From contig JALWWX010000232.1 in NCBI GenBank assembly GCA_027078675.1, positions 1 through 36,071 of the forward strand: a stretch of 36,071 nt of DNA. The letters run 5' to 3'. Numbering within the stretch: position 1 is the stretch's first letter; each line of letters starts with the position of its first letter. This document shows positions 1 through 36,071 of the stretch, one piece after another. The notes below the pieces were generated by a model that had not been told where the DNA came from, did no database searches, and saw only the letters and a list, made by a program, of their open reading frames with translations. Source of the stretch: Aquificales bacterium (lineage in GTDB: Bacteria > Aquificota > Aquificia > Aquificales > Aquificaceae). The translations under genes were made by a program, and so were the position numbers.

Positions 1-127
1 TGGGGATAATGTGGAGTTGGAGGTGGAGTTGATACAGCCTGTGGCGTTGGAGGAGGGATTGAGGTTTGCTATAAGGGAGGGAGGAAGGACGGTAGGTGCT
101 GGAGTAATCACTAAAATCTTAGAGTAG
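1..127 (+). CDS. tuf: Elongation factor Tu, C-terminal end (partial)
   Basis: Only the last 41 codons are present, in the frame that starts at base 2, ending with TAG at 125-127. The translation contains [20 protein letters not shown] and ends [17 protein letters not shown], the typical end of EF-Tu domain 3. EF-Tu is the GTPase that brings aminoacyl-tRNA to the ribosome. The fragment is not in the ORF track because its start lies outside the window. It sits 15 bases before rpsJ, the usual tuf-S10 arrangement, so it probably shares a transcript with the ribosomal genes downstream. Confidence 0.95.
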
Positions 128-142
128 AGTAGGGAGATGATG

Positions 143-457
143 ATGGAGCAAGACAGGATTCGCATAAAATTGAAATCGTATGACCACAGGCTCCTTGATC
201 AGTCAATAAAGCAGATTATTGAAACTGTCAAGAGGACTGGAGGTATGGTAAAAGGTCCTATTCCTCTCCCTACAAGAAGAAGAAGATGGGCAGTATTGAG
301 ATCGCCTCATAAATTTGATCAATCAAGAGAGCATTTTGAAATCAGGGAGCACAGTAGAATACTTGATATTACAAGGATCACACCTCAAACCATAGAATCT
401 CTTATGGAAATAAATCTTCCCGCTGGTGTTGATGTAGAAGTAAAGATGAGGGGTTAA
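143..457 (+). CDS. rpsJ: 30S ribosomal protein S10
   Basis: S10 is a small-subunit protein of the 30S head. The sequence shows [17 protein letters not shown] near the start, then GPIPLPTR and [17 protein letters not shown], all hallmark S10 segments; the 104-residue length is normal. Three ATG codons follow one another in frame (137, 140, 143). I chose 143 because the Shine-Dalgarno GGGAG at 132-136 touches the first ATG but lies six bases before the third, and S10 proteins normally begin close to the MEQ position. It is the first gene of the S10 cluster, directly after tuf and four bases before rplC. Confidence 0.95.
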
Positions 458-461
458 TAGT

Positions 462-1172
462 ATGCCTATAGGAATGATAGGTAGAAAACTTGGTATGACG
501 CAAGTGTTTTTGAAAGATGGTACAGCTTTGCCCGTCACAGCTTTAGAGATACCTGTAAACTATGTCGTACAAATTAAAACAGTGGAAAAAGATGGGTATT
601 CCGCTATACAGGTGGGAGCATTTGAGGAAAAGGAAAAGAATACTCCAAAGCCAATGCTTATAAAATTTCAAAAGGTAGGGTTAAAACCATTAAAGGTGCT
701 TAAAGAATTTAAAGTAGATGATGTTTCTTCCTTCAAGGAAGGTCAACAGCTGATAATCACAGATGTTTTTAATACGGGCGACTTGGTTGATGTTGTTGGT
801 ACATCAAAAGGTAGAGGATTTGCAGGTGCTATGAAAAGGTGGGACTTTGCAGGATTCCCCCGTTCACACGGTCATAGGTATCACAGGGCGGTAGGTGCTA
901 TAGGTAACAGAACTGATCCTGGAAGGGTATGGAAAGGCAAGAAAATGCCTGGTCATTATGGAAATGAAACCGTTAGGGTACAAGGATTACTAATTGTGGA
1001 TATCATTCCTGAAAAAAACGTTATTCTTGTAAAAGGCAGTGTTCCTGGACCTTCAAAGGGTATAGTATATGTTGAAAAGAGTAAAATAAGCAATCGTAAA
1101 AGTCAAAGGTTAAAACTGCAGAAATTGAAGCATATTAATGAGAACCTTGTTAAGGCGGGAGAAGAGGTATGA
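462..1172 (+). CDS. rplC: 50S ribosomal protein L3
   Basis: L3 is an early-assembling large-subunit protein whose extension reaches the peptidyl-transferase centre. The protein opens with GMIGRKLGMTQVF and contains GTSKGRGFAGAMKRW, then GHYGNETVRVQGLLIVDI, which are diagnostic L3 motifs. Its 236 residues slightly exceed the usual 205-215, owing to a longer basic C-terminal tail (KSQRLKLQKLKHIN). The stop overlaps the start of rplD by four bases (ATGA), which suggests translational coupling inside the S10 operon. Confidence 0.96.
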   Translation: MPIGMIGRKLGMTQVFLKDGTALPVTALEIPVNYVVQIKTVEKDGYSAIQVGAFEEKEKNTPKPMLIKFQKVGLKPLKVLKEFKVDDVSSFKEGQQLIITDVFNTGDLVDVVGTSKGRGFAGAMKRWDFAGFPRSHGHRYHRAVGAIGNRTDPGRVWKGKKMPGHYGNETVRVQGLLIVDIIPEKNVILVKGSVPGPSKGIVYVEKSKISNRKSQRLKLQKLKHINENLVKAGEEV

Positions 1173-1768
1173 AAATAGGTGATGTTGAGTTAAAAGACGA
1201 AGTCTTTAATGTTGAAGTTAACAAGCATGTGTTGTGGGAAGTTGTTAAATGGCAACTTGCATCAAGAAGAAGCGGAACCCACAGCACAAAGACGAGGGGA
1301 GAAGTTTCATACAGCGGTAGAAAACTGTTGCCTCAAAAGGGAACAGGTCATGCGAGACACGGTGACAGGGGTGCTAACATATTTGTGGGAGGAGGAGTAG
1401 CTCATGGTCCAAAACCAAGAGATTACTGGTACCCTCTTCCCAAAAAGGTAAGGAGACTCGGCTTAAAGATGGCCCTTTCAGTAAGGGCTAAGGAAGGGAA
1501 CATATTAATAGAGGACAGGATAGATATAGGTGACGTGCCTAAAACGAAAAAGGCTGTGGAGTTTCTTAAAAGTAAGGGTATTGATGGCAATAAGGTTTTG
1601 ATAGTGTTGCCTCAAAAGGATGAGATAATTATGAAGTCCTTTAGAAATCTTAAAAATGTTAAGGTATTACCAGTTGAGGGCCTTAATGTCTATGACATAC
1701 TGTGGAGCGATAAGCTTCTGCTGTTGAAAGAAAGTATAAATAAAATTTATGAGAGGTTAGGGGTATGA
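1169..1768 (+). CDS. rplD: 50S ribosomal protein L4
   Basis: L4 lines the nascent-peptide exit tunnel and in some bacteria also regulates its own operon. The segment [20 protein letters not shown] followed by [27 protein letters not shown] is the extended loop that reaches the tunnel. Length (199 residues) is normal. It overlaps rplC upstream and rplW downstream by four bases each, so translation is probably coupled. I saw no S10-leader structure for L4 autoregulation, but the region before tuf is outside the window. Confidence 0.95.
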
Positions 1769-2067
1769 GTAGGAGGAAACCTTATGAAATTATTATAAGG
1801 CCAATAATAACAGAGAAAAGTAACAGATTGATGGATGAATATAATAAATATACTTTTGAGGTTGCCCTTGACGCAAGCAAACACGAGATAAAGTGGGCTG
1901 TTGAGGAGCTTTTTAAAGTAAAGGTAAAGAAGGTTAACACTATGATAGTCAAGCCGAAGAAGAAGAGGATATTTGGAAGATTCAGAAGGTACGGGACTAC
2001 GAGGAAGTATAAGAAGGCTATAGTGACTCTTGCACCTGATAATAAGATAGATCTTGTTAACTTTTAA
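1765..2067 (+). CDS. rplW: 50S ribosomal protein L23
   Basis: L23 sits at the tunnel exit and is the docking site for trigger factor and the signal recognition particle. The sequence has [20 protein letters not shown], then [20 protein letters not shown], with the [16 protein letters not shown] loop typical of L23. It is 100 residues, the usual length. The start overlaps the rplD stop by four bases, and a 12-base gap separates its stop from rplB, with GGAGCAG in the gap as the likely ribosome binding site for rplB. Confidence 0.95.
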
Positions 2068-2079
2068 GGAGCAGTTGAG

Positions 2080-2943
2080 ATGGGTGTAAGAAAGCTTAAA
2101 CCTGTAACAAATGGACAAAGGCATGCGGTTCTTTATGATTTTGCGGAGCTTACAAAGGATGAACCGGAAAAGTCTCTTCTTGTTCATTGGGTAAGGGCTA
2201 AGGGAAGATCAAGACAACAAGGTAAAATAACCGCAAGACACAGAGGAGGTGGCCATAAGAAAAGATACAGGCTTATAGATTTTAAAAGGGATAAGAGCCT
2301 TGTACCCGCTAAGGTTGTATCCATAGAGTATGATCCGTTTAGATCTGCCAGGATTGCCCTTTTACATTATGTTGATGGTGAAAAAAGATACATAATATGG
2401 CCTGAGGGTTTGAAGGTGGGCGATACGGTAGTTTCCATAAGCTATGAGGATGCGGAAGCTGGAAAGGAGCTTCCAGAGATAAAACCTGGTAATGCTTTGC
2501 CTCTCAAATATATACCGGAGGGTACATTTATACATAATATAGAACTTGTACCTGGCAGAGGCGGTAAAATAGTAAGGGCTGCAGGTACTTCAGCCCAAAT
2601 ACTCGGAAAATCAGATAAATATGCGCAGGTAAGACTGCCTTCTGGCGAAGTGAGGCTGATAAATTTGAAATGCATGGCGACCGTCGGCGCGGTTGGTCTT
2701 GCGGAACATGAGCTAATAAAGTACGGAAAGGCTGGAAGGTACAGATGGCTCGGATGGAGACCTTCGGTAAGGGGTACCGCTATGAATCCCGTTGATCATC
2801 CCCATGGAGGCGGTGAAGGTAAAACCAAGGGTAAGCATCCTGAATCACCGTGGGGTTGGAAAACTAAGGGATATAAAACCAAGAGGGGTAAGAGAGCTAA
2901 GAATAAATTTGTTCTTGTTACACGGAAAGGAGGAAAGGTCTAA
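2080..2943 (+). CDS. rplB: 50S ribosomal protein L2
   Basis: L2 supports subunit joining and the peptidyl-transferase centre. Visible hallmarks are [20 protein letters not shown] in the N-terminal part and [20 protein letters not shown] near the C-terminus, the latter carrying the conserved histidine near the catalytic centre. At 287 residues it is slightly longer than the usual 273-280. From memory, the N-terminal [20 protein letters not shown] strongly resembles L2 of Aquifex and is a main clue to the lineage. The stop TAA overlaps the rpsS start by one base (TAATG). Confidence 0.97.
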
Positions 2944-3404
2944 TGGGATTCAGAGGTGCTTGGAATAAAAGAAACAAGCTTATAGAGGATCTTGATAAAT
3001 TTTACAGGCTTTATAAAAAGACTCAAAGAATATACAAAAAGGTAAGGTATGCCCAGAAAAGGAAAGATCCGGAGATGCTTGAGAGGGCTATAAAGAAATA
3101 CAACGAGGTGTGGGAGGAGTACAGAAAGCTTGTTGACAAAAAGGCTTGGGTTCATCCCAAGTTGTGGAAGAAAATAAGGGAGATGAACGAACAGGGCGAA
3201 AGGAAGGTTATTAAAACATACAGCAGATCAACAACTATTATACCCGAGTTTGTTGGACACACCATAGCTGTACACAACGGTAAAACCTTTATTCCCGTTT
3301 ATATTACTCAGGACATGGTAGGGCATAAGCTTGGTGAGTTTGCGCCCACCAGAACCTTCAGAGGACATCCTGAAAAGACTGCGAAGGCGGTTAAGAAGAA
3401 ATGA
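2943..3404 (+). CDS. rpsS: 30S ribosomal protein S19 with long N-terminal extension
   Basis: S19 is a 30S head protein next to S13. The C-terminal 85 residues are standard S19: [20 protein letters not shown], then [20 protein letters not shown] and [14 protein letters not shown]. The total of 153 residues is far above the usual 90-95. About 60 extra, strongly charged and probably helical residues precede or interrupt the normal start (for example [19 protein letters not shown]). The frame is continuous and the start abuts rplB, so this is not a frameshift. I believe Aquifex S19 is also long, which would make it a lineage trait, but I could not check. It overlaps rpsC's neighbour rplV only if the upstream ATG at 3401 is used. 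Confidence 0.95.
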
Positions 3405-3415
3405 GGGGTGATGAG

Positions 3416-3757
3416 ATGGAGGCAAAGGCTATATTGAGATATGCAAGAATATCTCCTTTGAAAGCAAGGCAGGTTTTGAGGCAGATACAAGGAAAGGAGG
3501 CTGGAGAAGCTCTCTATTTACTCAAGGTTTTACCTAAGAAAGCTGCAAGAATAATAGAAAAGGTTTTAAGAAGCGCAATAGCAAATGCGGAGCAGAAGGG
3601 TATGGATCTTGATAATCTTTATATTAAAAAAGCGGTAGCTGATAACGGTCCCATTTACAAAAAATGGATGCCAAGGGCGTACGGCAGGGCTACAATGCTG
3701 AGAAAAAGAACATCTCATATTACAATAATACTTGAGGAAAGGAAAAAGGAGGAGTAG
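3416..3757 (+). CDS. rplV: 50S ribosomal protein L22
   Basis: L22 forms part of the exit tunnel wall. Motifs seen are ARISPLKARQVLRQIQGKEA near the start, then VLRSAIANAEQKG and MPRAYGRATMLRKRTSHITI in the C-terminal hairpin. I chose ATG 3416 (MEAKAIL) rather than 3401, because GAGGGGTG at 3403-3410 sits five bases before 3416, and L22 proteins usually start a few residues before the RxSPxKxR motif. The resulting 113 residues match the family. The gene is followed without a gap by rpsC. Confidence 0.94.
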   Translation: MEAKAILRYARISPLKARQVLRQIQGKEAGEALYLLKVLPKKAARIIEKVLRSAIANAEQKGMDLDNLYIKKAVADNGPIYKKWMPRAYGRATMLRKRTSHITIILEERKKEE

Positions 3758-4453
3758 ATGGGACAGAAGACTCATCCTATAGGCTTCAGGTTGGGTATAG
3801 TTCACGATTGGCAGTCTAAATGGTATGCCTCAAAGAGGGATTATGCCAATTTTTTAAGGGAGGATCTTGAGATAAAAAAATACATAAAGAATAGGTACAG
3901 GGTTGCAGGAGTTTCAAAGGTTATTATAGAAAGAATAGCTTCAAAGGTAAAGGTAAGGATATATTCCGCAAGACCAGGTATTATCATAGGTAGAAAGGGT
4001 GCGGAAGTTGAACAGCTAAAAAAGAAGCTTGAAGAAATAACTCAAGGAAAAGAGATAACCATAGCAGTTGATGAGATAAGGATACCCGAGCTTGATGCTC
4101 AACTTGTTGCTGAAGACATAGCTATGCAGATAGAAAGGAGGGTATCTCACAGAAGAGTTATGAAGAGGGCTATAGACAATGCAATAAAAGCTGGAGCAAA
4201 GGGAGTTAAGATTCAGGTGAAAGGGAGATTGGGGGGTGCGGATCTTGCGAGGGCGGAATGGTTTTTGGTGGGAAGGATGCCCCTGCAAACATTAAGGGCT
4301 AACATAGACTATGGTTATGCGAGGGCTTCTACGAAATACAGTATAATAGGAGTTAAAGTTTGGATATACAAGGGTGATGTACTGAAGGGTGGTAAAGAAG
4401 AAATACTTCAGAAGATTGAAGAGGATCTTATGAAGGTGAGCAAGGAGGTTTAA
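3758..4453 (+). CDS. rpsC: 30S ribosomal protein S3
   Basis: S3 lies at the mRNA entry channel and contributes to the ribosomal helicase activity. The start [14 protein letters not shown] is invariant in bacteria. The KH domain is visible as [20 protein letters not shown], and the C-terminal domain contains [20 protein letters not shown] and RADIDYG-type sequence ([11 protein letters not shown]). Length (231 residues) is typical. The start follows the rplV stop immediately, with GGAGGAG upstream as Shine-Dalgarno, and rplP begins two bases after its stop. Confidence 0.96.
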
Positions 4454-4455
4454 TA

Positions 4456-4881
4456 ATGTCATTCTTGCAACCTAAGAAGATAAAATGGAGGAAACCTCAT
4501 AGACCGAAACTTAAAGGCAAGGCTACGAGAGGTAACAAGATTGCCTTCGGGGAGTATGGAATACAAGCCCTTGAGCCTCACTGGATAACGCAGAGACAAA
4601 TAGAGGCGGTAAGGGTGGCTTTGGTAAGGGCATTAAGGAAGGGTGCAAAAGTATGGATCAGGATATTTCCCGACACTCCTTATACAAAGAAGCCCAATGA
4701 GGTAAGAATGGGTGGAGGAAAAGGAGATCCAGAGGGATTTATAGCTCACGTTAAACCTGGTAGAATAATGTTTGAGTTTTCCGGTGTTAGTGATGATGTT
4801 GCCCAAGAAGCTTTCAGGCTTGCTAAGGCTAAGCTTCCGATAAGGGTTAGACTGGTTAAGGCGGGAGGTGTCACCCTATGA
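4456..4881 (+). CDS. rplP: 50S ribosomal protein L16
   Basis: L16 binds near the A site and helps position the tRNA acceptor end. Motifs include [41 protein letters not shown], and [20 protein letters not shown]. It is 141 residues, a normal length. It overlaps rpmC by four bases (ATGA). A Shine-Dalgarno-like AAGGAGGTTTAATA lies directly upstream, inside the end of rpsC. Confidence 0.96.
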
Positions 4882-5078
4882 AGGCTGCTGAGCTTAGGAA
4901 AATGAAAAGGGAAGAGCTTATAAAGAAGGCAGAGGAACTTAAAATGGAACTGTTAAGATTGCGTTTTAGAAATAAGATAGAGAAATTAAAAAATCCTAAT
5001 ATTATAAGACAAACAAGAAGAGATATAGCCAGAATACTTACTATTCTTAGGGAAAAGGAGTTGAGAGGTGAAGAGTGA
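4878..5078 (+). CDS. rpmC: 50S ribosomal protein L29
   Basis: L29 is a small two-helix protein at the tunnel exit, next to L23. The sequence [20 protein letters not shown] followed by [20 protein letters not shown] and [19 protein letters not shown] is a textbook L29. Its 66 residues match the family. Its start overlaps rplP by four bases, and its TGA stop shares a base with the ATG of rpsQ (TGATG), so the three genes are tightly coupled. Confidence 0.95.
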
Positions 5079-5353
5079 TGGAAAAAGAAAAGCAAGAGAA
5101 AAAGTGGCATGAAAAAAGAAAGGAATTGGTTGGGGTGGTTGTAAGCAATAAGATGGATAAGACAGTAGTTGTTAAAGTTGAAAGAAGGGTCCCCCATCCC
5201 CTGTACGGTAAACATATAAAAAGAAGTAAAAAGTACCATGCCCATGATCCCAATAACGAGTGTGAAGAGGGAGATATAGTAGTCATAAGGGAGACAAGGC
5301 CTCTTTCTAAAACTAAGAGATGGGTTGTAGTAAAAAGGCTTGGAAAGCAGTAA
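5078..5353 (+). CDS. rpsQ: 30S ribosomal protein S17
   Basis: S17 is a primary 16S rRNA-binding protein of the 30S body. The OB-fold core is visible as [20 protein letters not shown], then [19 protein letters not shown] and [20 protein letters not shown]. The track starts at a GTG (5075), but I prefer ATG 5078, which has GAGAGGTG seven bases upstream and forms a TGATG junction with rpmC; this gives 91 residues. It is the last ribosomal gene here: in most bacteria rplN, rplX and rplE follow, but here a cell-wall gene overlaps its end. Confidence 0.95.
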
Positions 5354-5907
5354 TATTTCTTCTTTCATTTTTTTCATTTTCCTTTTCGGATACCCCTTTT
5401 TGTATTAGCTATATTGATTGTCTACCGGAGGACATAATTGAGGAGGATATATTAAACAAAAAGCATGTGGGTAAATTAAAACTAATTGAGGAAAGGATAA
5501 ATTCTATTGAGATTTCGGAGGGTATATTTGTAAACAGAAACTGCAAGATTCAAGAAGGTATAGCCTCATGGTACGGTGAGAGGTTCCACGGAAGACCTAC
5601 ATCTTCCGGGGAGCCTTTCTTACTTTACAGGTTTACTGCCGCATCAAGAAGTATACCACTTGGCACCTATGTGCTTGTGAGGAATGTGGAAAATAACAAG
5701 ATTGTTGTCGTTAAGATAAATGACAGAGGTCCTTATGTGGAAGGGAGAATACTTGATCTTTCTAAGGCTGCTGCAAGGGAACTGGGAATGGTAAAGAAGG
5801 GACTTGCAAGGGTACAGATTATTCCTCTCGGGTGCCTCACTCCAGATACAGCGGACAGATTGAACGAGAAAATTATAAGGGATATTGTAAGATCCCGTTA
5901 TAAATAG
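5320..5907 (+). CDS. RlpA-like double-psi beta-barrel protein, exported
   Basis: Active RlpA proteins are lytic transglycosylases that cut septal glycan strands lacking stem peptides; some members are inactive. A signal-like N-terminus ([19 protein letters not shown]) is followed by about 55 unassigned residues. The double-psi beta-barrel spans roughly residues 76-170: [37 protein letters not shown], and [20 protein letters not shown]. The acidic residues expected in the active site are present (Glu98, Asp135). In characterised RlpA proteins the motif reads TAAH; here it is TAAS (Ser109), so the usual catalytic-region histidine is missing. No SPOR domain follows. The ATG at 5320 lies inside rpsQ, an overlap of 34 bases; no other start in this frame keeps a signal peptide. 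Confidence 0.85.
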
Positions 5908-5912
5908 ATTTA

Positions 5913-6929
5913 ATGTCAAGGGCTGTTCTTGAAATAAGCGGGGAGAGGATAAGGGAAAATTGCAAAAATATTTGTAAATATACGGGAAAGAAAATAATAG
6001 CGGTAGTAAAATCGGATGCCTACGGTATAGGTATAAGATATATAGCACCGCTCCTTGAACACGTGGATGAGGTTGAGTATTTTGCAGTGGCATCTCCTGA
6101 TGAAGGTGCAATTTTAAGAAGTCTCGGAGTAAGGAAAAAGATACTTGTGCTCGGAGGGGTCCTAAGGGAAGAGATTGACACACTTTTAGAAAATCGTCTC
6201 ATTCCGGTTGTATCAGATATGAATCATTACAGGCTTGTAAAGGATCTTAAAATACCTTTCCATGTTAAATTTGATACGGGTATGGGAAGGCTGGGTTTTA
6301 CCGATCCCGTAAAATTGGAAGGTAGGGTTGAGGGTATAATGAGCCACTTTTCCTCTCCAGCGGATAAGGATTTTAGTATGGCTCAAATTGAAGCCTTCAG
6401 GAGAATTGTGGAAAAGTATAAGGACATAAGTGTTATACATATGGAGAGCTCCGCAGGGCTTATTTATAATCTTGACTTTACCACCCATGTTAGAATAGGT
6501 TTGGCTATATACGGTGAAAAGCCGATAAGAGATTATCCGGTTAGCATAAAACCGTCCCTTACCCTGAAGGCAAGGGTTATTTCCGTAAAAGAACTTCCGG
6601 GGGGTTATCCAATTTCCTACGGTAGAACCTACATAACACGCGGTCGCACTAAGATAGGAATTGTAGCCTTTGGATACGCGGACGGATTGATGAAAAGCTT
6701 GTCAAACAAGTTGAAGCTTATGGTTGGATCTCAAAATGTTCCGGTAATAGGCAATATAACAATGGATATGACCATAGTTGATATAACGGGTACGGATGTT
6801 AGAGAGGGGGATTGGATTTATATAGTTAATGAACATCAAACCTTTTCCCATATCTCAAAGCTTGCTGGGACAATTCCTTATGAAATTATGTGTAATCTCT
6901 CTTCACGGGTTGAAAGAAAAATCGTATAG
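5913..6929 (+). CDS. alr: Alanine racemase
   Basis: This PLP enzyme interconverts L- and D-alanine for peptidoglycan. The PLP-binding lysine is Lys33 in IAVVKSDAYGIGI (usual form VVKANAYGHG). The first-barrel motifs FDTGMGRLGF and HMESSAG are present. The second domain contains ISYGRTYI, GIVAFGYADGL and GNITMDMTIVDIT. At 338 residues it is a little short but complete. It begins five bases after the RlpA-like gene. No Shine-Dalgarno is seen; TATAAA at 5899-5904 lies eight bases before the ATG, so a leaderless start is possible. The 3' end overlaps the convergent pabB gene by 27 bases. Confidence 0.93.
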   Translation: MSRAVLEISGERIRENCKNICKYTGKKIIAVVKSDAYGIGIRYIAPLLEHVDEVEYFAVASPDEGAILRSLGVRKKILVLGGVLREEIDTLLENRLIPVVSDMNHYRLVKDLKIPFHVKFDTGMGRLGFTDPVKLEGRVEGIMSHFSSPADKDFSMAQIEAFRRIVEKYKDISVIHMESSAGLIYNLDFTTHVRIGLAIYGEKPIRDYPVSIKPSLTLKARVISVKELPGGYPISYGRTYITRGRTKIGIVAFGYADGLMKSLSNKLKLMVGSQNVPVIGNITMDMTIVDITGTDVREGDWIYIVNEHQTFSHISKLAGTIPYEIMCNLSSRVERKIV

Positions 6930-7952
6930 GGCTTTTGTTTTTAGTAAAAGTTCTTTGAACTCGGATTCTGGATCAGAATCCCATACTATACCGCAACCCG
7001 CATAGTAGTGAAATACTTTTTCTTTTCCAACTCCTGTTCTTATTAAAACACTCAAAGTAAAGTTACCGTTGGGATAAAGAATACCTCCGCATCCGCAGTA
7101 ATAACCGCGAGGATGATCCTCAAATTTATCTATAAGCTCAACCGCTTTTTTCTTGGGCGCACCAGTTACGGATGCGGGAGGAAAGGTGTTTTTAATTATT
7201 TCATTAAAATCTTTTTCCGTGTAAGCTTCAACTGTTGAGAACATCTGATACAATGTACGATACCTTTTTATCTTAAAAAGTTCAGTTACCTTTACACTTC
7301 CAGGTATGGCAATTCTTCCCAAGTCGTTGCGTACCATATCAGTTATCATGAGGTTTTCCGCCTTGTCCTTTAAACTCTTTTGTAAGAAGTATCTGCTGTT
7401 TGCTGTTCCTTTAATAGGGGAGGATCTTATATGTTTTCCTATTTTTTCAATAAACAATTCCATTGAACCAGAAACTATAAAAAATTCTCCCAGATCAAGA
7501 AAAAAACCAAAGGGAACGGGTTGCCTTTTAAAAAGAAGGGAAAATATTCCTTCTTCTTCACCATGGAAGCTAAAATCTATCCTCGTTGTAAGATTAATCT
7601 GATATATAGTTCCTTTTTCTATCTCTTTCTTTATTTTCTCAACCTTTTTTATGTAATCTTCTTTACTGTCCATTATAGAGGCGAATTCAATAGTTGTATT
7701 GCTATCAGATAATTCATAAGGTTTTATATCTTCTATCTCAACCGTTATAATTGAGGGATATATTTCCTTTTTAACGGGTACATGTAGTGTATTGCGTGTT
7801 TCTTGGTACGAAATTATAAGAAAAACAGGTTTTTTATCCGCTTTTATACCTTCAATGTCCTGGAGGAATGTTATTTTACCTGTACTGCATATAAATATAC
7901 CCTTTTTGTTGAACCATCCTCCTGATAGGAGTAGCTTTGAGGGTTTTTTCAT
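6903..7952 (-). CDS. pabB: Aminodeoxychorismate synthase component I (PabB)
   Basis: PabB aminates chorismate to 4-amino-4-deoxychorismate, the first committed step to p-aminobenzoate and folate. The chorismate-binding domain is clear: GTIYQINLT (residues 114-122), SPIKGT with the family's active-site lysine (Lys181), MVRNDLGRIAIPGSV, then FPPASVTGAPKKKAVELI and YAGCGIVWDSDPESEF. PIKGT instead of PITGT separates PabB from anthranilate synthase TrpE. The N-terminal part is shorter than in E. coli PabB (349 versus about 450 residues). No PabA or PabC is adjacent. The 5' end lies 21 bases from the divergent glycosyltransferase, with an apparently leaderless promoter; its 3' end overlaps alr. Confidence 0.88.
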   Translation of the reverse strand: MKKPSKLLLSGGWFNKKGIFICSTGKITFLQDIEGIKADKKPVFLIISYQETRNTLHVPVKKEIYPSIITVEIEDIKPYELSDSNTTIEFASIMDSKEDYIKKVEKIKKEIEKGTIYQINLTTRIDFSFHGEEEGIFSLLFKRQPVPFGFFLDLGEFFIVSGSMELFIEKIGKHIRSSPIKGTANSRYFLQKSLKDKAENLMITDMVRNDLGRIAIPGSVKVTELFKIKRYRTLYQMFSTVEAYTEKDFNEIIKNTFPPASVTGAPKKKAVELIDKFEDHPRGYYCGCGGILYPNGNFTLSVLIRTGVGKEKVFHYYAGCGIVWDSDPESEFKELLLKTKALYDFSFNP

Positions 7953-7965
7953 AAAAAGTTATAAT
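7937..7965 (+). promoter_or_regulatory. Candidate sigma-70 promoter, leaderless, for the glycosyltransferase
   Basis: TTGAGG (7937-7942) and a perfect TATAAT (7960-7965) are separated by exactly 17 bases. Only eight bases lie between the -10 box and the ATG at 7974, so transcription would start at or next to the start codon. No Shine-Dalgarno is present, which agrees with a leaderless mRNA. The -35 box lies inside the pabB coding region. Confidence 0.55.
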
Positions 7966-7989
7966 AGAACAACATGTTATCCGTTTCTA
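7961..7989 (-). promoter_or_regulatory. Candidate leaderless promoter for pabB
   Basis: On the minus strand TATTAT (7966-7961) lies eight bases before the pabB ATG, mirroring the plus-strand promoter and sharing five bases with its -10 box. A weaker -35 match, TAGAAA (7989-7984), sits 17 bases upstream. There is no Shine-Dalgarno. Less certain than the plus-strand promoter because of the poor -35 box. Confidence 0.4.
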
Positions 7990-8729
7990 TTGTAGCAAAG
8001 AATGAGGAGAGAACCATAGGCAGATGTATTGAGAGTGTTAAATCTATTGCGGATGAGATTGTCGTAGTTGACTCTGGCTCGGAGGATAGGACTGTTGAAA
8101 TAGCAAAAAGCTTAGGAGCTAAGGTAATATTCAGAGAGTGGACCGATTATGTAGATCAGGTTAATTATGCCATGGGATTGTGTTCGGGTGATTGGGTGCT
8201 TGTTCTTGATGCGGATGAGATAGTTTCTGATGAACTTTCAAAATCTATAAAAAAAGCTATACAAAATCCTGAATATACATGTTACAAGGTTAAAAGGAAG
8301 CTTTACTATTTAGGCAAGTTTTTAAGTTTTACAGAGGAAAGGATAAGACTTTTCAAAAAGGGTAAGGGAGTGTATGAAGGATTTGTCCACGAAAAGGTTA
8401 GATGTTTTGGGAATATAGGTATACTTGATGGATATCTTTATCACTATTCCTATGAAAGTATTTCAAGTCATATAAAAAAAGTGATGAAATATGCAGAGAG
8501 ATTAGCTGATGAAAATTGCAGAAGAGGATCAAAGTTTAGCTTTTTTAAGCTTGTTTTTAATCCTTTCTGGACCTTTATTAAATACTATGTTATAAAAGGC
8601 TGTTATAAAGATGGTCCTGCAGGTTTTATATTTTCTTCTGTAATGTGTTTTTACACATTTATGAAGTATGCTTTTCTTTTGGAAAAACAGTTGCTCCGTG
8701 AATTAGGAAAGGATGCATGGAGAAAATGA
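7974..8729 (+). CDS. Glycosyltransferase family 2, lipopolysaccharide core type (WaaE/KdtX-like)
   Basis: The protein has the family 2 GT-A layout: MLSVSIVAKNEERTIGRCIE, EIVVVDSGSEDRT for nucleotide-sugar binding, and VLVLDADEI, with the metal-binding D-x-D at Asp79-Asp81. The later RIRLFKKGKGVYEGFVHEKV and the HYSYESISSHIKK segment resemble the WaaE/KdtX group, which adds a hexose to the inner core of lipopolysaccharide. Length (251 residues) fits this group. Residues 200-240 are hydrophobic or amphipathic and may associate with the inner membrane. It overlaps the O-antigen ligase-like gene by 13 bases, supporting a role in surface polysaccharide. The exact sugar is unknown. Confidence 0.85.
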   Translation: MLSVSIVAKNEERTIGRCIESVKSIADEIVVVDSGSEDRTVEIAKSLGAKVIFREWTDYVDQVNYAMGLCSGDWVLVLDADEIVSDELSKSIKKAIQNPEYTCYKVKRKLYYLGKFLSFTEERIRLFKKGKGVYEGFVHEKVRCFGNIGILDGYLYHYSYESISSHIKKVMKYAERLADENCRRGSKFSFFKLVFNPFWTFIKYYVIKGCYKDGPAGFIFSSVMCFYTFMKYAFLLEKQLLRELGKDAWRK

Positions 8730-9850
8730 AAATACTTTTGTTTTCTTCCGTATTTTTTTCATTCTTTTCTATAACTATATATGAGGGAATTATAATTATA
8801 TGGCTAATATTAGTCTTAGTATATGCGATAAAGCAAAGAAAAATTTTTAGAGGGTATTTTACCTTACCTATTTTAATGTTTTCTATACCTCAAATTATCT
8901 CAACTTCTTTATATAATTTTAAGTTTGTATATAAATCACTTGAGCAAGGGTTGTTTTCTTTCATATATTTTTCTACATCTTTTCTAAAATTGACGTATAG
9001 AGACTTAGAGAAACTGAATTATATTATTTTAGCATCAGGATGTATATCTTACGGTTTTTTTATATATAATCTAATAGAGAAAAAAGAAATTGCTTTTGCC
9101 AGAGGTGGGATTATTGAAGTTTCTCTTTTTTCTTCAATATTTGCATTCGTTTCTCTTTCAATGTATTTATATAAAAAACAAAAAATATATCTATTTTTAT
9201 TTTTATTGTCTTCTTTTTTTGTTTTTTTACCTGCGAGAAGATCATATATGATAGGTTACTTTTTGGCTATAGGTCTTTTGCTTTATTTGTTAAGACATAT
9301 TATAAATAAAAAATTATTTTATGGTATTTTATTTTTTTCTGCAGGGCTAATGTTTGCAAGTATTGTTTATTTTCTTCATAAAGATAATCGCTTTAAGTAT
9401 ATGTCTGAAGTTTTGACCGGTAAAACTAAGATCAGTGAAAATGTTGTTAATATTATAACATCCGGAAGATTGGATAAATTTAATAGAGGTGTTGATAGGG
9501 TAAGGAAATCCTGGAGGGAAGGAAATTATATAGCTTTTATATTTGGACACGGTATAGAGAAGGCAAAACCTTATTTATCTCCTCCCTACGAATCCATCTT
9601 CATACTTCAAGAGTTTATTGAGAGAGGTATTATAGGGCTATTAGGTATATTGTTGTTCTTTTACAGATATTTCAGATTGTTTTTTAGATTCTCTATCAGA
9701 AAAAGGGAAGATATCCTTCTTATTCCGTTCCTTATAATACCCGCTGTTAACATAGGTGCTACAATTTTTAATGTTTTTTGGAATGCTATGTTGCCTTTAT
9801 ATGTAATTTTCTTAGGAATTGTTGAATACTTTTATAATAGGAAATCATAA
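8717..9850 (+). CDS. O-antigen ligase / Wzy-like polytopic membrane protein
   Basis: A 377-residue protein with about ten hydrophobic segments. The motif PARRSYMIGYFLAIGLLLYL matches the conserved arginine-rich segment of the Wzy_C/WaaL family, and FGHGIEKAKPYLSPPYESIF with the following FIERGIIGLLGILLFF is the typical large periplasmic-loop end. WaaL ligases transfer undecaprenyl-linked glycan to lipid A-core; Wzy proteins polymerise repeats. Sequence alone cannot separate the two. ATG codons at 8717 and 8726 are both possible; GGAAAGGA upstream of 8717 favours the first. The gene overlaps the glycosyltransferase upstream. The coding region is clearly more AT-rich than its neighbours. Confidence 0.72.
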   Translation: MEKMKILLFSSVFFSFFSITIYEGIIIIWLILVLVYAIKQRKIFRGYFTLPILMFSIPQIISTSLYNFKFVYKSLEQGLFSFIYFSTSFLKLTYRDLEKLNYIILASGCISYGFFIYNLIEKKEIAFARGGIIEVSLFSSIFAFVSLSMYLYKKQKIYLFLFLLSSFFVFLPARRSYMIGYFLAIGLLLYLLRHIINKKLFYGILFFSAGLMFASIVYFLHKDNRFKYMSEVLTGKTKISENVVNIITSGRLDKFNRGVDRVRKSWREGNYIAFIFGHGIEKAKPYLSPPYESIFILQEFIERGIIGLLGILLFFYRYFRLFFRFSIRKREDILLIPFLIIPAVNIGATIFNVFWNAMLPLYVIFLGIVEYFYNRKS

Positions 9851-9919
9851 TGTATGGTACATTTTGTTTAAGTGTGGTTATTGATGTATTTCCATATAAG
9901 AGTAGAAGAGGTATGTAGT

Positions 9920-11674
9920 TCAAGGATACTTTGTTGACCTTTCGGAAACAAAAGAAAGGCGGTGCCTGATCAATTTACCTATATCGGATCTCGTAACTAT
10001 TCCCACTATTATTCTTTTGTCCCCCTCGGTTACGACTATAGGAATCCTTCCTATTCCCCTGTTTATCATTATATTGAGTACATCTGATAGCTTTGTATCA
10101 GGGTGTACAAATATGGGATCTTTTGTCATTATATCTTGTATTTTTACTTTTCCCTTTTCTTCTTCCCTTATGCGTGATATGTCACTCTTTGTTACAATCC
10201 CTTGAAGATTTCCTTCCTTAGCGACGGGTATTCCCGATATAAGCTTATTTTTCATAACCTCTTCCGCTTCCTTTACGGTTGCTTCTGGGGGTAAGGTAAT
10301 GGGTTTGTTCATAACTTCCTTCGCCTTGTAATTTTCAAGTATGCTTATACCTATTTCTTCCCTCATAATTGGTGAATCTTCCCTTCTGTTTACCTGGCTC
10401 GGGAATATGCTTTTGTCTCCGCTTACTATATAGGCTATGGATACCGCTATAATTGAAGGAACCAACAAATTATAGCCGTGGGTCATTTCCGCCACAAGTA
10501 TCAGTGTTGAAAGGGGTGCTTTTGCTGCACCGCCGAAAAAGGCTGTCATACCTACTACTGTAAATGAAGCTATATTAAGATAATCTTCTCCGCTTATCAT
10601 GTTTACTATAAGGCTTGATATTGCCCCGAGGGTTCCTCCTATCATTATGGAGGGTCCGAATATTCCCCCTGATCCACCAGATCCGAGTATGAGGGATGCA
10701 CAAAACATTAAAAATAGAGGTGAAAGCATAATGGTTATAATTCCTATGAAATCTATGTGTCCGTCTATTATTATCTGAAGCCAGCCGTAGCCGTTACCTA
10801 TTACAAAGGGATTGATTATACCTATAGAGCCTGTTATAAATCCTGCAATTGCGGGTCTCAGAAAGGGAGGTATGTTTGATTTGGCAAAAGTGTTTTGGAT
10901 TTCCGTGAACATCTTTATGAAAAATCTTATGGAGAAACCGCATATAAAACCAAGAAGGGCATAATATATAAGATGATCCACGGATAAGGATGCTTTGCCG
11001 GAAGTTGGTATATTAAATAGGGGATCAAAGCCCATAAAAGAACCGAAAACTATATAGGAAGTGACAGAAGCTAAAAATCCTGGAACTAAAAGTTCAATAT
11101 CAAAGTCCTTTTTGTAAAAAACCTCCGCGCTTATTATTGCACCTGCGAGCGGTGCCCTGAAGATGGCTGCCACTCCCGCTCCCAAGCCTATAGCTACAAG
11201 TTTTCTCCTTTCCCTTTTGCTGAGCCTTAAAATGTCGGAAAGTAAAGAACCCATACCTGCCCCTATGAGGGCTATGGGTCCTTCCCTTCCTGAGGTACCC
11301 CCAGAGCCTATGAGTATGGCTGAGCTTATTAATTTAACAAACGGTGCCTTTGGATCAATTTTCGCATTGTTAAAATGATAAGCCTTTATGGCGTGATCCG
11401 TGCCAATACCTTCTGATTCCCTTGAAAGGAAGTAAACAATAATACCAGAGATAAGGCCTCCTGCCATGGTTATAAAAGGTAGAAAGTAAGGGTGTTCCAC
11501 AAAGGGTTTTGTCAAAATGTATGTACCTTCGCCAGCAGGTAAGGGATTTATGTAACCCGCAATATCCACAAGTATAAATTCTGTTATTATTTCAATGGAA
11601 TAGTTAAAAAGGACAGCATAAATCCCTATGATTATACCAAGGATTATAGGTGGTAGGAAATTTTTGTGGATCAC
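9920..11674 (-). CDS. ClC-family chloride channel/antiporter with two CBS domains
   Basis: A 584-residue membrane protein of the ClC family, which move chloride or fluoride, either as channels or in exchange for protons. Motifs: GIGTDHAIK where the usual GSGIPE lies, GTSGREGPIALIGAG with the gating glutamate Glu131, and GSGGSGGIFGPSIMIGG as the GxFxP selectivity segment. At the position of the E. coli proton glutamate (EEMR) the sequence reads AEVFY, so that residue appears to be Val185. The last 130 residues form two CBS domains (AKEVMNKPITLPPEATVKEA; IQDIMTKDPIFVHPDTKLSD), probably binding an adenine nucleotide. The start is GTG at 11674, overlapping the divergent apbE region. The gene stands alone. 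Confidence 0.88.
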   Translation of the reverse strand: MIHKNFLPPIILGIIIGIYAVLFNYSIEIITEFILVDIAGYINPLPAGEGTYILTKPFVEHPYFLPFITMAGGLISGIIVYFLSRESEGIGTDHAIKAYHFNNAKIDPKAPFVKLISSAILIGSGGTSGREGPIALIGAGMGSLLSDILRLSKRERRKLVAIGLGAGVAAIFRAPLAGAIISAEVFYKKDFDIELLVPGFLASVTSYIVFGSFMGFDPLFNIPTSGKASLSVDHLIYYALLGFICGFSIRFFIKMFTEIQNTFAKSNIPPFLRPAIAGFITGSIGIINPFVIGNGYGWLQIIIDGHIDFIGIITIMLSPLFLMFCASLILGSGGSGGIFGPSIMIGGTLGAISSLIVNMISGEDYLNIASFTVVGMTAFFGGAAKAPLSTLILVAEMTHGYNLLVPSIIAVSIAYIVSGDKSIFPSQVNRREDSPIMREEIGISILENYKAKEVMNKPITLPPEATVKEAEEVMKNKLISGIPVAKEGNLQGIVTKSDISRIREEEKGKVKIQDIMTKDPIFVHPDTKLSDVLNIMINRGIGRIPIVVTEGDKRIIVGIVTRSDIGKLIRHRLSFVSERSTKYP

Positions 11675-11689
11675 TTTATATATTATTAT

Positions 11690-12571
11690 ATGATAAGGAT
11701 TTTACCTTTTTTGTTAGTCATTGTATTTCAAAGTTACGGATTTTCCGTTGAAAAGTTTTTCTATCTTATGGGAACATATAGCACAATGGATCTTGATAAT
11801 CCTGATGATATAAGGAGGGCTTATAAGTATTTAAGGAAACTGGAAAATAAAATGAGCACATACCTGGCGGAGTCTGAGGTTTCCCTTATAAACAGATATG
11901 CAGGTATTAAACCCGTAAAGGTATCCGGAGAAATTGTGGAAGTTATTATGGAAGCATTAAAAATATCAGAAAAGACCTATGGATATTTTGACATAACAGT
12001 CGGAGCTTATACTATAAACCACGTGCGTAAAAGGTTATTGAAAAAGGAGGAAGCTTTAAGGTTGATAAACTACAAAGATGTTGTGGTTAACGGAGACAAG
12101 GTGTTTTTAAGGAAAAAAGGTATGGCTATTGATCTCGGCGGTATAGGGAAAGGGTATGCCTTAGAAAAGGTCCATGACTATCTGAATGTTGAAAGGGGAT
12201 TTATAAGCATAGGGGGTGATATGAAGATATGGGGTATGAGGAAGTCAATAGCTATATTGGATCCTTTAGAGGAAAGTATCATCGCATTTTTTGTCAATAG
12301 GGGAGACCTGTGTATATCCACATCAGGAAATTATCATCAGGATCATATAAGAACACAAAACAGAAACATTATACAGGTTACCGTCTTACACAGAAATTGT
12401 ACTTACGCTGATGCCTACGCTACCGCTTTATTTGCTATGCCTGAGGGGGAGATTAAAAGGTTTTTAAATGAAAATGAAGATGTTGGTGTATTTATTTTGT
12501 ACAAGAATAGGGAGGTTTATGTTAATTCCGCATTTTTGTCCTACTGTGAAAAATTTAAAATAGTTGAATAA
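11690..12571 (+). CDS. apbE: FAD:protein FMN transferase, exported
   Basis: ApbE transfers FMN from FAD to a threonine or serine of target proteins outside the cytoplasm, using magnesium. Family motifs: LMGTYSTMDL, YFDITVGAYT, AIDLGGIGKGYALEKV, FISIGGDMKIWG, LCISTSGNYH, and CTYADAYATALFAM with the C-terminal metal/flavin-site aspartate. The ORF track starts at GTG 11666; I prefer ATG 11690, which opens directly into a signal sequence (MIRILPFLLVIVFQSYGF). There is no clear Shine-Dalgarno at either start. The protein is 293 residues and may be a lipoprotein-free periplasmic enzyme. The next gene encodes an FMN-binding protein with a flavinylation motif, its likely substrate. It is divergent from the ClC gene with overlapping 5' regions. 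Confidence 0.9.
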   Translation: MIRILPFLLVIVFQSYGFSVEKFFYLMGTYSTMDLDNPDDIRRAYKYLRKLENKMSTYLAESEVSLINRYAGIKPVKVSGEIVEVIMEALKISEKTYGYFDITVGAYTINHVRKRLLKKEEALRLINYKDVVVNGDKVFLRKKGMAIDLGGIGKGYALEKVHDYLNVERGFISIGGDMKIWGMRKSIAILDPLEESIIAFFVNRGDLCISTSGNYHQDHIRTQNRNIIQVTVLHRNCTYADAYATALFAMPEGEIKRFLNENEDVGVFILYKNREVYVNSAFLSYCEKFKIVE

Positions 12572-12637
12572 ATATATGACTTTTGTCATTGTTGAACTGT
12601 GTTTTTGAGATGATAATGAAATTAAATTTCAATTTCA

Positions 12638-13165
12638 ATGGCTGTGAAGGTAATTATTATGGTTATGGCTTCTTTAACCTTTGCTTATTCAAAGGTTGAT
12701 GTCACTAAGTATATAAGATTTTATTATCCGGATTCTGTAATAGAGATTAGAAATATAATCCTCAGCAAGGAACAGGTTAAAAGAGCAAGTAAGTTGGCAA
12801 AGGTAAAGATAAGATCAAGGCTTGTATCCTTTTACCTCATTAAGGATAAATCTGGTAACATAGTTGCATACGCTTATATAGATACTCACCGTGTCAGGAC
12901 AAAACCGGAAACAGTTCTTTACATAATTAGCAGAAATGGAGAGCTTGAAGTAGCAGAAGTTATAGCCTTTCTTGAGCCTCCCGAATATAAAGCTGATGAA
13001 AGATGGTTGAGCATATTTAAAGGAAAATCCCTGCATAAAGACAAATTGGCATTAAGGAGGGATATCCCTAATATAACTGGTGCTACCCTTACTGCAAGAG
13101 CAATTACTAAAAGTGTAAGAAAAGTGCTTGCGTTGTGGCAGGTTGTGTTTGGGGATAAGAAATGA
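12638..13165 (+). CDS. FMN-binding domain protein, exported, with flavinylation motif
   Basis: A 175-residue protein with a short signal-like N-terminus (KVIIMVMASLTFAYS) and a C-terminal FMN-binding domain like that of NqrC/RnfG. The segment DIPNITGATLTARAITKSV contains the D-x-x-x-x-T-G-A-T pattern; Thr150 is the likely residue to carry FMN through a phosphodiester bond. A preceding EVIAFLEPPEYKADERW is also typical of these domains. The protein probably acts as a periplasmic one- or two-electron carrier, modified by the ApbE encoded just upstream. It lacks NqrC's N-terminal membrane anchor. Its stop overlaps the membrane-protein gene by four bases. A 13-base palindrome (GAAATTAAATTTC) lies before its start, and no Shine-Dalgarno is seen. 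Confidence 0.85.
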   Translation: MAVKVIIMVMASLTFAYSKVDVTKYIRFYYPDSVIEIRNIILSKEQVKRASKLAKVKIRSRLVSFYLIKDKSGNIVAYAYIDTHRVRTKPETVLYIISRNGELEVAEVIAFLEPPEYKADERWLSIFKGKSLHKDKLALRRDIPNITGATLTARAITKSVRKVLALWQVVFGDKK

Positions 13166-14121
13166 GAATTTTTGTACAGAATGGCTCAAGAACCCAATAT
13201 ATGAAACATTTGATGATACTTATAGTTTTATTTTCTGGTTTGTTTTGGGGAGTTGATATTATAAACGCTTTTATGATTTACGGATACTCTTACGAAGATG
13301 TATATCTTTATTTCTACTCCGATTTTGAATATCCTGAAATTGCCCCCTTTAATGCCTTAATAGAAAATGTTCATATAAATCTTTACACGTCACTTTTATT
13401 TAATGTTTTTTTCTTACCCTTATTTTTAAAGCTCTATCCTAATAAAAAGTTTGCTTTTATTATATCTCTTATTATTTTTGCTTTATCTCTTTTATATTCC
13501 GTTTCTGATATAGCGGTATATCTGTGGGGTGTTATCTTTATATATATTAAGTTAATATCTTTTCTGAGCTATAAGGTTTTATCTCTGGTGGCATTGGCCA
13601 TTACATTTATATTAATCGTTTATAAACAAGTGGGAAGGGTTTATGTCGGTGGTGTTAACTTTATTGTTCTAATTTTTTCTTTTTCCTCTCTCTTTTTCTT
13701 ACTTATAAATTTGATTATGTTTTACACTAAACTGGGTTTTAATCCGGAGAATATTTATTACTATTACAATGGAAATGAAGAGCTATTTATAAAGGGTAAG
13801 AGTTTTGAAAGTATAATATCTGTTCTTGCATTACATATAGTGAGCGGAGGTGTGTTTGTTTTTGTCTTAAGCCATTTCTATATATTCACTGAATTTATTT
13901 ACAAGGGTATTGCCATCTATCTATCGTTTGTTTCAGCGATTATAGAATTTTTAAGCGGACTTTTTATAAAAATGGGGCTTTTTATTTTTACATACATTAA
14001 GCTAATTTCCTTCTTTATGATGGAATTCCTGCTTGCATTTATTACACTTTATGTTATAAAAGATATATTAAAAGGCAAATTGCAATGGACATCCGAAAAA
14101 AGTTCTCAGGAGCGATCATAG
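13162..14121 (+). CDS. Polytopic membrane protein made of two ~150-residue repeats, likely redox partner
   Basis: I do not recognise this family. The 319-residue protein has about eight hydrophobic segments. Its two halves resemble each other at an offset near 150 residues: INAFMIY (34-40) matches INLIMFY (182-188), NVHINLY with His71 matches LALHIVS with His225, and FIYIKLISF (126-134) matches FTYIKLISF (276-284). It is therefore an internal duplication, each half with four membrane segments and one conserved histidine. The start overlaps the FMN-binding gene by four bases, so it probably works with that protein, for example passing electrons between the membrane and the periplasmic flavin. 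Haem binding by the histidines is only inference. Its 3' end overlaps the next gene by 37 bases. Confidence 0.8.
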   Translation: MRIFVQNGSRTQYMKHLMILIVLFSGLFWGVDIINAFMIYGYSYEDVYLYFYSDFEYPEIAPFNALIENVHINLYTSLLFNVFFLPLFLKLYPNKKFAFIISLIIFALSLLYSVSDIAVYLWGVIFIYIKLISFLSYKVLSLVALAITFILIVYKQVGRVYVGGVNFIVLIFSFSSLFFLLINLIMFYTKLGFNPENIYYYYNGNEELFIKGKSFESIISVLALHIVSGGVFVFVLSHFYIFTEFIYKGIAIYLSFVSAIIEFLSGLFIKMGLFIFTYIKLISFFMMEFLLAFITLYVIKDILKGKLQWTSEKSSQERS

Positions 14122-15065
14122 GTTCATCTCTCGGGGACGCTATAGGTAAGTGTGTAGAGGATATTACTAAGTATGATGTATATGAATTTTATGGAGGTCC
14201 TCTGAGAGGTTTCGCAGAACCTCATCCATTAAGTCCTGCCCACGGTAGAAAGCCGGAGGAAACCTCAGATGAAACTACCGTGTTTCGCATCTTGTTGGAA
14301 AGCATAATTGAGAGGAAAGAGATAGACGTTCAGGACTTTATAAGAAGGTTAATAATATGGTATGAGGATGAGTCTTCTCACAGATATCCCGATCCTACTC
14401 TTCTTACTGCAATTGATCTACTTTCAAGGGGATCCAGTCCTGCCTTGTACGGTTTAACCTCCGCCTCTGTTGAAGGTATACTCAGAAGTGTTGCTGTGGG
14501 ATTGTATCACTATTACAATCCCCTCCTTGCAGCGGAGGGTAGTAGGGTTGTTTCTTTACTAACTCACAGGAGTGAATATATATCAGCTGGTTCTGCTGTT
14601 TTGGGGGCTTTTATTTCCATGCTTGTATCAGATTGCGAGATAGGTTCCGTGGACGAAAAAATAGATCTTATAAATAAGTTACAAAGAATTTCAGATAGTA
14701 GCAGGCTTAACAAAGCGTTGGATAAAGTTAAGGAGCTATTATTGAATGGAGCTGATGTTGATACCGCCATATTTGAGTTGGGAAACGGGAGTTTTGTACT
14801 TGAATCCCTACCTCTTTCTGTCTTTATATTTCTTTCGCACGCTGACGATCCAGAGGAGGCTTTTTGGCAAGGTGTCAATTCCTACGGCGAGTTCGGCGGT
14901 GATACCGACTCAATAGGATTTATGGTAGGAGCTTTCGTGGGGGCAAAATTCGGCGTGGATGTTTTCCCCAAGGAGCTTGTTGATAATCTTGAAAATTCAG
15001 GTTATTATATAAATATCGCAAATAAACTTACGGATATTATTAAAGAATCTGTTAAAGGAGGATAG
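14085..15065 (+). CDS. ADP-ribosylglycohydrolase family protein (DraG-like)
   Basis: This family removes ADP-ribose from proteins or small molecules using two metal ions. The start [20 protein letters not shown] is the standard first helix of the fold. The first metal motif is SDET (residues 61-64) where TDDT is usual, so one Asp is replaced by Glu. The second, [18 protein letters not shown] near residue 270, is intact. Length (326 residues) is normal. The natural start lies inside the membrane-protein gene, a 37-base overlap, which ties it to the flavin operon. The stop is five bases before hfq, and AAAGGAGGATAG within its end serves hfq. The substrate is unknown; no DraT-like transferase is in the window. 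Confidence 0.85.
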
Positions 15066-15070
15066 AGAAA

Positions 15071-15313
15071 ATGGCCTATAAGTTACAGGAGAGTTTTCTG
15101 AACACAGCAAGAAAAAGAAGGGTTAAGGTATCAATATACTTGGTTAACGGTGTAAGATTACAAGGAAGAATAAAGTCTATAGACCTTTTTACCATTTTGC
15201 TTGAGGATTCAAGACAACAAACCCTTGTCTATAAACATGCGATAACAACAATAATACCACATGAAAGGATAGAAATAGAATTTGAAGAAGAAGGAGTGCC
15301 GGGAGCCTCTTAA
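15071..15313 (+). CDS. hfq: RNA chaperone Hfq
   Basis: Hfq is a ring-shaped hexamer that pairs small RNAs with mRNAs. The 80-residue protein shows Sm1 ([20 protein letters not shown]) and Sm2 ending in [10 protein letters not shown], where the KHA segment binds uridine-rich RNA ends. It opens with [13 protein letters not shown], the expected N-terminal helix. A strong AAAGGAGG precedes the ATG. The short acidic C-terminus ([11 protein letters not shown]) is usual outside the gammaproteobacteria. It is the last gene of the apbE cluster, and its last four bases overlap the convergent ferredoxin gene. Confidence 0.96.
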
Positions 15314-15329
15314 AGAAGACCCGGCGGTT
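15298..15329. terminator. Possible two-way terminator inside the hfq/ferredoxin overlap
   Basis: GCCGGG (15298-15303) pairs with CCCGGC (15320-15325), and the 16-base interval can form a smaller TCTT/AAGA hairpin. TTTT follows on the plus strand. The structure lies across both stop codons. The T-run is short, so termination strength is uncertain. Confidence 0.4.
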
Positions 15330-15642
15330 TTCCTTTTGAAACAACAAGCCTTTCTACGGGCTTATCACCTTTCAGGTGGCTTTCTATTATTTCGTCTATA
15401 TCTTCCGATTTGACATTTCCGTACCATACCCCTTCGGGATATACAACTATTGTAGGACCTATTGCGCATGGACCTAAGCAACCAGTAGGTGTAACCGCCA
15501 CATTCATCATAAGGTCTGGATCCATTTGAATTTTCTCCATAAGGGTTTGATAAATTTCCCTACTTCCCTTGTCTGCGCAGGAACCCATCGGGTGACCAGG
15601 AGGTCTTTGATTAACACATACAAACACGTGTTTAAATCCCAT
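15310..15642 (-). CDS. [2Fe-2S] ferredoxin, thioredoxin-fold type
   Basis: A 110-residue electron carrier of the thioredoxin-like ferredoxin family. The four cysteines are Cys9 and Cys22 ([20 protein letters not shown]) and Cys55 and Cys59 ([12 protein letters not shown]). From memory these are the same positions as the ligands in the structurally studied Aquifex aeolicus ferredoxin. Such proteins act as low-potential cytoplasmic carriers and resemble the NuoE C-terminal domain. A strong AAAGGAGGTGG precedes the ATG. The gene converges on hfq, overlapping by four bases, and follows ogg on the same strand with 66 bases between. Confidence 0.93.
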
Positions 15643-15708
15643 CTTCCACCTCCTTTGGAGTGTGCAATTATTTTATCAGTAAGGTTTTGGAATATATTAT
15701 GAGTTTTA

Positions 15709-16377
15709 TCACTTTAAGACTTTACCTGTTGCTTTGTAAAACACAATAAGATCCAAAGTTGCCATATCCATATTCATTTCTCTGCTAATATCTTCAACCC
15801 TTTTTTCTGTTTCTTCATAAATTTTGGGGGTCAAAGTTTTGAAAGGTTTTATAAGTTTATTGGATACCAGAAACCTTATAACATGTCTGTCAAGTATTGC
15901 TATGTTTTTAAAACCTATATTTCTCAGGAAATGAGAGGCTTCTTTGTAACCCATTCCCTTTATTTTTAATGGGGATGAAGGATTTGCAATAAGCCTTCTT
16001 ATTGTTTTAGGATCTTCTTCCTTTAGAATTTTCAAAAGTTTCTCTATTTTGGATCTTGCCCCTGCAATTCTTTCTGCCCTCTGTTGGGGAAATCTGTGTC
16101 CGTACATTTTGAGTTTATTAGTAAGTTCATCTACACTAAATTTTTTAAACCCCTCTATTCCTATATTTGCTTGTATCCTTATACCCCTTTCCGCGGAGAA
16201 GTTTGCTGTTAAAAGACAAAAAGAAAGCTCAGAGAAGATATCGGCTTTGTATTCTAAGTCTATGTAGGGTTTAAAATTAAATAAGGTCTCTCCCTTTTCT
16301 CCCAGTTTTTTGAATTCTTTTATTCTTTGCCTTATATGTTTATAAACATCAGCTTCTATATTAAAGGGGTTATTCAT
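15709..16377 (-). CDS. ogg: 8-oxoguanine DNA glycosylase/AP lyase, Ogg2 type
   Basis: The enzyme excises 8-oxoguanine and nicks the abasic site. The protein shows the helix-hairpin-helix region LKIKGMGYKEASHFLRNIGF followed by IAILDRHVIRFL. Lys145 and Asp163 are 18 residues apart, as in the archaeal Ogg2 enzymes, and are the likely catalytic pair. YGHRFPQQRAERIAGAR is also typical of Ogg2. At 222 residues it is about normal. The Ogg2 type is common in archaea and thermophilic bacteria. Its ATG lies right behind the porin terminator hairpin, with no Shine-Dalgarno, so its expression may depend on readthrough or a leaderless start. Confidence 0.88.
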   Translation of the reverse strand: MNNPFNIEADVYKHIRQRIKEFKKLGEKGETLFNFKPYIDLEYKADIFSELSFCLLTANFSAERGIRIQANIGIEGFKKFSVDELTNKLKMYGHRFPQQRAERIAGARSKIEKLLKILKEEDPKTIRRLIANPSSPLKIKGMGYKEASHFLRNIGFKNIAILDRHVIRFLVSNKLIKPFKTLTPKIYEETEKRVEDISREMNMDMATLDLIVFYKATGKVLK

Positions 16378-16383
16378 TTATTA

Positions 16384-16410
16384 AAGGGGCGGGACTCCCG
16401 CCCCTTCTTT
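16384..16410 (-). terminator. Rho-independent terminator after the porin gene
   Basis: AAGGGGCGGG and CCCGCCCCTT form a ten-base-pair, GC-rich stem around a three-base loop. On the minus strand it begins a few bases after the porin stop and is followed by TTTAAT, a weak T-run. On the plus strand the T-run is CTTTTG, but no plus-strand gene ends here. It separates the porin from ogg. Confidence 0.7.
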
Positions 16411-16412
16411 TG

Positions 16413-17462
16413 TTAGAACATGGATCTTAGATAAAGGGTGGGTTTTGTATCTACACCTTGAGGTGCGCTGACATTATCTGCACCTACATATATGACAGCT
16501 TTGTGACCTGCAAGATAGTATCCGAGATACACATCTACCCAGCTTTTTGCATCTTGATTGGGTACATTTTCACTAACGTACTTTATAGCAAGCCCAAGTT
16601 GTCCTATACCCACCTTCTGTCCAGACACAATGCTTCCTTGAGCGTAAAGGGTAGTACTTGCATCCTGATTAGCTGGCTTTTTATTTATATAACCTATCTG
16701 AAGGCCAGGCACTACCGCACCGAAGTTTTGCTCCCAGAATAGGTCTGCAGCAATATTTGTTTGCTGTTGACCCCCTATTTCCTCACTTTGATAACCAACA
16801 CCTATGGAGAGGACATTTTTCTTTCCGAGATATGAATCTTTAAGCACGTATCCCTTTTCAGGCTTAAATCCTAACATAGTGGGTGTAAACTGTATCCTTG
16901 CTCCTATAACATTTTTAGGTGCGTTAGTATCAATGGATCCATTACCGTAGGCGAGATGATACTTTAATAGTCCGTCTGCAATATTACCCCATATAACAAG
17001 CTGTCCATCCCTGAACTTGCCATCGGTTCCTAAAACGTAAAATATATCTGTTTCATTATATCCGGTCGGTACTATGTAGCCGTATGATGTTGTGAGGGAG
17101 ATTCTGCTAAAGGGTACCCTGAAGAGACCTGCCTGAATCCTGAATGCATCAGCAAACTTAAGACCAAAGAAGGCATCGGTTACCTTTTCCCTGAAAAGTG
17201 AATCGCCTTCACCTCCCTTGGTGTCAGCATCAATGTTGGTACCAAAGTAAACAATACCGCCTATCTTACCCTTAAAGGTTATCCTTGCACCGTCGATACC
17301 GAATGAAGTACCGTCGTCTCCTAATTCTGCTTTAATTTTCTGTCTGTACATAACATTGAGGTATGAGTTTTCATCAACCCTTATCTTTACAGCTTCTGCT
17401 GGAGAGGGGAGTAGCATACCCGCACCCATTACCGCCGATAGTAGTACGAGACCTTTCTTCAT
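16413..17462 (-). CDS. Outer-membrane beta-barrel porin (OprP/O-like)
   Basis: A 349-residue outer-membrane protein. The signal peptide ends at the cleavage site PSPAEA before VKIRVDE. The rest alternates polar and hydrophobic residues as in a beta-barrel and ends in a terminal phenylalanine (YLRSMF), the usual assembly signal for the BAM complex. Segments such as FKGKIGGIVYFGTNIDAD and FRIQAGLFRVPFSR resemble the phosphate-selective porin (OprP/OprO) family; the true substrate is unknown. It has a near-perfect promoter, AAAGGAGG before the ATG, and its own terminator, so it is probably a major, highly expressed single-gene unit. Confidence 0.82.
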   Translation of the reverse strand: MKKGLVLLSAVMGAGMLLPSPAEAVKIRVDENSYLNVMYRQKIKAELGDDGTSFGIDGARITFKGKIGGIVYFGTNIDADTKGGEGDSLFREKVTDAFFGLKFADAFRIQAGLFRVPFSRISLTTSYGYIVPTGYNETDIFYVLGTDGKFRDGQLVIWGNIADGLLKYHLAYGNGSIDTNAPKNVIGARIQFTPTMLGFKPEKGYVLKDSYLGKKNVLSIGVGYQSEEIGGQQQTNIAADLFWEQNFGAVVPGLQIGYINKKPANQDASTTLYAQGSIVSGQKVGIGQLGLAIKYVSENVPNQDAKSWVDVYLGYYLAGHKAVIYVGADNVSAPQGVDTKPTLYLRSMF

Positions 17463-17497
17463 ATCTAACCCTCCTTTGGTGATTAATTACAGAATGT

Positions 17498-17527
17498 ATT
17501 ATAAACCTTAAAAATTTTTGATGTCAA
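17498..17527 (-). promoter_or_regulatory. Sigma-70 promoter of the porin gene
   Basis: On the minus strand a perfect TTGACA (17527-17522) and a perfect TATAAT (17503-17498) are separated by 18 bases. Transcription would start near 17491, leaving a short leader that contains AAAGGAGG before the ATG at 17462. This is the best consensus promoter in the window. Confidence 0.75.
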
Positions 17528-17535
17528 TAAATTGG

Positions 17536-17563
17536 TTGAAGCAAGGCAATTTTGGTTTATACT
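17536..17563 (+). promoter_or_regulatory. Candidate promoter of rpsU
   Basis: TTGAAG (17536-17541) and TATACT (17558-17563) are separated by 16 bases, and the AAGGAGGTGAT of rpsU follows about 20 bases later. Its -35 box lies only eight bases from the -35 box of the divergent porin promoter. Confidence 0.5.
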
Positions 17564-17597
17564 ATTATTCTGCAGAACTATTAAGGAGGTGATAATA

Positions 17598-17801
17598 TTG
17601 GCAGTTGTAGTAGTAGGTGAGAATGAACCTTTTGAAAAGGTTCTCAGAAGATTCAAAAGAGTTGTAGAGCAAGAGGGTATATTAACAGAGGTAAAAAGAA
17701 GGGAATTTTATGAGAAGCCAAGTCAAAAGAAGAAAAGGAAAGAGAGGGCTATGAGGAAAAGGTTGTTAAAAGCATTGAAAAAGAAGAAAAATATGCTATA
17801 G
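17598..17801 (+). CDS. rpsU: 30S ribosomal protein S21
   Basis: S21 binds near the 3' end of 16S rRNA and helps initiation. The sequence [20 protein letters not shown] followed by [20 protein letters not shown] is typical. The ORF track runs from an upstream start at 17532, but AAGGAGGTGAT at 17583-17593 points to the TTG at 17598, giving 67 residues, the normal S21 length. TTG is an uncommon start for a ribosomal protein. It is a single-gene unit away from the S10 cluster. Its last six bases overlap the convergent PilZ gene. Confidence 0.92.
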
Positions 17802-18875
17802 CTTTCCCATTTTGTATGCTTTCAGAACTTTTTTCTGTTCATTTAATATAAATTTCCTTATTTTATCTTCATAAGCTTTTGGTACATTTAAAAACTTTAC
17901 TCCGATGCATGTTTTTGTGTGTCCTACATTTCTGTTGCGAACTTCTCCTATAAGATTACTTATAGATGTCATTTCAAGGGTGAATTCAACAATTATATAA
18001 TCCTTTTCCTTTACAGGTATATAACCGTCTCTGCAAATTCTTATCCCTGAAGTACTTATGTCTTCAATTATTCCTTCTTCTTCGGGAAAATCTTCCTCCT
18101 TAAACTGAACTTTTATTTTTTCCAAATCAACTTTCTTACCAAGTATCCAGAATCTTACAGGTATATTCACCTTCCATCTCACACCCTCTCTCAGATGCAC
18201 CTTTTCAAGTTTATCCGTGTGTTCCACCACAAGTACCTGTTTTGTGCCTTCCATGTATATGTCCTTGACTGTGAAGTGAGCTACATACTTACCTTCATCT
18301 TCCCTTTGAAATGCAAACTTTATCTCATCACCCTTTTTTACCACAAAGGGCGGTTTGTCAAGAAGAGCGATATGCAACTCTGTTTCCGTTTTGTTCCAAA
18401 CAGCTGCGCTTACCATAAGTTTTCCTACCATTACAAATCCTGTTTGATAAAGATCTATTTCCCTGCTATTTGAGAGAGGTAGGAACCAAGGTATGGTATC
18501 AAAGTGGAGCTTTCTTCTTACAGATGAAATGAGATTTACTTTTTCTATCTCCGCATTTACTATCCTATTAACTACCTTCTCAAACAATGGTTTTGTTTCA
18601 AACACCTTTGTGGCATCGTATCCCATATCTTTTGAATATTTCCAAAGAAGTTCAATTTCTTCATCTGTAAGTCTTGCAGTCTTTGCCTTTTCAATAAATT
18701 CCCTGTGTATTCTTGAGACAGTTAAATATTTTGATATTATATAGGGTATAACGAGAAGTACTACAAATGCAATGAATATTCCTCCTACGACAAAGAGTAT
18801 ATCTTGCAGGCTCGGAGTTTGAAACATATAACGGGTTGCTTCTTTGAAAGTTTCAAACCCTCCCTGGTATTCCAT
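17796..18875 (-). CDS. Membrane-anchored PilZ-domain protein, probable c-di-GMP receptor
   Basis: PilZ domains bind cyclic di-GMP. The 359-residue protein has one membrane segment at about residues 24-50 ([20 protein letters not shown]), a charged linker with [19 protein letters not shown], a YcgR-like beta-domain at about 125-225, and a C-terminal PilZ domain at about 228-350. Both PilZ signatures are present: R-E-G-V-R (229-233) and DISTSG (272-277). It could control motility, pili or secretion. It is the last gene after trxB, 13 bases away, an unexpected place that suggests co-transcription rather than a shared pathway. Its end overlaps rpsU by six bases. Confidence 0.85.
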
Positions 18876-18888
18876 TTCAAAGCTCCAT

Positions 18889-19818
18889 TCACGTCCTTAT
18901 ACTGCTCAGATAGGCTTCCGCTTCTATTCCCGCAATACAGCCTTCACCTACCGCAACCGCCACCTGACCCGTAGAACCGCTTCTACAATCTCCCGCAGCA
19001 AATACGCCTTTTATATTTGTTCTCATTCTCTCATCCGTTATTATGTATCCTCTTTCATCCAGATTTATTTTCCCTTTTACAATATCAGTGTTGGGTTCCA
19101 TGCCTATGAAAATAAAAACACCGTTTACTTTAAGTTCTTCATCTGTCTCTTTTTCTTTGTTGAAAAGGATTATTCTTTCTACAAAGTCTTTACCTTCAAT
19201 CCTTTTCACTATTCTATTTGGTAAGAATATAATTTTCTCGTTTGAAAACATTCTTTCTTGAAGGTATTCCCTTGCCCTCAGTTTATCCCTTCTGTGAACT
19301 AAGAAAACCCTTCTGCAGAATTTTGTTAGAAATAAACTTTCCTGAACCGCTGAATCTCCCCCGCCTATCACTGCAACATCCATGCCTTCAAATAAAGGAC
19401 CATCACAAGTGGCACAGTAAGATACTCCCTTGTTAATTAACTCCTGTTCGCCAGGTACATTAAGTTTTCTGTGTTTCACCCCTAATGTTAGTATTACAGA
19501 AAGGGTTTTAATATCTACTTTATCTTTTAAAGTTACTATTTTCTTTTCCCCTTCCATGTATAGGTTAATCGCTTCATTTTTCATTATGTTAAGTCCGAAT
19601 TTTTCAGCTTGCTTTTTCATTCGCTGGGTAAGTTCTTTACCGCTTATTCCATCGGGGAAGCCTGGGTAATTTTCCACGAGGTCGGTTAAGGCTATTTGAC
19701 CTCCCAGGTTTTCCTTTTCAATAAGTAAAGTTTTTATTTTAGCCCTTGCACAGTAAATTCCCGCGGTTAGCCCTGCGGGTCCCCCTCCTACTATTACACA
19801 CTCATAATCATGAGACAT
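18889..19818 (-). CDS. trxB: Thioredoxin reductase
   Basis: A 309-residue FAD enzyme that reduces thioredoxin. The FAD motif is CVIVGGGPAGLTAGIYCARA at the N-terminus, the redox-active pair is in SYCATCDGPLFEG, the second nucleotide motif is AVIGGGDSAVQESLFL, and the C-terminal FAD segment is GVFAAGDCRSG. The second domain has GGGDSA followed by VHRRDKLRA, which suggests NADPH use, though this was not tested. Start ATG 19818 overlaps trxA by 11 bases, so trxA and trxB are coupled. The order arsR-trxA-trxB makes this a thiol redox operon. Confidence 0.93.
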   Translation of the reverse strand: MSHDYECVIVGGGPAGLTAGIYCARAKIKTLLIEKENLGGQIALTDLVENYPGFPDGISGKELTQRMKKQAEKFGLNIMKNEAINLYMEGEKKIVTLKDKVDIKTLSVILTLGVKHRKLNVPGEQELINKGVSYCATCDGPLFEGMDVAVIGGGDSAVQESLFLTKFCRRVFLVHRRDKLRAREYLQERMFSNEKIIFLPNRIVKRIEGKDFVERIILFNKEKETDEELKVNGVFIFIGMEPNTDIVKGKINLDERGYIITDERMRTNIKGVFAAGDCRSGSTGQVAVAVGEGCIAGIEAEAYLSSIRT

Positions 19819-20137
19819 GTCCAGAGACCATTTGCTTTAAGGACTCTTTGGGCTGAACACCTATCCGCGTATCAACCACATCTCCATTTTTAAATAACAT
19901 CACGGTTGGAATAGCCCTTATGCCGTATTTCATAGCTATATTAGGATTTTCATCCGTATTTAATTTGCCTACCTTAAGCTTGCCTTCAAATTCCTCTGCA
20001 AGTTCTTCTATTATAGGAGCTATTATTCTGCACGGTCCACACCACGGCGCCCAGAAATCAACTAATACAGGCTTGTCGGACTCTATAACTTCTGTCTGCC
20101 AATTAGATTCGTCAAGAACTAAGACTTTTCCTGCCAT
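19808..20137 (-). CDS. trxA: Thioredoxin
   Basis: A 109-residue thioredoxin with the classic active site in VDFWAPWCGPCRIIAPIIEE, the cis-proline in IRAIPTVMLFKNG, and DENPNIAMKYG. It reduces protein disulfides in the cytoplasm. AAGGAGG precedes the ATG. Its start lies inside the end of the ArsR-like gene (19-base overlap), and its end overlaps trxB by 11 bases, so the three are translated from one message. Confidence 0.95.
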   Translation of the reverse strand: MAGKVLVLDESNWQTEVIESDKPVLVDFWAPWCGPCRIIAPIIEELAEEFEGKLKVGKLNTDENPNIAMKYGIRAIPTVMLFKNGDVVDTRIGVQPKESLKQMVSGHVS

Positions 20138-20427
20138 GATAATTCCTCCTTAATTAATATGTTGTATAGTTTTTTTACTCTAGGGTCTTTTATATAATAA
20201 CATATAAGTGAACCTTCCCTTCTGCATCCCACTATACCTTTATTTCTTAGTATGGAAAGGTGTTGTGATATGCTCGGCTGTGACATGTCAAGGGTTTCCC
20301 CGAGGTTTTTTACACATTGGGGTCCTTCCATAAGATTAATGATTATCTTTAGCCTTACTGGATGACTGAAAGCTTTAAAAAACTCTGATAATTCTTCAAG
20401 AATCTCTTCATCCTTGCTCATAATCAT
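20119..20427 (-). CDS. ArsR/SmtB-family regulator, possible thiol or sulfide sensor
   Basis: A 102-residue winged-helix protein: FFKAFSHPVRLKIIINLMEG, the recognition-helix region MSQPSISQHLSILRNKGIVG, and the wing CRREGSLICYYI. Three cysteines are present: Cys38 at the start of helix 3 (GPQCVKNLG), Cys68 and Cys76 around the wing. ArsR proteins bind metals or, in the BigR/SqrR group, sense persulfides through cysteines; Cys38 is at the position used by both. Its message continues into trxA and trxB, so it probably controls them. An 18-base palindrome upstream is a candidate operator. AAGGG seven bases before ATG 20427 supports that start. Confidence 0.85.
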   Translation of the reverse strand: MIMSKDEEILEELSEFFKAFSHPVRLKIIINLMEGPQCVKNLGETLDMSQPSISQHLSILRNKGIVGCRREGSLICYYIKDPRVKKLYNILIKEELSWQEKS

Positions 20428-20449
20428 TATTCAACCCTTTTAGCTTATT

Positions 20450-20467
20450 ATTATATCAAAATATAAT
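20450..20467. promoter_or_regulatory. Palindrome upstream of arsR-trxA-trxB, candidate operator
   Basis: ATTATAT and ATATAAT form a perfect seven-base inverted repeat around CAAA. The site lies 23 bases before the regulator's start codon and includes a TATAAT on the minus strand that could be its -10 box. ArsR dimers bind AT-rich imperfect palindromes of this size, so self-repression is plausible; AT-rich palindromes also arise by chance. Confidence 0.45.
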
Positions 20468-20473
20468 CACCTT

Positions 20474-22345
20474 TTATAGATTTTTCAAATATTTGAAAGC
20501 TTTTCTTAGCTCATCTTTGCTGACTTTCTCCTTTGAAAATCTGTCCCTTAAATATACATCTATTATATATTCAACGTATGAATATTCCTTTCTTCCTTTT
20601 AAATAGTCAAGTATCTGAGTAGGTGTTTTATATCTTATATGTGGTCCGAATTTTTTCTCCAGCTTTTTTAATAGATGTAAATAAAGTTTTGTTGATGTTC
20701 TTTTTCTGTCTTTAAGAATTAAGAGCGTAAAAATTGTAGCAATTATAAGGAGCATATAAGGGGAATATTTTTTTATTTCAGTGTTTTTTAACTCCTTAGG
20801 ATTGATAGAATTTAGTATATTTTTTTGATGCTCTGTTGAAAAATTAACTATATTTGAATACCAGAAGAATATAATTGAATCTTTCAATAATTCCAATCTG
20901 CTTACTTCCTTAGTGCCCGGAGGGGTGTAAGGAGGTGTGGTGTCTATTCTTATCCATCTATTGTTTACAAAGGCCTCCACCCATACGTGTGCCATTGAGT
21001 TTTTAACAATATAGTAATTGCCATTCGGATTTTTAATGGCACCCTTAAAGCCCCCTACCACCCTTGCTGGTATATCAAGCAGTCTCAGGAGCAAGGCTGT
21101 TGCGGATGCAAAGTATTCGCAGTTACCCTTTTTTGATACCTTAAGAAAATATTCCAGGGGATCTCCTTCATACTTGGGCAATACTGGTGTGTATTCAAAG
21201 TCTGAGAAAAATTCTTTTACCGCTCTTATTCTATCTTCAATATTTAAGTTTTCTCTCCTTATTTTGTCCGCTATGTCCCTAAGGTAAGGGGAGATATCTT
21301 TGGGAACTTCAAGTAATTTTTTATACTCTTCCCAGCTGATACCGTCTTTAATTTTTTCTGTGTAATAGGCTTTAATCCTTACTGGTGTGTTTATATTTCT
21401 ATCCATCTGGAAGTAAGTACCTACGAATTTCTTTATTTTTCCTTTTAATCCTTCCACCTTTTCTATACCTGTAGGGTAGTCAAGTAAAGGTATGTATTTT
21501 TCTCCGGTGGGGTTCAGAATAATGTAATAAGGATTTCCTCCCTGTGCTATAGGAACCTTCCACTTTTTAAGTTTGGTTTTCCAAATTCCTTTCTCATATG
21601 TGTCAAATACTTGTACTCTCCAATAGGGAGTTTTGCCTTCAAGGTTAAGATTATAAGCTCTTAACACAACACTTTTATCTTGCTGTATTTCTCCTACCTT
21701 TCCTAAGACAACTTCGGAGGATATACCAGTTTTTATCTTTGCTGTTCCTTCCCTCTGTATAAAGCCGAAAACCGGTTGGGGAGTCCTCGGTAATATTATA
21801 AATAGAGGCACAGAAAGTATAAGTGTAAGGATAAACAGGACTATACCAGTACTTAAGTATCTTTTTACCTGATTACTATTAATAAGCATATGACCTGTGT
21901 GTTTTGAGATGTTTAGAAATATAACTGAAGAAACCGCAAGAATTCCGTAGATTAAAAGTATCATAAGAAATGTTATATTCAGATTTAAGACCGTATATAT
22001 TGAGACGGAAAAAAGATTTATAAGTTGTATTTGATATATATCCCTTTCCTTCTTTTCTTCAAGGAGTTTTATTATTAAAGCGAGGATAAGCAGGTTTGAT
22101 ATGGGTTCAAACAGATTTGCTATGTTTATGCTGAGTAAAAGGGGAACCGCGAGGGTAAAGCCTGCTACTGTGAGCAGGGTTTTATTTATATATATCTTAA
22201 ATTTAAAATCGTTCATAAAGGAAAGGAAAATTACTGTTATTAATGAGTAAACGAAAACCGGTGATGCTACATTATAGAGAGAAAATAGGCTGATAAGGGA
22301 TGAACAGTAAGCCAATATCAGGGCAATTTCTTTAGCAGATAACAT
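20474..22345 (-). CDS. Transglutaminase-like membrane protein (TgpA type)
   Basis: A 623-residue protein of the DUF3488/transglutaminase layout. Six or so membrane segments fill residues 5-185, a periplasmic part follows, and the transglutaminase core holds Cys409 in GNCEYFASATALLLR, His453 in MAHVWVEAF and Asp468 in RWIRIDTTPP, the complete catalytic triad. A final membrane segment (MLLIIATIFTLLILK) and a cytoplasmic tail with a helical DUF4129-like region end the protein. TgpA of Pseudomonas is essential and linked to the cell envelope; the reaction is not settled. Such genes often follow a MoxR ATPase and DUF58 gene, but here an HD hydrolase gene overlaps it upstream by 28 bases. Confidence 0.85.
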   Translation of the reverse strand: MLSAKEIALILAYCSSLISLFSLYNVASPVFVYSLITVIFLSFMNDFKFKIYINKTLLTVAGFTLAVPLLLSINIANLFEPISNLLILALIIKLLEEKKERDIYQIQLINLFSVSIYTVLNLNITFLMILLIYGILAVSSVIFLNISKHTGHMLINSNQVKRYLSTGIVLFILTLILSVPLFIILPRTPQPVFGFIQREGTAKIKTGISSEVVLGKVGEIQQDKSVVLRAYNLNLEGKTPYWRVQVFDTYEKGIWKTKLKKWKVPIAQGGNPYYIILNPTGEKYIPLLDYPTGIEKVEGLKGKIKKFVGTYFQMDRNINTPVRIKAYYTEKIKDGISWEEYKKLLEVPKDISPYLRDIADKIRRENLNIEDRIRAVKEFFSDFEYTPVLPKYEGDPLEYFLKVSKKGNCEYFASATALLLRLLDIPARVVGGFKGAIKNPNGNYYIVKNSMAHVWVEAFVNNRWIRIDTTPPYTPPGTKEVSRLELLKDSIIFFWYSNIVNFSTEHQKNILNSINPKELKNTEIKKYSPYMLLIIATIFTLLILKDRKRTSTKLYLHLLKKLEKKFGPHIRYKTPTQILDYLKGRKEYSYVEYIIDVYLRDRFSKEKVSKDELRKAFKYLKNL

Positions 22346-23484
22346 ACCTCTTCCTTTATATAATCCGCGGAATATATTGAGTATCTTTCTATAGGCTTAA
22401 TACTTGAGATAAGCTCTGAAACTTCCTCCGCTGGTACTTCTTTCCCCTTTATGCTTATAAGTATCTTACCTTCGTAAGCTTTCTTCATAACCTTATCAAA
22501 TCTTATAAGCTCCGTATCAAACCTTTCAAGGAGTATGCTTTTAATTTTTTCAAACTCCTCTTTATCCTTTGTTGAGAAAACCTCCCTGAAGTGTTTTCTT
22601 TCAAGTATTCTTTCCGCATGCTTTTTATACCTGCTATCCGTGAAAAGAAGGGATAATATATAGGTATCGTTAAGTTTTATGTAGTTTGAAATATTATTCG
22701 TGTCAAATTTCTTGAATATATCCTTCATAAGATCAAGTATATGAAGGTTCATTATTCTGACAACCTTGTGAAAATACACCTGAAGATACATAAAGTATCT
22801 GCCCACTATAAAGTTTTCCAGGGCGCGGAGTCCACTTACATTTATGCATATCCCTCCTGAATCTCCAATATCTATAGTGTTAAGAAGCCTTTGATAGTCA
22901 AACAGGCCGTACGATACACCACAGAAAAGTGCATCCCTCCTTAAATAATCTATTCTGTCCGCTCCGAATTCACCTGTTATTATATCCGCAAGGATGGATT
23001 CTGTTTCTGTTTCGGGCTTTCCTGTGGCTACCCTTATTATCCTTTCTATATCTTCATCTGTGAACTGAAAGCTTCTTTTTATAATTTCCCCGAGCTGAGT
23101 CTCTTTTATAATCTTACCGGTCATGTGTTCATGATCTTTCTTATCTGGGAGTAACACTTCCGCTGTGTGCGAGAAGGGTGGATGCCCTATGTCATGCAGT
23201 AGGGCGGAAAGTCTTACTATTCTCCTGTAGTACTCCCTATCCGTTTTATCTCTGAATATGTAATCTTTAATTCTTTCATAAATGAGATCCGCCACAAACA
23301 TGACTCCTATTGAGTGTTCAAATCTTGTGTGATGGGCGGAGGGGAAGACAAGGTATGCTCCGCCAAGCTGTTTTATATTCCTGAGCCTTTGAAAAGGAAT
23401 ACTGTCTATTATTGGTAGCTCTTCTGGTAATATGCCTATGAATCCGTAGAGGGGATCAGACAGCTCCTTTGCATAGTGATTCAT
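22318..23484 (-). CDS. HD-domain phosphohydrolase, dGTPase/SAMHD1-like
   Basis: A 388-residue metal-dependent phosphohydrolase. HHTRFEHSIGVMFVADLIYE supplies the first histidine, LSALLHDIGHPPFSHTAEVL is the HD motif, and EFGADRIDYLRRDALFCGVSY supplies the final aspartate; together these form the H...HD...D metal site. This pattern is shared with bacterial dGTP triphosphohydrolases and SAMHD1-like proteins, so a nucleotide substrate is likely but not proven. It overlaps the unknown gene upstream by 29 bases and the TgpA-like gene downstream by 28. Confidence 0.88.
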   Translation of the reverse strand: MNHYAKELSDPLYGFIGILPEELPIIDSIPFQRLRNIKQLGGAYLVFPSAHHTRFEHSIGVMFVADLIYERIKDYIFRDKTDREYYRRIVRLSALLHDIGHPPFSHTAEVLLPDKKDHEHMTGKIIKETQLGEIIKRSFQFTDEDIERIIRVATGKPETETESILADIITGEFGADRIDYLRRDALFCGVSYGLFDYQRLLNTIDIGDSGGICINVSGLRALENFIVGRYFMYLQVYFHKVVRIMNLHILDLMKDIFKKFDTNNISNYIKLNDTYILSLLFTDSRYKKHAERILERKHFREVFSTKDKEEFEKIKSILLERFDTELIRFDKVMKKAYEGKILISIKGKEVPAEEVSELISSIKPIERYSIYSADYIKEEVCYLLKKLP

Positions 23485-24343
23485 TACTGATTTCTATCAT
23501 TAAATTTATATTTTTAAGATTTTTCGGTTTTCTTAATTTGTCCTTTATAATTTTTATCAGTTTCTTGAAAATGTTGCTTTCACCCTTAGAAGTCCTTATA
23601 AATTCTATGGTAAAAAATTCCGGAATCTTCTTGCGTTGGATATCTTTCATAAATCTTTCTGTATCCCTTTTTAGCTTTACTATGTTTACACCGTAAAAAA
23701 CGCCAGGTAGTGTTTCAAGCATCTTAATTGTATCGTTTAGCATGGCGACTGTGTTCTGGGGAAGGATGCCCTTTTCCATATCACAAAATATTTTTGACAA
23801 GTTTGAAATGGCTTTGAAGAAAGGTTTAGTCTTATCAAAGTACTCTTCGTTCAGGTTAATGTAAAGTTGTACTTCTTCATACAAGCCTTCATTAAATGCA
23901 AGGCATGATATGTATATGCTTTCCGCAACTATATTTCTTTTGCCATAGGTTGATATTCTGCTTAAAATATTCCAATACTTTAAAAGCTTATTGCAAAGGT
24001 TATTAAAATTTTCCCTGTATTCTGGAAGTAAGGTTACAAATAACCCATCCGTATCTGTAAGCCTTAGTATATCCTTGCCCGTATATAAATTTCCTTCTAT
24101 TGAATATATTTGGAACATGTTCAGTTCCGCAAGTATATCTTGCCAGTTTCCTCTGAGGGCTTTGAATGTTTTATTGGCACAGCTTATTAATCTTGATAGT
24201 TCAACATCAAAGGAATTCGTTTTCCTTACAAGCTGACAGTAGCAGATGGGGTACAGTAAGATTTCCTTTTTAAGGGGATAATCTATTATCTCTATGAATA
24301 AGCTTTCAAGTCTATCAAGTCCGTACCAGGAGTATTTAATCAT
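23456..24343 (-). CDS. Unknown protein, co-transcribed with HD hydrolase
   Basis: I do not recognise this 295-residue protein. It has no signal peptide or membrane segment and looks mostly alpha-helical, with a basic C-terminal stretch (FKKLIKIIKDKLRKPKNLKN). Several cysteines occur (LYPICYCQLV, RLISCANKTF) without a metal-site pattern. Its 3' end overlaps the HD-domain gene by 29 bases, and both are read in the order unknown-HD-TgpA. It is probably the first gene of this unit because the cytochrome terminator lies just upstream. No Shine-Dalgarno is apparent. Confidence 0.7.
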   Translation of the reverse strand: MIKYSWYGLDRLESLFIEIIDYPLKKEILLYPICYCQLVRKTNSFDVELSRLISCANKTFKALRGNWQDILAELNMFQIYSIEGNLYTGKDILRLTDTDGLFVTLLPEYRENFNNLCNKLLKYWNILSRISTYGKRNIVAESIYISCLAFNEGLYEEVQLYINLNEEYFDKTKPFFKAISNLSKIFCDMEKGILPQNTVAMLNDTIKMLETLPGVFYGVNIVKLKRDTERFMKDIQRKKIPEFFTIEFIRTSKGESNIFKKLIKIIKDKLRKPKNLKNINLMIEISNESLCKGAV

Positions 24344-24380
24344 AATTTTAATTTACTACTTTTTAAGCGCGAAAGCAAAT

Positions 24381-24409
24381 AAAAAAAAAGGGGGCATAAA
24401 AGCCCCCTT
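24381..24409 (-). terminator. Rho-independent terminator of the hexaheme cytochrome gene
   Basis: On the minus strand AAGGGGGC and GCCCCCTT form an eight-base-pair stem with a six-base loop, followed directly by a run of nine T. It begins 14 bases after the cytochrome stop codon. This is the clearest terminator in the window. Confidence 0.9.
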
Positions 24410-24422
24410 GATTGTTCTGAAA

Positions 24423-26504
24423 TTAAGGCTGAGGCGGACAGTTGGGATCACCTTGGTTACAGTTACAGCTTCCCGGACCCCAATTTTTTGAGAGGTAGTC
24501 AACTATAGCGGTAAAGGCAGGACCATTAACACCTCCGGGAACTGCACAGCCATTCATATCTATCATCCTTACTACGGTCTGTTGCCAATCTGCGTTCTTT
24601 TTTCCATCCAGAAGTACCATTTGTAAGTTGTGTTTGTTCTGCGTTATTACACAATCCGGACCGGTACCTTGATTCATTATGGTTATACCGTGACATACAC
24701 TACATGCCCTTTGGACGATTTCCCTTCCGAGCCATGTTGATACATCAGTTGTCTTTGTAGGATCAGCTATAGTAGCCAGATGGTTGATGATAGCGGATGC
24801 ATACTGTCCGTCAAGACCCCCAGGTATTTCACAACCTTCCGTATTAATCATCCTGTCAAGGGTTTGATACCAGGCTGTACTATCTTTACCTTGGAGAAGT
24901 TCAAAGGAATGCTGATAAGGATGTCTTGTTACAACAACAGAGGAGGGTGAAATAGATCCATCTTTATTAAGTCCACCTACTATAACACCGTGACATGTGT
25001 TACATGCCCACTGTGTAAGGAATGCTCCGTCCGTAGGCAGATTGGTGGAAGTTATTCCTGGACCGTAGTTGTTTGCAAGCCATGATGCAAAAGCGGTTTT
25101 TGCGACACCTCTTGGATCTGACGGATCAAGGGGCAAGGTACATCCTTCAACATCTATCATCCTGTCTATTGTTCTTTCCCACTCCTGTTGTGTTTTACCC
25201 TGAAGTAGAGCCATATCCCTACCTATGGGCATGGCGGTAACCCTATTCTGCTTTATTACATTGTCGGGATTAGTAGCATCTATTCCTACAGTTATACCGT
25301 GACACTGACCGCATGTTACCTTTATAGCTTCTTCCGTGCTGGCAAAGTCATTTATTGTGTACTCTTGTACTGTGGTAGAACCAGACCCAAAGTTTTGATC
25401 AAGGTATGTAGCCACTTTATCTATAGCACAATCTTCAAGACATTTCTGAAGATTTTGCGCGTTTGCGCATCCGCAAGAGTCCGCAGAGTCTGTTAAGTTA
25501 GGCAACTGAGCACCGTTTGCATAGATCATCCTTCTTATTGTTCTTTCCCAACCCTTTTTGGTTTTCTTACCTATAACGACAACATCCCACAAGGTTTGTG
25601 CATCCGTAACCCTCACTTTATTCTTACCTACAACGATACCGTGACATATGGTGCATGTGTTTTGAACTATTGTTTGTGCTGCGTTTGGAGATGACAGATC
25701 AACAGTAGGTTTGGTTCCACAGTTTGCACATCCTGGTCCGTAGTTTTGTGTCAAGTGACAGACTATCTTTTCAAAGACTGTGGCCGTACCAGGGTTATTA
25801 TTAACCCATGTACAATCAACAACACCTGTTATTATGCCTGCCTGACCCTCATCCCTTATTTTGAGACAATCCGCCTCTACGGGAGTAGGTGTCGCGTTCG
25901 TATCTACATGGTACTGCGCACCACCTGGAATTGCACAACCGTTCTTCTTTATCATCCTACATACTACAAATTCCCACTCCCACTGTTGTTTTCCGTCAAT
26001 AAGATTGATTGGACCGTTCAAGGGACTTGTGGTTGTAATTGCATTTCCGTTGATGCTTAGGTTATGACATGGACCACAAGCCAGCGTAAATAGCTGTGCG
26101 GGATCGGTAGGCAGGACTTTTGCGCTAACAGTATTCGGACCGAAGTTTTCCGAAAGCCACGTCACTATCATATTGTATGTTTCACCACCTATACCCCCAG
26201 GAACATTACAGCCGTTTTCTTGTATCATTCTTGCTACTGTCTTTTCCCAACCGTCCCTTGTCTTACCGTCCAACAGTTTTACATCCCAGCCTGTGGGACC
26301 GCTTGTTATCCGCCTTTCACCTATGACTATACCGTGACATGCCCCACAGTTTTCGGAAATATAGGAAGGCACATTAACTTGTGCCTTAGAAACATCAGCA
26401 GTCACTGGTATATAGTCTTTACTTCCACTACCCCCACAGCCTGCAAGTATAAATATTCCAAATAACAAAGAGGGTAACATAAGAATTTTTTTCTTTACAC
26501 CCAT
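24423..26504 (-). CDS. Hexaheme c-type cytochrome lipoprotein made of six repeats
   Basis: A 693-residue exported protein. The signal ends in a lipobox, FILAGC, so Cys23 should be lipidated. Six CxxCH haem sites are at residues 53, 143, 284, 398, 501 and 601 (CGACH, CGPCH, CTICH, CGQCH, CNTCH, CSVCH). Each starts a repeat of about 90-140 residues with the pattern LLDGKT, W or WE, then RMI, then NGCxxPGG, then a short helix and N-F/Y-GPG. The invariant RMI methionine could be the sixth haem ligand. The RMI and YL-N-YG parts recall the haem domain of quinohemoprotein amine dehydrogenase. Extra cysteines occur (GCANCG, SCGCAN, SCNCNQ). It has its own promoter and terminator. A role in electron transfer at the outer membrane is inferred. 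Confidence 0.9.
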   Translation of the reverse strand: MGVKKKILMLPSLLFGIFILAGCGGSGSKDYIPVTADVSKAQVNVPSYISENCGACHGIVIGERRITSGPTGWDVKLLDGKTRDGWEKTVARMIQENGCNVPGGIGGETYNMIVTWLSENFGPNTVSAKVLPTDPAQLFTLACGPCHNLSINGNAITTTSPLNGPINLIDGKQQWEWEFVVCRMIKKNGCAIPGGAQYHVDTNATPTPVEADCLKIRDEGQAGIITGVVDCTWVNNNPGTATVFEKIVCHLTQNYGPGCANCGTKPTVDLSSPNAAQTIVQNTCTICHGIVVGKNKVRVTDAQTLWDVVVIGKKTKKGWERTIRRMIYANGAQLPNLTDSADSCGCANAQNLQKCLEDCAIDKVATYLDQNFGSGSTTVQEYTINDFASTEEAIKVTCGQCHGITVGIDATNPDNVIKQNRVTAMPIGRDMALLQGKTQQEWERTIDRMIDVEGCTLPLDPSDPRGVAKTAFASWLANNYGPGITSTNLPTDGAFLTQWACNTCHGVIVGGLNKDGSISPSSVVVTRHPYQHSFELLQGKDSTAWYQTLDRMINTEGCEIPGGLDGQYASAIINHLATIADPTKTTDVSTWLGREIVQRACSVCHGITIMNQGTGPDCVITQNKHNLQMVLLDGKKNADWQQTVVRMIDMNGCAVPGGVNGPAFTAIVDYLSKNWGPGSCNCNQGDPNCPPQP

Positions 26505-26541
26505 GCACGTACCCTCCTTTTGATCAATAAGTTTCTATTTT

Positions 26542-26570
26542 AATATATTTTCCAAAAGGGAGTGTTGCAA
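26542..26570 (-). promoter_or_regulatory. Candidate promoter of the hexaheme cytochrome
   Basis: On the minus strand TTGCAA (26570-26565) and TATATT (26547-26542) are separated by 17 bases. A start near 26535 leaves a leader of about 30 bases that contains AAAAGGAGGG before the ATG at 26504. Confidence 0.5.
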
Positions 26571-26595
26571 ATAAAGATGATTTATAATCCTTATA

Positions 26596-27618
26596 ATGAG
26601 AATGATTAAGGATTACATAAGGAAGATATCGGAATATAAGAACTTGACGGAGGAAGAGGCATACAATCTTATAAAGGCAATAATTGAGGGGGAAGTAAGC
26701 CATGCACAAATAGGTGCTGTATTGATGGGTTTAAAGATGAAGGGGGAGGATGTTGATGAAATTAAGGGAACAGCGAAGGTTATGAGAGAAAAGGCAAGGA
26801 AACTTCCCGTAAGCGATCCGGAAAACCTTCTTGATACATGCGGTACCGGTGGTGATAATGTTGGTACGTTCAATGTATCAACCGTTACCGCCTTTGTTGT
26901 TGCGGGTGCTGGTGGAAGGGTTGCAAAGCACGGAAACAGATCCATATCTTCCAAATGTGGTAGTGCGGATTTTCTTGAGATGGTGGGTGCGAAAATAGAT
27001 ATAGAGCCGGATAATATGGCAAAGATACTTGAGGAGATAGGTATAGGATTTATGTTTGCTCCTATATATCATCCCGCTATGAAAAATGTGATGGGTCCCC
27101 GTAAGGAGATAGGCATAAGAAGTATATTTAATCTTGTAGGACCTCTGTCAAACCCAGCGGGTGCGGGAAGGCAACTTTTGGGTGTATTCTCTGGGGATCT
27201 TGTTGAAAAACTTATACATGTTCTTAAAGATTTAGGGGTTAAAAGGGCATTTGTCGTTCACGGTGAAGACGGTATAGATGAGGTTTCTCTTTCAGCTCCT
27301 ACTATAGTGGGTGAGTTGAAAGACGGCAATATAAATATTTATAAGTTTGAACCTGAGGAGCTTGGGTTTAAAAGGATAGTTCTTGAGGATATATGTGTTA
27401 AGTCACCGGAAGATAGTGTGGAGGCAGGACTTTCCGTTTTAAGGGGTGAAGAGGGTCCCTATCTTGATATGGTTTTGCTTAATTCCGCTTTCGGAATAGT
27501 GGCATGCGGTATAACGGATGATCTTAAAGAGGCTGTTGATATAGCCAGGGAATCTATAAAGAGCGGTAAGGCTAAGGAAAAGCTTGATAAATTTATAGAG
27601 CTTACCAGAAAGTTTTGA
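26596..27618 (+). CDS. trpD: Anthranilate phosphoribosyltransferase
   Basis: TrpD joins anthranilate with phosphoribosyl pyrophosphate in tryptophan synthesis. The 340-residue protein has DTCGTGGDNVGTFNVSTVTA for pyrophosphate binding, KHGNRSISSKCGSADFLEMV for anthranilate, and MGPRKEIGIRSIFNLVGPLS. All are diagnostic. No other trp gene is in the window. ATG codons at 26596 and 26602 are both possible. No Shine-Dalgarno is seen, but TATAAT at 26583-26588 lies seven bases before the first ATG, so a leaderless message is possible. The mqnA gene follows without a gap. Confidence 0.95.
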   Translation: MRMIKDYIRKISEYKNLTEEEAYNLIKAIIEGEVSHAQIGAVLMGLKMKGEDVDEIKGTAKVMREKARKLPVSDPENLLDTCGTGGDNVGTFNVSTVTAFVVAGAGGRVAKHGNRSISSKCGSADFLEMVGAKIDIEPDNMAKILEEIGIGFMFAPIYHPAMKNVMGPRKEIGIRSIFNLVGPLSNPAGAGRQLLGVFSGDLVEKLIHVLKDLGVKRAFVVHGEDGIDEVSLSAPTIVGELKDGNINIYKFEPEELGFKRIVLEDICVKSPEDSVEAGLSVLRGEEGPYLDMVLLNSAFGIVACGITDDLKEAVDIARESIKSGKAKEKLDKFIELTRKF

Positions 27619-28386
27619 ATGCTTAGAATAGGAAAAGTTTATTATCTCAATACAATACCTTTATTTGAATTTATTGATTGCGAATTCGTTGAATTGGTTG
27701 AAGGCTCTCCTTCAGAGCTTGTTCATCTGTTAAGGAGGGGGGAGATTGACGGCGGTATAGTTTCATCCGTTGAATACTTCCTTAACGGTGACAATTACTG
27801 TGTTCTGCCTGATATATCTATATCTTCCAAAAGAAAGATCTGTTCGGTAATGATTTTTTCTAAGAAGCCTCTGTGGGAAGTAGGTAAGTTTTTTATAACT
27901 CCTGAGTCTTTAACATCAAGGATATTTTCTTTATATCTCCTAAGTTACATTTATGGTGTAAAGGTTGAGGAAGTAAAAAGCAGAGAGGAAGCGGATGCTA
28001 TTCTCTTGATAGGTGACGATGCCCTTTCGGAAATGCAAAGAGGTGTATATCCTTTTGTTTACGATCTTGCTGAGGAATGGTACAGAATATTTAAACTGCC
28101 CTTTATATTCGCTCTCTTCCTTTTCAGAAAGGATATTGTTAAATCAAAACATAGGGAGATTCATATATTTAAAAAACAAGTAATACATTCTATAAGAAAA
28201 TTTTATAATAAGCTCAGAACGGGAGAAATTTACTTCTATTCTGACCATATAGGTAAATATTTCCTAAGCTGTATTGATTACACTTTAACAGATGAACACA
28301 AGAAGTCACTATTTAAGCTTAGGGATATAGTTCGCCTTTTTCAACCCATCAGAGAAAAGAACCTGCCTTGCACTTGGTGTTTATAA
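27619..28386 (+). CDS. mqnA: Chorismate dehydratase, menaquinone synthesis (MqnA)
   Basis: MqnA dehydrates chorismate to 3-enolpyruvylbenzoate, the first step of the futalosine route to menaquinone. Family segments are LRIGKVYYLNTIPLFEF, EGSPSELVHLLRRGEIDGGI, ILLIGDDALSEM and YDLAEEWYRIFKLPFIFALF. Length (255 residues) is close to normal. It begins at the base after the trpD stop; both enzymes draw on chorismate. The C-terminus ends in a CTWCL tail that I do not recall as conserved. Its last 38 bases overlap the convergent hpf gene. Confidence 0.88.
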   Translation: MLRIGKVYYLNTIPLFEFIDCEFVELVEGSPSELVHLLRRGEIDGGIVSSVEYFLNGDNYCVLPDISISSKRKICSVMIFSKKPLWEVGKFFITPESLTSRIFSLYLLSYIYGVKVEEVKSREEADAILLIGDDALSEMQRGVYPFVYDLAEEWYRIFKLPFIFALFLFRKDIVKSKHREIHIFKKQVIHSIRKFYNKLRTGEIYFYSDHIGKYFLSCIDYTLTDEHKKSLFKLRDIVRLFQPIREKNLPCTWCL

Positions 28387-28960
28387 TACCGTAATTTCCT
28401 CCTTTTTTCCTGTATGCTATTCTCAGTTCTCCGGTCTTCATATCAACAAAAGGTATAAAGAAGGCTCCGGATTCTTGAAGTTCCATTATTGCATCTTCCA
28501 CGCTCATAGGTTTTTCTATGCTAAGTTCTTCTTCTACGATGAGGGGTCTTTCTCTTTCCTCGGGCGGAAGGGGTTGGGGTGTATGCATCTCTTCCTTTAT
28601 TTTTGCACTTTTCCTTCTAAGTTCTAACCTCCTCTGTTTTAATTTTATAAGTTGCCTTTCAACTTCATCAAGAACTTTGTCAAGGGCGGTGAATACATCG
28701 GGGTCTTCTTCCCATGCATGTATAGCACCACCGCCAGCTGTCTTCAGATATATATCAAGATCAACCCTGTACATAGTAGGATGGCTTTCACCGGCAAAAT
28801 CCTTATGCTTTGACCTTACACTTGATAGGGTTACGATAGCTTCTATTTGATCCTCTCCCGCTTCTCTTAGATACCTGTTAAATCTGCTTAGTTTACCTTC
28901 AATAAAGCTTTTCATTGCTTCGGTAAATTCAATATCTTTTCCCCTGAATTCAATATTCAT
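28349..28960 (-). CDS. hpf: Ribosome hibernation promoting factor, long form
   Basis: Long HPF pairs two ribosomes into inactive 100S dimers in resting cells. The N-terminal S30AE domain (MNIEFRGKDIEFTEAMKSFI to LIKLKQRRLELRRK) is joined by a linker to the C-terminal dimerisation domain (PMSVEDAIMELQESGAFFIP; FVDMKTGELRIAYRKKGGNY). I chose ATG 28960 rather than 28975, since it forms an ATGA overlap with the upstream gene's stop and has GGAGG eight bases upstream. This gives 203 residues. The tail NTKCKAGSFL runs past the usual YGLI end and overlaps mqnA on the other strand. Confidence 0.92.
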   Translation of the reverse strand: MNIEFRGKDIEFTEAMKSFIEGKLSRFNRYLREAGEDQIEAIVTLSSVRSKHKDFAGESHPTMYRVDLDIYLKTAGGGAIHAWEEDPDVFTALDKVLDEVERQLIKLKQRRLELRRKSAKIKEEMHTPQPLPPEERERPLIVEEELSIEKPMSVEDAIMELQESGAFFIPFVDMKTGELRIAYRKKGGNYGIINTKCKAGSFL

Positions 28961-30456
28961 TCCCTTAACCTCCATATTCTGAATCCTGGTTTATTTAAAA
29001 TTCTACCCTTTCTTATACCGCTTTTGAAGGGTTGACTTTCTTCAAAGCCTTCTGATACAAATATTGTATCATCGCTGACTGTATTTGTTATTTCAACCCT
29101 TACTCCTTTGAAGAGGGAATCTTCTTTAATACCGAGCTTTTCTGCTGTTTTTTTATTAATGTACACTTTTTGTTCCCTTTCAAGTCCGTGAAGCCAAGGA
29201 TACCAGTGTCCCCATATTTCTACTGGGGAATCTCCTACTATTACATATATATCTCCATACCTTAAATCATAGGTTTCCTTCGTATCTATTTTTGAATCCC
29301 TGAGGTCATTTTTATAAATTGTAGGTTCCTCTTGTCCGCTTATATCAAATATGTAACTAATTGTATCTTCAACCGTGTATGGAAAATTTTGAAGTTTAAC
29401 GCTTTTAGTTTCATAAGCAAAGGGATTAAAGAGGGGGGTGGTTTCTCTTTCTTTGAAAAGGGGTAAGGGTATTATTACATTGCTGTTCATTGCTGTGAAA
29501 TCGGGAAGAAGGCTAAAGGAGATCCTTTCCTGATTTTCGGGAAGGCTATCAAATTCATAAAGGGTGTTATCTACGGAAATTATCAAGTCGTGACTTTCCA
29601 AGTTTATATCCTTAAGCTCTTTTATTTCCACATTTGTTATATTTCCTATGAAGGCGTATTCCGTTCCGTACGATGTTCTCAGATGTTTTATAAAGCTTAT
29701 TACAAAATACCTGAGTGGTGATTTGAGAAGAGTTTCGCTGACTATAATGAGGCTTTCTTTTGTAGTTTCAAGATAGGATTTTAATCTATTCCACGGTTCA
29801 TTCTTTCCTTCTAATATGTTTTCAAGTGTGTTTTTAAGTTGATAAGGGTTCATCAGTAAATTTATATTTGCTTTAGCGGACAGTGTGTTGTACCTTGAAG
29901 AGATATTAACAAGGTATGATCCCTTTTCCACCGCATCCATTATCCATCTTGTTGCCATAACTTCCGAGTTAACGGGATCCGTTTCCAGCGCTATTATAAG
30001 CTTCATATTTGACCATTCATAGGGAGGTACGGATGAAGGTTTAAAGGGCAAGAATACGCCCGTTGTATATATGTCTTTTGTAAGCTTTCTCAATACCTTA
30101 TAGTCTTCAATTGTTGAGAATTTACCCATGATAGCTGCGGGTTTCTTTATTGGCCTTTTTGATAAAAGTGCCTTCACTTCTTCTATATCACTTTTTATAA
30201 ATTCCCTTTCCTTTCTTATAAGAATGTCCTTTATCCTGTAAGGGAGTTTGTCCGTTTCACCTATGAGAGCTATTCCCTTATTGCACAGGCTTCCTACTGA
30301 GTTTTTATCGTAAGGGTGCCCGTATAAATCAACGATTTCTTCATCCTTCATATAAGCAATAAAACCACAATGGCAACCACATCCGAAACAATAACCACAA
30401 ACTTCCCTGTTAAATTTTTTTATGCTTAAGGGAACATCCGTGGGTTTCAGGTTCAC
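28957..30456 (-). CDS. Short molybdopterin-oxidoreductase-like protein with N-terminal [4Fe-4S] site
   Basis: The N-terminus has C-x2-C-x3-C (Cys23, Cys26, Cys30) and Cys58 in GSLCNKGIALIG, the [4Fe-4S] pattern of molybdopterin enzymes such as formate dehydrogenase; two more cysteines (20 and 28) lie within it. The following LPYRIKDILIRKEREFIKSD matches the usual dRLkyPlkR segment. The C-terminus (YINKKTAEKLGIKEDSLFKG) resembles the final cofactor-binding domain. At 499 residues it is much shorter than typical members (650-1000), with the middle domains reduced. It may be a small or inactive relative, or a partner like FwdB/NuoG; I cannot assign a substrate. It overlaps fabI and hpf by four bases each (ATGA). 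Confidence 0.72.
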   Translation of the reverse strand: MNLKPTDVPLSIKKFNREVCGYCFGCGCHCGFIAYMKDEEIVDLYGHPYDKNSVGSLCNKGIALIGETDKLPYRIKDILIRKEREFIKSDIEEVKALLSKRPIKKPAAIMGKFSTIEDYKVLRKLTKDIYTTGVFLPFKPSSVPPYEWSNMKLIIALETDPVNSEVMATRWIMDAVEKGSYLVNISSRYNTLSAKANINLLMNPYQLKNTLENILEGKNEPWNRLKSYLETTKESLIIVSETLLKSPLRYFVISFIKHLRTSYGTEYAFIGNITNVEIKELKDINLESHDLIISVDNTLYEFDSLPENQERISFSLLPDFTAMNSNVIIPLPLFKERETTPLFNPFAYETKSVKLQNFPYTVEDTISYIFDISGQEEPTIYKNDLRDSKIDTKETYDLRYGDIYVIVGDSPVEIWGHWYPWLHGLEREQKVYINKKTAEKLGIKEDSLFKGVRVEITNTVSDDTIFVSEGFEESQPFKSGIRKGRILNKPGFRIWRLRE

Positions 30457-31265
30457 TTCTCAAAAACCTCTTTTTTTATCTCCTCTTCTTTACCGAAAAC
30501 CCCCATTATATGATATCCATAATCCACATGTATAACTTCGCCCGTTATTGCCCTTGCTTTTTCACTGCACAAAAATACTGCAACATCTCCTACATCTTCT
30601 ATTGTTGTGGGTTTACCGAAGGGATTTACCTTTATTGAATGTTCCATAAGAAGATGAAAGCCTGTTATACTGAATGCAGCAAGTGTTCTTATGGGACCTG
30701 CGGATATACAGTTTATCCTGTGACCGAATTTTGCTATATCGTATGCAAGGTATCTTACAGAACTTTCAAGGGCTGCTTTTGCTATACCCATCACATTGTA
30801 ATGAGGAACCACCTTTTCCGCACCGTAATAGGAGAGAGTAAGTACTGATCCGTTCCTTCCTTCCATAAGAGGGAGTAATTCCCTTACGAGGGCAGTAAGG
30901 GAATAGACGGAAACCTCCATGGCTATTTTAAAGCCTTCTCTGGAGGTGTTAAGATAAGCGTTTTTAAATTCCTCCTTTGGAGCATAAGCTATGGAATGAA
31001 TTATTATGTCAAGGGCGCCCCATCTTTCCTTGATGGCTTCTTTTAAGTTTTTTATGTCCTCATCGGAAGTTACATCGCACTTAACAAGAAAGTCCGTTTC
31101 AAGGGCTTCCGCTACCGACCTTACCCTTTTGAGCAAATTTTCATTTGCATAGGATATACATAAGTCCGCACCCTCTTCTTTAAAGGCTTTGGCTATACCG
31201 TAAGCTATACTTTTGTCGTTAGCTATACCAGTAATAAGCGCCTTTTTCCCTTCAAGCAGGGCCAT
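30453..31265 (-). CDS. fabI: Enoyl-[acyl-carrier-protein] reductase (NADH), FabI
   Basis: FabI performs the last reduction in each round of fatty-acid elongation. The 270-residue protein has the modified Rossmann motif ALITGIANDKSIAYGIAKAF, and the catalytic residues Tyr146, Tyr156 and Lys163 (YNVMGIAK), at the same numbers as in E. coli FabI. HSIAYAPKEEF and GPIRTLAAFSITGF, around the substrate loop, are also typical. AAAGGAGGTAA precedes the ATG. It lies 12 bases after the aldolase gene and overlaps the molybdopterin-like gene by four. Confidence 0.95.
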   Translation of the reverse strand: MALLEGKKALITGIANDKSIAYGIAKAFKEEGADLCISYANENLLKRVRSVAEALETDFLVKCDVTSDEDIKNLKEAIKERWGALDIIIHSIAYAPKEEFKNAYLNTSREGFKIAMEVSVYSLTALVRELLPLMEGRNGSVLTLSYYGAEKVVPHYNVMGIAKAALESSVRYLAYDIAKFGHRINCISAGPIRTLAAFSITGFHLLMEHSIKVNPFGKPTTIEDVGDVAVFLCSEKARAITGEVIHVDYGYHIMGVFGKEEEIKKEVFEK

Positions 31266-31277
31266 AAATTACCTCCT

Positions 31278-32075
31278 TTATTTGCGGAGTATTTCAAGGG
31301 CTTCTTCAACAGATCCTTTATTATAAACAATGTGAGCCATTGCCATTACCATTTTCTTTGGATCTTCCGCTTGAAATATGTTCCTGCCTATGGATAAACC
31401 CGCCGCTCCTGCATCCATAGCACCCTTTACCATTTCTAAAACGTCCCTCTCCGATTTCATCTTTGGACCCCCCGCTATCACAACGGGTATGGGGCATCCC
31501 TCAACCACCTTCCTGAAGCTTTCAGGATTTCCCGTATAAGGTACCTTTACTATATCCGCACCCAGCTCTGCACCTATTCTTGCGCAGTGTGCTACCACAT
31601 TTACATCGTATTGATCTTCAATATTCGGACCCCTTCCGTAAACCATAGCAAGCAGAGGCATCTGCCATTCATCACACAAGGCTGATACTTTACCGAAATC
31701 CCTCAACATCTCCCTTTCCATTTCCGCTCCTATGTTCACGTGTATTGATACCCCGTCCGCCCCCAGCTTTATGGCTTCTTCCACCGTACAGACCAAAGTT
31801 TTTTCATTCTTGGTAGGTGCCAAATCTGTTGATGCGGACATATGGATTATCAGTCCTATGTCCTTACCTTTGCCCCTGTGCCCAGCCCTTACCATACCTT
31901 TGTGTATAATAACCGCAGATGCTCCTCCCTCCGCCACGAGATCTATTGTTTTTTTGATATTTTCAATACCCTTTATAGGTCCGGAGCTTACACCGTGATC
32001 CATAGGAACAAAAATTGCATGTCCCGTATTTCTGTCTATAATTCGTTCAATCCTTACCTGCTTTCCTATACCCAT
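31278..32075 (-). CDS. Class I aldolase family: fructose-bisphosphate aldolase or ADH synthase
   Basis: A 265-residue TIM-barrel aldolase of the archaeal FbaB/ADHS family. Key segments are [46 protein letters not shown] and [11 protein letters not shown], where Lys177 is the likely Schiff-base lysine; VVIAGGPK and [10 protein letters not shown] form the phosphate site. It is very similar, from memory, to the Methanocaldococcus enzyme making 2-amino-3,7-dideoxy-D-threo-hept-6-ulosonate, an aromatic amino-acid precursor; the same fold also serves as gluconeogenic aldolase. The window cannot settle which. It sits three bases after the TonB-like gene and 12 before fabI. Confidence 0.85.
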
Positions 32076-32078
32076 TTT

Positions 32079-32756
32079 TCAACCTCCCGTAAATCTAAAT
32101 ACAACTTCACCCGTTTGTACAAAATCAACGGGCAATGCTTCAAACTTAACCAGCTTTATATATCTTAACAGTGTACTGTCTATTTTGGCATTTCCGCTTC
32201 TTTGTACTATTACAGCCTTTATAACCCTTCCGTAAGGATTTACCCATATTTTAATCCTCAAAGGAGCCGGAAACTCTTGTGTTACAAGGTAAGGTAGTGG
32301 TGGAGTGTAGATTATCTTTCTATTTCCTGCGGAGAAAGTTATACCGCTTCCCGATACCACCGCGGATATGGAACCTATACTCTTTCCGTGGGCTGTAGTT
32401 CCCTTTTCCTTATGTTCCTTAAGCTTCTCCCTTACAGACTCTTGGATACTTGCAAGGATCCTTACATCCTCTTCTTTTTTCTTTTCCACCTTTACAGGTA
32501 CATCCCCTTCCTTGTGAGCTTTTTCAACTACAGCTGTTGCTTTTTTATTAACCTTTGAAACCTTTTTTTGCTTAGCCACTTTTGGAGGAGGACTTTTTAT
32601 CGTTACCTCCCTTATCTTTATCTTTAGTGGTTGGGATTCGGGAATATCAATGTGTGTTACGAGGAATAGGCTTGCAAATCCTGTGAATATAAGAAGGTTT
32701 ATAAATAAGGAACCTGTCCAGTAAGCGAGATCCTCTTTACTTATCCTTAAATTCAT
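32079..32756 (-). CDS. TonB-family energy transducer
   Basis: TonB proteins carry energy from the inner membrane to outer-membrane receptors. The 225-residue protein has one N-terminal membrane anchor (residues about 13-35, LFINLLIFTGFASLFLVTHI), a Lys/Pro/Glu-rich periplasmic linker (KSPPPKVAKQKKVSKVNKKA), and a C-terminal TonB domain: PLRIKIWVNPYGRVIKAVIV, then RSGNAKIDSTLLRYIKLVKF and EVVFRF. No ExbB, ExbD or TonB-dependent receptor is in the window. It is the first gene of a five-gene minus-strand unit, and its promoter must lie in the 79 bases shared with the beta-helix gene. Confidence 0.87.
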   Translation of the reverse strand: MNLRISKEDLAYWTGSLFINLLIFTGFASLFLVTHIDIPESQPLKIKIREVTIKSPPPKVAKQKKVSKVNKKATAVVEKAHKEGDVPVKVEKKKEEDVRILASIQESVREKLKEHKEKGTTAHGKSIGSISAVVSGSGITFSAGNRKIIYTPPLPYLVTQEFPAPLRIKIWVNPYGRVIKAVIVQRSGNAKIDSTLLRYIKLVKFEALPVDFVQTGEVVFRFTGG

Positions 32757-32762
32757 GGAATA

Positions 32763-32806
32763 TCAACAGATATTATATAATAGTTCAACAGATATTATAT
32801 AATAGT
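32763..32806. repeat. Two tandem 22-base repeats, each with a 12-base palindrome
   Basis: TCAACAGATATTATATAATAGT occurs twice in direct tandem with no mismatch (32763-32784 and 32785-32806). Each copy contains the perfect palindrome TATTATATAATA (32771-32782, 32793-32804), which also holds a TATAAT on both strands. The pair lies between the divergent tonB-like and beta-helix genes. The 22-base pitch is about two helix turns, so two dimers could bind on one face. Either paired operators or a recent duplication of a promoter element. Confidence 0.8.
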
Positions 32807-32835
32807 TCGGAATACGGGCGGACGGGGGAAATAAA

Positions 32836-35141
32836 ATGCTTGTTTTAATGCTTTTGTTTCCTGTACTATTATGGGCTGCCAATCTATATGTGACTCCTAA
32901 TCCTTCTACTGGAGCGGATTGTAGTCAAACAAACCCTTGTGGTCTTCAGGATGCTTTAAATATTGCTGCAAGTAACGGGGAGTCTGATACGGTTTATCTT
33001 GAAGCGGGGACATATTCTTTGGGAAGTGTAGTCAGCTATACTCCTTCATCCACTGAAAATTTTAGTATCTATATAAAAGCTTTGGATCCAAATAATAAAC
33101 CCGTTTTGGATGGGGGAGGGTCGGAGATAATGAGCATAAATACTACAGGCTTGCCTGATGATTCCAATGTGGTGATAAGTGTTGAGAATATAGTCTTTTA
33201 TGCAGGCGGGGTAACAGCATCGGGAATTTCTGCTTCCGCTTTAGAGATAAAGACCTCGCAGGCTACGGTAAGTGTGGTAGGTTGTGAATTTAGGGGAAAT
33301 ACTTTTTCTTTAGACACAAGTGTATTATTTGTAAAAGCTAACACCGCCCAATTAAAGGATAACGTGTTTCAAGACAATAACATATTAGGTGCAAATGCTA
33401 CATCCTATCTTATTAAGTATGAGGGTTCATATGTTTCCTTTATCAATAATCTTATAGAAAACAACATATCAACCGGAAAGCCCGCAGTTGCGTTTTATTC
33501 TCAGGCTTCTCAGGTTGCCAATGTTATAGGAAATAGGATATTGAATAATTCCCAATATGCGGGTTTGAAACTTGATAACTCCGTATCCTATGTATATAAC
33601 AACTTCATTGTTGGTAATACTGCTGACACGGGTGATTATTACAGTAGTGGTGTTGGAAGTTGTATATATGTGTATGATAATCCTGCGGTCTATATATATG
33701 GAAATTACTGCGTTAACAATACCGCTGATGTGGGGTCAATTTCTATAGAGTCAGGTCCAGGCGGTAAGCAGAATGTTGAAATAGTCAACAATATTATATA
33801 TGGAAACCGCGCTGTATTGTCTGGAGGTGGTATTGGTATAGACATTTCTTACGGAAAAGTCGTTGTTACTAATAACACCATCTATAATAATACCGCACTT
33901 ATGGGGGGAGGTGTTTTTATATACTCTTCTCCGTCTGGTGATAGAAGGGCTTTCATTTACCTTTATAACAATATCATTTATGGAAATAAGGCTGATACGG
34001 GGGCAGAAGTACTTTTGATGTCGGAACCTTCTGCCAAACTTGACCTGAATATTCATTACAACATACTATCTTCGGAGGAGGGTGTAGAACTGGATGTTTG
34101 GAGTGATGATGTGAATGTCTACATGGATAACAATATCTTTGAAAATCCCCTTCTTGCAAATCCTTATGCAGGAGATTTCGGCCTAAGACCGGATTCCCCT
34201 GCAATTGATGCTGGTTACAACGATGCACCCGCCTTACCTCTTGAGGACTACAGGGGCGGACCCCGTATTGTAGGACCCAATGTTGATATAGGTGCTGTTG
34301 AGTATGACCCTTCCCTTCCGCCTTCCTATCCCAATATAAAGCTTGATATGGATGAGATTGATTTCGGGGATGTGTTAAAGTATGAAAGCAAATTTAAAGA
34401 TATTAATATAGCCAATGTGGGTAACGCTCCTCTTTCCGTGATGGATATTTATGTGCTGGGAAATAGGTTTAGCCTTGATGTTAATGGCGGGGACAAGCCT
34501 TGTGGAAATACCTCGTTTACCCTTAATCCCGGGGGTAACTGTACTGTAAGGATTTATTTTGAAGGCTCGGAGGAAGGTACCTATGAGGGAATACTTCTTA
34601 TATCATCCGATGATCCAGATTCACCAGAACTGAGTGTTGGTATAAGGGCTACGGTAGTGGGATGGTCGGATACGGGTGAAGTTAATACGAATTACGGTAA
34701 GATGATCTTTTATATAACGGAGGGCAAATTTGAGACTTTAAAGGCGGAAAGGATGACATGTAAACTTCCCGAAGGCTATAAGCTTTCGCCTTATGGTTCT
34801 GTGCGTTTGGGTATTGATTTAAAGGGAAGCTCGGATACACTGCTGAAGATAGAGTTGCCCAAAGTTAAAAGGGGGATCTTTGTATTCTTATGTGCTGATA
34901 GTAATGGTTATTTTGTTGAGAACGCATATGTAAGCGGGAACGGAATAGGTATAAGTTTGAGTGATGACGCGGACAAAAAAAGGGACGGCCGTATTAATGT
35001 TTATATTGCCTTGGGTGAGAAGGGCATTATTCAGAAGGTTGTAAAAGAAAAGGGATGTTATTTCTCCGGTTATTTTCCGCTTCTTATTTTGTTTATGGCT
35101 TTAATACACCTTCTAAGAATACGTTATAATTTATTTAGGTA

Positions 35142-35142
<1 letters not shown>
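32836..35142 (+). CDS. Secreted parallel beta-helix protein with Ig-like domain and C-terminal anchor
   Basis: A 768-residue surface protein. Signal peptide MLVLMLLFPVLLWA precedes ANLYVTPNPSTGADC. Residues about 20-480 form a right-handed parallel beta-helix with many NNxI/NNTI turns (VTNNTIYNNTALMGGGVFIY; LYNNIIYGNKADTGAEVLL), ending in the common AIDAGYNDAP-RGGPRIVG-DIGAVEY cap. Residues about 490-600 are an ASPM/SPD-2/Hydin-type Ig domain (IDFGDVLKYESKFKDINIAN). The end, KGCYFSGYFPLLILFMALIH followed by RIRYNLFR, is Cys motif, membrane helix and basic cluster, like C-terminal sorting signals. Function is unknown; adhesion or glycan binding is plausible. The TAG stop shares its G with the next tRNA. 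Confidence 0.85.
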
Positions 35143-35234
<92 letters not shown>

Positions 35235-35244
35235 TCCAAAAGAT

Positions 35245-36071
35245 ATGAACATACTTAAGGAGTATCGCCTTATTCCTTTGGAGGAGGATGATCACAGAAT
35301 AAAACTTATGGTACCACCTAATTTCAAAGATGAAGATGTAGAAGAAATAAGGTTTTTAACTGGTAAGGATGTTGAACTTGTTGTTGTTGAAGAAGAGGAA
35401 TTCACCAAGGAACTACAGAACAGGTTGTCCATGGAAGAGGTGGTTATTGAGTCGGAAGAGGAAGAGATAGGGGATATAAGTAAGGATATTCTCTTAGAAT
35501 CCGAGGACAGCCCTATAGTTAATCTTGTCAATTCTGTGCTTATTAAAGCTTCCACCGCAGGGGCATCGGATATTCATTTTGAACCTTACGAAGATGAAGC
35601 CCTTATAAGGTTGAGACTTGACGGAATACTTCACGATTACCTTAAAGTTCCCAAAACCATGTATGAATCGGTGGTGTCTCGTATAAAGGTTATGGCAAAC
35701 ATGAATGTTGCTGAGAGAAGGATACCTCAGGACGGTAGGATAAGAATAAAAATAGGAAAAAAAGACCTTGATATAAGGGTCTCAACTGTGCCTACCGTTT
35801 TGGGGGAGAGGGTAGTGTTGAGACTTCTTGATAGATCGGGTTCTCTTCTTGAACTTGAAGATCTTGGACTTGAAGGTGAGGATCTTGAGAAGGTTAAAAA
35901 CCTTGCCAAAAAGCCTTACGGGATAGTCCTCGTTACAGGACCCACGGGTGCAGGGAAAAGTACTACACTGTACGCCATGCTTCTCTATGTGAAGGGACCC
36001 GAAAAGAACATAATAACCATTGAAGATCCTGTTGAATACCAGATTAAGGGTATAAGTCAGATTCAGGTAAA
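35245..36071 (+). CDS. gspE: GspE/PilB-type secretion ATPase (partial, 3' end missing)
   Basis: Type II secretion / type IV pilus assembly ATPase. It is not in the ORF track because it runs off the window. Translation from ATG 35245 gives about 275 residues. A short N-terminal domain (NILKEYRLIPLEEDDHRIKL) and an acidic linker are followed by SPIVNLVNSVLIKASTAGAS and DIHFEPYEDEALIRLRLDG, typical of GspE, then the Walker A motif GPTGAGKSTTLYA and the aspartate box TIEDPVEYQ. The Walker B and tetracysteine zinc site would lie beyond the end. The short N-terminus leaves GspE versus PilB open. It begins ten bases after the tRNA CCA. Confidence 0.88.
   Translation, partial: MNILKEYRLIPLEEDDHRIKLMVPPNFKDEDVEEIRFLTGKDVELVVVEEEEFTKELQNRLSMEEVVIESEEEEIGDISKDILLESEDSPIVNLVNSVLIKASTAGASDIHFEPYEDEALIRLRLDGILHDYLKVPKTMYESVVSRIKVMANMNVAERRIPQDGRIRIKIGKKDLDIRVSTVPTVLGERVVLRLLDRSGSLLELEDLGLEGEDLEKVKNLAKKPYGIVLVTGPTGAGKSTTLYAMLLYVKGPEKNIITIEDPVEYQIKGISQIQV

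Follow-up and report, generated by a model that had tools for sequence, protein, structure and literature searches.

Organisation of the locus

The window analysed here is a stretch of 36,071 nucleotides from contig JALWWX010000232.1 of an Aquificales bacterium (assembly GCA_027078675.1), the genome of which comprises 1.85 Mb in 254 contigs and is 99.98% complete. Between positions 11690 and 14121, three consecutive genes on the + strand encode a flavin transferase (ApbE), an FMN_bind-domain protein (FMNb) and a membrane protein (MP):

11690-12571, + strand: ApbE, predicted exported or membrane-anchored FAD:protein FMN transferase (Pfam ApbE, E 1.4e-45; catalytic motifs)
12638-13165, + strand: FMNb, putatively exported FMN_bind-domain protein, RnfG/NqrC-like (Pfam FMN_bind, E 2e-5)
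13061-13087, + strand: predicted flavinylation site of FMNb, D142-I-P-N-I-T-G-A-T150 (DIPNITGAT; sequence and family comparison)
13162-14121, + strand: MP, membrane protein of 319 residues with 8 predicted helices in two 4-helix pseudo-repeats (AlphaFold, hhalign)
13162-13641, + strand: N-terminal half of MP, about residues 1-160 (hhalign; gene structure of homologues)
13642-14118, + strand: C-terminal half of MP, about residues 161-319 (hhalign; gene structure of homologues)

The original prediction had described an ApbE, an FMN-binding protein and a membrane protein side by side, the last two overlapping by four bases, and both statements agree with the Pfam assignments (ApbE, FMN_bind) and with the positions of the open reading frames: the genes at 12638-13165 and 13162-14121 share four bases. 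An open reading frame for an ADP-ribosylglycohydrolase (14085-15065, + strand) overlaps the end of the MP gene and is followed by hfq; an ADP-ribosylglycohydrolase gene also comes after MP in a second species of the genus. Elsewhere in the window lie a protein of 693 residues with c-type cytochrome stretches and no full-length family (24423-26504, - strand), a protein of 499 residues whose sole match is to the Fe4S4 domain of molybdopterin oxidoreductases, matches to the catalytic-domain families being absent (28957-30456, - strand), and a tRNA gene (35142-35231, + strand), directly upstream of which a protein of 768 residues with NosD-type repeats is encoded.

ApbE and the flavinylation site of FMNb

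ApbE belongs to its family both by Pfam domain and by FAD-binding and catalytic motifs, with DLGGIGKGYA, STSGNY..H and DAYATA retained in an alignment of 43 homologues. Its open reading frame opens at a GTG at 11666, 11690 being the ATG start taken in the first reading, and export is predicted from the hydrophobic N-terminus alone. FMNb scores 25.6 bits against Pfam FMN_bind (cut-off 22) and is thus a member of this domain family, the profile of its own family matches RnfG of solved Rnf complexes (PDB sequences, E 4e-8), and its N-terminus looks like a signal peptide. Genome searches returned one ApbE and one FMN_bind protein for the window genome, which makes FMNb the sole FMN_bind client of this ApbE.

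The published ApbE motif reads D-x-x-[S/T]-G-A-[S/T] (PMC12052999), and FMNb does not display it in this canonical form: TGAT is present, Pro144 occupies the canonical Asp position and Asp142 lies two residues further upstream. This DIPN-type variant is common to most FMNb homologues; Methylococcus FMNb exhibits the canonical DAISGAT and two Myxococcota carry AGST. Since only minor effects have been reported upon changing the Asp of the motif to Ala (PMC12052999), flavinylation of Thr150 is still likely. The D-x4-TGAT motif with Thr150 as acceptor was hence read correctly as far as the threonine is concerned, the motif itself being unusual in having a proline where the aspartate is canonically found.

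Sequence and fold of the membrane protein

AlphaFold yields a confident model of MP (pLDDT 89.5, pTM 0.83), in which eight long helices are accompanied by two short helices on the periplasmic side. Homology between the N- and C-terminal halves extends over their entire length (hhalign probability 99.5%, E 3e-22; E 1e-24 with a larger alignment), and the distribution of loop charges (positive-inside) assigns the N-terminus to the cytoplasmic side and the conserved long loops to the periplasm. By sequence, MP is highly hydrophobic, free of cysteine and without a classical cofactor motif.

No match to the window MP was found in Pfam, NCBIfam or the PDB sequences, and a profile of the half-protein against PDB chains gave nothing meaningful. 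Foldseek returned zero matches at E <= 0.001, both for the eight-helix model (searched against PDB and viral structures) and for a single-half model (searched against PDB); fold matches to GPCRs and to glutathione-transferase-type proteins were dismissed as generic helix bundles. Haem A synthase CtaA is an eight-helix protein composed of two four-helix halves, the same layout as in MP; its structure (6a2j) ranked fourth in the fold search, but with an E of 0.8 and a TM-score of 0.29 this is non-significant. The view that the membrane protein does not resemble the known partners is therefore upheld: neither HMM nor fold searches match it to a known redox subunit.

Invariant histidines and relatives bearing c-type haem

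Upon alignment of 56 N-halves and 60 C-halves, only three columns were conserved at 100%, all of them histidines:

13372-13374, + strand: His71, in helix 2 of the N-half, within its periplasmic third (56/56 N-halves)
13834-13836, + strand: His225, in helix 2 of the C-half, the pseudo-symmetric counterpart of His71 (60/60 C-halves)
13873-13875, + strand: His238, same helix as His225, 13 residues after it, at the cytoplasmic end (60/60 C-halves)

Searches with the half-unit also found membrane proteins of ~240 residues that exhibit a CxxCH domain in a periplasmic loop followed by an HIH helix, the HIH being invariant in 38/38. These c-haem relatives align with MP over ~98 columns (hhalign E 6e-8), helices 2-4 including the conserved histidine being homologous, and they have no Pfam family of their own. 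FMNb, ApbE or porin genes were found near 0/39 of them. With FMNb encoded beside MP and CxxCH fused in the relatives, one branch thus relies on a flavoprotein with its own gene, the other on a c-haem within the membrane protein itself. His238 is missing from divergent Bacteroidota forms of MP and from the c-haem relatives, and across all subfamilies only the position of the H71/H225 type is kept. The loss of His238 in the divergent Bacteroidota makes a fixed two-haem path doubtful, and a second haem or quinone site in these forms is uncertain.

Mainly because of the invariant histidines and the c-haem-bearing relative, we read MP as a b-type cytochrome, and the comparison suggests that it feeds electrons to FMNb. 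One could ask whether MP is instead a prokaryotic cytochrome b561 (Ni_hydr_CYTB) that has diverged strongly, which would make it a known kind of cytochrome in a new setting. The cytochrome b561 family has a histidine pair spaced 14 residues apart in one helix, to which the 13-residue spacing in MP is akin, and 2/23 MP members (both C-halves) gave sub-threshold matches to the C-terminal part of the PF01292 profile (E 6e-4 and 2e-3), in line with MP being a cytochrome of some kind. These matches are however partial and reach only 18.6-20 bits against a gathering threshold of 30.1, the window MP has none, the fold of MP matches no cytochrome at E <= 0.001, and both helix number and the 4+4 duplication differ, which renders this assignment quite improbable.

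Gene forms and distribution

MP was found in 70/136 Aquificota genomes, and all 66 FMNb-positive genomes fall within those 70. Across this phylum (the labels of its two family groups being inferred), MP is fused in Aquificaceae, and in Hydrogenothermaceae it is fused in part and mostly split into two overlapping genes of ~155 residues. The halves are likewise two genes in Sulfurimonas; Myxococcota, Methylococcus and most Bacteroidota possess a single half, and Kryptonium has the fused form. For the single-copy MP of Myxococcota and Methylococcus, the best match is the C-half.

Outside Aquificota, genomes matching MP numbered 30/298 in Campylobacterota, 53/237 in Myxococcota and 12/396 in Bacteroidota, counts that include c-haem relatives and weak matches and in which each genome sample bears the phylum label of its centre genome. 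In Pseudomonadota 51/399 genomes matched, and among those examined the FMNb type was present only in Methylococcus. The suggestion of an undescribed electron route in a thermophile thus holds in its first part for the literature searched: no description of the module was found in open-access papers on porins together with FMN-binding/ApbE, on Aquifex or Aquificota and on Sulfurimonas. Its second part needs widening, as the system is not specific to thermophiles but occurs in Aquificota, Campylobacterota, Myxococcota, Bacteroidota/Kryptonia and Methylococcus.

Conserved gene neighbourhood

In 108/113 distinct MP loci from at least five phyla, FMNb directly adjoins MP, many of these loci coming from related genomes and hence being non-independent. 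In three of the five exceptions FMNb is present, the ORF start being over-called in two of them and the FMNb match weak in the third; the remaining two are a broken FMNb and a contig end. Inspection of the genome neighbours of MP homologues, proposed as a check at the outset, thus revealed the expected recurrence beside FMN-binding genes; the reverse pattern, in which most homologues would lack FMN-binding or ApbE genes nearby, was not observed. The arrangement is not due to chance: it is found again in more than 100 loci and at least five phyla.

ApbE was not present in the stretch examined in 49/113 loci, many of these stretches being short, and the adjacency of MP and FMNb persists there. 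This bears on the possibility that MP is an FAD exporter supplying periplasmic ApbE, with FMNb being reduced by some other membrane protein. Periplasmic ApbE does require FAD, Listeria is known to possess membrane proteins dedicated to flavin trafficking (PMC9973259), and RibBA (riboflavin synthesis) adjoins ApbE in Sulfurimonas, being restricted to Campylobacterota among 26 loci for which wider surroundings were available. Such an exporter is nonetheless unlikely: MP keeps its FMNb neighbour even without a nearby ApbE, the histidines are the only residues conserved in every MP half examined, and the relatives of MP have a covalent c-type haem domain in place of the FMN partner.

Highly improbable is that MP is a cofactor-free anchor or docking platform for FMNb, with electrons arriving from another donor, either soluble or in the membrane. 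The hydrophobic, cysteine-free sequence and the linkage to FMNb in single, split and fused forms of MP would fit such a role, but a mere anchor would have no need for fully conserved histidines and lysines inside helices, nor for a duplicated 8-helix protein to be retained in several phyla.

A porin family was encountered near MP in 79/113 loci, short flanks included. In the 26 wider loci, drawn from four phyla besides Aquificota, FMNb was present in 26, MP in 26, porin in 25 and ApbE in 18, and the outer-membrane porin therefore constitutes the third constant gene of the module. No recurrent terminal enzyme was found near the module in these 26 loci; other large gene clusters in them looked like antisense or shadow ORFs. 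The porin family shows a weak match to Porin_O_P, an N-terminal coiled-coil-like stretch and, in 45 porins of the module family, a conserved Glu/His cluster (ELELEH, HEP). In several Aquificota a lipoprotein with CxxCH motifs sits between porin and FMNb. Homologues of both are encoded in the window genome:

Contig C162, about 2404-3522, - strand: porin homologue, 51% identity to a relative
Contig C254, segment 5500-19500, 6268-8013, + strand: CxxCH lipoprotein homologue of about 550 residues, 67% identity to the protein encoded between porin and FMNb in a relative

The porin had been missed in the original prediction because it lies on a separate contig in this genome. The lipoprotein on contig C254 is without a clear Pfam family. 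The module is conserved as porin-FMNb-MP-ApbE and is larger than the three genes noted at first.

Proposed mechanism

We consider it reasonably probable that ApbE, FMNb and MP belong to a porin-partnered electron-transfer module, of which they represent the portion in the inner membrane and the periplasm, and that electrons pass in it from haem b of MP to covalent FMN. In favour of this reading also count the RibBA gene beside ApbE in Sulfurimonas and the presence of porin and lipoprotein genes on other contigs of the window genome; Pro144 at the canonical Asp position, three histidines in place of the four in DUF4405 and the absence of a recurrent terminal enzyme speak against it. ApbE would attach FMN to Thr150 of exported FMNb, as suggested by the motif, its invariance and the presence of a single enzyme and a single client in the genome. 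MP, with both termini inside, would hold at least one haem b near the periplasmic face via His71 and His225 and would accept electrons from the quinol pool in the membrane; His238 at the cytoplasmic end may, more tentatively, mark either another haem or a site for quinone. From MP, electrons would then move to the covalent FMN of FMNb docked on the conserved periplasmic loops of MP, and FMNb in turn might reduce either a cytochrome in the periplasm (for instance the lipoprotein cytochrome found in many Aquificota) or a small oxidant or metal ion entering via the porin.

A metal such as iron would be a reasonable guess for the substrate, given the ELELEH and HEP residues of the porin. A more far-reaching version, in which MP, FMNb and porin make up a full trans-envelope route for electrons or metal redox chemistry, with haem b in the duplicated 4-helix membrane protein, covalent FMN in the periplasm, the porin coiled coil docking FMNb and the Glu/His cluster binding a metal or oxidant for reduction at the outer membrane, appears to us rather unlikely.

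Thousands of genomes encode exported flavinylation parts without a characterised electron-transfer system (PMC8238504), and for part of this gap, in Aquificota, Sulfurimonas-type bacteria, Myxococcota and others, the module offers a candidate membrane carrier together with a constant outer-membrane partner. If the proposed reading is true, MP would add a family of membrane cytochromes whose history of duplication is clear (single, paired, fused), along with a case of a flavin/c-haem swap inside one superfamily. The porin link moreover raises a specific question: what crosses the outer membrane to reach the flavin?

Comparison with known systems

Surveys of flavinylation systems list Nqr, Rnf, NapH-like, MsrQ-like, PepSY-like, DsbD, Nqr/Rnf-like and DUF4405 proteins as membrane partners (PMC8238504, PMC11334425), and a partner of the MP type is absent from the lists in both. 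The original prediction had stated that NqrB/D/E, RnfD, PepSY and ferric-reductase-like partners are not present, and for MP this is supported at the profile level: known-partner profiles matched neither the window MP (Pfam, NCBIfam) nor 22 homologues (Pfam).

The module shares with Nqr and Rnf (RnfG/NqrC with RnfD/NqrB and RnfA/E) an exported FMN_bind protein, flavinylated by ApbE (as predicted in the case of FMNb), beside inner-membrane subunits. It differs in that MP has no RnfD/NqrB or RnfA/E match (23 members, Pfam), that the window genome contains no separate NqrC/RnfG and that a porin recurs in place of further subunits. The DUF4405, MsrQ-like and PepSY-like cytochromes likewise comprise a histidine-bearing inner-membrane protein near apbE and a proposed electron route to a flavinylated protein. 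DUF4405 proteins have six helices and four central histidines, whereas the eight helices of MP form two repeats with three invariant histidines and MP gives no profile match, and MsrQ, PepSY and ferric-reductase-like profiles match 0/23 MP members. NapH-like, DsbD and Nqr/Rnf-like proteins are also membrane partners of flavinylated proteins, to whose families MP shows no match; being free of cysteine, MP lacks an iron-sulphur or thiol-exchange site, unlike these partners.

The mutual replacement of flavin and cytochrome is an established theme in other flavinylation systems (PMC8238504), and the split between MP and its c-haem relatives resembles the swap described there. In its way of working the module probably resembles the flavinylation-associated systems with a membrane cytochrome, but by the tests applied it lies outside the families described so far.
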